A DNA stretch of 64,000 bases from Actinomycetota bacterium (GTDB lineage: Bacteria > Actinomycetota > Geothermincolia > Geothermincolales > RBG-13-55-18), in assembly GCA_028697145.1 (NCBI GenBank), contig JAQVFR010000004.1, positions 65,390 to 129,389 of the forward strand, read 5' to 3'. Below are positions 1-64,000 of this stretch, in pieces; positions within the stretch are counted from its first letter, which is position 1, and the number at the start of each line of letters is the position of its first letter. The position numbers and the translations under genes are program-made. A model generated the notes under the pieces. That model saw only the letters and a program-made list of their open reading frames with translations. It ran no database searches and was not told the DNA's origin.

Positions 1-5
1 GAATC

Positions 6-2360
6 TCAGACGGAGTGAACGGTGCGGGAGATTATCTCGTCCTTAGCCGCCGCTGGAAGGTCATCGAAGTAGGCGCAATAACCGGCCACCCTCACCACCA
101 GCCCCGGGTACTTGCCGGGGTGGCGCCGCGCGTCCTCCAGGACCTCCGGGTCGATGATGTTGAACTGCACCTGCATGCCACCCTGCTCGAAGTATCCCCG
201 CATCAGCGCCGCCAGGTTGGCCGGCCCTTCCTCCCCCGCGAGGTTGCGGGGATCGAAGCGGAGGTTCACGGCGCAGCCGTTGGGCATGAGCCTCGAATCC
301 ACCCTGGTCACGGAGCGCAGCAGCGCCGTGGGGCCGAGGCGGTCGCAGCCGTTCGCCGGACTCAGGCTGGACGCCAGGGGCCTCCCCGCGTTCCTGCCGC
401 TGGGGAGCGCTCCCACACGCCGCCCGAACGCGACGTGGCAGGTCACGGAGTAGAAACCGGGGACATAGGGGCCGCCCCTGGTGTTGCGGTGACGGGAGAG
501 GGCGTCGTGGAAGATATGGGCGACCAGGTCCGCATACCCGTCCACCGCGGGGTCGTCATTTCCGTACTTGGGGCAATTGAGCAGTTCGGCCTGGAGACGC
601 TCGTGCCCGGCGAAGTCCGCCTTCAAGGCCGCTACGACCTCCTCCAGGCTGTATTTTCCCCGCGAGAACACCAGCTGCTCCAGGGAGTACAGGGAATCCG
701 CGACATCGGCTATCCCGACCCCCTGGATGCCGCTGGAGTTGAACCTCGCGCCGCCGGCGGTGAGGTCGAGGCCGGTTTCCAGGCACCCCTCCACGAGCAT
801 GGAGGAAAAAGGCGTGGGGTGGTAGTCGCGGTTTCCGGTCTCCACCACGCGGAAGTCACGGATCATCCTGTCAACCATGTGCACCACCTGCTCGCGGAAC
901 GCGCCGACCAGGGCGACCATGTCCCGGAAAGCGGCGGAATCCGCGGTTTCAGCTCCGACCCTGAGGCATCCCCCGAAACGCCGGCCCCGGTTCAAGGCCA
1001 GTTCCAGGCACAAGGGCAGGTTGAACAAGCCCGCATCGGTGGAGAAGAAGCTGACGCCCGGCAAGGCCAGTTCGACGCAGCCCACCACGCCGTAGTTGCG
1101 CGCCTCCTCCACCGGGTAACCGTGGAATACGAGTGAGGCGACAGCCGACTCGTCCCCGAAGACCGCCGGCATACCGTTACCCGCGCGGGCTACGTCCGCC
1201 ACCTTGAGGAGGTAGGCGTCGGGGGAGCCGGCATGCACCCGCGCCTGGTAGTTGGGATCCCTCAGCCCCGCTTCCTCCATGACGTCCAGGAAGAGGTAGG
1301 TGAGGTCGTTGGTGGCGTCCCCGCCCTCGCGGTCGGTGCCGCCGACGATGGCGGCCTGCACTACCAGGTACCCTCCGTGATACTGGCTAATCCTCTCCGA
1401 GAGTAGGAAGACGTGCTCGGTGGCCTTGGCGCTGAAGGACAGGAGGAGGTCCTTCGCCTCCTCGCGCGTCAGCCGTCCCGCCTCCAGGTCCGCCTTGAAG
1501 TAAGGATAGAGGTACTGGTCGACGCGTCCGAACGACACCGCCGAGTTGAGGCTCTCCAGGTTCACCGCCATGTGGGTCAACCACAGCGACTGCAAGGCTT
1601 CGTGCAGGGTCTCCGCGGGCCCGGCGGGGACCTTGCGGCATATCGCGGCTATGGTCTCCAGTTCGGCCTTGCGGGCTGCGTCCTTCTCGCCGCGCGCCAG
1701 ACTTTCGGCCTCCTCCGCGAGGCGTCCGGCATAGGCGAGCAGCCCTTCGCAGGCGATACGCGCGGCGTCATAGAGCGGTCCCTCCTTGTCCCTCATGTGC
1801 AGCAGATATCCCTCGATCCCCCAGCGCAACATCCTGTCGTAAGCGGGCAGGAAATGCCCGATGCCCCCGGCCTCGTTGATGAGGTAATGGGCCGGCCGGA
1901 GCTGCTCCCGGATATAGCGCAGGAGGTGCCTGCGGTCCTTGAAGGCCTGGAAGTTCATGTTGCGCGTGAGCCAGTACGGCATCACCCTCAGCAGCAGCCT
2001 CAGGCGGTCGGGCCAGGATATGCGCAGGGGAGTCGTTTTCCTGCGTCCGATCCACAACAGGTCCTCGCTCATGAACACCCCCGCCAGTTCAGGCTGGGTG
2101 ATGGCCGAGACGCGCCGGGAGCCCATGTTCCCCACGATGAGCTCGTCGGGGTAGATGCGTACGGACTTGTTGGCGAGGATGTGGCGCAGCGCCTTGGCCA
2201 TGCGCACCGCCACGGGGTCCGAGGGGTCGTCGTGGCGCCGGAAGAACTCCGTGACCAGCAGCGCCCTCTCGGGGCAGAGATATACGGGCGCGGCAAGCAG
2301 CTCCCGCTTTATGCGCTGGAAACGCTCGCTCTCCCTCGTCTGCATACTGACTTTCTCCAT
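6..2360 (-). CDS. Glycyl radical enzyme (pyruvate formate-lyase-like), substrate unassigned
   Basis: 784-aa ORF; active-site-like GCVELALPG and C-terminal glycyl radical motif [12 protein letters not shown]. Confidence 0.9.
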
Positions 2361-2419
2361 CTCTACCCCCAGCCGATTATAACAAACGTCCGATCGATTG
2401 CATCGCGCAAGCGATCGCG

Positions 2420-4705
2420 GTGCCCCCGCACCTGTATCAAGCCCTGCGTAACCCAGGTCGATTAAACATAGCGACGAAATCGATCGAAGTGAATGGAGTC
2501 CATTTGCGCACGGTGAACGGCGAGTTGAAAGGGGCGTTACGCGACGCGTCGAAGAGGCTGCTTTCCAAGGCAGCCCTTTCGGCGATAACCATCCCCGTGG
2601 TCGTCCTCGTCCTCTTCTCCCTGACCATATTCAGGTTCACCTCCCGCCAGTACATGGCCTTTCTCTGGTCCGTGATCGCCATCGTGATCCCCATGGTTTT
2701 CATCTTCGCCTTCACCTACATGTCCCGGCAGCGCCGCCTCCTGCGGCGCCTGGGATCCTGGTACGCGGTGGAGAGGGATCCCGGCTCTCAAGCGGACCGC
2801 GCCCTGGCGGTGCGCCTGCAGAAAGAACTGGTAGCCTCGAGCTACGAGCACGCGGCCTTCGTGGGCATGGGCATCTTCCTCAGCCTCGCCCTCGGTGTCC
2901 TCGTCTTCGGAAGGTACGCGGACTTCACCGCCTACACCTCGGTCGCCTACATCTCCCTGGGTGCGCTCGTCGCACTGGTCGATTTCTTCGTCACCCTCTT
3001 CATCTCCCACAGCGAGATGCGGCCGGTGCTGCGCGTTTTCCTCGCGGATTGCCAGGGCTTCGGCTACCATACCTCGGCGGGGATAGGCAAGCGGCTGGCC
3101 GCCCTCTCCACCGTCATCCTGCTGCTCACACTCGGTATAGCATGGATAGCGGGCTCTTACATCTCGAGCGACATGATGAAACTGGAGCTGGAGGAGCGGG
3201 GGCGCGACAACGTGCGCCTGTTGGCGGGACAGCTCGACTCTCTTTTCTTTGAGGATGCGCCGCGGCGAGATCTCGAGGAAGCGGCCGGCGACCTGGCCAT
3301 GAGCGACGACCAGAGACTGGTGGTATATGACGAGGGCGGGACGGAGGTCTTCACCTTCTCCCTGGGGACAGTGGGCGACGACGCCTGGGAAGAGCTGAGC
3401 GAGGCGGCGAGGGGAGGGGATGATGCCGTCATCAGCCGCTTCGAACAGGTTGGCGGCCGCGAGTACCTGGTCACGGGCTCCCCCCTCGCCCTCAACCAGG
3501 GCTGGACGGCGCTGCGCATCGACATCCCCGACATCTCCTTCCATGTCCTGTGGCGCCTGAGCCCCACCATGCTCATCCTCCTGGTCATCGGGCTGGGCAT
3601 CGCCGCATTCCTCACCCTGCTCATGACCCGCAACATCGCGGACCCCATCAAGGGCCTGGTGAAGACCTGCCGCGTGGTCGCGACGGGAAACCTGGCGGCC
3701 GAGGTGTCCGTGGACTCACTGGACGATCTCGGCGAACTGTCCAGCTCATACTCGGAGATGCTGCGCTCGCTGCGCGATATCAGCAGTGAGCTGCGGGAGA
3801 CCTCCGGCGAGGTCAGCGATGGCGCCATCAGCATCGTGGCCGTCTCCGAACAGATCATGGCGGCCATCGAGGAACTGAACGCGCTGGTGCAGGACCTCTC
3901 GGGGCAGATAGAACACGAGGTCGAGCAGATCAAGAACGTAGAGGACATCATGGGCAGCGTGGCGGAGACCATAGCCATGTCCCACGCCAAGGCCAGCCAG
4001 AGTCACGAGATCAGCCAGGATGCGGAGAGGCTGGTCACGGAGGGAAGGGAGCACGCCCACGAAGCGGTGGAGAAGATCAGCGATTTCAAGAATATACTGG
4101 ACGAATCAATGGACGCCATACTGTCGCTGGGCGAGAGCTCCCAGAAGATAGGCACCATCGTGGATATCATCACCCGCATCGCCGAACAGACCAACCTCCT
4201 GGCGCTGAACGCCGCCATCGAGGCGGCCAGGGTGCCCGAGTTCGGCAAGGGTTTCGCGGTGGTGGCTGATGAGGTCAAGAAGCTCGCCCAGGAAGCGGCA
4301 GGCTCCGCGCAGCGCATCCACGACCTGATAAGAGCCATACAAGGTGACGTCGAGACGGCCAAGAGCCTCATGGAAAAGGGGGCCATGGGCATGTACGTGG
4401 GCATGGAAACGGTGGAGCGCACCGACACCTCGCTGCTCTCCATCTCGGATGTCGTGAACCGCATGGCCAGGATGGTCGAATCCATAGCCGAAGCCTCGTC
4501 GCGGGAGCTTGACGAGAGCGAGCGGCTGGCCGACTCCCTCAACTCCATGAAGAGCCAGGTAGAGGCGACAGCGGAGGCTTACGAGGAGATCGGGGCCTCC
4601 TCGGAGGAACAGACAGCGGTGACTACAGAGCTCACCGGCACGGCGGAGAGACTCTCGGAGATCGCCAAGAAACTGCAGGAGATGGTGGCGCACTTCAGGC
4701 TATGA
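2420..4705 (+). CDS. Methyl-accepting chemotaxis protein (TM, HAMP, MCP signalling domain)
   Basis: TM segments, HAMP-like region and signalling hairpin [37 protein letters not shown]. Confidence 0.93.
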
Positions 4706-4737
4706 CAACGCCCGATAAGCCTAGCCGATGATCCCTC

Positions 4738-5787
4738 TCACGACGCCAGGCCCAGGAGGACCAGGTTATCCCCGCTTACGTGCTCGGCGAGGTCGAAGGC
4801 CTTGCCGCTAGCGGCCTCCACCAGCCCCCAGACCCTGCCCGCCATGACGGGCCCGTAGAACGGGTTGACGATCTCCAGCCTGTGATCCCCATTGGATCCG
4901 TCAAGCCGGGTCGGCAGCCCCCACCCCCACAGGGAGAGACGGGCGAACTCGGCGTCCACGTCGAGACCCCCGTCGATCCCGAGATAGTAATCACGGGCGT
5001 AGCCGCGGGATATCTCCAGGAGCGACCTCTCCACTTCCTCGCCAAGTTCCTCCACGAGGATGCGCATGACCGCCGTTATGCCGCGGGTATTGTCGAAGAT
5101 GAACCTCCTGCCGGACCGGCGCTCGGTTATCATGGCCCTCTCTACGCTCCAGTCGAACTCCCGGCATAGATCCCTTGGCGCGGAACAACCCCGGCAGAGC
5201 TCGTACTCCATTTCACCTCGGTCCAACAGGTCCTCGGTGCTCTCCACCTCCGATTCAATGCGCTTTTCCAGCTCCGGCTCCCCTTCCCTGACGGACACGG
5301 TTACGCGTCCGCGCGTCGCGTCGCCCTCCCAGGAGACATCGCCCCTGCAATCGAGGACCGCCTCGAACACCCCCGCGGCCTGACCCTGAGCCATGGGGAT
5401 GCTGTAAACGTTTTCCATCTCGAGCTCGATGTGCTCCGCCTCACGGTAGGATACAATGTCGACCTTCCCGAACCCGGGTACGCAGAAATTCGACGCCATC
5501 ATGCGGAAGAAATCCTCCGGGTGCGGGGACTTCCCTCCGGAGTCCTCGATCTTGCGCAGCAAGCCGCGCGTGTAATGGGCGGAGTCCTTGCGCTTCCCCT
5601 CGATCACCAGGCGGGTGACGTCGTAACCGATTTCTTCGGAAAGGGAGGTAAAGAGGTTCTCCAGTTCGCCGACGTCGTAGAATATCCCCCTGAGGTCCTT
5701 CTCGTACCTGCTGACGATCACACCGCTCGGCCTCCAGGTGTTGGCCTTACCTATCCCCCTGGGCATCCCGCAGTCGCTGCAATACAT
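4738..5787 (-). CDS. Hypothetical protein with N-terminal CxxC motif
   Basis: ORF trimmed to MYCSDCG start at 5787 with GGGAGG RBS; second Cys cluster ELCRGCSAPRDLC. Confidence 0.7.
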   Translation of the reverse strand: MYCSDCGMPRGIGKANTWRPSGVIVSRYEKDLRGIFYDVGELENLFTSLSEEIGYDVTRLVIEGKRKDSAHYTRGLLRKIEDSGGKSPHPEDFFRMMASNFCVPGFGKVDIVSYREAEHIELEMENVYSIPMAQGQAAGVFEAVLDCRGDVSWEGDATRGRVTVSVREGEPELEKRIESEVESTEDLLDRGEMEYELCRGCSAPRDLCREFDWSVERAMITERRSGRRFIFDNTRGITAVMRILVEELGEEVERSLLEISRGYARDYYLGIDGGLDVDAEFARLSLWGWGLPTRLDGSNGDHRLEIVNPFYGPVMAGRVWGLVEAASGKAFDLAEHVSGDNLVLLGLAS

Positions 5788-6052
5788 TGCATACCTCCCA
5801 TGACACCCCACATCACGGACGCGCCCCTCCGGTATGGCTGCAAGGGGCGCATCCCGAGGTGTCCTCCGTAAACCACCTCTTGCGAACAACCAAAACAACC
5901 AGTGTACATCTTTATATCGACGCGGCGGTCCATTCAATTTAGGGTAAAAATGTACGGGGGGGAGGCATCCCGCAAAGGGTATAATCAGATGGAGGGGAAA
6001 TGCACCGCGCCGGTCCGGCGGAGAGGTATGGACATCGATCAAAGGAGATCAC

Positions 6053-7099
6053 ATGTACTGCGCTGAATGCGGAAAAGAGATCCCGGAGGAAAGCGAATTC
6101 TGCGGCTACTGCGGCGCCGTCGCCGCGCCAGCCGGGGGACAGGCGGCGGCCGCGGCCTCGGCGGCGACCCAGGGCCCGCCTCCCGGTCCACCCGCCCCTC
6201 CCCCGCCGGACGGGCCACCGCCCGGCGGCGGCGCTGCGCCCCCCATGGGGACCGGCGTTCCGCCCGCGCAATACGGCCCGGCCTCGCCCAGAAAGTCCCA
6301 CCTTCCCTGGATACTGGGCATATTAGGGGTGCTGCTGGTGGGCGGGATCGTGGTGGTGCTCCTGCTCGGTTTCGCGGTAGGCCCGAAGTGGTTCGTCGGA
6401 GACGACAAGGCGAGCGAGAACCCGGAGGAGACAGTCGAGGCATTCTTCAAGTCCTGGGAGAAAAGGGACGCCGAGATGCTCCTCGGGACCATGGAGCCCG
6501 ACTTCGTAAAAGAGATCAAGGCTGCCCTGGGCGATGATTATATCGACCTCATGAACGAGTACTTCTTCGAATATTTCCCCGAAGACCTGAAGATAGACAT
6601 AGAGAAGATGGAGAAAGAGATCACGGGGGACAAAGCCAAGGTCACCATAATCGAGGGCACCATGACCTACACCGACGAGAACGGCGATAAGGTCACGGAT
6701 GAGGCCTCGGAAGCGGACCTCGGCGTCTTCGAGCTGGTGAAAGTGGATGGAGAATGGTACCTGTCCGAGGACACCCTCATCGACATGGGCTTCGACTTCA
6801 GCGACCTTGGGGACAACGAGGACACCGACTTCGACGACTACGGCGGTGACGAGGGCACGGAGTCCCTGGTCGAGCTGCCCGTGGATTCCGAGGACGAGGT
6901 CCTCACCGTCCTCTTCGAGGAAGACGAGATCTGGGACTGGTACATGGATACGGACCTGCCCCAGTACGAACTCAGCGAGGAAGACGCCCGTTGGGTCGCT
7001 TATCTCTACGGGTTGGACGAGGACATGAACGAGATTCCCTTCGCCTGGTACGAAGTCGATAAGGAGACCGGCGACGTCTTCATGATCACGAACGAATAG
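6053..7099 (+). CDS. Zinc-ribbon, Pro-rich, single-TM protein with acidic extracellular domain
   Basis: MYCAECGKEIPEESEFCGYCG zinc ribbon, Pro/Gly linker, TM IPWILGILGVLLVGG-like segment. Confidence 0.8.
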   Translation: MYCAECGKEIPEESEFCGYCGAVAAPAGGQAAAAASAATQGPPPGPPAPPPPDGPPPGGGAAPPMGTGVPPAQYGPASPRKSHLPWILGILGVLLVGGIVVVLLLGFAVGPKWFVGDDKASENPEETVEAFFKSWEKRDAEMLLGTMEPDFVKEIKAALGDDYIDLMNEYFFEYFPEDLKIDIEKMEKEITGDKAKVTIIEGTMTYTDENGDKVTDEASEADLGVFELVKVDGEWYLSEDTLIDMGFDFSDLGDNEDTDFDDYGGDEGTESLVELPVDSEDEVLTVLFEEDEIWDWYMDTDLPQYELSEEDARWVAYLYGLDEDMNEIPFAWYEVDKETGDVFMITNE

Positions 7100-7100
7100 G

Positions 7101-7859
7101 TCAGGCCGGTTCCTCCCACAGGGAGCAGCGGCGCCGCAGCATGTCCACGGACTCCCTGATGATGCGGGAGACGTGCATCTGGGATATCTTCAGCTCGCTG
7201 GCGATCCTGGTCTGCGTCCATCCCCTGCGTAGTCGCATCTCCATCACCTGGCGGTGACGGTGCGGCAGGGCGGCCAGGGCTTTCTCTATGTCGAACTCCT
7301 TTTCCACCTCCTCGAAGGCGGGGTCGCAGAAGCCGATGAACAGGCTGAGAGGGGTCTCCTCCTGCCCTTCTCCGCAGGCGCCGTCAAGGGAGAACACGCT
7401 GGTGTTGCGGTGCGCGGCAAGCGCCTCGATGATGCCCTCCTCGCTCACCTCCAGGTTTTTCGCCAACTTCTCAATGCCGGGCTCCCTGCCCTCTTCCTCC
7501 ATGATCCTTCTCGTCTCCGCGTTGATGCGCTGCCGCAGATCGCGCAGCGGGCGGGGGACGCGGATGATCTCGAGGTGGTCGCGGTAGTGCTTCTTGAGCT
7601 CCCCCTCCATGGTCGGGTAGGCGAAGGTTATAAAGGAAACGCCCCGATCCGGGTCGAACCTGCGCAAAGCTTTCATCAGCCCCAGGGCCGCCAGCTGGAA
7701 GGCATCTTCGTAGGGAAGGCGGTCGGAATGATACTTGTGGGCGAAGCGGTGCAGAAGGTCCTGGTAGCGGGCGAAGAACCGCTCCTTTGCCTCCGCGTCG
7801 TCATCGCAGTTTATGCGCTCCAACAGGTCGCTCTCTATGGTGCTCAATCCCTTGCTCAC
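7101..7859 (-). CDS. RNA polymerase sigma-70 family factor (SigB/SigF-like)
   Basis: Region 2 DAFQLAALGLMKALRRFDPDRGVSFITFAYPTMEGELKKHYRD and region 4 HTH; GTG start at 7859 with AGGTGA RBS (ORF track extends to 7949). Confidence 0.88.
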   Translation of the reverse strand: MSKGLSTIESDLLERINCDDDAEAKERFFARYQDLLHRFAHKYHSDRLPYEDAFQLAALGLMKALRRFDPDRGVSFITFAYPTMEGELKKHYRDHLEIIRVPRPLRDLRQRINAETRRIMEEEGREPGIEKLAKNLEVSEEGIIEALAAHRNTSVFSLDGACGEGQEETPLSLFIGFCDPAFEEVEKEFDIEKALAALPHRHRQVMEMRLRRGWTQTRIASELKISQMHVSRIIRESVDMLRRRCSLWEEPA

Positions 7860-7984
7860 TGTTCGCTCACCTGCCTTCCGGGTCCTCTTGACCCGACTTG
7901 CCGTCCCCGTCAACCGTCTCCGCCCCGTCCGCCGGGGCGGATGGGACACATGGTAAAAAGGGACCCGAGAAGGAGGTGCTCATC

Positions 7985-8212
7985 TCACCGTCCGAGCTGG
8001 CGGGGGATAAAGACCTCTTTCCTAATCTCCCTGATCCCCGCGGGATCGATATGCAGGCGTCCGGAACGTCCGCACCGGGAGCACAAGAGAGCTGTCTTGA
8101 GCTTCTTGCCGCCGCACAGGGGACATGCGGTTCCGGCTCGGTAAAGAAGCGTTTCCAGCTCTGTCCTGCCCTTCATCTCACACCCCTTGCACGGGTCCCT
8201 GTTTCCTATCAA
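7985..8212 (-). CDS. Small zinc-ribbon protein
   Basis: 75 aa with CPLCGG and CSRCG motifs, in a gap between annotated genes. Confidence 0.5.
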   Translation of the reverse strand: MIGNRDPCKGCEMKGRTELETLLYRAGTACPLCGGKKLKTALLCSRCGRSGRLHIDPAGIREIRKEVFIPRQLGR

Positions 8213-8281
8213 GAGGATATAAGGAGGCGATCTGGACGGGTATCGGCGCCGTTCCTATTCGCGCGTGGGATGAGGGTGATT

Positions 8282-8310
8282 CCCCCTGTAGGACTTGGTC
8301 CTACAGGGGG
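8282..8310 (-). terminator. Hairpin downstream of the response regulator gene
   Basis: Perfect 13-bp inverted repeat CCCCCTGTAGGAC-TTG-GTCCTACAGGGGG; no strong U tract. Confidence 0.55.
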
Positions 8311-8325
8311 TTCGGGCGGGGGACC

Positions 8326-8958
8326 CTATTCGACGAGGCCGTTCTTTATCGCGTAATAGGTCAGCTCGGCGTTGTTCTCCATTCCCATCTTCTCCAGTAT
8401 GCGAGCGCGGTACGTGCTCACCGTCTTCACGCTGAGGCAAAGCTCCTCCGCGACCTCCTTGAGGCGTTTGCCCGAGGCGATCATGCACATCACCTGGAAC
8501 TCACGGTCGGAGAGGTTTTCGTGAGGGGGTTTCTCGTAGTCGCTCCCGATTACCGCGGCCAGCTTCTCGGCCATCGACGGGCTCACGTACCTACCGCCGC
8601 CGACCACCTTCCTGACCGCGTTCACCAGTTCCTCTGAAGCGCTGTCCTTGCTCATGTAGCCCGCCGCGCCGGCTCTGAGCACTCGCAGCGCATACTGGTC
8701 CTCGGGATGCATGGAAAGTATCAGCACCGGCAGCGACGGCCGCATGGCCTTGACGTCCTTGAGCGCCTCCAGGCCGCTGCGGTCGGGCAGGGTGATATCC
8801 AGGACGATCATGTCCCATTCCTCCTCCCTTACCAGCCGCAGCATCTCCGCGGCGGTCTCCGCCTCGACCGCAGGGGCGATGTCCGGCTCTTCCATGAGGA
8901 TCTGCAGTAATCCCTTCCTGACCACGGGGTGGTCATCCACGATAAGCACCCTGATCAC
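8326..8958 (-). CDS. NarL/FixJ-type response regulator
   Basis: Receiver MIRVLIVDDHPVVRKGLLQIL; C-terminal LuxR HTH LSDREFQVMCMIASGKRLKEVAEELCLSVKTVSTY; overlaps kinase stop (ATGA). Confidence 0.93.
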   Translation of the reverse strand: MIRVLIVDDHPVVRKGLLQILMEEPDIAPAVEAETAAEMLRLVREEEWDMIVLDITLPDRSGLEALKDVKAMRPSLPVLILSMHPEDQYALRVLRAGAAGYMSKDSASEELVNAVRKVVGGGRYVSPSMAEKLAAVIGSDYEKPPHENLSDREFQVMCMIASGKRLKEVAEELCLSVKTVSTYRARILEKMGMENNAELTYYAIKNGLVE

Positions 8959-11741
8959 GAGCCGCCACCCCCTCTTTCCCTTTCCCCTCCTGGTATATCG
9001 TCCGGCGGCGGCATCCTCACCACAACGGTCGTGCCACCGCCGTTCCCGCTCTTGATCTCCACCTCGCCGCCGTAGATGTTGGCGCGCTCCCGCATGCCCA
9101 GGATGCCCAGGGACCTCTTGCCCTCGATCTCCCTCTCGCTTATCCCTCTGCCGTCGTCCGCGATCTCAAGCAGCGTGCCATCCCGCCCGCTCTGCAGGCG
9201 CACCTCCACGCGGCTTGCGCCGGCATGCCTCGCGGCATTGGTGAGGGCTTCCTGTGCGATGCGGAACAGGGTTATGGCCTGGTCCTTGTGTATCGGTTCA
9301 TCCTCCGTCTCCGAGACGAAGCGGCACTTCAGGCCGGTCATCTCCTCGAATCCCTTTAATTGCCATTCGAGGGCTGCGGCGAGCCCCAGGTCGTCCAGCA
9401 TGACGGGCCTCAACCGCATGGATATCTCGCGGACCGCCTTGACGGTGGTATCCACCAGCTCGGCCATGGAGGATATCCTGGCTTCCGCCTCGGCGTCACC
9501 GGCAAGCCTTTTCCTGAGAAGGGAGAGGCTGATCTTGAGCCCGGTCAGGCTCTGCCCGAGCGTATCGTGCACCTCACGCGCCACGTGGTGCCTTTCCTCC
9601 TCGCGCACGGATTCCACGCGCGCCGAAAGCGCGCGGAGTCTCTCGGCCGTCACCTGCAGCTCTTCCTGGTTCCTCCTGCGCTCCGTGATCTCCTCCTGGA
9701 GCTTGATGTTGGCGTCCTCCAGTTCGAGGGTGCGCTGCCGCACAAGTTCCTCGAGGTGCTCGCGATACCTCTCCAGTTCTCCTTCCGACCACGTGCGCAA
9801 TACGGCTATGGCATAGAGGTCCGCGAGGCGCCTCAGGAGCTCGAGGTCCCTTTCGGTGTATTCACGGCTCGAGTTGGCCAGCGCTATCTGGCCTACGAGC
9901 GCGCCCCCCATGAGCGCCGGCACCGAGATGAAATGCTCGATGGGTGCCTGTCCCCCGGGGGCCTCCGTCAACGCGGGATCCCTGCCGGGCCCGCTGCTGA
10001 GCAGGGGTTCCCGGTTCCTGAGGACCCAACCCCACGGGCCGGCGAATTCCGAGAACACGGCGTCCCCGTCCTCGACCCGGTACCCGCCCCACATGTCCCC
10101 GCTCAGGGCGGGAGATACCAGGTGGCCGGTATCGGAATCGATATATCCCACGAAGCCGTTACGGCTTTCCGTCAAGCGCCTGGCGCTTTCCAGCACCATG
10201 GAGGACAGGTCCTTTATGGGCGCCTGCGCCAGCAAAGCGGATGACAGCTCTGCTATCGCCCCCCTTACCTCGGCCTCCCAGGCAAGCGCCTCCTCGGCCA
10301 TCTTGCGTTCCGTGACGTCCCTTACCACGTGCACGCCGAACTCCATGTTCCCATCGGAGTCCAGGACGGGGGCGAGGTAGGCAGAGAGGTGCTTGTCCAG
10401 GTACGGCTCGTAAAACTCCGCGTGCGTGACCCTGTTGTTCCTGACGGCATCGCCGCAGATGCAGAACTCCGGGGGCTGTCCCGTGCCGTGGATCACCTCG
10501 CAGCAGATGCGGCCGGTATAGTCGTCCTGATTGCCCAGCAACCTGCACAGCGCGCTGTTGTGCAGCGTGATGCGGAAATCCTTGTCCATGACGAACATGG
10601 CGTCATCGATGGCATCGAAGGACCTCTGCCATCTCTCCCGCGATTCCACCAGCGCCTCTTCGTATCTGCGGCGGTCGGTAACATCCCTGATTATGCTCCC
10701 CACCATCAGGCCTTCCCGCGTCTCTATGGGGAATGCCGCCGCCTGGATAAATCGCTTCTCTCCCCCCGGAAGCTGTATTTCCCTCTCACTGGTCTCACCG
10801 GCCCACGCCGTGTACCCGCGGCTCAGCGCCTCGATGAGCGTTGCCTTGAAGTCCTCGAGCGATACGCGGTCCTTGTGATCCCGGGGGACCAGTTCGAGCT
10901 GCACGTCCCAGATCGGCCTTCCCAGGACATCCCCCCGCCTCAACCCCGTGATGTGCTCCTGGGCGCTGTTCCATGCGATGACCGTACCCCTGCTGTCCAC
11001 GAGCACGATGCCGTCGATGGATTGTTCGACTATGCTGCGGTACTTCGTCTCGTTTTCCCTGAAGGCGATCTCGGAGGCATGCCGGGAGGCGAGATTGGAC
11101 AGCCTGTTGTCGAGGATGACCTCGGCCGCGTTGTCGCCGAAGAATTTCTCCGGCGGGATGTAATAGAAATTCTCGTAGATCTCCTCACCGATGACGGCGA
11201 TGGGGTGGGTGGCCAGGACCCCTTCGAGGATCTCGGGGCTGAAACGGCGGCGGTCATACTGGCATATGGCCAGGCAGCGGTTTTCCCGGAAGAATTCGTT
11301 CAACTTGGCCTCGTACTCGATAAGCCTCTCCGAGCCGGGAAGGCCCCGCAGGGCCCAGGTCATCTCCCCCGTGACCCTCAGCGCGGAGTAGCCCTCCTTC
11401 ACCGCCCTGTCGGTTTCCTCGCGCAGCAGCCCGATCATTCCGTCCGGGTCGAACCGTCCACCCCTCGTGTATGCGTCGTTTGCGATCAGCATCGAGAGCT
11501 GCCCGCTGTCCAGATACGGCTGGACTTTGACCCCCTCGCCCTCCATGTAGCCGATCACCTCTTCCGCGGTATGGGAGTCAACGATGTAGATCACCTTCTC
11601 CCCCCGCTCCAACCCATGCTTGAGGAAGGGCCCGATAAGGTTGCGGTGCTCATCTTCCGTCCGGTATAGACAGCAGAGATGATCGCCGGGCCCGAGGTCC
11701 GCTATGCTGCTGATGCGACCGATCCCATCGATGTCTTCCAT
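8955..11741 (-). CDS. Sensor histidine kinase (MEDS-like, PAS, GAF, HisKA_3/HATPase)
   Basis: N-term LGPGDHLCCLYRTEDEH (MEDS-like), PAS repeats, REEERHHVAREVHDTLGQSLTGLKI; start at 11741 preferred over 11780. Confidence 0.9.
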   Translation of the reverse strand: MEDIDGIGRISSIADLGPGDHLCCLYRTEDEHRNLIGPFLKHGLERGEKVIYIVDSHTAEEVIGYMEGEGVKVQPYLDSGQLSMLIANDAYTRGGRFDPDGMIGLLREETDRAVKEGYSALRVTGEMTWALRGLPGSERLIEYEAKLNEFFRENRCLAICQYDRRRFSPEILEGVLATHPIAVIGEEIYENFYYIPPEKFFGDNAAEVILDNRLSNLASRHASEIAFRENETKYRSIVEQSIDGIVLVDSRGTVIAWNSAQEHITGLRRGDVLGRPIWDVQLELVPRDHKDRVSLEDFKATLIEALSRGYTAWAGETSEREIQLPGGEKRFIQAAAFPIETREGLMVGSIIRDVTDRRRYEEALVESRERWQRSFDAIDDAMFVMDKDFRITLHNSALCRLLGNQDDYTGRICCEVIHGTGQPPEFCICGDAVRNNRVTHAEFYEPYLDKHLSAYLAPVLDSDGNMEFGVHVVRDVTERKMAEEALAWEAEVRGAIAELSSALLAQAPIKDLSSMVLESARRLTESRNGFVGYIDSDTGHLVSPALSGDMWGGYRVEDGDAVFSEFAGPWGWVLRNREPLLSSGPGRDPALTEAPGGQAPIEHFISVPALMGGALVGQIALANSSREYTERDLELLRRLADLYAIAVLRTWSEGELERYREHLEELVRQRTLELEDANIKLQEEITERRRNQEELQVTAERLRALSARVESVREEERHHVAREVHDTLGQSLTGLKISLSLLRKRLAGDAEAEARISSMAELVDTTVKAVREISMRLRPVMLDDLGLAAALEWQLKGFEEMTGLKCRFVSETEDEPIHKDQAITLFRIAQEALTNAARHAGASRVEVRLQSGRDGTLLEIADDGRGISEREIEGKRSLGILGMRERANIYGGEVEIKSGNGGGTTVVVRMPPPDDIPGGERERGGGGS

Positions 11742-11947
11742 GTTCTTACCTCTGATCACCCGAGTGCGAGGCAGGCTCACGTCAATAATAATGTATCCCC
11801 TCTCCTGCAGCCAAACCGCCGTCGGGCTGGTCCCTCAAGTTTTTCAACCATGAAAGCGCCCGCCGAAACGTCAACGGCATCGCGGGCGGGAACCGGCCGT
11901 GTTTCGCGAGGAAACACGGATCCATACGCCGCGCGCAAGAGGTAAAA

Positions 11948-11962
11948 CTTACTTGAAGTAAG
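11948..11962. promoter_or_regulatory. TetR-type operator candidate
   Basis: Perfect palindrome CTTACTT-G-AAGTAAG upstream of the acyl-CoA synthetase gene. Confidence 0.45.
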
Positions 11963-12125
11963 CATGGCCTTCCTATATAAAAAGACTGGTGGGATCACAG
12001 GAACGTACGCATCTGTAATTCCAGCTCATACCGCACAATCCACCCTATGCCCCCGCCTGTTTCATCGGCGGGTTTCGGGGGCGCAGCCCGGGAAGTCCAG
12101 CAGACGGGAAACGGAGGGGGAAATC

Positions 12126-13796
12126 ATGGAAGAGAGGATCTGGCACAAGTCATACACCGAGGGAGTCCCGTGGAGCATCGATTACGACGAACTGACCGTC
12201 TCCGGAGGACTGGCGAGATCGGCAAAGGAATTTCCCAACCAGGTGGCCTTGAATTACATGGGTAGAAAGATCACCTACTCCGAACTGGACGACCTGGTCA
12301 ACCGCTTCGCCCGGGCGCTCATGGACCTGGGGATCAAGGAAGGGGACAAGGTGGCGACCATCTTGCCCAACATCCCCCAGATGATCATCGCCAACATGGC
12401 AGCATTCCGCATCGGCGCGGTGGTGGTGCTCAACAACCCGCTGTACACCGAACGGGAGCTGCAGTACCAGCTCAACGACTCCGACTCGGTGATAGCGATA
12501 ACCCTCTCGGTCCTCGTCCCGCGCATCGAGAAGATCATGCCCGAGACCAAGGTGGAGAAGGTCATCGGCTGCCAGGTCAATACATTTCTTGGTTTTCCCA
12601 AGAAACAGCTCTTCCCCCTGGTGCGCAAGGAGATGTACAGAAAGCTCGAGCCCACGGACAAGGTGCTGCGCTTCGAGGACTTGATCAAGAAATACCCCGC
12701 GGACCCCGTGGAGGAAAAGGGCGAGTGGAACGAGCTATCAACCATCATATACACCGGGGGCACCACCGGTGTGAGCAAGGGCGTGATGCTCAGCCACAAG
12801 AACATCAGCGTCAACGTACAGCAGTTCGCCGCCTGGTTCCCCGACCTCGAGAGGGGGGGCATATCCCTGATCGGGACCTTTCCCGTTTTCCACGCCGCCG
12901 GTTTCACGGCCTGCCAGAACTTCTTCTGCTGGCAGGCCTGGGAGCATATCATGATTCCCCGGCCAGATTCCAAGGCCATGCTCGAGCTGATCAAGAAGTA
13001 TAAGCCGGACTTCCTGCCCGGTGTTCCCACCATCTTCGTGGGTCTGCTGGCCGAGCCGGAATTCAGGGAGCTGGACCTCTCCTTTATCAAGGGATTCTTC
13101 TCGGGCGCCGCCCCCCTGGCGGCGGACACCATCCGCGACCTCAAGGAGCTAACCGGCGCCACCATACAGGAGATTTACGGCCAGACGGAGACAACTCCCG
13201 TGGCCACCATAACCCCGTGGAAGGGGAAGATGAAGCCGGGTACGGTCGGCATACCGGTCTCCGACACCGACATCAAGATAGTCGACCTCGATACGGGCGA
13301 GAAGGAACTGCCCCAGGGCGAGGTGGGCGAGATCGCCATCTACGGCCCCCAGAACATGATGGGCTACTACAAGAAGCCCGAGGAGACGGCCCAGGCGCTG
13401 CGGGACGGGTGGGTCTATACGGGGGACATAGGTTACCTGGATGAGGACGGTTACCTCTCGGTGGTGGACCGCAAGAAGGACATGGTCATCGCCGGGGGCT
13501 ACAACATCTATCCAGTGGAGATCGACGACGTCCTCTTCGAACATCCCAAGATCCTCGAGGCTTGCGCCGTAGGCGTGCCGGATAAGTACCGCGGCGAGAC
13601 CCTCAAGGCCTTTATCGTCATCAAGGAGGGGGAGAAGCTGACCGAGGAAGAGGTCATCGCCTACTGCAGGGAGACCCTTGCCCCCTACAAGGTGCCCAAG
13701 AACATAGAATTCGTAGCCGAGCTCCCCAAGAGCGTGGTAGGCAAGATACTCCGCCGCGAGCTGCGCGACCGGGAGATCAAGAAGTCGGAGGGTTAA
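12126..13796 (+). CDS. Long-chain fatty acid--CoA ligase (AMP-binding)
   Basis: IIYTGGTTGVSKGVMLSH, YGQTETT, YTGDIGYLDEDGYLSVVDRKKDMVIAGGYNIYP; ATG at 12126. Confidence 0.95.
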   Translation: MEERIWHKSYTEGVPWSIDYDELTVSGGLARSAKEFPNQVALNYMGRKITYSELDDLVNRFARALMDLGIKEGDKVATILPNIPQMIIANMAAFRIGAVVVLNNPLYTERELQYQLNDSDSVIAITLSVLVPRIEKIMPETKVEKVIGCQVNTFLGFPKKQLFPLVRKEMYRKLEPTDKVLRFEDLIKKYPADPVEEKGEWNELSTIIYTGGTTGVSKGVMLSHKNISVNVQQFAAWFPDLERGGISLIGTFPVFHAAGFTACQNFFCWQAWEHIMIPRPDSKAMLELIKKYKPDFLPGVPTIFVGLLAEPEFRELDLSFIKGFFSGAAPLAADTIRDLKELTGATIQEIYGQTETTPVATITPWKGKMKPGTVGIPVSDTDIKIVDLDTGEKELPQGEVGEIAIYGPQNMMGYYKKPEETAQALRDGWVYTGDIGYLDEDGYLSVVDRKKDMVIAGGYNIYPVEIDDVLFEHPKILEACAVGVPDKYRGETLKAFIVIKEGEKLTEEEVIAYCRETLAPYKVPKNIEFVAELPKSVVGKILRRELRDREIKKSEG

Positions 13797-13816
13797 TCTC
13801 GCTGCTGCAACGATAC

Positions 13817-13913
13817 GGGGTCAGGTCTTGTTTTTTGCTTGCTCTTCTATTTGCGGGCCATTGAAGTGCTGTTTTGATACCCCCTCGGGTATCAAAAAAC
13901 AAGACCTGACCCC
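13817..13913. repeat. Palindromic intergenic element, copy 1
   Basis: GGGGTCAGGTCTTGTTTTTT...AAAAAACAAGACCTGACCCC with internal GATACCC/GGGTATC stem. Confidence 0.85.
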
Positions 13914-13918
13914 TTTTG

Positions 13919-15415
13919 TTATTCGTATTTTTCGATGAGGTCGGCACAGATGAGGCCGGAGGCCACCACCAGCGGCACCCCTCCACCGGGATGGGTGGAA
14001 TTCCCCGCCAGGTAGAGCCCCTTGATGGACCTGGATCTCGCCGACGGCCTGAACATGATGGTCGAAGCGAGGTCCTGCTGCAGGTCGTAGATGGCCCCCT
14101 CGGGCAACAGCAGCCGGCGCTCGAAATCCAGCGGGGTGGCACAGTCCACGAACTTCACGTGGTCCGCGAGTCCCGGCACGGCGTTGCGGGAGAGATCCTC
14201 TATGGTCTTCTCGATAAACGGCTTCTTTTCCCGGTCCCAGTCGGTGCCCTTGAGATGGTAGAAGCACTCCGGGATGATGCTCAGGATGTGATGGCCCTCC
14301 GGCGCCAGCGAAGGGTCCTCGTGGGTAGGCCAGCAGATGAGACCGATAGTCTGCTCCGGCAGTACTCCCTTTTCCACGTTATTACGCCAGAAGTCGTTTA
14401 TATGACGCAGGGGATAGGCGACCACGCCGTGGTGGGCCGCAAGGGGCGGCTCGTAGTCCACGCCCAGGTAGAGCATGGTCACCGACTTGGAGTAACCGTA
14501 GCTCTTGATGCCGTAGCGAGCGAGCCAGGGCAGGTGCTCCTCGCCGACCATATCCAGGTAGAGGGTCTTGGCGTTGATGTCGGATATCACCAGGTCCGAG
14601 GTGATCTCGGTGCCGTCATCCAGCACCACGCCCCGAGCGCGCCTGCCCTCAACCGTCACCTTCTTAACCAGCGTGTCCGTGCGCACCTCCATGCCGTACT
14701 TCTCTCCAACGCGTTTGAAGGCGGCCGGGATCTGTATCATGCCGCCCCGGGGGTACCAGATGCCCTCGTGCTCCGAGTAGGGAATGGTGGCGTAGAGACC
14801 CGCCGTCAGCTCCGGTGGCAGTCCCACGTAGAGGGACTGATAGGACATCGTGGACTGTATCTCCTCGCTCTTGAAGTACTTGGTGACTATGTCCTGGTAG
14901 CTCTTGGTAAAGAGCGAGGCGTACTTCAGCAGCCCCGGGGTCTTGACCATGATCCTCGCCATGTCGGTGAGGGAAGACGCCGGATTCACGAAAAATCCCT
15001 TCATGGCGATCTCGGTCAGCCCCTTGAAATACTCCGCGAATTTTAACCAGTTCCTGCCGTCTTCCGGCGAATAGCGGGAGATGACCTCGCCCGTACCCTC
15101 GACGGATACGGGATAGGTGATACGCTCTCCGCCAGGGAGCACGAACTCCATCATGGGATCGCAGGGTATGAGATCTACCTCCTGCTGGAAGGTTGTGCCC
15201 AGCGTCTCGAAGGCCATCTCGATGGGCTGTATCTCCTCCACGATGGAGGCACCCACGTCGAAGTGGTATCCATCCCTCTCGTATGTAGAGCAGCACCCCC
15301 CGATGATGTCGCTCTGCTCCAGGACCAGCACCCGGCGGCCCCGGCGGGCGCATATAGATCCGGCGGTCAAACCTCCGACTCCTGCTCCGATCACTATTAC
15401 GTCGTAGTCTGCCAT
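13919..15415 (-). CDS. CrtI/phytoene desaturase-family NAD(P)/FAD-dependent oxidoreductase 1
   Basis: DYDVIVIGAGVGGLTAGSICARRGRRVLVLEQ Rossmann motif; GLYLAGNSTHPGGGVP C-terminus. Confidence 0.92.
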   Translation of the reverse strand: MADYDVIVIGAGVGGLTAGSICARRGRRVLVLEQSDIIGGCCSTYERDGYHFDVGASIVEEIQPIEMAFETLGTTFQQEVDLIPCDPMMEFVLPGGERITYPVSVEGTGEVISRYSPEDGRNWLKFAEYFKGLTEIAMKGFFVNPASSLTDMARIMVKTPGLLKYASLFTKSYQDIVTKYFKSEEIQSTMSYQSLYVGLPPELTAGLYATIPYSEHEGIWYPRGGMIQIPAAFKRVGEKYGMEVRTDTLVKKVTVEGRRARGVVLDDGTEITSDLVISDINAKTLYLDMVGEEHLPWLARYGIKSYGYSKSVTMLYLGVDYEPPLAAHHGVVAYPLRHINDFWRNNVEKGVLPEQTIGLICWPTHEDPSLAPEGHHILSIIPECFYHLKGTDWDREKKPFIEKTIEDLSRNAVPGLADHVKFVDCATPLDFERRLLLPEGAIYDLQQDLASTIMFRPSARSRSIKGLYLAGNSTHPGGGVPLVVASGLICADLIEKYE

Positions 15416-15559
15416 GATTCAATATCTCCTTCCTGGGAGGTCAGGTATCGTTTGGCATACACCCGGGTACCCGGGCTCAAACCCGTCCGCCCCATCCACT
15501 CTCTTGCGTGCGCTCCACATCAACGCCAGATACAGGCATGGAAAAACCAGTCCCGGGCC

Positions 15560-15745
15560 CTATGCGAAATAACGTCCGGGCAGGTATGGGGCCTGCTTGG
15601 CCAGGTGGATTATGAAACGCTTCTTAGACTCGTCCAGCTGCGTGAATTTGAAGGCCAGCCCCGCCACCAGCGTCAGCAGGATCAGTGGCTTGAGCGCCTT
15701 CACCATGCCGCCTTTCTTCGTCTCGGGTTCTCCGTTTCTGAACAT
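15560..15745 (-). CDS. Small membrane protein 1 (61 aa)
   Basis: Near-identical to 17859..18044; AGGAGG RBS; predicted TM ALKPLILLTLVAGLAF. Confidence 0.75.
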   Translation of the reverse strand: MFRNGEPETKKGGMVKALKPLILLTLVAGLAFKFTQLDESKKRFIIHLAKQAPYLPGRYFA

Positions 15746-15758
15746 ATTTACCTCCTGT

Positions 15759-15774
15759 CACGATGTTGATCGTG
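15759..15774. promoter_or_regulatory. Leader inverted repeat upstream of small protein 1
   Basis: CACGAT-GTTG-ATCGTG directly upstream of the SD; repeated at 18058..18073. Confidence 0.5.
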
Positions 15775-16098
15775 CGTACACCCTATGGAATGTTGCGTAG
15801 GTGGTGCCCAGTCTCGCTGGCGTCGTAGTCGCTCATTCTCTTTCCCTCCTAACGAGTATTATTATACTACTTATCATTCTCTATATTCTCTTATGTAACC
15901 CTTTTCTCCGATATTATGCCTTATTAATACTTTATTGTTTCTTTCTTATATGTCATTTTCGCTATACCTGCGTGCCAGGCCATAACGCTAGGAGGAAGTT
16001 GTCATAATGCGTAAGGCTACATGGGGAAATGTAGGGGCGTTGATCCGCTGCAGGGTAAAAGCGCTGGGTACCGCTGCGCCGCCCTGCAGGCGTCGCAA

Positions 16099-16192
16099 GG
16101 GTCAGGTCTTGTTTGTTGCTTGGATTGCTACTTGAAGGCCGCTGAAGTGCTCTTTTTGATACCCCCAGGGGCAAATGAATCAAGACCTGGCA
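16099..16192. repeat. Palindromic intergenic element, copy 2 (diverged)
   Basis: GGGTCAGGTCTTGTTTG...CAAGACCTGGCAC. Confidence 0.7.
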
Positions 16193-16199
16193 CTTTCAC

Positions 16200-17690
16200 T
16201 TATTCGTACCTGTCGATGAGGTCGGCGCAGATGATGCCGGAGCCGATGACCACCGGGACGCCGCCCCCGGGATGGGTGGAGTTCCCCGCCAGGTATAGCC
16301 CCTTGATGCTCTTGGATCTGGCCGCGGGACGGAAGGTCGCCGACTGGGTGAGGTCCAGCTCCAGGTCGTAGATGGCTCCCCCCGGATAGAGCAAGCGCCT
16401 TTCAAAATCGTAGGGAGTGAGCAGCTCCGCCACCTGGACATGGTCCGCCAACCCTGGTATCACCTTGTCGAAAAACGCGATCGCCCTCTCCTTGCAGGGT
16501 TCCTTCTCTTTGTCCCAGTCCGTTCCCCGCAGGTCGTACGGGCCTTCCATGACGATGTTCAGGGTGTGCTTGCCCTCCGGTGCCATGGCAGGGTCCGAGA
16601 GGGTGGTCCAGCATATGAGCCCCAGCTTATCGTCGTGGAGGATCCCGTTCTCGGTCTCCTTGTTCTTCTCGTTCATGACCTCCATGGGCGCGGCCATGGC
16701 GCTGAAATGGGCATCAAGAGGAGGACCGTAATCCAATCCCAGGTTGAGCATGCAGTCCGAGTGGGAAAGCTTATAACTCTTGATGCCATAGCGGGCGAGC
16801 CAGGGCAGGTGCTCCTCCCCGATCATATCCAGGTACAGCTGCCTGGCATTGACGTTGGAGACGACCAGGTCGGAGGTGATCTCGGTGCCGTCATCCAGCA
16901 CCACGCCCCGAGCGCGCCTGTCTTCCACCAGCACCTTCTTAACCAGCGTGTCCGTGCGCACCTCCATGCCGTGCTTCTCGCCCAGCCTCCGGAAGGCTTC
17001 TGGTATCTGCATCATGCCTCCCCGGGGGTAGAACATGCCCAGGTGCTCGGCATATACCAGCATGGCGAAGATGCCCGAGGTCCTCTCGGGCGGGAGGCCC
17101 ATATAGCAGGCCTGGTACCCGGTTATCTGCTGCACTTTCTCGTCGCTGAAGAACTTCCTGACGACGTCCTCGTAGTTACCGCCGAAGAGGGGCAGGTACT
17201 TGAGGATGCGCGGGCGCGCGGCGAACATCTTGAGCAGGTCCGTCATGGTGTTGGCGGGGTTGACGAAAAAGGAGTCGATGACCTGGTCGTAGAAATCGCC
17301 GAAATACTCGACGAACCTGCGCCAGTTCGCGGTCTCCCCGGGGGCGATCCTCTCGACCACCTCTGCCGCTCCATCAAAGGAGAGGGGAACGCTCAACCTG
17401 GAGCCGTCCTGGAAGACGAAGCTGTAGATGGGATCGCATGACACCAGTTCCACTTCATCCTGGAGGGTAGTGCCCAGCATACGGAAAGCCATCTCGATAG
17501 GCTCCATGACCTCCACGATACAGGCGCCGATATCGAAGGTGAAGCCGTCCTTCTCGTAGCTGGCACAGGCTCCGCCTATCCGGTCGCTCTGCTCCAGCAC
17601 CAGCACTCTGCGCCCCTGTCTTGAAAGAATGGAGCCTGAGGTGAGGCCCCCCAACCCCGCCCCGATGATGATGACGTCGTAATCGGCCAT
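16200..17690 (-). CDS. CrtI-family oxidoreductase 2
   Basis: DYDVIIIGAGLGGLTSGSILSRQGRRVLVLEQSDRIGG; GLYLAGNSTHPGGGVP. Confidence 0.92.
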   Translation of the reverse strand: MADYDVIIIGAGLGGLTSGSILSRQGRRVLVLEQSDRIGGACASYEKDGFTFDIGACIVEVMEPIEMAFRMLGTTLQDEVELVSCDPIYSFVFQDGSRLSVPLSFDGAAEVVERIAPGETANWRRFVEYFGDFYDQVIDSFFVNPANTMTDLLKMFAARPRILKYLPLFGGNYEDVVRKFFSDEKVQQITGYQACYMGLPPERTSGIFAMLVYAEHLGMFYPRGGMMQIPEAFRRLGEKHGMEVRTDTLVKKVLVEDRRARGVVLDDGTEITSDLVVSNVNARQLYLDMIGEEHLPWLARYGIKSYKLSHSDCMLNLGLDYGPPLDAHFSAMAAPMEVMNEKNKETENGILHDDKLGLICWTTLSDPAMAPEGKHTLNIVMEGPYDLRGTDWDKEKEPCKERAIAFFDKVIPGLADHVQVAELLTPYDFERRLLYPGGAIYDLELDLTQSATFRPAARSKSIKGLYLAGNSTHPGGGVPVVIGSGIICADLIDRYE

Positions 17691-17759
17691 GAAATCTCCC
17701 CCTCACTGAGACTCGCCATCGCTACGTACAGCTGTAAATCCCACTCCTCCTCCACCTAT

Positions 17760-17797
17760 GGGGTCTTGTTTTTTGTTACCCCCAGGGGTATCAAACA
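17760..17797. repeat. Palindromic intergenic element, copy 3 (truncated)
   Basis: GGGGTCTTGTTTTTTGTTACCCCCAGGGGTATCAAA. Confidence 0.6.
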
Positions 17798-17858
17798 GTG
17801 GCCCCCGAAGCCGGCAGGCCCGAGGCTGTGCAGAAACGGGGCCCGACCCTCAGGCACG

Positions 17859-18044
17859 TCAAGCGTAATAGCGGCCCGGGAGATACGGGGCCTGCTTGGC
17901 CAGGTGGATGATGAAACGCTTCTTAGACTCGTCCAACTGCGTGAACTTGAAGGCCAGTCCCGCCACCAGCGTCAGCAGGATAAGTGGCTTGAGCGCCTTC
18001 ACCATGCCGCCTTTCTTCGTCTCGGGTTCTTCGTTTCTGGACAT
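17859..18044 (-). CDS. Small membrane protein 2 (61 aa)
   Basis: Differs from 15560..15745 product at about 3 residues; AGGAGG RBS. Confidence 0.75.
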   Translation of the reverse strand: MSRNEEPETKKGGMVKALKPLILLTLVAGLAFKFTQLDESKKRFIIHLAKQAPYLPGRYYA

Positions 18045-18057
18045 ATTTACCTCCTGT

Positions 18058-18073
18058 CACGATGTTGATCGTG
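18058..18073. promoter_or_regulatory. Leader inverted repeat upstream of small protein 2
   Basis: CACGATGTTGATCGTG identical to 15759..15774. Confidence 0.5.
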
Positions 18074-18128
18074 CGAACACACCTCTCCGGGCGTCGCAAT
18101 CGCTTTCGCGATGCATGCTGTCGAAACG

Positions 18129-19625
18129 TTATTCATATTTCGAGACCAGGTCGGAGGCGATTATGCCCGAACCTATCACCAGAGGCACTCCACCGCCGGG
18201 GTGGGTGGAAGCGCCGGCCAGGTAGAGCCCCCCGATGCTCTTGGACTTGGAACGGGGGCGGAATACGGTCTGGGCTACCAGGTCCTCCTGCAGCCCGTAT
18301 ATAGCGCCGCCGGGGTGCAGCAGCCGCCGCTCGTAGTCGAAGGGGGTTATCAGCTCGGCCACCTTGACATGGTCCGACAGCCCCGGGACAGCCTTGCGTG
18401 CGAGATACGCGATGGAATCCTCCAGAAAACGCTCTTTTTCCTTGTCCCAATCGCTTCCGGCCAGGGAATAGGGGGCCATGAAGATGACGTTGATGGCATG
18501 GCACCCCTCCGGGGCCAGGGAGGGATCGGACTTCGTCGCCCAGCACACCAGGCCGAACTGCTCTTTGGGCAGCAGGCCTTTATCCAGCCGGTTCCACCAG
18601 TAATCGTTCATCTCCTCGTAGGGGGCCGTGATCATAGTGTGATGGGCGTCAAGGGGCGGCTCGTAATCGACGCCCAGGCAGACCATGGCCGCGGAGATGG
18701 AGGGCTCGTAGCTCTTGATGCCGAAGCGGGCCAGGGGGTGCAGGTGCTCCTCGCCTACGAGTTCCAGGTAGAGGGTCTTGGCGTTGATGTTGGATACGAC
18801 CACCGGCGCCGTGATCTCCGTGCCGTCATCCAGGACCACCCCCTGCACGCGGCGGTCGTGTACCATCACCTTCTTCACCCGCGATTTCAGGCGCACCTCC
18901 ATGCCGTTCATCTCGCCGCAGCGGGCAAGCGCCTCGGGGATGGACCCCATGCCTCCCCGCGGATACCACACACCCTCGTGCTCGAGATAGGCGAGAAGGG
19001 CAAAGATACCCAGCGCGAGCTCGGGAGGCAGGCCCACGTACCAGGTCTGGAAGGACATGGTCTCCTGGACCTTCGAGCTCTTGAAGTACTTGCGCAGGAT
19101 GTCCTGGTAGGAACTGGTGAACAGCTCGTTATGCTTCAGCAACCCCGGGCTCGCGCGGAGGATCCTGGCGAAGTCCCCGAAGCTGTTTGCGGGGCTGGTG
19201 AAGAACCCTTTCTTCGTCTCCGCGTGGATCTCCGCATTGAACTCGGCGAAAGCGCTGAAGTTCTTACCATCCTGCTCGGATAACTTCGACAACGCTTCGA
19301 CCGTCCCTTGCACGGAGAACGGGATCTTCAGGCGCGTGTCATCCCTCAGAACGCAGCTGTACACGGGGTCGCAGGGGATGAGATCCACCTCCTTCTGAAA
19401 GGTGGTCCCCAGCCTCAGGAAAGCGTTTTCGATGCTGTCGATGGCCTCTACGATGGAGGCACCGGCGTCGAACTTGAACCCTTCCTTCTCGAAGGTGGAG
19501 CAGCAACCTCCTATGAGGTCGCTCTGCTCCAGCACCAGCACCTTGCGCCCTTCCCTGGCAAGGATAGCCCCGGCCGAGACCCCGCCTCCTCCCGCCCCGA
19601 TGACGATGACGTCGTAGTCACTCAT
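18129..19625 (-). CDS. CrtI-family oxidoreductase 3
   Basis: MSDYDVIVIGAGGGGVSAGAILAREGRKVLVLEQ; start 19625 because the longer ORF reads into an intergenic repeat. Confidence 0.92.
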   Translation of the reverse strand: MSDYDVIVIGAGGGGVSAGAILAREGRKVLVLEQSDLIGGCCSTFEKEGFKFDAGASIVEAIDSIENAFLRLGTTFQKEVDLIPCDPVYSCVLRDDTRLKIPFSVQGTVEALSKLSEQDGKNFSAFAEFNAEIHAETKKGFFTSPANSFGDFARILRASPGLLKHNELFTSSYQDILRKYFKSSKVQETMSFQTWYVGLPPELALGIFALLAYLEHEGVWYPRGGMGSIPEALARCGEMNGMEVRLKSRVKKVMVHDRRVQGVVLDDGTEITAPVVVSNINAKTLYLELVGEEHLHPLARFGIKSYEPSISAAMVCLGVDYEPPLDAHHTMITAPYEEMNDYWWNRLDKGLLPKEQFGLVCWATKSDPSLAPEGCHAINVIFMAPYSLAGSDWDKEKERFLEDSIAYLARKAVPGLSDHVKVAELITPFDYERRLLHPGGAIYGLQEDLVAQTVFRPRSKSKSIGGLYLAGASTHPGGGVPLVIGSGIIASDLVSKYE

Positions 19626-19642
19626 TCTTCCCTCCTTAGATG

Positions 19643-19830
19643 CGTACACGTGCCAGGCCTGCACATTCGGAAACGTCCAGGCGCTGGACACTGTTGCGCC
19701 GCCCTCCGGGCATACTATCGAAACGTACACGTGCCAGGCCTGCACATTCGGAAACGTCCAGGCGCTGGACACTGTTGCGCCGCCCTCCGGGCATCGCAAT
19801 CGCTTTCGCGATGCATACTGTCGAAACGTT
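19643..19830. repeat. Tandem intergenic repeat (81-nt period)
   Basis: CGTACACGTGCCAGGCCTGCACATTCGGAAACGTCCAGGCGCTGGACACTGTTGCGCCGCCCTCCGGGCAT twice; second unit carries extra CGCAATCGCTTTCGCGATGC hairpin. Confidence 0.85.
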
Positions 19831-21325
19831 ATTCATAGGTGGAGACCAGGTCGGAGGCGATGATGCCCGAGGCGATCACCGACGGCAGCCCGCCGCCCGG
19901 GTGGGTGGAGGCGCCGGCGAGGTAGAGTCCCTTTATGCTCTTGGACCTGGCCGCCGGCCTGAACACCGCGGAGGAGGGAAGGTCCATGTCCAGCCCCAGG
20001 ATGGCGCCCTCCGGGGTCAGGAGGCGCCGTTCATAGTCACGGGGCGTCAGGACGTCCATCACCTCGACGTGGTCGGCCAACCCCGGAATGGCCTTCTCGC
20101 TCAGCAGTTCGAGCTGCCGCTCACCGTACGCTTTCTTATCCCGGTCCCAGTCTATCTCCTTGACGTTATAGGGGCCCGACTGGACGATGTTGAGCACGTG
20201 GTGTCCCTCGGGGGCCATGGATGGGTCCGAGAAGGTCGGGAAGCACACCAGGCCGTATGTATCCGAGGGGAGTTTGCCCTGCCGCATGCCCCCGAACCAG
20301 TACTCGTTTATCTTGTCCATGGAATCCGTGACGATGGTATGGTGGGCGTCCAGCGGCGGCCTGTAGTCGAGACCCACGTTTATCATGGGGGCGGAAGCCG
20401 ACAGGCGGTAGCTCTTCATTCCGTACCTGGCCAGCCAGGGAAGGTGCTCTTCCCCGATCTTCTCGAGGTACAGCCTCTTGGCGTTGATGTTGGAAATCAC
20501 AACCTTCGCGGTTATCTCAGTCCCGTCCGCGAGGATCACGCCCTCGACCCCGCGGTCGCGAACCATCACCTTGCTTACCTCCTGGCTCATTCGTACCTCC
20601 AGCCCGTACCTCTCGCCGCAACGGCGCAAAGCCTCGGGGACGGCGATCATGCCGCCACGGGGGAACCACACCCCCTCGTGCTCCGCGTAGGAGAGGAAGG
20701 CGAAGATGCCGGGGGCCAGGGCGGGTGGCTGGCCGCAGAACTTCCCCGGGTAGGACAGGGAATCCTGCACCCTTTCGTTCTTGAAGTACTTGCGCATGAC
20801 ATCCTCGAAAGAGCTGGTGAATAGGGGGAGGAACTTCAGCAGGTGAGGGTCCTTGAGCATGACCTTGGTCATGTCCACCATGTTGTTCACGGGACTGAGG
20901 AAGAACCCGTTCACGGCGGTGCGCATGAAATCGCCGATGTAGCTCGCGTATTCCAGCCAGGCTTTGCCGTCCTCAGGGGAGATGCGCGAGATGATCTCCG
21001 CCTTCTCCTCTATGGAGGCGGGGTAGGTCATGCGCGACCCGTCAGGGAAGATGACGCTGAACACGGGGTCGCAGGGCTCGAGCTCCACCTCCTCCTGGAA
21101 GGTTGTGCCAAGTCTCTCGAAGGCGCGCTCGAAGGGGGTTATGATCTCCAGGATAGTGGCGCCCACGTCGAAACGGTAGCCGCTGCGTTCGTAGGTCGAG
21201 CAACATCCCCCTATCTTGTCGCTTTGTTCCAGCACAAGTGTCTTGCGCCCTTCTCTGGCAAGCAAGGCCGCTGCGGTGATGCCGCCGCATCCCGCCCCGA
21301 TGACGATAACGTCGTAGTCAGGCAT
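19829..21325 (-). CDS. CrtI-family oxidoreductase 4
   Basis: DYDVIVIGAGCGGITAAALLAREGRKTLVLEQSDKIGG; GLYLAGASTHPGGGLP. Confidence 0.92.
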   Translation of the reverse strand: MPDYDVIVIGAGCGGITAAALLAREGRKTLVLEQSDKIGGCCSTYERSGYRFDVGATILEIITPFERAFERLGTTFQEEVELEPCDPVFSVIFPDGSRMTYPASIEEKAEIISRISPEDGKAWLEYASYIGDFMRTAVNGFFLSPVNNMVDMTKVMLKDPHLLKFLPLFTSSFEDVMRKYFKNERVQDSLSYPGKFCGQPPALAPGIFAFLSYAEHEGVWFPRGGMIAVPEALRRCGERYGLEVRMSQEVSKVMVRDRGVEGVILADGTEITAKVVISNINAKRLYLEKIGEEHLPWLARYGMKSYRLSASAPMINVGLDYRPPLDAHHTIVTDSMDKINEYWFGGMRQGKLPSDTYGLVCFPTFSDPSMAPEGHHVLNIVQSGPYNVKEIDWDRDKKAYGERQLELLSEKAIPGLADHVEVMDVLTPRDYERRLLTPEGAILGLDMDLPSSAVFRPAARSKSIKGLYLAGASTHPGGGLPSVIASGIIASDLVSTYE

Positions 21326-21422
21326 GATACTACCCCCTTGTTAGTATCCCTGCGTACACGTGTAAGACCCAGACGCTCGAGATCCCTGTCAGCCATCAGG
21401 CCAATGTTTCGAAAAAATAAAT

Positions 21423-21519
21423 GGGGTCAGGTCTTGTTTTTTGTTACCCCTGGGGGTATCAAAATCGCAGCTCAATGACGAGCAAATAACAGTCCAGGCA
21501 AAAAACAAGACCTGACCCC
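21423..21519. repeat. Palindromic intergenic element, copy 4
   Basis: GGGGTCAGGTCTTGTTTTTTG...CAAAAAACAAGACCTGACCCC. Confidence 0.85.
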
Positions 21520-21529
21520 TATCTTTCCT

Positions 21530-24175
21530 CTATATGCGGATGCGGAGGTTGGAGAGCGGGAAGCTCATGCAGGGGTGGATGTAGCCCGCGACCGCGTCCA
21601 CCTCGCGCTTGAGCACCCTCTCCGGCACGAAGACCTTCCCCTCTATAAGACGGGTGCGGCATACGCTGCACTCCCCCGCCCGGCACACGGCCTCCACCAC
21701 GATGCCCGCCCGCTCCAGCGAGTTCATGAGCGGCTCGCCCGCCCTGGCCTCGATGGTCTTGCCCGTGCGCTCTTCCGTCACCGCGAACACCGCGTCGGGA
21801 TCCGCGCCGGGCCAGCCCGCCTCGGTGGTGATGTCCGCGGGCGGTCCGTAGGCCTCCCTGCGTATCCTCCGCCGGGCTACCCCCAGTGACTCCAGTGCCC
21901 CCTCGCAGAGCACGTACATCTGGGCCGGGCCGCAGAGGTAGAAGGTCTTGCCCTCCACTCCGTCCACGAGCTTCGAGATCATCTCCGCGTCCAGCAGGCC
22001 GCAGGGCCCGCTCCACCCCTCGATGGCCTCGGAGATGACGTAGTCCACCTTGAGGTTGGGCAGCTTTCCCTCAAACCGCTTCAATTCTTCCCCGAAGATG
22101 ATGTCCGCGGGGTCCTTGCTGCCGTAGATGAGATGCATCTTTGGCCCCTCGCCCTTCCCGGCCGCCTCGCGGATGATGGACGCGAAGGGGGTGATGCCCG
22201 AGCCTCCGGCCAGGAAGACCAGTTCGCCGGTGTCCATGAGGGGCTCGTAGTAGAAGCTGCCGAAGGGCCCCGTGGACTCGAACCTGTCCCCCGCCTTCAC
22301 CTCGTCCAGGAGATAGCTCGAGACGAAACCGTCCGCCATGCGGCGCACGGTGATGTCCCAGAAGCCCGCGCCGGGGGCGGAGGCGATGGAGTAGGGGCGC
22401 GAGGTCAGCACGCCGCCCACCTCGCAGAAGAGGTTGACGTACTGTCCCGCCCTGAACCAGGGCAGCTCGCCCTCCGCGGCCTTCATGCGCAGGGTCTTGG
22501 TGGTGGCCGTCTCCTCGATGATCTCGGACACCTCCAGTTGGACGCGGTCGGGATGGAGGCCGGCCAGGGCCCTTTCCACCCGCGTGGTCGGGCTGTCCGG
22601 CAACTCGACGCCCTCCATCTGCTTCTCCAGGTTCGCCTTGAGCTTGCTCATGGCATCGGGCTGGGGACCACCGGCCTCCATATCCTGCAGTACCTTGCGC
22701 GCAGTGAGGAAACCGGAGTAGAGCGAGGGCTCGTAACCGCCGCCGATGTTCACCCAGGCGCCCGAGAAATACAATCCCTCGATGGGGCCTTCGGCGGGCA
22801 TACGCACCAGCCCAGTCCCCGCGAAGGTCTCGTCGAAACCGATGATGCTGCCGCCGACGTTGCGTGAGTAACGGATGTTGGTGAGCGGCGTGGCCACCTC
22901 GATGACCTCGATGTGGTCGCGCAGGCCGTGCGCTACGTTATCCGCCAGGTCGAGGGCCCTCTCCGCCACGCGGTGCTTGGCGTCCGCGTACTCGGAGGGC
23001 TTGAGTTTCATCCACGGCTCGCTGAAGGCGATGAAGGTGCACACCAGCGACGACGTGCCGGGTGGCGAGAAGCTCGGGTCCACCGAATTGTATGCGGTGA
23101 CCGCGATGTCCGACGGCTCCAGCGATACCCCAGCCTTCATGTTCTTCCAGTTGCCGTCCACGTCGTAGCCGTCGCTGTAGAAGGTCTCGTGGTGCCCCAG
23201 CCCCAGCTCCTGGTGGGGGCAGTCCACGCCCAGGTAGAGGTTGACGGTGGAGGCGCCGCCCGACCACGCCCCCAGGCGCTTGAGGTACCAGTCGGGGGTG
23301 TTCTCCCTGCCGATCAGCTCGAGGCAGGTGACGTAGGGATTGGCGTTGCTGACCACGGTGGGGCAGAGTATCTCCGTGCCGTCCTGGGCCTCCACGCCCC
23401 TCACCTTTCCTCCCTCGGTGAGGATACGCTTCGCGCCGTTGCGAAGCCACACCTCGCCTCCCATGTCCTCGATGGAATCGACGAATGCCTGCGAGAGGGC
23501 CTGGCTCTTTCCCTTGACGTGCCAGGGTCCGAAGCGAAGGTAGCTCACCGTGCCCAGGGCATAGGTCAGGAAGGACAGCGAGGACGGGTTGTTGCAGTAA
23601 TAGCCGCAGATGACATTGAGCACGGTGCGCGCCCTCTCGTCCTTGATGAACAGGTCCATGACCTCCTGCAGGCTCTTGCCGAAGTAGGCGAGCAGGGTCG
23701 GGAATTCCTCCTGGTGCTCCATGACCATCTTCATGCCCACGCGGTTGGCGCGAAGCGCCTCCTGGGCGTACTTGAACATGACGTCCGTGAAGTCCCTGAT
23801 GCCATCGGCGTCGGCGGGGAAATACTCCGCCATGGCACTCTCGAAGTTCTCGCGGCCGATGGGGACTACGAAATCGACATCGGGAAGCACGCAGCGGTAG
23901 AACTCCGGGATGCGCAGGAACTCCACCCTCCGCCTTACGTCCACCGCGTCGAGCAGCTTCCACAACGGCCCCGGGTTCTTCTCGTCGCCCAGCCCCGACA
24001 GCTCGTGCAGGGAGATCTCGAACTCGAAGCGTCCCCGCAGGAAGGATGAGGCGTAGCCGCCGGGCACGTAGTGCCTCTCCAGCAGCAGTACCTTCTTGCC
24101 TTCCTTGGCCAGGTTGGCCGCCGAAGAGAGCCCTCCCAGTCCGGCCCCGATGACCACAACGTCGTAATCTTTCAT
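21530..24175 (-). CDS. Fusion: CrtI-family oxidoreductase + ferredoxin-NAD(P) reductase + plant-type [2Fe-2S] ferredoxin
   Basis: N-term DYDVVVIGAGLGGLSSAANLAKEGKKVLLLERHYVPGG; middle RPYSIASAP and GGSGITPF; C-term CRAGECSVC...C. Confidence 0.92.
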   Translation of the reverse strand: MKDYDVVVIGAGLGGLSSAANLAKEGKKVLLLERHYVPGGYASSFLRGRFEFEISLHELSGLGDEKNPGPLWKLLDAVDVRRRVEFLRIPEFYRCVLPDVDFVVPIGRENFESAMAEYFPADADGIRDFTDVMFKYAQEALRANRVGMKMVMEHQEEFPTLLAYFGKSLQEVMDLFIKDERARTVLNVICGYYCNNPSSLSFLTYALGTVSYLRFGPWHVKGKSQALSQAFVDSIEDMGGEVWLRNGAKRILTEGGKVRGVEAQDGTEILCPTVVSNANPYVTCLELIGRENTPDWYLKRLGAWSGGASTVNLYLGVDCPHQELGLGHHETFYSDGYDVDGNWKNMKAGVSLEPSDIAVTAYNSVDPSFSPPGTSSLVCTFIAFSEPWMKLKPSEYADAKHRVAERALDLADNVAHGLRDHIEVIEVATPLTNIRYSRNVGGSIIGFDETFAGTGLVRMPAEGPIEGLYFSGAWVNIGGGYEPSLYSGFLTARKVLQDMEAGGPQPDAMSKLKANLEKQMEGVELPDSPTTRVERALAGLHPDRVQLEVSEIIEETATTKTLRMKAAEGELPWFRAGQYVNLFCEVGGVLTSRPYSIASAPGAGFWDITVRRMADGFVSSYLLDEVKAGDRFESTGPFGSFYYEPLMDTGELVFLAGGSGITPFASIIREAAGKGEGPKMHLIYGSKDPADIIFGEELKRFEGKLPNLKVDYVISEAIEGWSGPCGLLDAEMISKLVDGVEGKTFYLCGPAQMYVLCEGALESLGVARRRIRREAYGPPADITTEAGWPGADPDAVFAVTEERTGKTIEARAGEPLMNSLERAGIVVEAVCRAGECSVCRTRLIEGKVFVPERVLKREVDAVAGYIHPCMSFPLSNLRIRI

Positions 24176-24200
24176 GGCAATGATCCCTCCCGTTTAACGC

Positions 24201-25211
24201 TTACACCCGATCAGCCGAGGCCAGGCGCCTCGCTATCGCCTCCGCCTCCGCGACCATCTCGGTTAAAACTTCCCTTACCGTCTTTATATCGTGGATGATC
24301 CCCACGCTCTGGCTGCAGGCCAGTACCCCCAGGTCCACTTCGCCCCGCTCCAGCATGCTGCGGGTATTCGAGCCGGCGACGATGGCCAGGATGTCCTGGA
24401 AATCCGCACCGGCGCTCTCCAGCTCAGCCGCCTTCTCGGCGGCCTGGTTCCTGATCACGCGGATGGTGTTGTGCACCGACCCCAGCAGGGGCACGGTGTC
24501 CGTCTCCGCCGCCGTGAGCAGGTTTTCCTTGACCAGCCCGCTGATGGGGCATTCGCGCGTCATGAGAAGCCTGGTCCCAAGGAGGACCGCCTCCGCTCCC
24601 AGACTGAACGCGGCGAGCATGCCCCTTCCGTCCGCGATCCCGCCGGCGGCGATGACCGGGACGTCCAGGACGTCCACCGCGCGGGGCACCAGGGACAAGG
24701 TGGAGACATCGCCGATGTGTCCTCCCCCCTCGTAGCCGAACAGGGTCACCGCATCCACCCCCGCCTTCTGGGCGCTTAGGGCATGCCTGACATTCACGCA
24801 CTTGTGCATGAGCTTAAGCCCCCCGCCCTTGAGCATGGCGACGATGTCCTCGGGAGGGCGGTGGCCGCTCGTCTCCACGGCGGCTACCCCGCCCTCCTCC
24901 AGGATGACTTCGGCGTAGAGCCGGTTGTCGATAGGCCGCAGGGCCGGGAAGAGGTTGAGATTGACGGCGAAGGATCTGTCGGTGAGACCCTTCAACCTGC
25001 GCAGGGCCGCCCGGAACTCCTCCTGGGTCGGGAACATGGCCGAAGACATGATGCCCAGGGCACCCGCGTTGCTGACCGCCGCCGTGAACTCGGGGCCGGT
25101 GATCCATTGCATGCACCCGCCGAGCACGGGGTACTCGATACCGAAGAGCTCGGTTATACGGGTCCTGAACATGCCGCTCCTTATTTCATCCAGAGGCCGC
25201 TCTCCGGCCAT
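24201..25211 (-). CDS. Nitronate monooxygenase/FabK-like FMN enzyme
   Basis: ITELFGIEYPVLGGCMQWITGPEFTAAVSNAGALGI; VIAAGGIADGRGMLAAFSLGAEAVLLGTR. Confidence 0.88.
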   Translation of the reverse strand: MAGERPLDEIRSGMFRTRITELFGIEYPVLGGCMQWITGPEFTAAVSNAGALGIMSSAMFPTQEEFRAALRRLKGLTDRSFAVNLNLFPALRPIDNRLYAEVILEEGGVAAVETSGHRPPEDIVAMLKGGGLKLMHKCVNVRHALSAQKAGVDAVTLFGYEGGGHIGDVSTLSLVPRAVDVLDVPVIAAGGIADGRGMLAAFSLGAEAVLLGTRLLMTRECPISGLVKENLLTAAETDTVPLLGSVHNTIRVIRNQAAEKAAELESAGADFQDILAIVAGSNTRSMLERGEVDLGVLACSQSVGIIHDIKTVREVLTEMVAEAEAIARRLASADRV

Positions 25212-25425
25212 ACTATCGATACGTACGCTTGCCGGGCCTGGACATTCGGAAATGTCCTAGGCGCTGGACACTGTTGCGCCGAAGACGGCGCAATCGCTTT
25301 CGCGATACATGCTGTCAAATCAGTCTTCCATATGCGTGCCAGGCCCTGCCGCGCGGACGCGTCACGGCACTGGGACACCGCCGCGCCGCCCTGCGGGCGT
25401 CGCAATCGCTTCCGCGATGCCTTCT
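25210..25425. repeat. Two diverged copies of the 19643-type intergenic repeat
   Basis: CGTACGCTTGCCGGGCCTGGACATTCGGAAATGTCC...GCGCTGGACACTGTTGCGCC and ATGCGTGCCAGGCC...GGGCGTCGCAATCGCTTCCGCGATGC. Confidence 0.7.
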
Positions 25426-25432
25426 CTCATGC

Positions 25433-26215
25433 CTACTCTTTCTTTCCGGTGCGTTTTTCGAAGAACTTGTCCACTGCCTCCTTGTGCTCGGGAGTGATAA
25501 CCGCCAGCGACTGCGCGTACGCCTCCAGGTCCAGGAAGGTCTGGAGGTCCACCTGGTGGCCGGTGTTGAGCCAGCGCTTGGTCATGGCGAGGATATTGGC
25601 GGGGCGGCGAGCCAGCTTCCTGGCCAGTTTCATGACCTCGTCCGATATCTGCTCGTGCGGGACCACGCGGTTGATGAGCCCGATGCGCAGGGCCTCCTCC
25701 GCCTCGACGATGGCCGCCGTCAGGGCCAGCTCCTTGGCGATGGACAGCCCGACCCTCCGGGTCAGGAAGTAGGCGGAGCCGAAGTCGGGCAGTATGGAGA
25801 TACGCGTCCAGCTGAGGAAGAAGCGCGCTCTCTCCGTTGCGTAGGTGATGTCGGCGGCCATGGCCATGCCGAAGCCGCCTCCCACGGCCCAGCCGTCCAC
25901 CTCTGCGATCACCGGCTTGGGCCCCTCGTGCATCTCGTAGATGAACGCGCCCATCGCGCGCATGCCCTCGCAGAGGAGGCTGGGGTCCATCTTGTCGCCC
26001 ATGGTGGTCAGGTCCGCGCCGGCGGAGAAGTTCCCCTCGGCTCCCCGCAGGACGATGACCTTTACCTCCTCGTTATCCAGGACGGACCTCAGGCCCTCCA
26101 TCAGCGGGGGGAGCAACACGTTACCCAAGGCGTTCATGTTGGGCCCGTGCATGGTACAACGGGCGACACCGTCCTCCAGCTCGATCTTGAAGTTCTCGGA
26201 TTCCATGCACATCAC
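25433..26215 (-). CDS. Enoyl-CoA hydratase/isomerase family protein
   Basis: VIVLRGAEGNFSAGADLTTM; EVDGWAVGGGFGMAMAADITYA. Confidence 0.9.
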   Translation of the reverse strand: MMCMESENFKIELEDGVARCTMHGPNMNALGNVLLPPLMEGLRSVLDNEEVKVIVLRGAEGNFSAGADLTTMGDKMDPSLLCEGMRAMGAFIYEMHEGPKPVIAEVDGWAVGGGFGMAMAADITYATERARFFLSWTRISILPDFGSAYFLTRRVGLSIAKELALTAAIVEAEEALRIGLINRVVPHEQISDEVMKLARKLARRPANILAMTKRWLNTGHQVDLQTFLDLEAYAQSLAVITPEHKEAVDKFFEKRTGKKE

Positions 26216-26291
26216 CCTTCCTCACTCCAGGCCCGACGGATCGGGCATATGACGGTTCCTCCCCCGCCCCTTCCTGGCCCCTCGCCTACTA

Positions 26292-26759
26292 TCAGATCAG
26301 CTCGAAGTGCTTGATGTCCAGCAGGCTTCCCGTGCGTTGTTCCTCGAAGACCGCCTTGACCCTGGCCCCGATCTTGATCTTCGCCGGGTCGGTCTCGTTG
26401 ACGTAGTGCAACAGCACGGTGTCCGATCCGTCCAGCATGATGGCCGCGTAGCCGTAGGGCACAGCCTTCTGTGCGCCGGTGGCGGGATCCACGAAACCGA
26501 AGCTGACCACGGTGAAGGTGATCAGTTCCCCTTCGTCCGAGACCGGCACCAGTTCGGTGAGCTCCTCGAAACACGGCCCGCACACCCTGCGCGGGGGGAC
26601 GTACACCTTGCCGCACTTGGGGCATTTCACGCCCACGAACTTCTTGTTGTCCCGCAGTTCGGTGAGGAACTTGGATCCGTATACTCCCGCCGTCCAGTTG
26701 AACGGCTGCGCCATCTCTCCGCTCTCCAGCGTGATGAGGTCTTTCTTCTCCTCGGCCAT
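26292..26759 (-). CDS. DUF35/OB-fold acyl-CoA-associated protein with Zn ribbon
   Basis: VGVKCPKCGKVYVPPRRVCGPCFEEL; in-frame start at 26759. Confidence 0.85.
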   Translation of the reverse strand: MAEEKKDLITLESGEMAQPFNWTAGVYGSKFLTELRDNKKFVGVKCPKCGKVYVPPRRVCGPCFEELTELVPVSDEGELITFTVVSFGFVDPATGAQKAVPYGYAAIMLDGSDTVLLHYVNETDPAKIKIGARVKAVFEEQRTGSLLDIKHFELI

Positions 26760-26764
26760 ATCTA

Positions 26765-27955
26765 TCACCCCCTGGCCTTTTCCGGCTTTTCCTTGCCCAG
26801 GACCAGTATGTCGGACCAGAAACAGCCTCCGAACCCGGTGGCCAGGGCCAGCTTCACGTCGGGCACCTGGCGGTCCTCCGCTCGTCCCTGGATCTGCCAG
26901 GCGGCCTCCGCCACCCTTATTATCGCAGTAGCTCCGATGGCGTTGGAGGACATCACGCCGCCCGAGGGATTCACCGGGCATTTGCCGCCCATGTCGAAGG
27001 TGCCGGCGCGGGTGAGCGCGGGCGCCTCGCCCTTGCCGCAGAATCCCAGGGACTCCATGTAGCGCAGCCCGGCGAAGGAGTACGGCAGGTACAGCTCGGC
27101 CACGTCGAACTGCTCGAGGGGATCGGTGATGCCCACCCTGTCGTACACGTCCCGCGCGGATTTCTGCATGGCCGGGAACCAGGCCTCGCCGGTCTTGAAG
27201 TCCAGGTAGGGATCGCTGGTGTACGCCCAGAGGTGGCGGTCGGCCACGCCGAGGACCCATGCCGGTTTGATGGGGAAATCGTCCGCCACGTCCTCGGAGG
27301 CGAAGACGAGCGCGCAGGCCCCGTCGGTGCGCGGGCACATGTCCCCCATCTTCACGGGCCACGACAGGTAGGGGGAGTTCATTACGTCCTCGATGGTCAT
27401 GTTGAGATGCAGATGGGCGTAGGGGTTGTTGAGGGCGTGCTTGCGCTCCCGCACCGCCACGTATGCCGCGTCCTCCTCGGTGGCGCCGGTAGCGTGCATG
27501 TAGGCGGTGGCCTCCAGGGCCAGACCCGCCACCGCGCCCGCGAAGATGGGGCGGTCCCAGAAGGGGTCGAAGGCGGTGATGATGGCGCCGGTGGTGTCGG
27601 ACTCGGAGTTTTTCTCCCAGCCGATGGCCAGCACGCGGTCGAACAGCCCGGAGGCCACGTGATAGTAGGCGGCCATGGCGATGGTGGAGCCGGTGGTGCC
27701 GCCGGTGGTCAGCTTCATGATCGGCTTCATCAGGGCTCCGCTTCCGTCCACCGACCACGTATCCACGTAGTTAACGCCCTCGAAATGGTCCATGTTCCCG
27801 ATGACCACGGCGTCGATGTCCTTGCGGGTCATGCCCGCGTCAGCCAAGGCCATGCGCACCGCCTCGTTTATCAGTTCCTGCCCGGTGACGTCGGGGCGGG
27901 CGGAACGCTGACGGGTCATGCCCACGCCGGTTACGGCAACTCGCTTGCCCATCAC
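26765..27955 (-). CDS. Thiolase-superfamily protein (SCP2/Ltp-like)
   Basis: Thiolase-fold ORF next to DUF35; nucleophile region reads TTGGTTGS. Confidence 0.85.
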   Translation of the reverse strand: MMGKRVAVTGVGMTRQRSARPDVTGQELINEAVRMALADAGMTRKDIDAVVIGNMDHFEGVNYVDTWSVDGSGALMKPIMKLTTGGTTGSTIAMAAYYHVASGLFDRVLAIGWEKNSESDTTGAIITAFDPFWDRPIFAGAVAGLALEATAYMHATGATEEDAAYVAVRERKHALNNPYAHLHLNMTIEDVMNSPYLSWPVKMGDMCPRTDGACALVFASEDVADDFPIKPAWVLGVADRHLWAYTSDPYLDFKTGEAWFPAMQKSARDVYDRVGITDPLEQFDVAELYLPYSFAGLRYMESLGFCGKGEAPALTRAGTFDMGGKCPVNPSGGVMSSNAIGATAIIRVAEAAWQIQGRAEDRQVPDVKLALATGFGGCFWSDILVLGKEKPEKARG

Positions 27956-29097
27956 TTCTCACCTCCCAGTACCCACACGCAGTGGGATTGCCCGCAAGGG
28001 CCGTTGATACCATGTGCCAGCGCGGTCTTCACCCCGTCCACCTGGTGCTCGCCTGCGTCGCCCCTTATCTGCAGGGCGCACTCGATCATACGGTTGAGCC
28101 CGGCGGCCAGCACCGGGTTCCCCGAGAGGCATCCCCCCGAGACGTTCACAGGCAGCTCGCCGGCGGCGGCCGTCTTTCCGGATTCCGTGAGCTTGCCGCC
28201 CCCACCCTGTTCGCAGAATCCCAGGCCCTCAAGCCACAAGGGCTCCATGTAGGTGAAGGCGTCGTACAACTCGACCAGGTCTATCTCCTTCGCGGGGTCC
28301 TTTATGCCAGCCATGGAGTATGCCTTCTTCGCCGCTTCCTCCAGGGCGCTTACGTCATGGAGTTCGTGGTCCCCCAGGTGATAAGCCGTGCTGCAGTGGG
28401 CCACACCCTTCGCCCATACCGGCTTGTCCGTTATCTTCTTCGCCCTCTCCTCCGTAGCCAGGATGATGGCCGAGGCGCCGTCGGAGATGGGGCAGCAGTC
28501 CAGCAGCTTGATGGGATCCGCGATATACGGCGAGGACATGACCTTCTCCACCGTCAGCTCCAGGGGGAGTTGGGCGACAGGGTTCTTGAAGGCGTTGCCG
28601 TGGTTCTTCACGGAGACTAGGGCACATTGCTCCTCTGAAATGCCATATTTTGTCATATATGCCCTTGCCTGCAGCGCGGACGAGGTGATGGCCTCGATCC
28701 CCAGCATCCTGGCGTAGATGGGGTCGAACATGGCGTTTGTGATCAGGGGCATCTGGCTCTCCGAGCCCTTGTGGTGCGCGCACACAAGCGTGGTGCCGTA
28801 GCTCCCCGAAAGGACGCGCATGAGCCCGAAGAACGCGCCGAAGGTCCCGTCCCCCTCAACCGTGGTGACGTTCTTGTCGTAGGAGCCGCAGGCGTCCATG
28901 ATGGCCATGGAAGAGATGGTGCGCCCGTCGAAGAAGTCGTTGGACACGGTGACCACGTTGTCTATCTGGTCGATGGACATGCCCGCGTCGTCCAGGGCGG
29001 CGCGCGTGGCCTCGTAGACCAGGTCAGCGTATCCGTCCGCCTTCCTCTCCCGCTCGATGCGTGTCATAGCCGCACCGACGATGGCTACCGCTTCCAT
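27952..29097 (-). CDS. Thiolase-superfamily protein (SCP2/Ltp-like)
   Basis: Thiolase-fold ORF; nucleophile region VEGDGTFGAFFGL; stop/start overlap with next gene. Confidence 0.85.
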   Translation of the reverse strand: MEAVAIVGAAMTRIERERKADGYADLVYEATRAALDDAGMSIDQIDNVVTVSNDFFDGRTISSMAIMDACGSYDKNVTTVEGDGTFGAFFGLMRVLSGSYGTTLVCAHHKGSESQMPLITNAMFDPIYARMLGIEAITSSALQARAYMTKYGISEEQCALVSVKNHGNAFKNPVAQLPLELTVEKVMSSPYIADPIKLLDCCPISDGASAIILATEERAKKITDKPVWAKGVAHCSTAYHLGDHELHDVSALEEAAKKAYSMAGIKDPAKEIDLVELYDAFTYMEPLWLEGLGFCEQGGGGKLTESGKTAAAGELPVNVSGGCLSGNPVLAAGLNRMIECALQIRGDAGEHQVDGVKTALAHGINGPCGQSHCVWVLGGEK

Positions 29098-29571
29098 CTA
29101 CTCCACCCCCTTCACCGGGCGGAAAAACTTGACATCGAGGATGTTGCCCTCCCTCTTGTCGGAGAAGACCGCCTCCACGCTGTCTCCAACCTTCAGCTCT
29201 TTGTCGTCGAACTCTCCGAGAAGATGCAGAAAACCCGTGTCCGCCCCCTCCAGCCTGATGATGCCGTAACCGTAGGGCACCGGCAGGGGAGACAGTTGGG
29301 GGTGCTGTCTTCTCACTATGGTGTAGGACTCCAGGGTGCCGGAGGAGCCCAGCTCGACCCACTGCGAGCATTCTTCGAAGCATTCGGGACAGTGACGCCG
29401 CGGGATATGATACACCTTCTCGCACCCGGGGCAGCGGGTACCCAGGAACACGCCTTTATCGCGCAGCGACTCAAGGTAACGTGTGCCCACCTCCCCGGCG
29501 AACCAGCGGTAGGGCACCTTGATGCGGCCCTCCATCACCAGCACTTCCTGGTCCTTTCTCCAGTCTTCCAT
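29098..29571 (-). CDS. DUF35/OB-fold protein with Zn ribbon
   Basis: GTRCPGCEKVYHIPRRHCPECFEE; start 29571 with GGGGAGGG RBS. Confidence 0.83.
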   Translation of the reverse strand: MEDWRKDQEVLVMEGRIKVPYRWFAGEVGTRYLESLRDKGVFLGTRCPGCEKVYHIPRRHCPECFEECSQWVELGSSGTLESYTIVRRQHPQLSPLPVPYGYGIIRLEGADTGFLHLLGEFDDKELKVGDSVEAVFSDKREGNILDVKFFRPVKGVE

Positions 29572-29765
29572 ATTCCTCATCCCTCCCCTTCTCGATCTGC
29601 CTGCGATCCGGGTTATATCCGTCATCAGGCCATCCGCATTGCGCAAGGCTCCGGACGGCCTATCCACCAACCGCTTATCAAACGCATTCATCCCTCCGGC
29701 GAGGACCCGCCCTGACCCCCGCGCGGGAAACGGCAGGGCGCGGTGCGGCCTCCCCGCCGCCATCC

Positions 29766-30338
29766 TCATCTCTTCTCGCAACCCTTGAGGATGAGGTCGT
29801 AGAACACCGCCGCGATCTCGTCGGCGCTGGCCTGTCCGTCCGCCCGGTACCAGTCGAAGAGCCAGTTGCACATGCCGGAGATGGCGCGCACCACCATGGG
29901 CACGTCCATTTCCCGGAACTTGCCCTCCTCTATGCCCTGGTTCAGCAGTTCGCGGTAGAGTGCCTCGAACTCCCGGCTCATGGAACGGATGAACTTGCGC
30001 TTGTCATCCTGCAGCTCGCTCTCCTCGGCGAGGTAGACGGTGGTGACGTCGCCATGCTCGGAGAACATGCTCACGTGCCACGCGATAAGGCGGTGCAGCT
30101 TCTCCTCGGTCTCGCCGGGTTCGGCGACGATGCGCCTCACCCCCTCCATGAGACGCTCGATGGCCGACTCGCAGATGGCATAGAGCAGGTCGTGCTTGGT
30201 CTTGATGTAATAGTAGAGGGCGGGCTTGGTCACGTTGAGCTCCGAGGCGATGTCGTCCATGGTCGTGGCGCGGTAGCCCTTGCTGCGGAAGAGGCGGGCC
30301 GACACCGCGATTATCTCGTCCCAACGCGATTTGTTCAT
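29766..30338 (-). CDS. TetR/AcrR family regulator
   Basis: MNKSRWDEIIAVSARLFRSKGYRATTMDDIASELNVTKPALYYYIKTKHDLL. Confidence 0.93.
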   Translation of the reverse strand: MNKSRWDEIIAVSARLFRSKGYRATTMDDIASELNVTKPALYYYIKTKHDLLYAICESAIERLMEGVRRIVAEPGETEEKLHRLIAWHVSMFSEHGDVTTVYLAEESELQDDKRKFIRSMSREFEALYRELLNQGIEEGKFREMDVPMVVRAISGMCNWLFDWYRADGQASADEIAAVFYDLILKGCEKR

Positions 30339-30355
30339 GGCTCCTCCCCGTATTC

Positions 30356-31510
30356 TCAATACAGGCCCATGGTGGTGGCGATGATCTCCCGCATGATCTC
30401 GTCGGTGCCGCCGCCGATGCGCGCTATACGCATGTCCCTCCATGCCTTCTGCGCCGGGTACTCCATCATGTAGCCGTAACCGCCCATGATCTGCAGGGCC
30501 TCGTCGGTGACCCTGAAGGCAACATCGGTGCTCATGAGCTTGGCCATGGTGATCTCCTTCACCGGGTACTCGCCCTTGTCGTATTTCCATGCCGTGAGGT
30601 AGGTGAGGGACTTGGCCGCCTCGAGCTCGGTGGCGAGGTCGGCCACGCGATGGGCGATGGCCTGGTTCTTGATGATGGGCTTTCCGAACTGCACCCTCTC
30701 CCTGCCGTAGTCGATGGCTTCCTGCAGCGTCACCTCGGCAATGGCTATGACCGCGACGGCCACGATGAGCCGCTCGCCCTGCAGCTCCCACATGATGTTG
30801 TAGAAACCGCGGCCCTCCTCCCCCATCATGGAATCCTCGGGTATGATCATGTCCTCGAAGAAGATCTCGGCGGTGTCGCTGGACCACTGGCCGACCTTGT
30901 CGAGCTTGCGCGACTTGACGAAGCCCGGCGTGTCGCAGTCCACCAGGAACATGCTCATCCCCTTGTAGCCCTTCTGCTCCTTATCGGTGCGGGCGAGCAG
31001 GGTCATGAAGTCTGCTCTCCAGCCGTTGGTGATGAATGTCTTGTTGCCGTTGACCTTCCAGCCGCCTTTGACCTTCTCCGCATAGGTCTTGACGGCCGCG
31101 ACGTCCGAGCCGGCCTCCGGCTCGGTGATGCCCAGGCAGGCTATCCTGTCTCCCTGTATGGCAGGCACCAGGTAAGCCTGCTTCTGCTCCTCGCTGCCGA
31201 ACTTGAGGATGGGCGGCGTGGCCATGCCGACCTGCACCGCCACCCCGGTGTTCACGCCGAAGGACCCGCACTTCGCCAGCTCCTCCATGAGCACGATGTT
31301 GGTGAAATAATCCCCGGCGCCGCCTCCGTACTCCTCGGGGAAATGCAGGCCCAGGTAGCCGAGTTCACCCAGTCGTTTGAAGACCGAGTTGGGGAAGAAA
31401 CCCTCCTCCTCCCAGGCGTCGGCATTGGGCATGAGTTCCCGTTCTACGAACTCCCTCACGCTCTGCCGGAGCATATCGTGTTCTTGGGTGAAAAATAGGT
31501 CGCCAGCCAT
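30356..31510 (-). CDS. Acyl-CoA dehydrogenase
   Basis: CLGITEPEAGSDVAAVKTYAEK; C-terminal RIGGGTDEIMREIIATTMGLY. Confidence 0.94.
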   Translation of the reverse strand: MAGDLFFTQEHDMLRQSVREFVERELMPNADAWEEEGFFPNSVFKRLGELGYLGLHFPEEYGGGAGDYFTNIVLMEELAKCGSFGVNTGVAVQVGMATPPILKFGSEEQKQAYLVPAIQGDRIACLGITEPEAGSDVAAVKTYAEKVKGGWKVNGNKTFITNGWRADFMTLLARTDKEQKGYKGMSMFLVDCDTPGFVKSRKLDKVGQWSSDTAEIFFEDMIIPEDSMMGEEGRGFYNIMWELQGERLIVAVAVIAIAEVTLQEAIDYGRERVQFGKPIIKNQAIAHRVADLATELEAAKSLTYLTAWKYDKGEYPVKEITMAKLMSTDVAFRVTDEALQIMGGYGYMMEYPAQKAWRDMRIARIGGGTDEIMREIIATTMGLY

Positions 31511-31624
31511 GTCCGCTTCCTCCTCCTTGCTTTGAAAACTGCGTCTTTTCGCCTTTTACGGGCTTCCTGGATCGGAGTCGAGCATCTTTATCCTTCGCGG
31601 GCCAGACAATCATCGCCGGAGTGT

Positions 31625-31642
31625 TTACTTAACAGTCAGTAA
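31625..31642. promoter_or_regulatory. TetR-type operator candidate upstream of ACAD
   Basis: Imperfect palindrome TTACTTAACAGTCAGTAA. Confidence 0.4.
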
Positions 31643-31877
31643 CCACATATTAATCCGGCTTTGCGGCGCTGTCAATACTCCGGTTCAATCTTTTTTTGGG
31701 TATGAAGACCCGCATGCGTAAGCAAAGCGACGGAAATATGGTAGAATCTCCGCGGATAGGCGACGCGCTTGCGGAGTTTGCGGGGGGCCGTTTCGCACAC
31801 CATCATCGCAGACACAGGCGGCGACCCGCCTGGGGTGTCACGAGAACCGTCCGGAACGGATGCGCTAAGGGGTTGAG

Positions 31878-33080
31878 ATGAGAGCAAAAGGCACTGTGGG
31901 AAAACTCGCCGCCCTCACCGCCGTCTCCATGGGGGCCGCGACGGCATGGCGCTTCTCGAGGTCCGCTCCGCCCCGGGAGGACCCGGCCTGCAGGGACCGC
32001 CTGGAGAGCAGGGCGGAGTCCTTCGTGACCGCGGACGGGGTCAGGCTGAAGCTCAGGAGGTACGCCAACGAGGGCGCACAGCCCGTACTCTTCGCCCACG
32101 GTTTCAACGGAAACGGGCTGGAGTTCGACCTGCCGCACCGCGAGCACAACCTGGCTCTCTTCCTCGCAGAACGAGGATACGACGTATGGATATCCAGTTT
32201 CCGCGGCTGCGGGAGGGAGCCGTACGTGTGCGACAGCGGCGGCTGGGGCCATTCCATCGACCACCTTGCAGCCCTGGACGCGCCCGCCCTCGTCGCGGGA
32301 GTGCGCGGGGCTACGGGCCGCAAGCCTATATGGATAGGCCACAGCATGGGGGGCGTGGTCCTCTATATGTTCCTGCAGGGCGTCACGATCTCCGGCGGCG
32401 GCTTAAGGGTCACAGCCGATCCGGAACTCGCGAGGGAACGCAACGATTCCATCCTGGGGGGCATCACCATCGGCAGCCCGCCCGGCCTGCATTGCGGGGG
32501 AGGGGACTGGATAGCGAAACTGGAGCGCCTGCCGTTTTTCGAGCAGATCGCACGTCTCCTGGTCCGCGTCCTCGACCGGGCAGGCGAGACCTCGCCGCGA
32601 GTACCCGTCAGCCGCATAGGGTCTTTCACGGAGCGTTTTCCGCGCCTGGGCAGGTTGTTGGCCATGCGCGGACCCATCGCCATCTTCCTCTACAACGCGA
32701 AGAACGTGTACCCGGACGTAGGGTACAGCCTGCTCAAGTGGGCCTCGGACAACGTCACCACCCGCATGGCCGCCCAGTTCGTCGCGCTCGGTCTGGACCC
32801 CGATTTCAAGGACTACAACGGGGGATATAATTACACCGCGAATATGTCCTCCATAACCGCGCCCATATTCTTCATCACGGGGACGGAGGACTTTGCGGGC
32901 CCCGACAACGTGCGCGAGTACGGTTACGAAAAGGTGTCCAGCAGGGTCAGGCGTTTCGAGAATTACCGCGACTACGGCCACACGGACCTGGTCATGGGCA
33001 AGCGTGTTTACCACGAGGTCTACCCCGACATCCTGGAGTGGATCGAGGGCCTGGCCGCGGGCCAGGCCCTGAAGTCATAA
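31878..33080 (+). CDS. Alpha/beta hydrolase (lipase-like)
   Basis: VLFAHGFNGNGLEF; nucleophile elbow IGHSMGG. Confidence 0.85.
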   Translation: MRAKGTVGKLAALTAVSMGAATAWRFSRSAPPREDPACRDRLESRAESFVTADGVRLKLRRYANEGAQPVLFAHGFNGNGLEFDLPHREHNLALFLAERGYDVWISSFRGCGREPYVCDSGGWGHSIDHLAALDAPALVAGVRGATGRKPIWIGHSMGGVVLYMFLQGVTISGGGLRVTADPELARERNDSILGGITIGSPPGLHCGGGDWIAKLERLPFFEQIARLLVRVLDRAGETSPRVPVSRIGSFTERFPRLGRLLAMRGPIAIFLYNAKNVYPDVGYSLLKWASDNVTTRMAAQFVALGLDPDFKDYNGGYNYTANMSSITAPIFFITGTEDFAGPDNVREYGYEKVSSRVRRFENYRDYGHTDLVMGKRVYHEVYPDILEWIEGLAAGQALKS

Positions 33081-33207
33081 GTGCCGCGCAGCAGTTTTCG
33101 CGCCGCCCTCGACCGCCGCCCTGGCCGCGGACGTCTCGGTGGGCCCTCCCCCCACCACCACGGAACCGTTATCCACGGTTCTCATGCCCGCCCCCGCGTA
33201 GGGGAGC

Positions 33208-33501
33208 TCAGGATTCGGTCTCTCGAATCCAGCCGCTTAGCGTCTCGACGATCTTCCTTGCCTGGTCCACACTGGAGATGTTGAACTTCGCCTGCTGCCT
33301 GTATTCGTCGTTCATCTTGCGGTAGCGGCGTATGGTGAAGCGGTCCGGCCCGTAATCCCCCTTGGACTGTTCCCACTGGCGGTAGCGGAAGATTATGGTC
33401 GCCCAGGCTCCCTTGGAGAGTATGGCCTTGTCCAGTTCCTCGACCACCCGGACACCATCCTCCTCGTAGTTGATGGTGATGTCGTCTACATCCGAAAACA
33501 T
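33208..33501 (-). CDS. Small hypothetical protein (97 aa)
   Basis: MFSDVDDITINYEEDGVRVVEELDKAILSKGAWATIIFRYRQWE; upstream exonuclease gene in same direction. Confidence 0.6.
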   Translation of the reverse strand: MFSDVDDITINYEEDGVRVVEELDKAILSKGAWATIIFRYRQWEQSKGDYGPDRFTIRRYRKMNDEYRQQAKFNISSVDQARKIVETLSGWIRETES

Positions 33502-33512
33502 GCATGCCTCCT

Positions 33513-34286
33513 TCAGGTCGTCAATTCGATGCATATCGGGCAGTGGTCCGAGCCCATCGCCTCCGTCAGCATGTACGAGGCCTTGACGTGGTCGCGCAGC
33601 TCCTCGCTGACGAAGAAGTAGTCGATCCTCCAGCCGATATTCCTGTCTCGCGCCCTGGTCTTCAGGTCCCACCAAGTATAATGGCCGGGCTCGTCGTTGA
33701 ACATGCGGAAGGTATCTATGTAGCCGTGTTCCACGAACTTGTCCATCCATGCCCTCTCCTCGGGCAGGAAGCCGGAGACCTTGCTGTTCTCCTTGGGGCG
33801 CGCCAAGTCGATCTCCTTGTGCGCGGTGTTGAAATCGCCGCAGGCCACTATCCCCATGCCCTTCGACCTTAGCGCCTCCGCGTAAGCGAGGAAGGCGTCG
33901 TAGAAGTCCATTTTGAACTTAAGCCTCTCCTTTGACTGCTTACCGTTGGGGAAATATATGTTGAAAAGCACGAAGCCATCGTATTCGGCGATCAGCGTCC
34001 TGCCCTCGCCGTCAAAACGGGGCTCGCCGAAACCGCCCTTTACACTCAGCGGGCGCGACCTGGAGTACAGCGCGACCCCGCTGTAGCCCTTGCGCTCCGG
34101 GGAGTTGAAGTAGGCGTTGTATCCCTCCACCTCCCTGAGATCGGGCGGGAGCTGCTCCTCGCTGGCCTTCGTCTCCTGCAGGCACAGGATGTCCGGCCGC
34201 AACTCCGCGAACCACCCCAGGTTTCCCCTGGAGTGGGCCGCCCTTATACCGTTCACGTTCCAGGAACAGATGACCAGCTTCTTCAC
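33513..34286 (-). CDS. xth: Exodeoxyribonuclease III
   Basis: [64 protein letters not shown] start with AGGAGG. Confidence 0.93.
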
Positions 34287-34617
34287 GCCGATACCTCCTG
34301 CCGGCCGCGATAGCGTATCCCGAGACCCTATAAATCTATCACAGCCCGGATGCCGCGGCATGGCCCGCCCTCCGCCATCGTTTCCAGGCCGCGCGGGATC
34401 TCCTCCCTCACCGCCGGTACAGCCGGCCGCATCCATGCATGCGGACGCCCGGACCGCGGCAGGGGTTCTGCCATGTCAACATGGCTGCCGTTCCCGCCTC
34501 CATGAGCCTGTTGTGGTGGTATGCGGGTTACCGCGAGGATCTCCTGCTCGGGTGTCTTCTCCCTGCTGCGGGGGTAGAATAATCTCTACCGGACGACCAG
34601 CGAGGGGAGGGGCGAAG

Positions 34618-35172
34618 ATGAGAAGGCTGAACGAGGTAAGCGACTCAGAGATCGAGGACTTCCTGGGCAAGGGATGGCTCACCCACGACGGCATGTGGTT
34701 CTACCACACCTACCTCGACTCGGGCATGGACAAGGCGAACCGCGTCAACCGCGAGGCGATAAGGTCGCTCGCCGCCGTTGAGATGACCAGGGCGAGGAAG
34801 GTCCTGGAGGTTGCCGACGAAGACCTGCGCACCTTCGAGGGTTTGCAGGCCTTCATGTCGGACGCCCTGGAGATGATCCTGCCGGAGTCGGTCCTGTCCC
34901 GGGCCGAGTTCACCTTCGTTTCCCCCAACGTCTTCCACTGGGAATGGGAGGACGGCGATTGCTTCGCCTATAAGGCGATGAAACAGCTGGGGGTCATCGA
35001 CGAATACGTTTGCGGCGTGATGTTCCGCATCGAGTGCTGGCTGGAGCACCTCGGCGTGCCGTATACGGTCGAGCCCGCCATAGAGAAGTGCATCATGCAC
35101 GAGACCGGCCGCTGCCGGGGGGATTTCACCATATACTTCGAAGGCGCCTCGCTCCGGTCCGACCCCTTATAA
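34618..35172 (+). CDS. Hypothetical protein (185 aa)
   Basis: ATG at 34618 after GAGGGGAGG; adjacent to galT. Confidence 0.65.
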   Translation: MRRLNEVSDSEIEDFLGKGWLTHDGMWFYHTYLDSGMDKANRVNREAIRSLAAVEMTRARKVLEVADEDLRTFEGLQAFMSDALEMILPESVLSRAEFTFVSPNVFHWEWEDGDCFAYKAMKQLGVIDEYVCGVMFRIECWLEHLGVPYTVEPAIEKCIMHETGRCRGDFTIYFEGASLRSDPL

Positions 35173-35214
35173 TCGAGGAGGCCATTGACCGGGCGAGCGC
35201 GGGGGTGAGCGGGT

Positions 35215-36189
35215 ATGGAACTGAGGTGGGACCCTTTCCTCAGGACGTGGGTCATGATGGCCTCGCAACGCCAGGAGAGGCCCCTCCTCCCCGAGGGGCA
35301 GTGCCCCTTCTGCCCGGGCTCGGGCAAGGTGCCTGACGACTACGACATCCTCGCCTACGAGAACGATTTCCCCTCCCTCGTGCTCGATCCGCCCCGGCCC
35401 GACCTCGCGGGAGACGACCTCCTGCCGGTCAGGCCCAGCTTCGGCAAGTGCGAGGTGACCCTGTACTCCCCCCATCACGGCGTCACCCTCCCCGCGCTGC
35501 CCCTCGACCACGTCACCAGGCTGGTAGAGCACTGGCAGGAGCGTTACCTCGCCTTGGGGAGCGTCCCCGGCATAGAATACGTGTTCATCTTCGAGAACCG
35601 GGGAGAAGAGGTGGGGGTCACCATCCACCACCCCCACGGCCAGATATATGCCTACCCCTTCATCCCCCTGCGCATCAGGACGGAACTGGCCTCCATGGCT
35701 GAGCACTGGAAGGATAAGGGGGGCTGCCTGGTGTGCGATCTGTTGCGGCACGAGCGGGACGACGGATCGCGGCTGGTGTGCTCCGGGGACGGTTTCACCG
35801 CCTTCGTGCCGCCCTGGGCCCAGTACGGTTACGACGTCATCATCGCCAGCAACCGCCACCTGGGTTCGCTGGCGGATATGGACAGCGCGGAAACGCGCGG
35901 CCTCGCCCTGGCTTTGAAGGGAGTTACCGGGGGATATGACGCGCTGTTCGGTTTTACCTTTCCCTATATGATGTGCATGCACCAGGACCCCACGGACGGA
36001 GGGGACTACCCCCATCATCACTTCCATATCGAGTTCTATCCTCCCATGCGCGGCCGCGACAAGCTCAAGTACAGCGCCTCCTCCGAGACCGGCGCCTGGG
36101 CTCACATCAACACCACCATCCCCGAGGAGAAGGCGGCTGAGCTGAGGCGGGCGGTGGAGAGGAAGCTGGAGGAATGGGGAGAACGGTGA
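35215..36189 (+). CDS. galT: Galactose-1-phosphate uridylyltransferase
   Basis: FIFENRGEEVGVTIHHPHGQIYAYPF and PHHHFHIEFYPP. Confidence 0.93.
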   Translation: MELRWDPFLRTWVMMASQRQERPLLPEGQCPFCPGSGKVPDDYDILAYENDFPSLVLDPPRPDLAGDDLLPVRPSFGKCEVTLYSPHHGVTLPALPLDHVTRLVEHWQERYLALGSVPGIEYVFIFENRGEEVGVTIHHPHGQIYAYPFIPLRIRTELASMAEHWKDKGGCLVCDLLRHERDDGSRLVCSGDGFTAFVPPWAQYGYDVIIASNRHLGSLADMDSAETRGLALALKGVTGGYDALFGFTFPYMMCMHQDPTDGGDYPHHHFHIEFYPPMRGRDKLKYSASSETGAWAHINTTIPEEKAAELRRAVERKLEEWGER

Positions 36190-36196
36190 CCCCGGC

Positions 36197-37408
36197 ATGA
36201 TCGGCAAGGCGGAGATCGGGGAGCGGCGGCGGGAATTCGCCGCCCGCTTCGGGAGGGGCCGCGAGCCGGACCTCTACTTCGCGCCGGGACGCGTCAACCT
36301 CATCGGCGATCACACCGACTACAACGGCGGGCTCGTGCTGCCCCTGGCCATCGCGGAAGGCACATGCGTGCTCATCCGCCGCAAGGGGGCGCCGCCGGCG
36401 CGGCTCTACTCCGCCAACACCGGATGGGAAACGGAATTCGACCCCCGGGAGATCGTCCCCCGCGGCGACTGGACGGACTACGTGCGCGGAGTCTTTTTCT
36501 TCCTCGCCCGTTCCCAGGGGCTGCCTCCTCCCTTCGACGCCATGTATTTCGGCGACCTGCCCCTGGAGGCGGGACTTTCCTCCTCCGCCTCCCTGGAGGT
36601 GGCCACCGCCATATCCTCGTCCAGCCTCGGTTTCCGCGTGGACGGCGAGGAGGCCGCCCGCATCGCCTGGCGCGCCGAGAACGAATTCGTCGGCATGAGC
36701 TGCGGGGTAATGGACCAGTACGCGGTGTCCCTCTCCCGGGCGGGCCACCTCATGCTGCTCGACTGCCGCACGCTGCAGTACGACTTCGTTCCATTCGACC
36801 TCCCCGGCACCTCCCTGGTGGTGGGGCACACCGGCGTGAGCCGCTCGCTGCTGGACTCTCCCTACAACCTGAGGAGGCGGGAGTGCGAGAGGGCCCTCGG
36901 GCTCATCACCGCCGTGGTCGGGCCGCGGGAGGACCTCAGCCAGGTCACGCTGGAGGAGTTCGAGGCGGTCGCGCGCGCGCTCCCCGAGGTGCCGCGCATG
37001 AGGGCCGAGCACGTGCTGCGCGAGAACCTGCGCGTGAGGCTCGCGGCGGAATGCTTGCGCGGGGATGATCCGCAAGGCGTGGGGTTGCTCCTGAACGAGT
37101 CCCATGCCTCCTTGCGCGATCTCTACGAGGTATCGTCCCCCGAGCTCGATACCCTGCAGGAGATATCCCTGCGGCAACCCGGCGTGCTGGGATGCCGCAT
37201 GACCGGCGCGGGATTCGGAGGCTGCGTCATCTCCCTCATCCGCGACGGGTCCGTGCGGGAATACCTGGAGAAAGTGCCCGGCCTTTACCGCGGGGTTACG
37301 GGGCACGATCCGCTTTTCATCGAGGCGAGCCCCAGCGCGGGCGCCAAGAAACTCGATAAGAGGACGGGGTCAGCCCCGGACACTGGACATTCTGCAACCG
37401 CCCGATAA
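36197..37408 (+). CDS. galK: Galactokinase
   Basis: PGRVNLIGDHTDYNGGLVLPLAI; EAGLSSSASLEVA; GAGFGGCVISL. Confidence 0.94.
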   Translation: MIGKAEIGERRREFAARFGRGREPDLYFAPGRVNLIGDHTDYNGGLVLPLAIAEGTCVLIRRKGAPPARLYSANTGWETEFDPREIVPRGDWTDYVRGVFFFLARSQGLPPPFDAMYFGDLPLEAGLSSSASLEVATAISSSSLGFRVDGEEAARIAWRAENEFVGMSCGVMDQYAVSLSRAGHLMLLDCRTLQYDFVPFDLPGTSLVVGHTGVSRSLLDSPYNLRRRECERALGLITAVVGPREDLSQVTLEEFEAVARALPEVPRMRAEHVLRENLRVRLAAECLRGDDPQGVGLLLNESHASLRDLYEVSSPELDTLQEISLRQPGVLGCRMTGAGFGGCVISLIRDGSVREYLEKVPGLYRGVTGHDPLFIEASPSAGAKKLDKRTGSAPDTGHSATAR

Positions 37409-37464
37409 AGAGATATTATCTTGCTCGCATAATGTGGGATCAGCCACGACCTGAGAGGACGGCT

Positions 37465-38853
37465 TCAGGCCTGGCTTTCAGCCCGTTCTCTCGCCGGGCG
37501 CTGGAACGCCAGCCACTTCCTGCCGTTGCCGTTGCCCGTCCCCTCGTGGTCCCCCACCTCGTGGGAGCGGCCGTTGGACAGGGAGTGGCGGTAAAGCAGG
37601 TTGAAGGCGAACCAGTAGCTCCAGTGGCGATGGTAATACATGCGCCTGGCGATGGAGGGGTAGGAATAGAAGTCCCTCTGCACCTCATGGGTCCTGTCGG
37701 TGAGCCACTCCGCGCTGAAGTTCTTCGGGGTATAGACCACCCGCGCGTCCCAGGACGGCTCGAACCAGAACTCCGGCTCCACACGGCCCTGCGCCATCAA
37801 CTCGTTGTAGAGGCGCGTCCCGGGATAGGGAACGAGGTGGGCGAACTGGGCCACCTGGACCTTGTTGCGCATGGCGAAATCCAGGGTCTCCGTGAATGAG
37901 GACTCGTCATCCGCGTCGAACCCGAATACGAAAGCGCCCATGACGTGGATGCCGTACTTCCTGAGCAGCCGCAGGGCGTCGTCGTATTCCTCCACTTTGT
38001 TCTGTCCCTTGCCCATCTCGGCCAGTGCTTTGCGGGACATGGTCTCCAGGCCGATGAAAAGGAAGTGGCATCCGCTCTCGGCCGCCAGGGCCACCAGCTC
38101 CTCGTCCCTGGCGAAGGTGATGGAGGCCTGGGAACCCCATTTGAGCTTCATGGGGATGAGTCCCTTGAAAAGCTCCTTGGCGCGACTGGGATGGGAGGCG
38201 ATGTTGTCGTCGACGAAAGCCACCACCTTGTTGCGGATACGATTGTGCCGGGAAAGGGACTCCACCTCGGCGAGCACGTTGTCCACCTCGCGCATGCGTA
38301 CCCGCCGCCCGTTGAAGGCGGTCACCGAGCAAAAATTGCAGGCGTGGGGGCAGCCGCGTGCGGTCTGCACGCAGTTGGCGCTCCAGTAACGCCTGGGATC
38401 GATGATGTCGCGGCGGGGCTGCAGCGGCTGCGTGAATTCGATGAAATCCTCCTGGCGGTACAGGGGCTCCAGCCTGCCCGCCTCGAAATCGGCCAGGACC
38501 CGCGGCCATACGCTCTCTCCCTCCCCAACCACCACCGCGTCCGCGTAACGCAGCGCTTCGTCCGGCACCATGGAGGCGTGGACGCCTCCCAGCACCACTT
38601 TGGCTCCCTGGGCGCGGTAGCGGCTCGCGATCTCGTAGGCGCGGGGAGCGGTGGCGGTCATGGTGGTGATGCCCACCAGGTCGGGGGCGGCCTGCGTGAA
38701 GTCGATGCGCTCGACGTTCTCGTCGATGAGCCTTACTTCGACCTCGGGCGGCGTGTGGGCCGCCAGGTACATGAGGCCGAGGGGAACGAGGAGCCCCCGG
38801 TTGAACAGGTATGTCTCCCCCTGCTTCGTGGGGGCTATGAGGTGTAATCTCAA
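37465..38853 (-). CDS. B12-binding domain radical SAM protein
   Basis: N-terminal B12-binding-like domain; ARGCPHACNFCSV (CxxxCxxC). Confidence 0.9.
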   Translation of the reverse strand: MRLHLIAPTKQGETYLFNRGLLVPLGLMYLAAHTPPEVEVRLIDENVERIDFTQAAPDLVGITTMTATAPRAYEIASRYRAQGAKVVLGGVHASMVPDEALRYADAVVVGEGESVWPRVLADFEAGRLEPLYRQEDFIEFTQPLQPRRDIIDPRRYWSANCVQTARGCPHACNFCSVTAFNGRRVRMREVDNVLAEVESLSRHNRIRNKVVAFVDDNIASHPSRAKELFKGLIPMKLKWGSQASITFARDEELVALAAESGCHFLFIGLETMSRKALAEMGKGQNKVEEYDDALRLLRKYGIHVMGAFVFGFDADDESSFTETLDFAMRNKVQVAQFAHLVPYPGTRLYNELMAQGRVEPEFWFEPSWDARVVYTPKNFSAEWLTDRTHEVQRDFYSYPSIARRMYYHRHWSYWFAFNLLYRHSLSNGRSHEVGDHEGTGNGNGRKWLAFQRPARERAESQA

Positions 38854-39194
38854 ATGCTCTCTCTTTCTCCTCCCATCCGGATATACGGCCCTTCATTATA
38901 CGCTCCACAGGCGCCGCTGCCAAATCGACGGTATCAGTATCTGTATCGGTTATGACAGCCGGCTGCGGTGCGAAGGAGGCAGAACTTGACTGCTTTGGCG
39001 CTGTTTATTATATCCCCCGGCGGGTGGGTTCACTCCGCTTCCGGCCCGGCAATAATAGTCTGCAACCCAGGACGCGGAGCGTGTGGCGGGAGTGGGGACG
39101 GGAACGTCCAAGACTCCCCGACCGGGCCTGGAACAGGCGCTTCCGCACGGCTGGGACGGGGTAGGGCGCAAGAGAAAGGAAGGAGCTGATCGCC

Positions 39195-39432
39195 GTGGAC
39201 GAGCCACGCGTGGCCATCGTATCTTGCGGGTCCTTCAGGGAGGACCTGGAAGCCCTGCAAGCGGAGGGAATAATGGAGGGCATGGAAGTCTTCTACACCG
39301 AGGGAAGACGAGCCGGAGAGGATACTGGAGTTCTCGGACTGGATGGGCATCCCCCTGGACGCCAGGGCCATCACGCTGGACCGCTTCAGGGAGATGCTGC
39401 TCGCTGGCCTGGAGCGCCTTGCGAAGGATTGA
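39195..39432 (+). pseudogene. Frameshifted small ORF
   Basis: GTG-initiated MDEPRVAIVSCGSFREDLEALQAEGIMEGMEVFYTEG, then a different frame PERILEFSDWMGIPLDARAITLDRFREMLLAGLERLAKD* ending 39432. Confidence 0.45.
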
Positions 39433-39517
39433 AGCGGCGCTCGCGGAGGGAGCGCGCCCGCCAGGCGCGCCGTGCGGGCTCTACGGGGAGATATTGTCGT
39501 CCCGAAAGGAGAGAGAG

Positions 39518-39856
39518 ATGAAGATCATCGACGTGAGGACCGCGGAGGCGACCCCCAATCCCCACGGGGTGCACACCTGCAGGGTATACGACACGGAAAA
39601 CGCCCAGGCGGTGCACATCCTGCTCAAGCCGGGCGAATGCCTGAAGAAGCACATCACCCCGGTGGACGTCTTCTTCTACGTCCTCGAGGGCAAGGGCGTC
39701 GTGGAGATCGGAGACGAGCGGGAGGCGGTGGGGGCGGACACGCTCATCGAGAGCCCGGCGAGGATACCCCACCGCTGGTTCAACGAGAGCGATTCCGACT
39801 TGCGGGTGCTGGTAGTCAAGGTGCCCCGTCCCACGGAACAGACCAGGGTGCTTTGA
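39518..39856 (+). CDS. Cupin domain protein
   Basis: KKHITPVDVFFYVLEGKGVVEIGDE; HRWFNESDSDLRVLVVK; RBS AGGAGAGAG. Confidence 0.85.
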   Translation: MKIIDVRTAEATPNPHGVHTCRVYDTENAQAVHILLKPGECLKKHITPVDVFFYVLEGKGVVEIGDEREAVGADTLIESPARIPHRWFNESDSDLRVLVVKVPRPTEQTRVL

Positions 39857-39990
39857 TGTTTTCCCCCGTTATGCGGAGGGAAGCATAAGCTTAACGAGTT
39901 GTAGATGGCTGTTCGTCCGGCGCCGACAGTCCGCCTCCCCATGCGGGGGCGCCGAAGGGAGCAGACAGGGTCCGGCAGAGGAGGTTGACG

Positions 39991-41895
39991 ATGGAAGACG
40001 ACCGCATTTCATATCACGAATCGGTGAGGCATGCATACCGCCGCATCAAGGAAGACGGCATGACCAACATCTGGGACCGCTACGAGGCCCAGGGCCTCGG
40101 CGACAGCCCCGACAAGAGGTGCCCTTTCTGCCAGGCGGGAGCCAGGTGCGACCTTTGCTCCAACGGGCCCTGCCGAGCTGACGCCGCTAAGGACAAGCGG
40201 GGCGTCTGCGGCATCACCGCCGACGGTATGGCCATGCGCATGATGGCCTTGCGCAACGTCATGGGCACCTCCACCTACCACTACCACACCGAGCAGACGG
40301 TCAAGACCCTGCGCGCCACCGCCGAGGGCAAGACGCCCTTCGAGATAAAGGAGCCCGGCAAGCTGCGCGACTTCGCCGGCCGCCTGGGCGTGGACACCTC
40401 CGGCTCCGACGCCGATGTCGCCCTGCGCTTCTGCGACTTCGTCGAGGCCGACTTCAACCGCAAGGCCGATGAGCCCAGCCTCATCGTGGAAGCCCTGGCC
40501 ACCCCGGAGCGCAAGGAGACCTGGAAGAAGCTGGACATATTCCCCGGCGGCGTCTACGGCGAGATGCTGCGGGTGACCGCCTCCTGCCTGACCAACGTGG
40601 ACGGCTACTACCAGAGCCTGGCGCTGAAGGCCATGCGCATGGGCATCGCCATGGCCTACCAGAGCCAGATCGTGAACGAGTACGGCATGGATATCCTCTA
40701 CGGCCTTCCCCGCCCCCACCCCATGCGCGTGGACCTGGGGGTGCTGGACCCCGATTACGTCAACGCGCTCCCTAACGGGCACGAACCCTTCCTGGGCTTC
40801 GCCATGGTGCAGCAGGCGCGCAAGCCGGAGTGGCAGGAGAAGGCGAAGGCCGCCGGCGCCAAGGGCCTGCGGGTGATCGCCAATATCGAGACCGGGCAGG
40901 AGATGATACAGCGCTGGGAGATGGACGACGTGTTCTACGGGTTCACCGGCAACTGGATCACGCAGGAGGCGGTGTTGGCCACCGGCTGCGTGGACCTCTT
41001 CGCCTGTGACATGAACTGCTCCATGCCCATCGATCCCTCCTACGCCGGGCGATACAAGTTCAAGCTCATACCCGTCAGCGACCTGGTGGCCTTCGAGGGG
41101 GTGACCGACCGCCTGGACTACGTGCCGCAGGAGGCCGAGGCCCAGGCGGCGCAACTACTGCAGATGGCCGTGGCCAACTTCAAGGAGCGGCGCGCCACGG
41201 TCGAGCCCATCACCGGGCTGCGCTGCGGCGATGCGGTGGTGGGTTTCTCCACCGAGAGCATCCTGGAGGCCCTGGGGGGGACCCTCGACCCGCTCCTCGA
41301 CGCCATCAAGTCGGGGGCTATCAAGGGCATCGCGGGACTGGTCTCCTGCACAACGTTGAGGGACAGCGGGCAGGACGTGCACAGCGTGGCGGTGGCCAAA
41401 GAGCTCATCGCGCGCGACATCCTCATCCTCTCCATGGGATGCGGCAACGGCGCCATGCAGGTGGCCGGCCTATGCATGCCGCAGGCGGCGGAGATGGCGG
41501 GCGCGGGCCTCAGGGGAGTGTGCGAAAAGCTGGGGGTGCCGCCGGTGCTGAGTTACGGCACCTGCACCGACACCGGGCGCATCGCCGACCTGCTGGCCGC
41601 GGTATCCGGTGCCCTGGGAGGCGTCCCCATACCGGACCTGCCGGTGGTGGCGGCCGCACCGGAGTACATGGAGCAGAAGGCCACCATGGACGCCGTCTTC
41701 GCCCTGGCGCTGGGCCTCTACACCTACGTGAATCCAGTGCCCACGGTAACCGGCGGGCCGAAGCTCGTCCAGCTGCTGACCGAGGACTGCGCCGACGTCA
41801 CCGGCGGGGTGATGCGGCTGGAGACGGACGCGGCTCAGGCGGCGGACGGCATGCTCGCCCACATAGAGGCCAAGCGCGATAAACTCGGGCTTTGA
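39991..41895 (+). CDS. cooS: Anaerobic Ni-CO dehydrogenase catalytic subunit
   Basis: CPFCQAGARCDLCSNGPCR, GHEP, CVDLFACDMNCSMP, SMGCGNGAMQVAGLC, YGTCTDTGR. Confidence 0.92.
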   Translation: MEDDRISYHESVRHAYRRIKEDGMTNIWDRYEAQGLGDSPDKRCPFCQAGARCDLCSNGPCRADAAKDKRGVCGITADGMAMRMMALRNVMGTSTYHYHTEQTVKTLRATAEGKTPFEIKEPGKLRDFAGRLGVDTSGSDADVALRFCDFVEADFNRKADEPSLIVEALATPERKETWKKLDIFPGGVYGEMLRVTASCLTNVDGYYQSLALKAMRMGIAMAYQSQIVNEYGMDILYGLPRPHPMRVDLGVLDPDYVNALPNGHEPFLGFAMVQQARKPEWQEKAKAAGAKGLRVIANIETGQEMIQRWEMDDVFYGFTGNWITQEAVLATGCVDLFACDMNCSMPIDPSYAGRYKFKLIPVSDLVAFEGVTDRLDYVPQEAEAQAAQLLQMAVANFKERRATVEPITGLRCGDAVVGFSTESILEALGGTLDPLLDAIKSGAIKGIAGLVSCTTLRDSGQDVHSVAVAKELIARDILILSMGCGNGAMQVAGLCMPQAAEMAGAGLRGVCEKLGVPPVLSYGTCTDTGRIADLLAAVSGALGGVPIPDLPVVAAAPEYMEQKATMDAVFALALGLYTYVNPVPTVTGGPKLVQLLTEDCADVTGGVMRLETDAAQAADGMLAHIEAKRDKLGL

Positions 41896-42001
41896 CCTTC
41901 ACCCGGGAGGGAAAATAAAGAAACGGGCCGGCGGGCTCACCGGCCTGACTGTAATCATCGCTCTGCACGCCTCGCAACGCCGTGAGCCCGGGGACCTGCG
42001 A

Positions 42002-43528
42002 TCATCCGCCCCTGATGGCGTTGATGATATCGGGATCCAGGCCTTCGAACCTCTCCAGCCATTCGACGCGCTCCTTACGCAGGGCCTCCTTGAGAGAATC
42101 AATCTCGGCGGGCTGATAGAAGTTCCTCGGCTCGAAGCGGGCGTAATCCATGCCCGGGATCTCCTCGGGCAACTCGTATCCCCAGAATGCGTCCTCCTTC
42201 CACCTGATCTCGCCCCGGGCGATCATCTCTACGATCTTCACTGAATCCTTGACGGTGATGTTCTCTCCCGCCAGCCCCTCGGTCGCGCCCACCCGGCCGG
42301 TGTTTATCATGTAGCACTGGATATCGGGATTGCGGCGAAGGATGGACAGGAACATGTTGCCCTCCTCGGCCTCGGACCCGACGATGAAGGGGTTGGTGCC
42401 CACCACCCTGATGGCACGTCCGGCCATGGTGGGATCCCCGGCGGAGGTCTCTATGGACTCGCCGAGCATGAATGCGGCGGCCCCGAATTCCGGGCTGAGC
42501 CTGGCCACCGGCGGCACGACGTCCTCGCGGCGGGTAATAAAGACGATATTATGTACCTTGGGCAGGTCGATCTGATCGTCGGTGAAAGCCACGTCAGCCC
42601 TCTTGACCATGGCCCGGCCGTTGGAGGTGATGGAGCTGTCGCGGAAATCTATACTCAGGGTTTCCTCGTGCACCTTGACGTTTTCGAGTATGGTGCGGGG
42701 GCTCAGGCAGGCCGCATAGAGAAGGGGCTGCGAATCCAGCTCCAGGCCGTCGGTCTTTACGTAGTACGAGTTCTCCGTCCCCAGCGCGCTGCCGTCGGGG
42801 CGCAGGATGACCACGTCGTCCTGGCGGATGATTATCCTCTCGGGATAATCGAGCCAGTGAGAGTGGCAGGTGAGGCTGGTCTTTCCCGTGCCGGAGAGGC
42901 CGAAGAAGAGAAATCCCACGTCGGTGAGGTCCCCCTGCCGCTTGACCCTGATGATCTTGGATCCCGCGTGCAGTCCCAGGCACCCCCTCTTCTTCACCGC
43001 GTACATGAGCTGCCGCAGCATGGCCTTCTTGTTCTCGCCCTTGTAGTCGCTGCCCAGGATGATGGTCAGCCCCTCCTCGGGGAAGACCATCACCCGCCGC
43101 TCCGGCCACTCGGCCACGGTAATGGTGACGAAATCAGGATCGTTGTCGGTATCGTCGGGCTCGAACAGGGTGTTCCCCCACATGAGGGGGATGCGCGAGT
43201 AACCCGCGGTGATGTAGACACGGGCATGGAAAACGAAATCCGGATGCATGCACATGCGCCGGTCGAGACGTATCACCTCTTTGTCCTTGAGGTAGTCGAA
43301 GACCTCCTTTATAAGTCTCAGGTCTTTTTCCTCCGGGGCCTTATCGTGGTATATCTCGGTGAACTTCGCGCTGCGGCTCCTGACTTTGGTTATGACCGCG
43401 AGGTTCCCCGCCTGGGTTATCACCCCGCCCTGCTCCAGCGCCCACTCCCGCAACTGGAGGTCGCTGGGGTTGTCGAAGACCTTGGCGGGCTTGAACTTCA
43501 CGCCGCAGATCTCAAATGTATCTTTCAT
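42002..43528 (-). CDS. pckA: Phosphoenolpyruvate carboxykinase (ATP-type)
   Basis: FFGLSGTGKTSLT P-loop; IIIRQDDVVIL. Confidence 0.9.
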   Translation of the reverse strand: MKDTFEICGVKFKPAKVFDNPSDLQLREWALEQGGVITQAGNLAVITKVRSRSAKFTEIYHDKAPEEKDLRLIKEVFDYLKDKEVIRLDRRMCMHPDFVFHARVYITAGYSRIPLMWGNTLFEPDDTDNDPDFVTITVAEWPERRVMVFPEEGLTIILGSDYKGENKKAMLRQLMYAVKKRGCLGLHAGSKIIRVKRQGDLTDVGFLFFGLSGTGKTSLTCHSHWLDYPERIIIRQDDVVILRPDGSALGTENSYYVKTDGLELDSQPLLYAACLSPRTILENVKVHEETLSIDFRDSSITSNGRAMVKRADVAFTDDQIDLPKVHNIVFITRREDVVPPVARLSPEFGAAAFMLGESIETSAGDPTMAGRAIRVVGTNPFIVGSEAEEGNMFLSILRRNPDIQCYMINTGRVGATEGLAGENITVKDSVKIVEMIARGEIRWKEDAFWGYELPEEIPGMDYARFEPRNFYQPAEIDSLKEALRKERVEWLERFEGLDPDIINAIRGG

Positions 43529-43906
43529 ACGAGCTGTCTCCTTTGCCGTATCGCCGCCAGGAACAAGAGGCGGTGAAGAGTCGCTGCAATGACTGTGCTA
43601 CTATGCCAACAATTACCATTTATTTTCCTTGACTCAATTATTTTACCATCCCGGGCGGCAGGCCGGCACGACCCGGGCCCCTGCCTCCGTCCGATCTTGC
43701 GCGCCTTCCTTCCCACATCTCTCTGGGACCTCCCTCCGGCAGTACCGTCCCGGCCCCTCCGACCGGCGGTCACGCGCTCCCAGCGGCGGCCGCGGCCATG
43801 CTTCGCACCGGACGCGTCCCACCGCCGCCCGTTATGGCGCCCGCTACCGGCCAGGGACTATTATATTGTGTTGGCAGCCGGTGCGACGCAGGAGGAGGGA
43901 TTTACC

Positions 43907-45145
43907 ATGGATTTCGGATTCACGGAAAGCCAGAGGATGTTCCGGGACAGCATAAGGGAGTTCCTGGACAAGGAGATCGCGCCCCTGGTGGACGAGCAGG
44001 AAAAGAAAGGGCCGATGAGCAGGGAGGAGGCCCTGGCTGTCCTCAAGAAGTTCAGGAAGATCGGTGTGGGATTCGACGTCGAGAGCATGTCCGACATGGG
44101 GAGCGATCCCATTGCCATCGCCATCCTGGCGGAGGAGTCCTTCCGGGTGTGGCCGGCGGCGGCGGGGCTTCTGGGGCTCACCTTTCCCGCGGCCCTGGTC
44201 AATATCGCGCCCGACGATATGCGCAGGAGGCTGCTCCCCAAGCTGAAGGAGAACGAGCTCATAGGATGCTACGCCATCACCGAGCCCGAGGCCGGCTCGG
44301 ACAACCGCTCCATGCGCACCAACGCCATTCCCGACGGGGACTTCTACCGCGTCAACGGGACCAAGACCTGGATCACCAACGGGCCGGTGGCCGACCTGTG
44401 CATGCTGGTCGCCAACGATGAAAAGGGCGAGAGGATCTTCCTCCTGGTGGAGAGGGAACAGTCTCCCTACCAGACCTCGGACCTGCACAAGCTGGGGTGG
44501 AAGGCCGCACCCACCGGGGAGCTGCACTTCGAGGACTGCCTGGTCCCCATCGAGAACAACATGATGAACATGATTGCCGCGGCGGCAACGGGCGACAGGT
44601 TGAAGGAGATTATGGGCGAGGACTTCGACCCCGCCAGGCTGGCCAGGTCCAGGCTGATGACCATGATGAGCACCATGGCCCCAGAGAACGTCATCTTCGC
44701 TTTCCTGCGCAGCGGCATGGCCCTGGCCGCGGCGGGCATGGCCCAGGCGGCGCTAGACGCTGCCGTGAAGTTCGCGCGGGAGCGTTCGCAGTTCGGCAAG
44801 CCCATCGGCCGCATGCAGCTCATCCAGGAGAAGCTCTTCAATATGCAGGCCCTGACCGTGACCTCCAGGCTCCTCGGCTACTGGGCGTTTCAGCTTGCCA
44901 TCAACGCCGATCCCGAAGCCCGCATGGCCTCGTCCCTGGCCAAGGGCTATGCCTGCGAGGCGGCGGTGCAGGTGGCTTCCGACGCCATCCAGATACACGG
45001 CGGCATCGGCCTCTCCGACGAGTATCCCCTGGAGAGATACTTCCGCGACGCGAGGATGCTGACCATCCCCGACGGGACCACCGAGATCCAGAAGCTGATC
45101 GTGGGGCGCGAGCTGCTGGGCAAGGGCTTCGCGGCCTACTCCTAG
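43907..45145 (+). CDS. Acyl-CoA dehydrogenase
   Basis: CYAITEPEAGSDNRSMRTNA; QIHGGIGLSDEYPLERYFRDARMLTIPDGTTEIQKLIVGREL; ATG 43907 after AGGAGG. Confidence 0.93.
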   Translation: MDFGFTESQRMFRDSIREFLDKEIAPLVDEQEKKGPMSREEALAVLKKFRKIGVGFDVESMSDMGSDPIAIAILAEESFRVWPAAAGLLGLTFPAALVNIAPDDMRRRLLPKLKENELIGCYAITEPEAGSDNRSMRTNAIPDGDFYRVNGTKTWITNGPVADLCMLVANDEKGERIFLLVEREQSPYQTSDLHKLGWKAAPTGELHFEDCLVPIENNMMNMIAAAATGDRLKEIMGEDFDPARLARSRLMTMMSTMAPENVIFAFLRSGMALAAAGMAQAALDAAVKFARERSQFGKPIGRMQLIQEKLFNMQALTVTSRLLGYWAFQLAINADPEARMASSLAKGYACEAAVQVASDAIQIHGGIGLSDEYPLERYFRDARMLTIPDGTTEIQKLIVGRELLGKGFAAYS

Positions 45146-45304
45146 TGATCCCGGGGACATCCAGCCGCAAACCCGTTGTTGGCCGGGCACGCATGGATAG
45201 GTGAAGCCTCCGGCCGGAGCCGGACAGTCACGCGAAGTCCGGCCGGAACGTCCCCTTTTGATGCCCGAAAACGGCGGCGCCCACCCCTGCGGGCAGGAGC
45301 GGCC

Positions 45305-46153
45305 CTAAGCACGTGAGGGCATGCCGTCCCTCGTCAGGGTCCTGTCCAGGAACCAGGTCATGAAGCGCAGGACCTGGCAGTATATGGGCGGACACGTGCG
45401 CTTGAGCAGATAAAGCAGCTTGATGTCCATAGACGTGATGACCATAAACTTATTCCTCTCTATGGCGCCGATTATGAGATCGGCTACCCGCTCGGGGGCC
45501 ATGGCATGCCTGCTGAACAACCTGCGGCCTTTCTCGCAGGCATCCTCGTCCGCGTTTATGACCACCGTCCTGACCAGGCCCGTGTTCACGGCCCCGGGCA
45601 GGATGACACTGACGCCGATGCCGTGCTTCCTGAGATCGTAGCGCAGCACCTCCGCGCTGCCCACCAGCGCGTGCTTGGTGCCCGCGTATGCGACGTGCCA
45701 CGGCAGGCCTATTATCCCCGCGGTAGAGGAGACGAGCAGCACGTGACCGCCGTTTCCGGCGCGCACCATCTCGGGGACGAAGCACTCTATGGCATGGTAC
45801 GGCCCCCAGAGGTTCACATTCACTATCCTTTCCCACTGCTCGTGGATCATGTCCTCGACCTGTGAGAACAGCGCCACCCCCGCGATGTTGGCCAGGATAT
45901 CCAGAGGGCCGGACCCGGCGTGTATCTCATCCGCCATCTTCCTGACCGCATCGTAATCCGAGACGTCCAGGGGCGCGCAGAAGCAGACCTCCGCGCCCTT
46001 TCCCTCGACCTCTCGCCGCGTCTCCTCGAGCCCGTGCGCGTTGATGTCGGTGATGAACAGCCTGGCGCCCCGCTCCGCCATGGCCAGCGCCGTCGCCTTG
46101 CCGATGCCGCTCGCAGCGCCGGTGATCAGGGTTTTCTTTCCCGCTATCTCCAT
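45305..46153 (-). CDS. Short-chain dehydrogenase/reductase
   Basis: KTLITGAASGIGKATALAMAERG; YAGTKHALVG; start 46153. Confidence 0.92.
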   Translation of the reverse strand: MEIAGKKTLITGAASGIGKATALAMAERGARLFITDINAHGLEETRREVEGKGAEVCFCAPLDVSDYDAVRKMADEIHAGSGPLDILANIAGVALFSQVEDMIHEQWERIVNVNLWGPYHAIECFVPEMVRAGNGGHVLLVSSTAGIIGLPWHVAYAGTKHALVGSAEVLRYDLRKHGIGVSVILPGAVNTGLVRTVVINADEDACEKGRRLFSRHAMAPERVADLIIGAIERNKFMVITSMDIKLLYLLKRTCPPIYCQVLRFMTWFLDRTLTRDGMPSRA

Positions 46154-46237
46154 GTGCCTCCTCCTCCTCCGCGTTGCGCCCGCCACCTCGCCGAAACGAG
46201 ACAGGCGCCCACTCTATTTCACCGCTCGATGTAACCC

Positions 46238-46486
46238 CTAGGTTAAGGCCTGGTCCTTGAACTCGAGGAACTTCTCATCCCCCTGCTTCCCGGCCCTCTC
46301 CTCCAGGAGCTCGGCGTGAGACATGCCGGCCGCTATCGAGAGGCCCCGCGCCTTGAGGATGCTCAGCAGGTTCCTGCCCAGGGTCCCCCTGCGCGATTCA
46401 TCCGCGAGAAAAAGTACCCCGCTGCGCAGGCCCCTCCAGGCGATAAACGACATCTGACGGTATTTCCGCATTTTCCCCGCTTCCAT
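46238..46486 (-). CDS. Hypothetical protein
   Basis: Short ORF between SDR and TetR; start uncertain (46486 or 46525). Confidence 0.4.
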   Translation of the reverse strand: MEAGKMRKYRQMSFIAWRGLRSGVLFLADESRRGTLGRNLLSILKARGLSIAAGMSHAELLEERAGKQGDEKFLEFKDQALT

Positions 46487-46639
46487 TTCCTCTCCTGCGC
46501 TCGCACAACCGGAATAAGCCACCACTATATTCAGGTACTATAACAAACGCTATTATTGTAATCAAGTTGTGTTGTATTCTCTCCTGTTATTGCTGCTAGA
46601 AGCTCATTTACGACGGCATTTATGCATGCTATCATTTGG

Positions 46640-46655
46640 GTAAGTAATTACTTAC
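46640..46655. promoter_or_regulatory. TetR operator candidate
   Basis: Perfect 16-bp palindrome GTAAGTAATTACTTAC 20 bp upstream of the TetR start. Confidence 0.6.
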
Positions 46656-46674
46656 TTATTTAAGGAGGCAGGTC

Positions 46675-47286
46675 ATGGCCGAAAGAGCGAAAAGGCCCGG
46701 GGCGGAAGAGCGCCGCAAGCAGATACTGGATGCCGCCACCGAGGTGATCGGCGGGAAGTGCTACCATTCGGCCACGACCAGGGAGATCGCCGAGGCGGCG
46801 GGGGTCTCCGAACGCACCATTTTCCTCTACTTCGAGAACAAGAAGGAGCTCTACCGCGAGGCCGTCAAGCAGGCACACCGCGACCTGTTCGATGCCCTGG
46901 GCCGGTCCGCTCCTCCCATGGATGATATGCGGACTTTCCTGAAGATGAGCGAGAGGAACTTCCTCGCCTATCTCGAAGAGCACCCGCTCAAGGTCAAGAT
47001 CCTCTTCCAGGCCCTCGATGCCCTGGGTGATGAAGACCTCCGCGAGGATATCCGGGGTACTTTCCAGTCGTTATTCGAGCTGTTCATGGCCATTATCGAG
47101 AAAGCCAAGGAGCGCGGGGAGATCAACGAGGACGTGAGCACCCTTTCGGCGGTCGTATCCATCCTCGGCTTCCACTTCATCGTGGCATACGTCGAGTTCC
47201 TGAAGCTGGACTGGTTCGCCGGGGAGGAGGACATCTACTCCGTCGTCGACGTCTTCGCCGACTTCGTCACCGGCCGCGACAAATGA
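46675..47286 (+). CDS. TetR/AcrR family regulator
   Basis: RRKQILDAATEVIGGKCYHSATTREIAEAAGVSERTIFLYFENKKELY. Confidence 0.93.
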   Translation: MAERAKRPGAEERRKQILDAATEVIGGKCYHSATTREIAEAAGVSERTIFLYFENKKELYREAVKQAHRDLFDALGRSAPPMDDMRTFLKMSERNFLAYLEEHPLKVKILFQALDALGDEDLREDIRGTFQSLFELFMAIIEKAKERGEINEDVSTLSAVVSILGFHFIVAYVEFLKLDWFAGEEDIYSVVDVFADFVTGRDK

Positions 47287-47402
47287 CGGGGGTCTCGCTG
47301 GGGGTCACATCCTGGATCCAGGATTTCATATGACTAGCGGAATGTAACCTCCCCACATCCCCCATCTCGACGCCAGGAGAGCGAGCTACCGCACTGTTGC
47401 TG

Positions 47403-48954
47403 TAATTCTTTTGTAGGCAGGTCTGAGAAGGAAAAAGAGGAGAGACCACTCAATTATTCCTGAGTGAAGCAAAACAAACAGGAGAAAGGAGTGATCTCTC
47501 ACATGTCAGATCTGTCTCAGCTTATCTCAAGGTTAGTGGAAGAGAAAGATGATTTCAACGAGCTGGAGGACGGGCTGGTAAAAGAGCTGTTCGAGGTGGG
47601 CAGAAAGGTGCTGCGGGGGATACTGGAACACATGGATGCAGAGCTCATGAAGGAGAGGGCAGAAGGCCTGCGCCACCTGGGGGTGCGGGAGCGCACCGTG
47701 CTTACCCGCCTCGGCGTGCTGAGGATAAAGAGAAGGTATTACCGGGAGCGCGGGGGAGGGACCCGCTTTCTCTTAGACGAGGCCCTGGGCTGGGGAGGCG
47801 GGCTGGCCGCCACCCCGGCGCTCGAGGCCCGGGCGCTCAAGATGTGCTCCGAATCCTCCTTCCGCTGCGCGGCGGATAACCTCTCCTTCTTCCTGGCGGA
47901 GAACATCCGGCACACCCTCCTGCACGAGATGGTGGGCAAGCGGGGCAGCGAGGCCGCCTGCGCCAAGCAGTCCCTGGCCTGCGACCTGTTTGAATCAGGA
48001 GTGATTCCCGCATCTGAGGGCAGGCGCGCCGAGCGCCTGTTCATGGAGGCGGATGGCTGCATGATCAGCCTGCAGAGGGCGGGCAGGCGCAAGCACGAGC
48101 TCAAGGCGGGCATCTCCTACGAGGGCTGGGAGCAGGTGGGAAAGGACAAGTGGAGACTTGCCGAAAAGCGCTCCTTTCTCTCGGCCGCCCCGGCGGATGA
48201 TTTCCTGGCGGCCTGGAGCGCCGATCTCGCCACCGTCTATGACTACCGGGGCGTGAGCGAGGCGGTGTGGTCCTCGGACGGGGCGTCCTGGCTGGCCCGG
48301 GGGCCGGACCTGTTCTCCGTCACCGTGGCCCAACTGGACCGCTTCCACCTCGCCCGGGCCCTGCGGCGAGCCCTGGGGTCAGACCCCGAGGCCTCTCGCC
48401 TGATCTCCCTGGCGCGGGAGGGCCAGGGGAACCTGGTGATCGAGGCCATGGAGGAGCGCCTCGCCCGCACTCTGGACCCCAAGAGGAGGAAGCACATGGC
48501 GGAGGCCATCTCCCTGCTCAAGGGGGCCTCCTCCCGCCTTGCGGACTGGAGCCTGACCCTTAAGCCCCGCGACGGCGACCGCTCTTTGGGCTGCATGGAA
48601 TCCAACGTGGACAAACTGGTCGCCGACCGCTTCAAGAAACGCGGCATGAGCTGGAGCGTCTCCGGCGCGGACCACATGTGCAAGATCATCGAGCTCAGCC
48701 GCAACGGCGAACTGGCGGGCTGGTGCAGAGAGAGACGCGCATCAGCAGAAGGCATCGAGGTCAAGGCCTTCGAGAAACTCAAGAGGGAGGTGAGGCGCGA
48801 TCCTGAGCGGTGGTGCCAGGCCTATGTTCCGCTGCTCTCCTCAAAGAGCGGGCAGCCATGGGTAAAGGACGTACTCAGGCACCTTGCAGGCTTGGCGGTA
48901 TCGGCATGATTGCTTTCACCAGGATGAGGGTGCCTACTTTTCGTTGACAGCCAA
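47403..48954 (+). mobile_element. ISLre2-like insertion sequence
   Basis: UPF0236/ISLre2-type transposase bracketed by 13-nt direct repeats CGCACTGTTGCTG (47390-47402, 48955-48967); GTAGGCA motif at both ends in inverted orientation. Confidence 0.6.
47503..48909 (+). CDS. ISLre2 family (UPF0236) transposase
   Basis: RTVLTRLGVLRIKRRYYRERGGGTRFLLDEALGW and Asp/Glu-rich core; intact ORF. Confidence 0.85.
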   Translation: MSDLSQLISRLVEEKDDFNELEDGLVKELFEVGRKVLRGILEHMDAELMKERAEGLRHLGVRERTVLTRLGVLRIKRRYYRERGGGTRFLLDEALGWGGGLAATPALEARALKMCSESSFRCAADNLSFFLAENIRHTLLHEMVGKRGSEAACAKQSLACDLFESGVIPASEGRRAERLFMEADGCMISLQRAGRRKHELKAGISYEGWEQVGKDKWRLAEKRSFLSAAPADDFLAAWSADLATVYDYRGVSEAVWSSDGASWLARGPDLFSVTVAQLDRFHLARALRRALGSDPEASRLISLAREGQGNLVIEAMEERLARTLDPKRRKHMAEAISLLKGASSRLADWSLTLKPRDGDRSLGCMESNVDKLVADRFKKRGMSWSVSGADHMCKIIELSRNGELAGWCRERRASAEGIEVKAFEKLKREVRRDPERWCQAYVPLLSSKSGQPWVKDVLRHLAGLAVSA

Positions 48955-49704
48955 CGCACTGTTGCTGCCTTGAAATGAAGGAGAAGCTAATATAACATAT
49001 AGAGGAAATACGGCCTGGAAGGGGCTTTGAGCGATGCAAGCAGGATTGAATAAGCAAAGCGGATCCTGATAGATACCGGCTCAAGAACGGCGCACGGATG
49101 TGCATGAAACCGGTGTTGGGCTAACGGAGAAGCGCTAAGACAGGATGAACAGGGAACGGATATGAATGTTCGTCATTCCAGTACTGGCAGGCTTAAGGAA
49201 AGGAGTACCTCTTTTCTTAACATTGCAACGGATCTTTCAGGGGCGAATCCGGGAGGTCCGGCAGTATATAAATGCCTCCAAGGAAAAAGCAGGAACGGGA
49301 AATCCACTTCCAGGATCGACCGTGACTGTAACAGGGGAGATGATCCCGAATTATACTTCGGATCAGATATCAGGCTTTTTCGTAACAGCGCGCACGGTAA
49401 AGAAACCCCTGCAACGGCGCCTTCCTCGGGGCCGGGCGCGGTAAGCGATTTTCAAAAGACGACCACCGTTGCTTCGACACTTGTGGGAGAAACCACCCAC
49501 TTATTCCGCAAGAATGAGAGCTTCTGGCAGGTCCCCTCACCCTGGGACCTCTTCGCGAGATTCAGAAGCCACAGGGCCTTCTGATAGTAACCGCCCGGTC
49601 TCTGACCCCGTTTCTCTCTTCTTTCAGGGAAAAGGAAACGATGGCGTTTCGTGTAGGGCCGGGGAAGCTCTGGAAGCAGGGAGCGAGAACTGGAGGGAAT
49701 CTCT

Positions 49705-50538
49705 ATGTCTTCAGATGATTACGCAGAAGTGGCGAGAGAGTATTACAACAGCGCTGTGCACCAGATCTACAGGGAGTGCTGGGGAGGTGAAAACCACCAC
49801 CTGGGGATCTTCGACGACGTCGATGATTTTTACCACGCCGCCAAAAAGGCCAACGAGAACCTGGTGGGAAAACTAAGGATAGACCCGGAATGCAGGATCC
49901 TGGATATAGGAAGTGGTTTTTGCGGTCTGCCACGCTTTATCGCGCGGAACACCCCTTGCCGCAGGATAACAGCCCTTAATATATCCGACAAGGAGAACGA
50001 TTTTGCCAGGAGGAAAAACGACGAAGAAGGCCTGGGGGATATGATCTCCGTAATTGAAGCCGATTATAATGACATGCCCTTCGCGGATGATGAGTTCGAC
50101 ATCCTGGTCAGCCAGGACTCCATGTTACATAGTCCGGACAAAAAGATGTTGCTCAGGGAATGTGCGAGAGTACTTAAGAAAGGAGGGCAGTTTGTATTTT
50201 CCGATATTCTGGAAGAATCCACCCTGAGCAGGGAAGAAGCAGAGAGGATATACGCCCGAGTACGGGTGCCCCATCTTTCATCCTTCCACTATTACCGGCG
50301 CGAGCTTCCCAAAGCCGGGTTCAATGTCGATGAGGTCCAGGACCTGGGAAGCGAAAATCTCGCCAAGTCATACCAGGCCGTCCACGATATTTTGAGCGGC
50401 AAGAAAGACCGCCTGGTAAAGGAGGTGGATGTCCCGCTTGATGTCATCGAAAACGCCCTGGCAGGCCTTTCGTACTGGGTGGAAAAGGCACTTGAGCGGA
50501 AGATTGGATGGGGGCTTTTTGCCGCAACGCACAGTTGA
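49705..50538 (+). CDS. Sarcosine/dimethylglycine N-methyltransferase-like SAM methyltransferase
   Basis: CRILDIGSGFCGLPRFIA; paired with GSMT-like gene. Confidence 0.8.
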   Translation: MSSDDYAEVAREYYNSAVHQIYRECWGGENHHLGIFDDVDDFYHAAKKANENLVGKLRIDPECRILDIGSGFCGLPRFIARNTPCRRITALNISDKENDFARRKNDEEGLGDMISVIEADYNDMPFADDEFDILVSQDSMLHSPDKKMLLRECARVLKKGGQFVFSDILEESTLSREEAERIYARVRVPHLSSFHYYRRELPKAGFNVDEVQDLGSENLAKSYQAVHDILSGKKDRLVKEVDVPLDVIENALAGLSYWVEKALERKIGWGLFAATHS

Positions 50539-50583
50539 GGAAAAAGCGCGTCAGGGGAAACGAAGAGAAAGAGGAGGGATACT

Positions 50584-51330
50584 ATCTATACCCTGAAAGA
50601 GAAATTCAAGGAAGAGTATGCTGCCGGACTGGCCGATAAGTGGGACGAGCTTATCGATTGGGAGAAGAGGAGGGAATCCGAAGGAGGGTTCTTCGAGAAG
50701 CTGCTGCTGGATAACGGCGCCTCCAAGGTGCTGGATATCGCCTGCGGTACCGGATATCATGCCATCCAGCTGGCAAAGAGCGGGCTCGAGGTGAAGGCTA
50801 CCGACGGCTCGGAGGAAATGCTCGAGAAGACCAGGATGAACGCGGAAAAGCACGACGCGGATATAGAAATCGAGAAGGCGGACTGGCTCAACTTAACGGA
50901 CGTTATCGAAGAGCGCTACGATGCGGTAGTTTGCCTGGGAAACGCGCTCACCCACCTTTTCCACGAGGACTTATACCTGCGGGCCATCGGGGAAGTATAC
51001 GAGGTACTGAACGAGGACGGGATCTTCATAGTGGATCAGAGGAACTACGACTGCATCCTGGACAAAGGGTACGACAGCAAGCATAAGTACTACTACTGCG
51101 GGCAGGAAGTGGAGATAGAGCCCGTCGTCGTAAACGAGGGCATGGTAAAGATGCAGTACATGTTCAGCGAAGATGAGAGATACTACTTGACCATGCATCC
51201 CATTCGAAGAGAAGAACTCAGCGGGTACCTGAAAGAAACCGGGTTCAGAAGGATCGACATTTACGGGGATTTCGAGGAAGAGTTCGACAAATACGATCCC
51301 GACTTCATCATCCAGGCGGCCTACAAGTAA
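50584..51330 (+). CDS. Glycine/sarcosine N-methyltransferase-like SAM methyltransferase (start codon unresolved)
   Basis: In-frame translation upstream of the tracked ATG (50728) gives [58 protein letters not shown]; later [35 protein letters not shown]. Confidence 0.8.
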
Positions 51331-51356
51331 CGGGGCCTGATCGTCAGCCCGGATTT

Positions 51357-51698
51357 GTGCCTGAGACAATGGGGCAAGTCCGCACGAGGATCTGCCGCCG
51401 GGCTGCCGGCCTGGCGGAGCGTTTCGAGGTACAGCTTGCCTACGCCATAGGAGTGGCGCATCCCGTTTCCATAATGATCGAGGCGTTCGGCACGGAAAAG
51501 GTGCCACTGGCCACCATCGAGGCGCTCATAAGGGAGCATTTCGATCTGCGGCCGGCGGCCATCATAAGGGACCTGAAACTGCGCAACCCCATATACATGA
51601 AGACCGCGGCATACGGCCATTTCGGCCGCCCGGACAGTGATTTCACCTGGGAACACGCGGACAGGGCGGAAGCGCTGCGCAGCGAGGCGGGCTTATAG
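51357..51698 (+). pseudogene. metK: C-terminal fragment of S-adenosylmethionine synthetase
   Basis: [27 protein letters not shown]...[53 protein letters not shown]-terminal domains absent. Confidence 0.8.
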
Positions 51699-52011
51699 CG
51701 CACGGGCGCGGGAAGTAGTCAGGAGTAGAAGCACGGACGTTGCCGGACGGCATCCGGTCCTTTAAGGGACCGGCATGTGCGGGGCACTCCCCTACCCCGC
51801 CAGCGGCAGCCGGCCCTCCATGGCCGGTATGAAAGAGTTGCGCACCCCGGGTGCCCGCAGGCCCGGGGCTCCCGCTAGCGGCTGCAGCCGCATGCTCAAT
51901 TCCACATTAAAAAAGCCTGGAAAAGCCCCTGTGTAGCGTTTTCTTAATGAAATTCCTCAATTTGCGCCTGGCCGCGGCCAGCGTTATTGCAGGATATAGA
52001 AGTGCCGGCGC

Positions 52012-52043
52012 AGAAGGCAGTTTAGAAAAGAGGCGGTTTTCTG
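52012..52043 (+). repeat. 32-nt direct repeat, left copy
   Basis: AGAAGGCAGTTTAGAAAAGAGGCGGTTTTCTG; identical at 58827-58858. Confidence 0.9.
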
Positions 52044-52207
52044 GAGGAGGAAGGGGGTTCTTGGCCAATTCATAATATAAACAAAAGCAGTCATGTGGCC
52101 GCCCCCATTATCGGTAACCTAAACTTAGAAAGTATTTCGCATTGCAGCTTGTATAATGGCTAGACATAATGAGGGGATAGACATATTGTTAGGAGGGTGA
52201 AAGTGGC

Positions 52208-53533
52208 TTGACTGCTTGTTACATTTACAGTCATGAGAACAACATCTTATATTTCTATTTCGGGAATCGCATGGCTCAGGTGCAGAGGTCTCCCTTAGAA
52301 CACACACCAACGGTTCCCGTACAAGAACCTCATCTTCCAGAGCGTGTTCCTCTCGTACATGCGGACGCTGAGATACCTCCACAGTCCTCGGAATATAGAT
52401 ACAACAGGACGCACAGGCATATCCTGTCCATCTGGTTTGTTGTCTCCGTACTATTGGTAGTAACGGCCATTATCCTCATCCTGGTTTTTTCTTTGACTGG
52501 ACCCGTTTATAAGGTGACCATGTTCCGTGCCAATCAGGAAAGAAGTGGAGAATACACCGGACGCGGCCCTTCCGCCCTCACGGGAGTTAAGTGGAGGTTC
52601 AAGGCGGGAGGCCAGGTTCATTCCTCCCCGGCGGTTTCCGGAGGTAAGGTATATTGCGGCAGCTCAAATGGACACATCTACGCCCTGGATGAACAAGAGG
52701 GAGCGCTTATATGGAAGTCAAATACATCAGGGGTTAATCGTTCCTCCCCAGCGATATCAGGAGGCATGGTCTATTGCGGCAGCTCCGATGGACACATCTA
52801 CGCCCTGGATGCGGGTACGGGCAGGGAGAGGTGGAGGTTCGAGACCGGAGATGAGGTGACCTCCTCCCCAGCGGTATCCGGAGGCATGGTCTATTGCGGC
52901 AGCTCCGATGGACACGTCTACGCCCTGGATGCGGAGACGGGAAGGGAGAGGTGGAGGTTCGAGACGGGAGGCTCAGTGACTTCCTCCCCGGCCATTTACG
53001 AAGGCACCGTCTACTGCGGGAGCTTGGATATGCACATCTACGCCGTGGATGCGGATACGGGAAGGGAGAGGTGGAGGTTCGAGACCGGACACTGGGTAGG
53101 CTCCTCCCCTGCGGTATCCGGAGGCATGGTCTATTGCGGCAGCTCCGATGGATACGTCTACGCCCTGGATGCGGTGACGGGCAGGGAGAGGTGGAGGTTC
53201 GAGACCGGAGATGAGGTGACCTCCTCCCCAGCGGTATCCGGAGGTATGGTCTATTGCGGCAGCTGGGACAGATTCATCTACGCCGTGGATGCGGATACGG
53301 GAAGGGAGAGGTGGAGGTATGAGACATGGGGCGAGGTGCTCTCCTCCCCGGCGGTATCCGGAGGCATGGTCTATTGCGGCAGCTCCGATGGACACGTCTA
53401 TGCCCTGGATGCGGAAACGGGCGGGGAGAGGTGGAGGTTCGAGGAAGGATGTTTCTTATACTCGTCCCCTGTAGTGTCCGGAGGAGCGGTATTCACTGGT
53501 AGTCCCGCCGGATACTTATATGCTTTGGAATAG
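52208..53533 (+). CDS. Membrane-anchored PQQ-like beta-propeller protein
   Basis: TM ILSIWFVVSVLLVVTAIILILVF, then eight about 40-aa SSPAVSGGMVYCGSSDGHVYALDAETGRERWRFETG repeats; TTG start after AGGAGGG (or ATG 52271). Confidence 0.85.
   Translation: MTACYIYSHENNILYFYFGNRMAQVQRSPLEHTPTVPVQEPHLPERVPLVHADAEIPPQSSEYRYNRTHRHILSIWFVVSVLLVVTAIILILVFSLTGPVYKVTMFRANQERSGEYTGRGPSALTGVKWRFKAGGQVHSSPAVSGGKVYCGSSNGHIYALDEQEGALIWKSNTSGVNRSSPAISGGMVYCGSSDGHIYALDAGTGRERWRFETGDEVTSSPAVSGGMVYCGSSDGHVYALDAETGRERWRFETGGSVTSSPAIYEGTVYCGSLDMHIYAVDADTGRERWRFETGHWVGSSPAVSGGMVYCGSSDGYVYALDAVTGRERWRFETGDEVTSSPAVSGGMVYCGSWDRFIYAVDADTGRERWRYETWGEVLSSPAVSGGMVYCGSSDGHVYALDAETGGERWRFEEGCFLYSSPVVSGGAVFTGSPAGYLYALE
52621..53520 (+). 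repeat. Intragenic 120-nt tandem repeat array
   Basis: Near-identical units recur every 120 nt (e.g. 52741, 52861, 53101, 53221, 53341). Confidence 0.9.
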
Positions 53534-53709
53534 AGATAACAAACATGCCTGCAGCCTAAAAGTCCCACGAGAAGGCTACGGAGGCAATATGACGACTCAC
53601 CTGCCTCGAGCTGAGGCCCTGATAGTCACTTTCCAGGAGCAAGTATCTCAAGTCACCTATTTCAATACTCCTAGCGCCCGGCTTATCCTTCATCCCTGCT
53701 GCGCCATGC

Positions 53710-55107
53710 CTAGTTCTCGTTCTGTGCCGCCATCATCGCTTCCGCCATTCTCTTCAGCTCTTCCAGGCTGACGAAACCCGTTAGCCGCACCTTTATATCC
53801 CCCGCCTCGAAGTAGAGGGTGCCACTGCTGTCACCCATGGTGTAAAAATGCGCCTTGCCGCCTGAAAGCTCGATCTCCTGCCGGGCGAAACCGGGCATGC
53901 CCGTCGTGCTGGCAGGGTTCCCTTTTTGGTGTTCTTTCAGGGCATCCTGGGCAACGTAGATGAAGCTGCTTCCGTTGCGGTATATGAAAAAGCTCGGCTG
54001 TTCCCATACCGGGTTCGGAGTATCCGGAACGTTGTTCGTAACGAGCTTTGTGTTATCAACATAGCCAGCCTCGTACAGCTCATAGCCGCTTGGCAAATAC
54101 GGCGGCAACACATACTTGTAGGTAAGGACCGCGTCCAGCTCCTCGACGTTTGCGACTGCAGTATATCCGTGATCCGAAACGGAAACTCTGCCGCCTGCCG
54201 CATCCAGCTCCTTCCGTGCATCGAATTCGAACCTGGAGGGATCGATATCTATGTTCATTTCAACCGAGGTGATCTCTATTCTGCGAGCAAGCTGTCCGCC
54301 GGCGTACAGCTCCTCCCGCAGCACGATGCCGCTGTCCTTATCCACGAACAGATAGTTGGTGGCATCACCTTCACCATCTGCGGATCCTCTCTGCATCGTG
54401 AGCTCCACTTTTATGGCCGGCTTATCGCCCACTCTCTCCTCGCCTATGACCTTGAAATTCGATTTGTCCTGCAACAACCCTTCAACAGGCATCGTATACA
54501 GTGCATAATGCGGGTAACCGAAGAAGTCGCCCCCCGGCCAATGGGGTATGTTCTTCTCCAGTTGAACGAAATGAACCTCGCCCTGTCCGTCTGTGGTCAC
54601 AAACATGAAGTCCTTGCCGTCACATTTCGCTATGGAAATGATCCTGGAGTTCTCCGAGGTCGGTCCTACATCCGTTACGTTAATGACGGAGTGAAACTTG
54701 CCGGGGAACTCTATCCACACATCCTCAGTTGTTTCGGTAAATACCCTTCCCTCATCATTGTATTCGAGATTCGATATCGTCATATGCACGCTCTTCATGT
54801 CCCGCAAGGCTTCGCTCGTAACTTGGCAGATGACGTCCGCTGATACGGTGCTCGGCCTGCCGAGACCGGCAACGATCAGAGAGGCTGTGATCGCAACGAA
54901 GAGTGCAAGCAGCAGGAGTGCGGCAATCAAGCTTATGGGACGCAGCCTCCTCGCCATTCCTTTTCTCGCAGGGCCCCGTCCTACCACTTCCCCAGCTGCG
55001 GCACTTTTATGAGCCCTCTCGATGATCGCTCCGAGGCTTCTCATGTGAGACGGCACTTCCACCATTGGGAAATAAACCTTCTTCACATCCCTTGCCATGG
55101 CAATCAA
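53710..55107 (-). CDS. Anti-sigma-factor-like membrane protein with LolA/RseB-like ectodomain
   Basis: N-terminal cytoplasmic segment, TM PISLIAALLLLALFVAITASLIVAGL, extracytoplasmic domain; immediately downstream of an ECF sigma gene. Confidence 0.75.
   Translation of the reverse strand: MIAMARDVKKVYFPMVEVPSHMRSLGAIIERAHKSAAAGEVVGRGPARKGMARRLRPISLIAALLLLALFVAITASLIVAGLGRPSTVSADVICQVTSEALRDMKSVHMTISNLEYNDEGRVFTETTEDVWIEFPGKFHSVINVTDVGPTSENSRIISIAKCDGKDFMFVTTDGQGEVHFVQLEKNIPHWPGGDFFGYPHYALYTMPVEGLLQDKSNFKVIGEERVGDKPAIKVELTMQRGSADGEGDATNYLFVDKDSGIVLREELYAGGQLARRIEITSVEMNIDIDPSRFEFDARKELDAAGGRVSVSDHGYTAVANVEELDAVLTYKYVLPPYLPSGYELYEAGYVDNTKLVTNNVPDTPNPVWEQPSFFIYRNGSSFIYVAQDALKEHQKGNPASTTGMPGFARQEIELSGGKAHFYTMGDSSGTLYFEAGDIKVRLTGFVSLEELKRMAEAMMAAQNEN
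53731..54895 (-). repeat. Large direct duplication, copy A
   Basis: Matches 55924-57088 at constant offset 2193; one mismatch noticed (54781 c vs 56974 a). Confidence 0.92.
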
Positions 55108-55116
55108 CCTCCTTCA

Positions 55117-55746
55117 TTAGGGACCCTTCTCGAGTATCGTATTAAGCGCTACGCTCTCCAACAGCGCTTGCTGTTCTGATTGCTGCATCCATCTTCTAAG
55201 TAGCCTTAGACCGCGATGACACTGCGCCTTGACCGTGCCTGTCGGCCTGCCCAATATGCTTGCTGTCTCTTCCAGTGTTCTGTCTTCGAAGTACCTTAAA
55301 AACACAACCTCTCGATACTTCCTGGGCAGCTTGCATAAGTAAGGGGTGATAGCGATGAAGTCATCGCTGTTTTCCAGTTGATTCCATGCCTCCTCTATCT
55401 CACTCTTGACCGACTCATTCCTCGCTCTCACCGCATCGTCATGAAATGAACCCATGCCGCTGGCATGCTTGCCTATTGTATTCAACCTGCGAAAGTACAT
55501 TGCTATCTCTCTCGACGCTATACGATAGACCCACGCTGAGAATGTTCCCTTTGTGTAGTCATATTGCTCTAGTGCTTGTAGCGCTTTCAAGAACGTCTCG
55601 GACGTTAAATCCAGCGCAACTTCAATATCCCTCGTGCTATACAGGATATAGTTGAGTATCCTCTTGTAATTAATCTCGTATAATGCGCTGAATGCTCTGA
55701 TGTCATCCTTTACGTTCTTCTCAAGATCTCTATTTCTGCTATCCAG
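55117..55746 (-). CDS. ECF-type RNA polymerase sigma factor
   Basis: Region 2 YDYTKGTFSAWVYRIASREIAMYFRR and region 4 LPRKYREVVFLRYFEDRTLEETASILGRPTGTVKAQCHRGLRLL; N-terminus extends upstream of tracked 55590 to an apparent CTG. Confidence 0.85.
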   Translation of the reverse strand: MDSRNRDLEKNVKDDIRAFSALYEINYKRILNYILYSTRDIEVALDLTSETFLKALQALEQYDYTKGTFSAWVYRIASREIAMYFRRLNTIGKHASGMGSFHDDAVRARNESVKSEIEEAWNQLENSDDFIAITPYLCKLPRKYREVVFLRYFEDRTLEETASILGRPTGTVKAQCHRGLRLLRRWMQQSEQQALLESVALNTILEKGP

Positions 55747-55905
55747 AGTGCTTCCTCCCGTAGGTTCGCGTCAAACCCCAGTGAATACCCCTCTATATAT
55801 TTAAATGCATATAGAGCAAGGATGGTTGCATGCTTTTGTATGCCAGCATCGAGGAGGGGGCTCACAACAAGCCCCCTCCATATTCCACACCAAGCAACAA
55901 AGATA

Positions 55906-57147
55906 TTACTTTCGGGTGTTCTCCATCATCGCTTCCGCCATTCTCTTCAGCTCTTCCAGGCTGACGAAACCCGTTAGCCGCACCTTTATATCCCCCGCCT
56001 CGAAGTAGAGGGTGCCACTGCTGTCACCCATGGTGTAAAAATGCGCCTTGCCGCCTGAAAGCTCGATCTCCTGCCGGGCGAAACCGGGCATGCCCGTCGT
56101 GCTGGCAGGGTTCCCTTTTTGGTGTTCTTTCAGGGCATCCTGGGCAACGTAGATGAAGCTGCTTCCGTTGCGGTATATGAAAAAGCTCGGCTGTTCCCAT
56201 ACCGGGTTCGGAGTATCCGGAACGTTGTTCGTAACGAGCTTTGTGTTATCAACATAGCCAGCCTCGTACAGCTCATAGCCGCTTGGCAAATACGGCGGCA
56301 ACACATACTTGTAGGTAAGGACCGCGTCCAGCTCCTCGACGTTTGCGACTGCAGTATATCCGTGATCCGAAACGGAAACTCTGCCGCCTGCCGCATCCAG
56401 CTCCTTCCGTGCATCGAATTCGAACCTGGAGGGATCGATATCTATGTTCATTTCAACCGAGGTGATCTCTATTCTGCGAGCAAGCTGTCCGCCGGCGTAC
56501 AGCTCCTCCCGCAGCACGATGCCGCTGTCCTTATCCACGAACAGATAGTTGGTGGCATCACCTTCACCATCTGCGGATCCTCTCTGCATCGTGAGCTCCA
56601 CTTTTATGGCCGGCTTATCGCCCACTCTCTCCTCGCCTATGACCTTGAAATTCGATTTGTCCTGCAACAACCCTTCAACAGGCATCGTATACAGTGCATA
56701 ATGCGGGTAACCGAAGAAGTCGCCCCCCGGCCAATGGGGTATGTTCTTCTCCAGTTGAACGAAATGAACCTCGCCCTGTCCGTCTGTGGTCACAAACATG
56801 AAGTCCTTGCCGTCACATTTCGCTATGGAAATGATCCTGGAGTTCTCCGAGGTCGGTCCTACATCCGTTACGTTAATGACGGAGTGAAACTTGCCGGGGA
56901 ACTCTATCCACACATCCTCAGTTGTTTCGGTAAATACCCTTCCCTCATCATTGTATTCGAGATTCGATATCGTAATATGCACGCTCTTCATGTCCCGCAA
57001 GGCTTCGCTCGTAACTTGGCAGATGACGTCCGCTGATACGGTGCTCGGCCTGCCGAGACCGGCAACGATCAGAGAGGCTGTGATCGCAGACAACAGAAGA
57101 ACCGTCCCTATCGTTAGGGCTATATTTCTTGAATATCTATTGCGCAT
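55906..57147 (-). CDS. Secreted/membrane paralogue of the anti-sigma ectodomain with a different N-terminus
   Basis: MRNRYSRNIALTIGTVLLLS then ITASLIVAGLGRPSTVSADVICQ... identical to 53710 product except about 1 residue and the C-terminal tail. Confidence 0.8.
   Translation of the reverse strand: MRNRYSRNIALTIGTVLLLSAITASLIVAGLGRPSTVSADVICQVTSEALRDMKSVHITISNLEYNDEGRVFTETTEDVWIEFPGKFHSVINVTDVGPTSENSRIISIAKCDGKDFMFVTTDGQGEVHFVQLEKNIPHWPGGDFFGYPHYALYTMPVEGLLQDKSNFKVIGEERVGDKPAIKVELTMQRGSADGEGDATNYLFVDKDSGIVLREELYAGGQLARRIEITSVEMNIDIDPSRFEFDARKELDAAGGRVSVSDHGYTAVANVEELDAVLTYKYVLPPYLPSGYELYEAGYVDNTKLVTNNVPDTPNPVWEQPSFFIYRNGSSFIYVAQDALKEHQKGNPASTTGMPGFARQEIELSGGKAHFYTMGDSSGTLYFEAGDIKVRLTGFVSLEELKRMAEAMMENTRK
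55924..57088 (-). repeat. Large direct duplication, copy B
   Basis: See 53731-54895. Confidence 0.92.
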
Positions 57148-57176
57148 GCTTCATCTCCTCTCAAGATCCACAAGGT

Positions 57177-58553
57177 CTAGTTGAAATAGCTGCTTCTCTC
57201 AACGCTCACAGGCCAACGACCTCCAACCAGTGCAACATGGATTGAGCAATTCCTGTTCCATGGTATACCCATATCTTGGATTCGAACGCTACCGACTTTC
57301 CCCACTGTGATACTGAAGGACCAATTATCAGCCGTGTCTGTTGTGACCCACACGTTGAATTGTGCTGATGAATATGATGAGCCGTTGTAGAAGGTTAGAT
57401 ACACATCATGACCTGTATAGCATTCTGCAAAGAAGAAGTCCTTGTTGCCAACATCATATCCATTTCTTCCTTCGCTACTTGTAGCCCACTGACCATACTG
57501 CGTTGTTCTCTCTGTATTGTAGTAATACGGGTTCAGCGGAGTCTGGCTAAAATTAATCCTATCAGCCTTTGTCCCATAGTTTGTCCCACTTGGAACGCCG
57601 CTAGTTGATCGGGAGAGGCTAGATCCAGTGTATACCCAGTTTGCAGCTGGAGACGTTGAGCCGCCATTCCATATATGTTGTGTATCAACCCTAATGTAAG
57701 CACCACCACTTCCTAACCATCCATCTGTAAAGCCAGTTACGAACCATGTAGGATAACTTGAATACCCCTCAGAAAAATAAATTAAATCGTTCTGCTTCCT
57801 CCATGTTCCCCCATTTGAGGCTACCATAGTCCCTTTGACATATGATCTTTCCGCCATGAAATTATTTGTCCCTGTTGATCTTACCCTCGCTACTCTGTTC
57901 TTGGGGCTTCCGCTGGCAAACCCCGCTGTTCTTCTTGTTTTCGGTGGCATATACCAACCTATCGTTTCTTTGGAGTTGTTATCACTTCCTCCGTTATACG
58001 CATCTACATACATATTTGCGCCTCTGGTCAGGTCGGCATTATAAACCTCTACATATGAGGTTGAAGAAGAATCTGAATAGACATCTCCAAAACACCACCA
58101 TGGATTAGTAGCATCCTTATTAATAAGGGTTCTCGAGCCAGTGCCGCAGCTTCCTTCGTTGCCCGCATATATACTTCTTTCTGCTACAAGCCCAAATTCG
58201 CCATATACAGTACAAGAGTATTCTTTATTACTCCCTATTACTCCGTTGACATATACCGTACCCCTGCGGCTTGGCCCTATAGACAACGATGTGTGTCCTA
58301 TTTGTGAGCTGCTATCATAAAAATATAAATCTACTTGCTGGCTATACTGTGAACAACTCCTTATGGCAATATAGTTCTGCCAGCCAGTATATCCATCAGC
58401 GAAATACCATGCAGTAGATGATCCTGAGGCTCCGCTTGACGTGTGGCCACCTTTTGCGGTGCTAGGCGGCGTTGCATAGGAGACAGCTGTTGAAAGTATT
58501 AGAAAAGAAAGCGCCAATATAACAACAAAGTAAACCCTTCTTGTGGGATTCAT
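57177..58553 (-). CDS. Secreted protein of unknown function
   Basis: Signal peptide VYFVVILALSFLILSTAVSYA; Gly/Ser/Tyr-rich; AGGAG RBS. Confidence 0.75.
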   Translation of the reverse strand: MNPTRRVYFVVILALSFLILSTAVSYATPPSTAKGGHTSSGASGSSTAWYFADGYTGWQNYIAIRSCSQYSQQVDLYFYDSSSQIGHTSLSIGPSRRGTVYVNGVIGSNKEYSCTVYGEFGLVAERSIYAGNEGSCGTGSRTLINKDATNPWWCFGDVYSDSSSTSYVEVYNADLTRGANMYVDAYNGGSDNNSKETIGWYMPPKTRRTAGFASGSPKNRVARVRSTGTNNFMAERSYVKGTMVASNGGTWRKQNDLIYFSEGYSSYPTWFVTGFTDGWLGSGGAYIRVDTQHIWNGGSTSPAANWVYTGSSLSRSTSGVPSGTNYGTKADRINFSQTPLNPYYYNTERTTQYGQWATSSEGRNGYDVGNKDFFFAECYTGHDVYLTFYNGSSYSSAQFNVWVTTDTADNWSFSITVGKVGSVRIQDMGIPWNRNCSIHVALVGGRWPVSVERSSYFN

Positions 58554-58684
58554 AGGATCACTCCTTTACAAGCGCTGAACACGAATGGATGAATGAATGC
58601 ATCGAGTTCTTTCGTTTGATCTCCACCCCCTTAAGGCTAGCCTCACTTACTTCCGTTTAGCATATCTAGCCCCACCCTAAAATC

Positions 58685-58716
58685 ATTCTAGCTTATTAAG
58701 CCCCCCCCCCTGTCAA
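58685..58716 (-). promoter_or_regulatory. Candidate promoter with G10 spacer tract
   Basis: Minus strand TTGACA-GGGGGGGGGG-CTTAATAAGC-TAGAAT, about 130 nt upstream of the 57177..58553 start. Confidence 0.5.
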
Positions 58717-58826
58717 TGTACATTTATCGCATACATTATCTATGCGTAGGACGCCCATGGATTTGTATCCACGCCGATAAAACAGCAGGATAATCACATA
58801 CCTACCGCTAAGAGTATCGCTGAGGT

Positions 58827-58858
58827 AGAAGGCAGTTTAGAAAAGAGGCGGTTTTCTG
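58827..58858 (+). repeat. 32-nt direct repeat, right copy
   Basis: Identical to 52012-52043. Confidence 0.9.
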
Positions 58859-59045
58859 AAGCTAGTATGTTGATAAGGAAGCGCCTATTATTCGGGATGA
58901 GCGGTAGAAGAATTGAACACTGATAAAATACGCCAAGGTACAAATCGGGCAAATCGTGTGGTCATATTGTGGTCACGGGGTCTTCCGGAGACCAGCCCAA
59001 CGAAAAGCAGGCCGGGGAATATATCCTCTGGCCTGCTCTTATAGG

Positions 59046-59120
59046 TGGAGCCCCTGGCGAGAATCGAACTCGCGCACAAGGATTAGGAATCCTTTGCTCT
59101 ATCCACTGAGCTACAGGGGC
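59046..59120 (-). tRNA. tRNA-Arg (anticodon CCU)
   Basis: GCCCCTGTAGCTCAGTGGATAGAGCAAAGGATTCCTAATCCTTGTGCGCGAGTTCGATTCTCGCCAGGGGCTCCA cloverleaf, encoded CCA. Confidence 0.95.
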
Positions 59121-59226
59121 CCGGATACTAACCGCCGTTGCGAGCGACTTATACCTCAAGAATTATAGCTTGAGGGGATGGCGCCTTCAAACGAGATCCC
59201 GGCGCGCGCCCTCATGCTCTGTTTCG

Positions 59227-59256
59227 TTGACGGAGCGGCGGCGATGACATTATAGT
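59227..59256 (+). promoter_or_regulatory. Candidate promoter for cbiMNQO
   Basis: TTGACG-18 nt-TATAGT. Confidence 0.5.
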
Positions 59257-59259
59257 AAG

Positions 59260-59373
59260 AGGTGCGAAATCGGCCGAGAAGGCCGGAACGGAAGCAGCGG
59301 ATCAAAGCAATAAGCCACGGAGGCTGAGGCGAAAAGAAATCGCCGGGTACCGTGGCGTTTTTAATTTGCACCT
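59260..59373 (+). ncRNA. Structured 5' leader candidate (cis-regulatory RNA?)
   Basis: Closing stem AGGTGCgAAAT/ATTTGCACCT; hairpin CGGCC-GAGAA-GGCCG; stem GCCACGG/CCGTGGC enclosing GGCGA/TCGCC. Confidence 0.45.
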
Positions 59374-59474
59374 GGCGGGAAAAACAGGCACAAGGTCATG
59401 AAGGCCGAGGATCAAGCGGGCGCAAGGGAGCAGCGGAGGCTCGTGCGGCGCAACGATATCGGGAGGTAGATAGC

Positions 59475-60155
59475 ATGCACATCCCCGACGGCTTTCTGAA
59501 CAGCGGAGTGAGCATCGCCACCGGCGTGGTGGCGGCGGGCGCGGTAGGTTACGGGCTGTACAAGGCCCGGGAGGAGCTGGACGAGAAATCGGTACCCATG
59601 CTGGCCCTCTGCGCCGCCTTCGTCTTCGCCGCCCAGATGCTCAACTTCCCTGTGGCGGGCGGCACCAGCGGCCACTTCCTGGGGGGTATCCTGGCGGCGG
59701 TGTTGCTGGGACCATGGCTGGGCAGCCTGGTGATCGCCTTGGTCCTGCTGGTGCAGTGCCTGGGCTTCGCCGACGGCGGGCTCACGGCACTGGGTGCCAA
59801 CGTCTTCAACATGGCGGTCATCGGCACCATACTCTCTTATTACTTCTTCTACGGCATCAAGGCGCTCCTCCCCAAGAGCAGGACCGCCTTCCTCGCCGCA
59901 ACCGGCGCCGTCGCCTGGCTGTCGGTGATGCTGGCATCCGGCGCCGCCGCGGTCGAGCTTGCCGTTTCCGGCACGACCCCGCTCAGCGTGACCCTTCCGG
60001 CCATGCTGGGGGTGCACGCCATCATCGGTGTCGGTGAGGCGGTGATCACCGTCCTGGTGGTGGGCACCGTTCTCGCGGTGCGCCCGGATCTGGTGAAGAC
60101 CTATGGATATCAGCCCCCCGTGCCCAGGTTCGAGGAAGCGGAGGTGAACCAGTGA
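59475..60155 (+). CDS. cbiM: ECF-type cobalt/nickel transporter substrate-specific component
   Basis: MHIPDGFL; FPVAGGTSGHFLGG; start 59475 after GGGAGG. Confidence 0.93.
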   Translation: MHIPDGFLNSGVSIATGVVAAGAVGYGLYKAREELDEKSVPMLALCAAFVFAAQMLNFPVAGGTSGHFLGGILAAVLLGPWLGSLVIALVLLVQCLGFADGGLTALGANVFNMAVIGTILSYYFFYGIKALLPKSRTAFLAATGAVAWLSVMLASGAAAVELAVSGTTPLSVTLPAMLGVHAIIGVGEAVITVLVVGTVLAVRPDLVKTYGYQPPVPRFEEAEVNQ

Positions 60156-60553
60156 TGGAGGCGCGCAGGAAGAGCATTATCGTCTTCACCCTGGCCGGAC
60201 TGGCGGTGGCCGTGGCCCTGGCCCTGGTCATCTCCCCCTGGGCGTCCTCATCGCCGGACGGCCTGGAGAAGGTGGCCGAGGACAAGGGGTTCATCGAGAA
60301 AGCGGAGGAGACGGAGCCGGCGTGGGAAAGCTCTCCCATACCGGATTACGCCGTACCCGGTTTGACCACGGAGGTGGTCGACGAGGAGACGGGCGAGGTA
60401 GCCGAGGAGCCCACGAAACTCGCCACCGCGCTGGCCGGCCTCATCGGCACCGTGGGCATATTTCTCATCGCCTGGGGCCTGGCCCTGGTGCTCAAGAAGA
60501 AGAAAGGCGAGACCGAGGTGGCGGCCTCCGGAGGAGGCCCCGCACTCGAGTAG
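60152..60553 (+). CDS. CbiN-like PDGLE-domain transporter component
   Basis: SSPDGLEKVAEDKGF; two TM segments; ATGA overlap with cbiM. Confidence 0.85.
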   Translation: MMEARRKSIIVFTLAGLAVAVALALVISPWASSSPDGLEKVAEDKGFIEKAEETEPAWESSPIPDYAVPGLTTEVVDEETGEVAEEPTKLATALAGLIGTVGIFLIAWGLALVLKKKKGETEVAASGGGPALE

Positions 60554-60555
60554 AC

Positions 60556-61317
60556 ATGAAACACGCTTTCCTGGACGAGTACAGCGGCTTGCAGAGCCCC
60601 ATGCACCGACTCGACCCCCGGGCCAAGCTGGTGGGCTTGGTCGCCCTCGTCGTCATCTGCGTATCCACGCCCCCCGACCTTTACGCGGCCTTCGCCGCCT
60701 ACCTGGGCCTGGAATTGATCCTGGTGCTCATATCACGGCTTCCCTGGAAGCACGTGCTGGGGCGCATGCTCATCGTCCTTCCCTTTATCCTGGTGGTGGC
60801 GGTCTTCCTGCCTTTCTTCAATAAGGGCGGTGGCAGCTACAACCTGGGGCCGTTCACCGTCTCCGCCCACGGCCTGCTGGTGCTGTGGAACGTGGCGATC
60901 AAATCCACGGTGAGCGTGCTGGCGGTGATACTCCTCTCCTCCACCACCCCCTTCCCGGAACTGCTTAAAGGGCTGGAGAAGCTAAGGGTGCCGCGCCTCC
61001 TCACCACCATCATGAGCTTCATGTACCGTTATATATTCGTGCTCTCCGACGAGCTGCAGCGCATGCGCCGCGCCCGCGACTCGCGGGGATGGAGCGGGAA
61101 GTGGCTGTGGCAGGCCAAGGTGATAGGGCATATGATAGCGGCGCTCTTCCTGCGCTCCTACGAGCGGGGCGAGCGAGTGTACGCCGCCATGCTGGCGCGC
61201 GGCTACGACGGGGGCTTGCGCACTATCTACCTTTACGACTTCGGCGCGGTGGAGCTGGGCTTCGTGGCCCTGGTGACGCTTTTTCCCCTGGCGGCGCGGC
61301 TGCTGGCCGTGGGATGA
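60556..61317 (+). CDS. cbiQ: ECF transporter T component
   Basis: RLDPRAKLVGLVALV; MRRARDSRGW; ERGERVYAAMLARGYDG. Confidence 0.92.
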   Translation: MKHAFLDEYSGLQSPMHRLDPRAKLVGLVALVVICVSTPPDLYAAFAAYLGLELILVLISRLPWKHVLGRMLIVLPFILVVAVFLPFFNKGGGSYNLGPFTVSAHGLLVLWNVAIKSTVSVLAVILLSSTTPFPELLKGLEKLRVPRLLTTIMSFMYRYIFVLSDELQRMRRARDSRGWSGKWLWQAKVIGHMIAALFLRSYERGERVYAAMLARGYDGGLRTIYLYDFGAVELGFVALVTLFPLAARLLAVG

Positions 61318-61420
61318 GGTATCGCACCTGCGGCGAGAGCGGAATGCGGTATCTTTATTTGTGGTCGAATACAGCGACCGGCGGGGATCGGACCGAGCCG
61401 GGCGGATAAGGAGCGGGAAC

Positions 61421-62200
61421 ATGCATCACAGGCCCGCGGTGGAGATAAAGGGCCTCTACTACGCCTACCCCGACGGCACCGCCGCCCTGCGCGGTGTGGA
61501 CCTCACCATCGAGGAGGGCGAATCGGTGGGGATCGTGGGTCCCAACGGCGCAGGCAAGTCCACCTTGCTCCTGCACCTCAACGGCATCCTCACCGGCCAC
61601 GGCGAGGTGCGTATCTTCGGCCTGCCGGTGGAAAAGAGAAACCTGCGCGAGATAAGGCGCCGCGTGGGCCTGGTCTTCCAGGACCCGGACGACCAGCTCT
61701 TCTCCCCCACCGTCTTCGACGACGTGGCCTTCGGCCCCATCAACATGGGCCTCGGCAAGGCCGAGGTGGCGGCTGCGGTGTCCCGGGCGCTGGAGGAGGT
61801 GGGCATCGCGGGCATGGAGAAGCGTTCCGCTTACCACCTCAGCTACGGGCAGAAGAAGCGGGCGGCCATCGCCACCGTGCTCTCCATGAACCCCGACCTG
61901 CTGGTGCTGGACGAGCCCTCCAGTAACCTCGACCCACGAGCCCGTAACGAGTTCTCCGCTTTGCTGCAGGGCATGCGCATAACCAAGATCCTGGTCACCC
62001 ACGACCTCCCCTTCGTCTTCGAGAACTGCGACCGCGTGGTGATCATGAGCAGGGGCAAGATCGCCGCCGACGGGGATTCCTTCTCCATCCTCTCCGACGA
62101 GGCGCTGCTCTCCACCCACGGCCTGGAGCTGCCCTACGGCTTCTACCCCGTTTCCCGCCATACGGTCCCGAGACCAAGCGAGCGGGAAGTGGAGGAATGA
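61421..62200 (+). CDS. cbiO: Cobalt/nickel ECF transporter ATPase
   Basis: VGIVGPNGAGKSTLLLHLNGI; LSYGQKKRAAIATVLSMNPDLLVLDEPSSNLDP. Confidence 0.95.
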   Translation: MHHRPAVEIKGLYYAYPDGTAALRGVDLTIEEGESVGIVGPNGAGKSTLLLHLNGILTGHGEVRIFGLPVEKRNLREIRRRVGLVFQDPDDQLFSPTVFDDVAFGPINMGLGKAEVAAAVSRALEEVGIAGMEKRSAYHLSYGQKKRAAIATVLSMNPDLLVLDEPSSNLDPRARNEFSALLQGMRITKILVTHDLPFVFENCDRVVIMSRGKIAADGDSFSILSDEALLSTHGLELPYGFYPVSRHTVPRPSEREVEE

Positions 62201-62357
62201 ACGGGCCGTCTCGCTCCCGCTCGTGTTTCGCATTGACGGATATCCTGCAAACGCGCGGCCAACCTATATACTTAGCATAAGACCTTCGCACGTAAGCGTG
62301 GTTATAAAAGCATCGGGGCCGGACCCGGCCCCGGGATCGAGGAGAAGAGCGCCGGAT

Positions 62358-62897
62358 ATGGAAGCGAGCGGCTGCGCCGGGAATGCCGACCCCGCGAAGA
62401 GGGCGGGCAAGGCAGTCAAGTGGGCCTTCGTCATCGGGCTGGCGGTGGCGGCCGCGGTGATCGGCTTCCTCACCATCTTCCGCACCCATCCCGCGCAGAC
62501 CACGGTGCGGGAGGCCATGGCCGCCGTAGAGCAGGGCGACGCGGAAGCCCTCATGTCACACGTGGACCCGGAAGGAGACCTGGGCAGGTTGTGGACAGAG
62601 AACACGCAGGGGGCGCGCGACGCCATACTTGACGCGCTCGAGCGTTACCGGGTCGAGTTCTCGTCGCCCAGGTTCGCCACCCGGGCGGAGGGGAGCGCCG
62701 CTGAGGTAGCGCTCAAGGGCGGTCGAGTAACCGTGCACAGGCGCGGCGGCGAGGAATCCACGCTGGCGGTCTTCGATCTGGAGGAAGGCGACTTGGTGTT
62801 CTACGTGGAGAAGAGGGGGGAAGACTGGCTCATCCGGGGCCTCAACTACGACATCCTGGAGTTCCTCTCGGGTGACATGGGATTTCTTCCTTTGTGA
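62358..62897 (+). CDS. Single-TM hypothetical protein with NTF2-like extracytoplasmic domain
   Basis: TM WAFVIGLAVAAAVIGFLTIF; VREAMAAVEQGDAEALM. Confidence 0.65.
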   Translation: MEASGCAGNADPAKRAGKAVKWAFVIGLAVAAAVIGFLTIFRTHPAQTTVREAMAAVEQGDAEALMSHVDPEGDLGRLWTENTQGARDAILDALERYRVEFSSPRFATRAEGSAAEVALKGGRVTVHRRGGEESTLAVFDLEEGDLVFYVEKRGEDWLIRGLNYDILEFLSGDMGFLPL

Positions 62898-62913
62898 GGA
62901 ACGGGGGATTCGT

Positions 62914-63396
62914 ATGCGCGTACGGACAAGAGAAAGGCCGGCCGCCGGGACAGGATACGAGGCGGGTCATGGCGCGATCGCTTCCGCCAGGACATCGGTG
63001 CCGTTCGTTTTTCCCGTCCTCATCCTTTCGCTGCTCGTGCTGGCGGCGGTGTGCGGTTGTTCCTCCTCCACACCGCAGCGCGCCGTCAGCGATTTCATCT
63101 CGGCGCGCATCGCCGGAGACGACGCCCGGGCGGCGCTCTTAACCGTGGAGGAAGATCTAGGCGATTTCCTGGGAGGGGAGCCCTTCCTCCACGCCAGCGC
63201 TGTGTCCTTCGAGACCGAGCCACCACAAGCCGAGGGCGACCGTGCGGTGGTCACGGTGAGCTACTCATGGGACGGACAGAGCGTGGAAGTGCCCTACGTG
63301 GCGCGGAAAGTCGGCAACAAATGGAGGGTCGCTCTGTCTGAAACCCAGGAGATGTGGCTGCCGGGTCCCGGGGAGGCCGACGAAGACGCTGGTTGA
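62914..63396 (+). CDS. Putative lipoprotein (DUF4878-like)
   Basis: LSLLVLAAVCGCSSSTPQRAVSDFISARIAGDD. Confidence 0.65.
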   Translation: MRVRTRERPAAGTGYEAGHGAIASARTSVPFVFPVLILSLLVLAAVCGCSSSTPQRAVSDFISARIAGDDARAALLTVEEDLGDFLGGEPFLHASAVSFETEPPQAEGDRAVVTVSYSWDGQSVEVPYVARKVGNKWRVALSETQEMWLPGPGEADEDAG

Positions 63397-63537
63397 CCCC
63401 GTGGCCGGACCGCGAGGAAGAAGGCTCTCATCCACCCGCCTGAAGATCAATCCCCCGGACGTCCTCCCGCACGTCGCTGGCACGGGGATTCCTGCGGCCC
63501 TGCCATACTGGAAACGCCCGCCCTCCGGGCAGCGTTG

Positions 63538-64000
63538 CTATGCCTCCCCCGTTGCTTTACCGGAGGCTTTCCTTGCCTTTGACGCCGGCTTCGATCCCTT
63601 CTTCGCGGCGGGCCTGGAGGCCTTCTTCGCCGCCTTGCTCACGGCCGCCTTGGCGGACTTTTTCACCGCGGGCTTGGATGCCTTTTTCGCGGCAGGCTTC
63701 TTGGCCGGCTTCTTAGCGGCCCGAGGCCGCGCCGAAGCGGGCCGCGGCGCCTTCCCATCCGGGTGCAGCGCGACCTTGAGTACCTCCTCAATGTGCTTCA
63801 CGGGCACGAACTTGAGGTCCTTGCGGATGAAAGCCGGTATCTCCTCCAGGTATTTCTGGTTCTCCTCGGGGATGATGATCCTCTTCACGCCGGCGCGGTG
63901 GGCGGCGAGCACCTTTTCCTTGAGGCCCCCGATGGGCAGCACCTTCCCCCGCAGGGTTATCTCGCCGGTCATGCCCACTTCCTTGCGAACCTTGCGCCCG
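63538..64000 (-). CDS. lon: Lon protease, C-terminal part with Lys/Ala/Pro-rich tail (runs off window)
   Basis: [43 protein letters not shown] then [33 protein letters not shown]. Confidence 0.9.

Follow-up and report, generated by a model that had tools for sequence, protein, structure and literature searches.

The G10 tract in the window, the whole 64,000-nucleotide stretch of DNA analyzed here, directly follows a -35-like hexamer upstream of a secreted-protein gene. The same layout, with spacers in two length classes, recurs in seven related promoters in a class of uncultured Actinomycetota, mostly ahead of genes for secreted proteins. The reading we favor, tentatively and at close to even chances, is that of a conserved G-run promoter module for secreted-protein operons, probably weak or regulator-dependent. 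The module would act as a promoter that is weak alone and activated by something else. Homopolymers in promoter spacers are usually taken at once for phase-variation switches. In the comparative data presented here the G-run is retained in different genera, its spacers have discrete lengths, and the class lacks MutS; this would make 'switch or structural spacer' a question open to direct test.

The promoter-like site and its G10 tract

Direct reading of the minus strand, from 58716 down to 58685, agrees exactly with the sequence-only reading of this site as TTGACA-G10-CTTAATAAGC-TAGAAT with 20 bp between the hexamers. The features of the site and of the genes behind it are as follows.

58717-58741, minus strand: upstream flank ATNATGTATGCG...ACA, alike in the three copies with a 20-bp spacer
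58711-58716, minus strand: -35-like hexamer TTGACA, from sequence; TTGAC is kept in 8/8 related promoters, several of which came from patterns requiring TTGAC
58701-58710, minus strand: G10 homopolymer, the -35-proximal half of the spacer; seven related promoters have a G-run (G5-G9) in this position
58691-58700, minus strand: CTTAATAAGC, the -10-proximal half of the 20-bp spacer, from sequence
58685-58690, minus strand: -10-like hexamer TAGAAT, from sequence and promoter scoring
58670-58677, minus strand: GGGTGGGG, the expected transcript start; GGG(Y)GGGG lies 7-8 nt past the -10 in 6/8 promoters
58622-58670, minus strand: leader conserved by alignment, with a possible weak hairpin (GGCTAG...CTAGCC) and the SD-like AAGGGGGTGG
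57177-58553, minus strand: gene for a 458-aa secreted protein, ATG start, SD AAAGGAGTGATCC
55906-57147, minus strand: gene for a LolA-like/DUF4367 membrane-anchored protein by annotation, 29 bp downstream of the secreted-protein gene

Three observations single out this site. First, the -35/-10 pair scores 11/12, the best value in the 492 bp between the tRNA-Arg gene and the ATG. Second, a score of at least 11 with a spacer of 15-21 arose in 12 of 1000 upstream regions simulated with a Markov model. Third, no pair with a 16-18-bp spacer scores above 8 in the same 492 bp. For these reasons TTGACA-G10-TAGAAT, judged by its sequence, resembles a promoter more than any other site upstream of the secreted-protein gene and is a candidate promoter, its -10 ending 131 bp upstream of the ATG. 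The last G of the tract and CTTAATAAGC together form a perfect GCTTA-A-TAAGC dyad; this spacer dyad, GCTTAATAAGC, is perfect only in the window copy and imperfect or absent in the others, being absent in the congener G001. In the leader, two-sided changes affect three of the nine predicted hairpin pairs among four sequences, and the RNA fold of the one strand is no better than that of shuffled sequences. An Rfam scan of the promoter and leader region matched only the tRNA, with the remaining hits under their gathering scores, and an Rfam leader or riboswitch identity was rejected for want of a family match.

Poly-G/C tracts had also been described as scarce in the window, and the count agrees: G10 is the sole G/C run of at least 8, the next longest being G7. 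The window tract is likewise the only G-run of at least 10 in the 2.98-Mb assembly, which holds runs of at least 9 at five places. None of the four other G9 places resembles the TTGACA-G10-TAGAAT promoter, and one is close to the end of a contig, in G-rich DNA. When the window (61% GC) was simulated with a first-order Markov model, the longest run reached at least 10 in 159 of 300 simulations. Since about half of the simulated windows contain such a run, the G10 is not improbable by base composition; it is rare by the standard of the actual genome, which is depleted of long runs.

Related promoters and their spacers

When 100 relatives were searched at the DNA level, sequence homologous to the promoter turned up in the congener (G001:C99) and in G009:C14, from the MAG 'Actinomycetota bacterium isolate Ch49', which belongs to another genus of the same family. 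The congener reads TTGACA-GAGCGGGGGGCAAAATAAAG-TAGAAT with an interrupted tract (GAGCGGGGGG) whose longest G-run is 6, and the Ch49 copy reads TTGACT-CGGGGGGGGGCTTCGCGAGC-TACAAT with G9 (tract CGGGGGGGGG). These two and the window copy, from three genomes and two genera, align without gaps, and all three spacers are 20 bp. In these alignments the G-run is conserved to the same degree as the -35 and -10, while the mean column identity is 71-79%. A sequence model built from the three copies retrieved three more promoters: G009:C9, G009:C57, and G000:C46. The last (L067) is a second G-run promoter in the window's own genome and has no intact gene downstream. Two others came through protein homology, where a G-run was not demanded: G021:C18 (TTGACA-CGGGGGGGGCCGCGC-TATTCT), from another family of the class, where it precedes the gene for a homolog of the window's secreted protein, and G009:C11 (TTGACC-GCGGGGGTAACGGCT-TACAAT).

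Listed in the order window, G001:C99, G009:C14, G009:C9, G009:C57, G000:C46, G021:C18, and G009:C11, the eight promoters have spacers of 20, 20, 20, 16, 15, 15, 15, and 15 bp and longest G-runs of 10, 6, 9, 7, 7, 6, 8, and 5. None of the eight has a spacer of 17-19, in a comparison that runs between species and paralogs rather than alleles of one locus. The seven members outside the window share TTGAC, G5-G9, about 6-10 nt, and TANNAT or a similar hexamer; a homopolymer of at least 8 between -35 and -10 is found in the window (G10), G009:C14 (G9), and G021 (G8). Secreted-protein genes, or remnants of them, lie downstream of at least six of the eight. In Ch49, all four genes of a secreted His/Cys-type family carry a G-run promoter, and two of these genes look broken.

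Searches with patterns delimit the module. A spaced pattern gave five matches in 32 genomes of the class and none when reversed. A scan of the whole collection gave four matches, three of them the Ch49 copies; a match in a Stygiobacter-labelled MAG (L076) has dissimilar flanks and was taken as chance. The motif TTGACNGGGGGG occurs 39 times overall in the class, barely above the 31 of the reversed control, and its general enrichment was rejected as unconvincing. The upstream DNA of the G007 homolog of the window protein lacks a G-run, as do the 142 bp available upstream of the G009:C86 homolog.

The four Ch49 genes (L060, L066, L075, and L147) encode a secreted family with conserved SGH and GC motifs that resemble, by eye, a caspase-like His/Cys dyad. 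The family has no Pfam match and is found in Ch49 only among the 32 class genomes; in the loci read, PepSY-like genes come next.

Presence at the same place in eight promoters marks the G-run after TTGAC as an old feature of this promoter family, whose spacers fall into two length classes. We propose a module in which a G-run follows TTGAC directly and about 6-10 nt separate this run from TANNAT, with GGG(Y)GGGG where the transcript is expected to begin; it would mostly serve secreted-protein genes in this class. Within the spacer the G-run would be a fixed structural element, holding the hexamers 20 bp apart (15-16 in other copies) and thus off the usual 17. Because of this departure the promoter should be weak by itself and would need a regulator or a particular condition. 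The two spacings, 15-16 and 20, lie about half a turn apart. A bolder extension, which we consider rather unlikely, is a new promoter class, TTGAC-Gn-...-TANNAT-N7-GGGYGGGG with spacings of 15-16 and 20, recognized by its own sigma factor or activator, through which a few secreted proteins would be controlled. MerR-type promoters offer a partial parallel, having an over-long spacer of 19-20 bp that requires a DNA-distorting activator. Of the eight copies three have 20 bp and five have 15-16 bp; the module has neither a conserved spacer dyad nor a MerR gene tied to it, and the likeness is at most one of working.

Slippage, relic, and assembly error

The main rival to a conserved module is phase variation: gains and losses of G during replication would alter the spacer and turn the operon up or down, as at porA, fetA, and tp0126. 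We regard such a switch as possible but distinctly less probable. Tract slippage itself is plausible. The pure G10 is the longest in the genome, and the product is surface or secreted. MutS_I, the mismatch-recognition domain of MutS, is found in none of the 32 class genomes as against 11 of 14 control genomes, so slips would go unrepaired by MutS. The Ch49 paralogs also differ in tract and spacer (G9/G7/G7/G5 with 20/16/15/15 bp). The sequence-only reading had gone further and proposed that loss of about three G would restore a 17-bp ON state. The relatives speak against this: they keep 20 bp with differing tract composition, or have 15-16. An exact 20 bp in three genomes, one with the interrupted congener tract, together with the empty 17-19 range, speaks against a tract that drifts about an ON state at 17 bp. 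Moreover, tracts of 5-7 are poor substrates for slippage, and 4 or 5 bases must change between the length classes. This comparative case may be called moderate, not strong, because the eight copies share ancestry and several were found by patterns demanding TTGAC and a G-run, which limits their independence. Of the earlier promoter proposal, the promoter-like element, the G-run, and the secreted product stand, and the ON/OFF switch through loss of about three G finds no support in the relatives.

In Neisseria, strains differ in the length of the poly-G spacer of porA and the poly-C spacer of fetA, with 17 bp as the optimum about which these vary (PMC5320596, PMC7864442). Like the window site, they place a homopolymer between the -35 and -10 of a surface-protein gene; unlike them, the relatives described here keep 20 or 15-16 bp. 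The Treponema pallidum tp0126 promoter, which drives a surface-protein gene, resembles the window site in having poly-G in its spacer; its stated optimum is 17 nt, and length variation of poly-G within isolates was shown for tprL (PMC7864442), whereas our comparison is between species and between paralogs. An actinobacterial precedent, which favors slippage, is HPT_37 of Propionibacterium acnes, a C-tract inferred between -10 and -35 for which 5 versus 7 C accompany an about 2-fold change in expression and in which the authors see slow, clade-wise change (PMC4746626). That tract is a single locus in one species, whereas here several related loci share a conserved G-run.

An ordinary promoter or decaying intergenic DNA, in which the G-run would have no role and be a neutral leftover from duplication of an upstream region, is in our estimate improbable. 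The run is not improbable by composition, as the simulations indicate, and both the G000:C46 copy without an intact gene behind it and the two broken-looking Ch49 genes fit decay. In addition, G6 directly follows TTGACA in a housekeeping-type promoter with a 16-bp spacer ahead of a tRNA-Thr gene (TTGACAGGGGGGCATATAGTACCATAAT; G008:C115, L114). Against a relic, the G-run has outlasted the divergence of its flanks and is present in two families of the class, and long G-runs are scarce in this lineage. An assembly error in the homopolymer length, by which the true tract would be shorter or longer and the 20-bp window spacer wrong, is very improbable: the source is a 52-contig, probably metagenomic assembly and long homopolymers are error-prone, but the 20-bp spacing is found in two other assemblies as well, one with only six G.

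Downstream genes and the surrounding block

The product of the gene at 57177-58553 had been called secreted, and its signal peptide is indeed clear by eye. The protein belongs to a four-member subfamily with the mature N-terminus ATPPxxAxGxHxxxG, related to FAEGYTG-repeat/DUF5719-like proteins, and had no match in a Pfam search. The LolA-like gene behind it (55906-57147) is probably part of the same operon, and a LolA-like gene also follows the homolog in G021.

A LolA-like/DUF4367 gene is tandemly duplicated over 1166 bp at 99.9% identity (53730-54895 and 55923-57088), and the copies flank an ECF sigma factor gene (55117-55590). An N-terminal part resembling an anti-sigma domain is kept in just one of the two duplicates. 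A 35-nt direct repeat (97%; 52012-52046 and 58827-58861) that contains an inverted repeat, AGAAAA...TTTTCT, brackets a 6.8-kb block; similar sequence is found in G002 (L017) and, by eye, beside the G001 promoter (L015). The stretch 52208-53533 encodes a PQQ/BamB-like beta-propeller protein with six tandem 120-bp repeats that are ~80% alike. Over much of 46000-59000 the GC content is 0.45-0.60, compared with ~0.64-0.66 around it, and this low-GC block, a possible island, ends at the tRNA-Arg gene (59046-59120).
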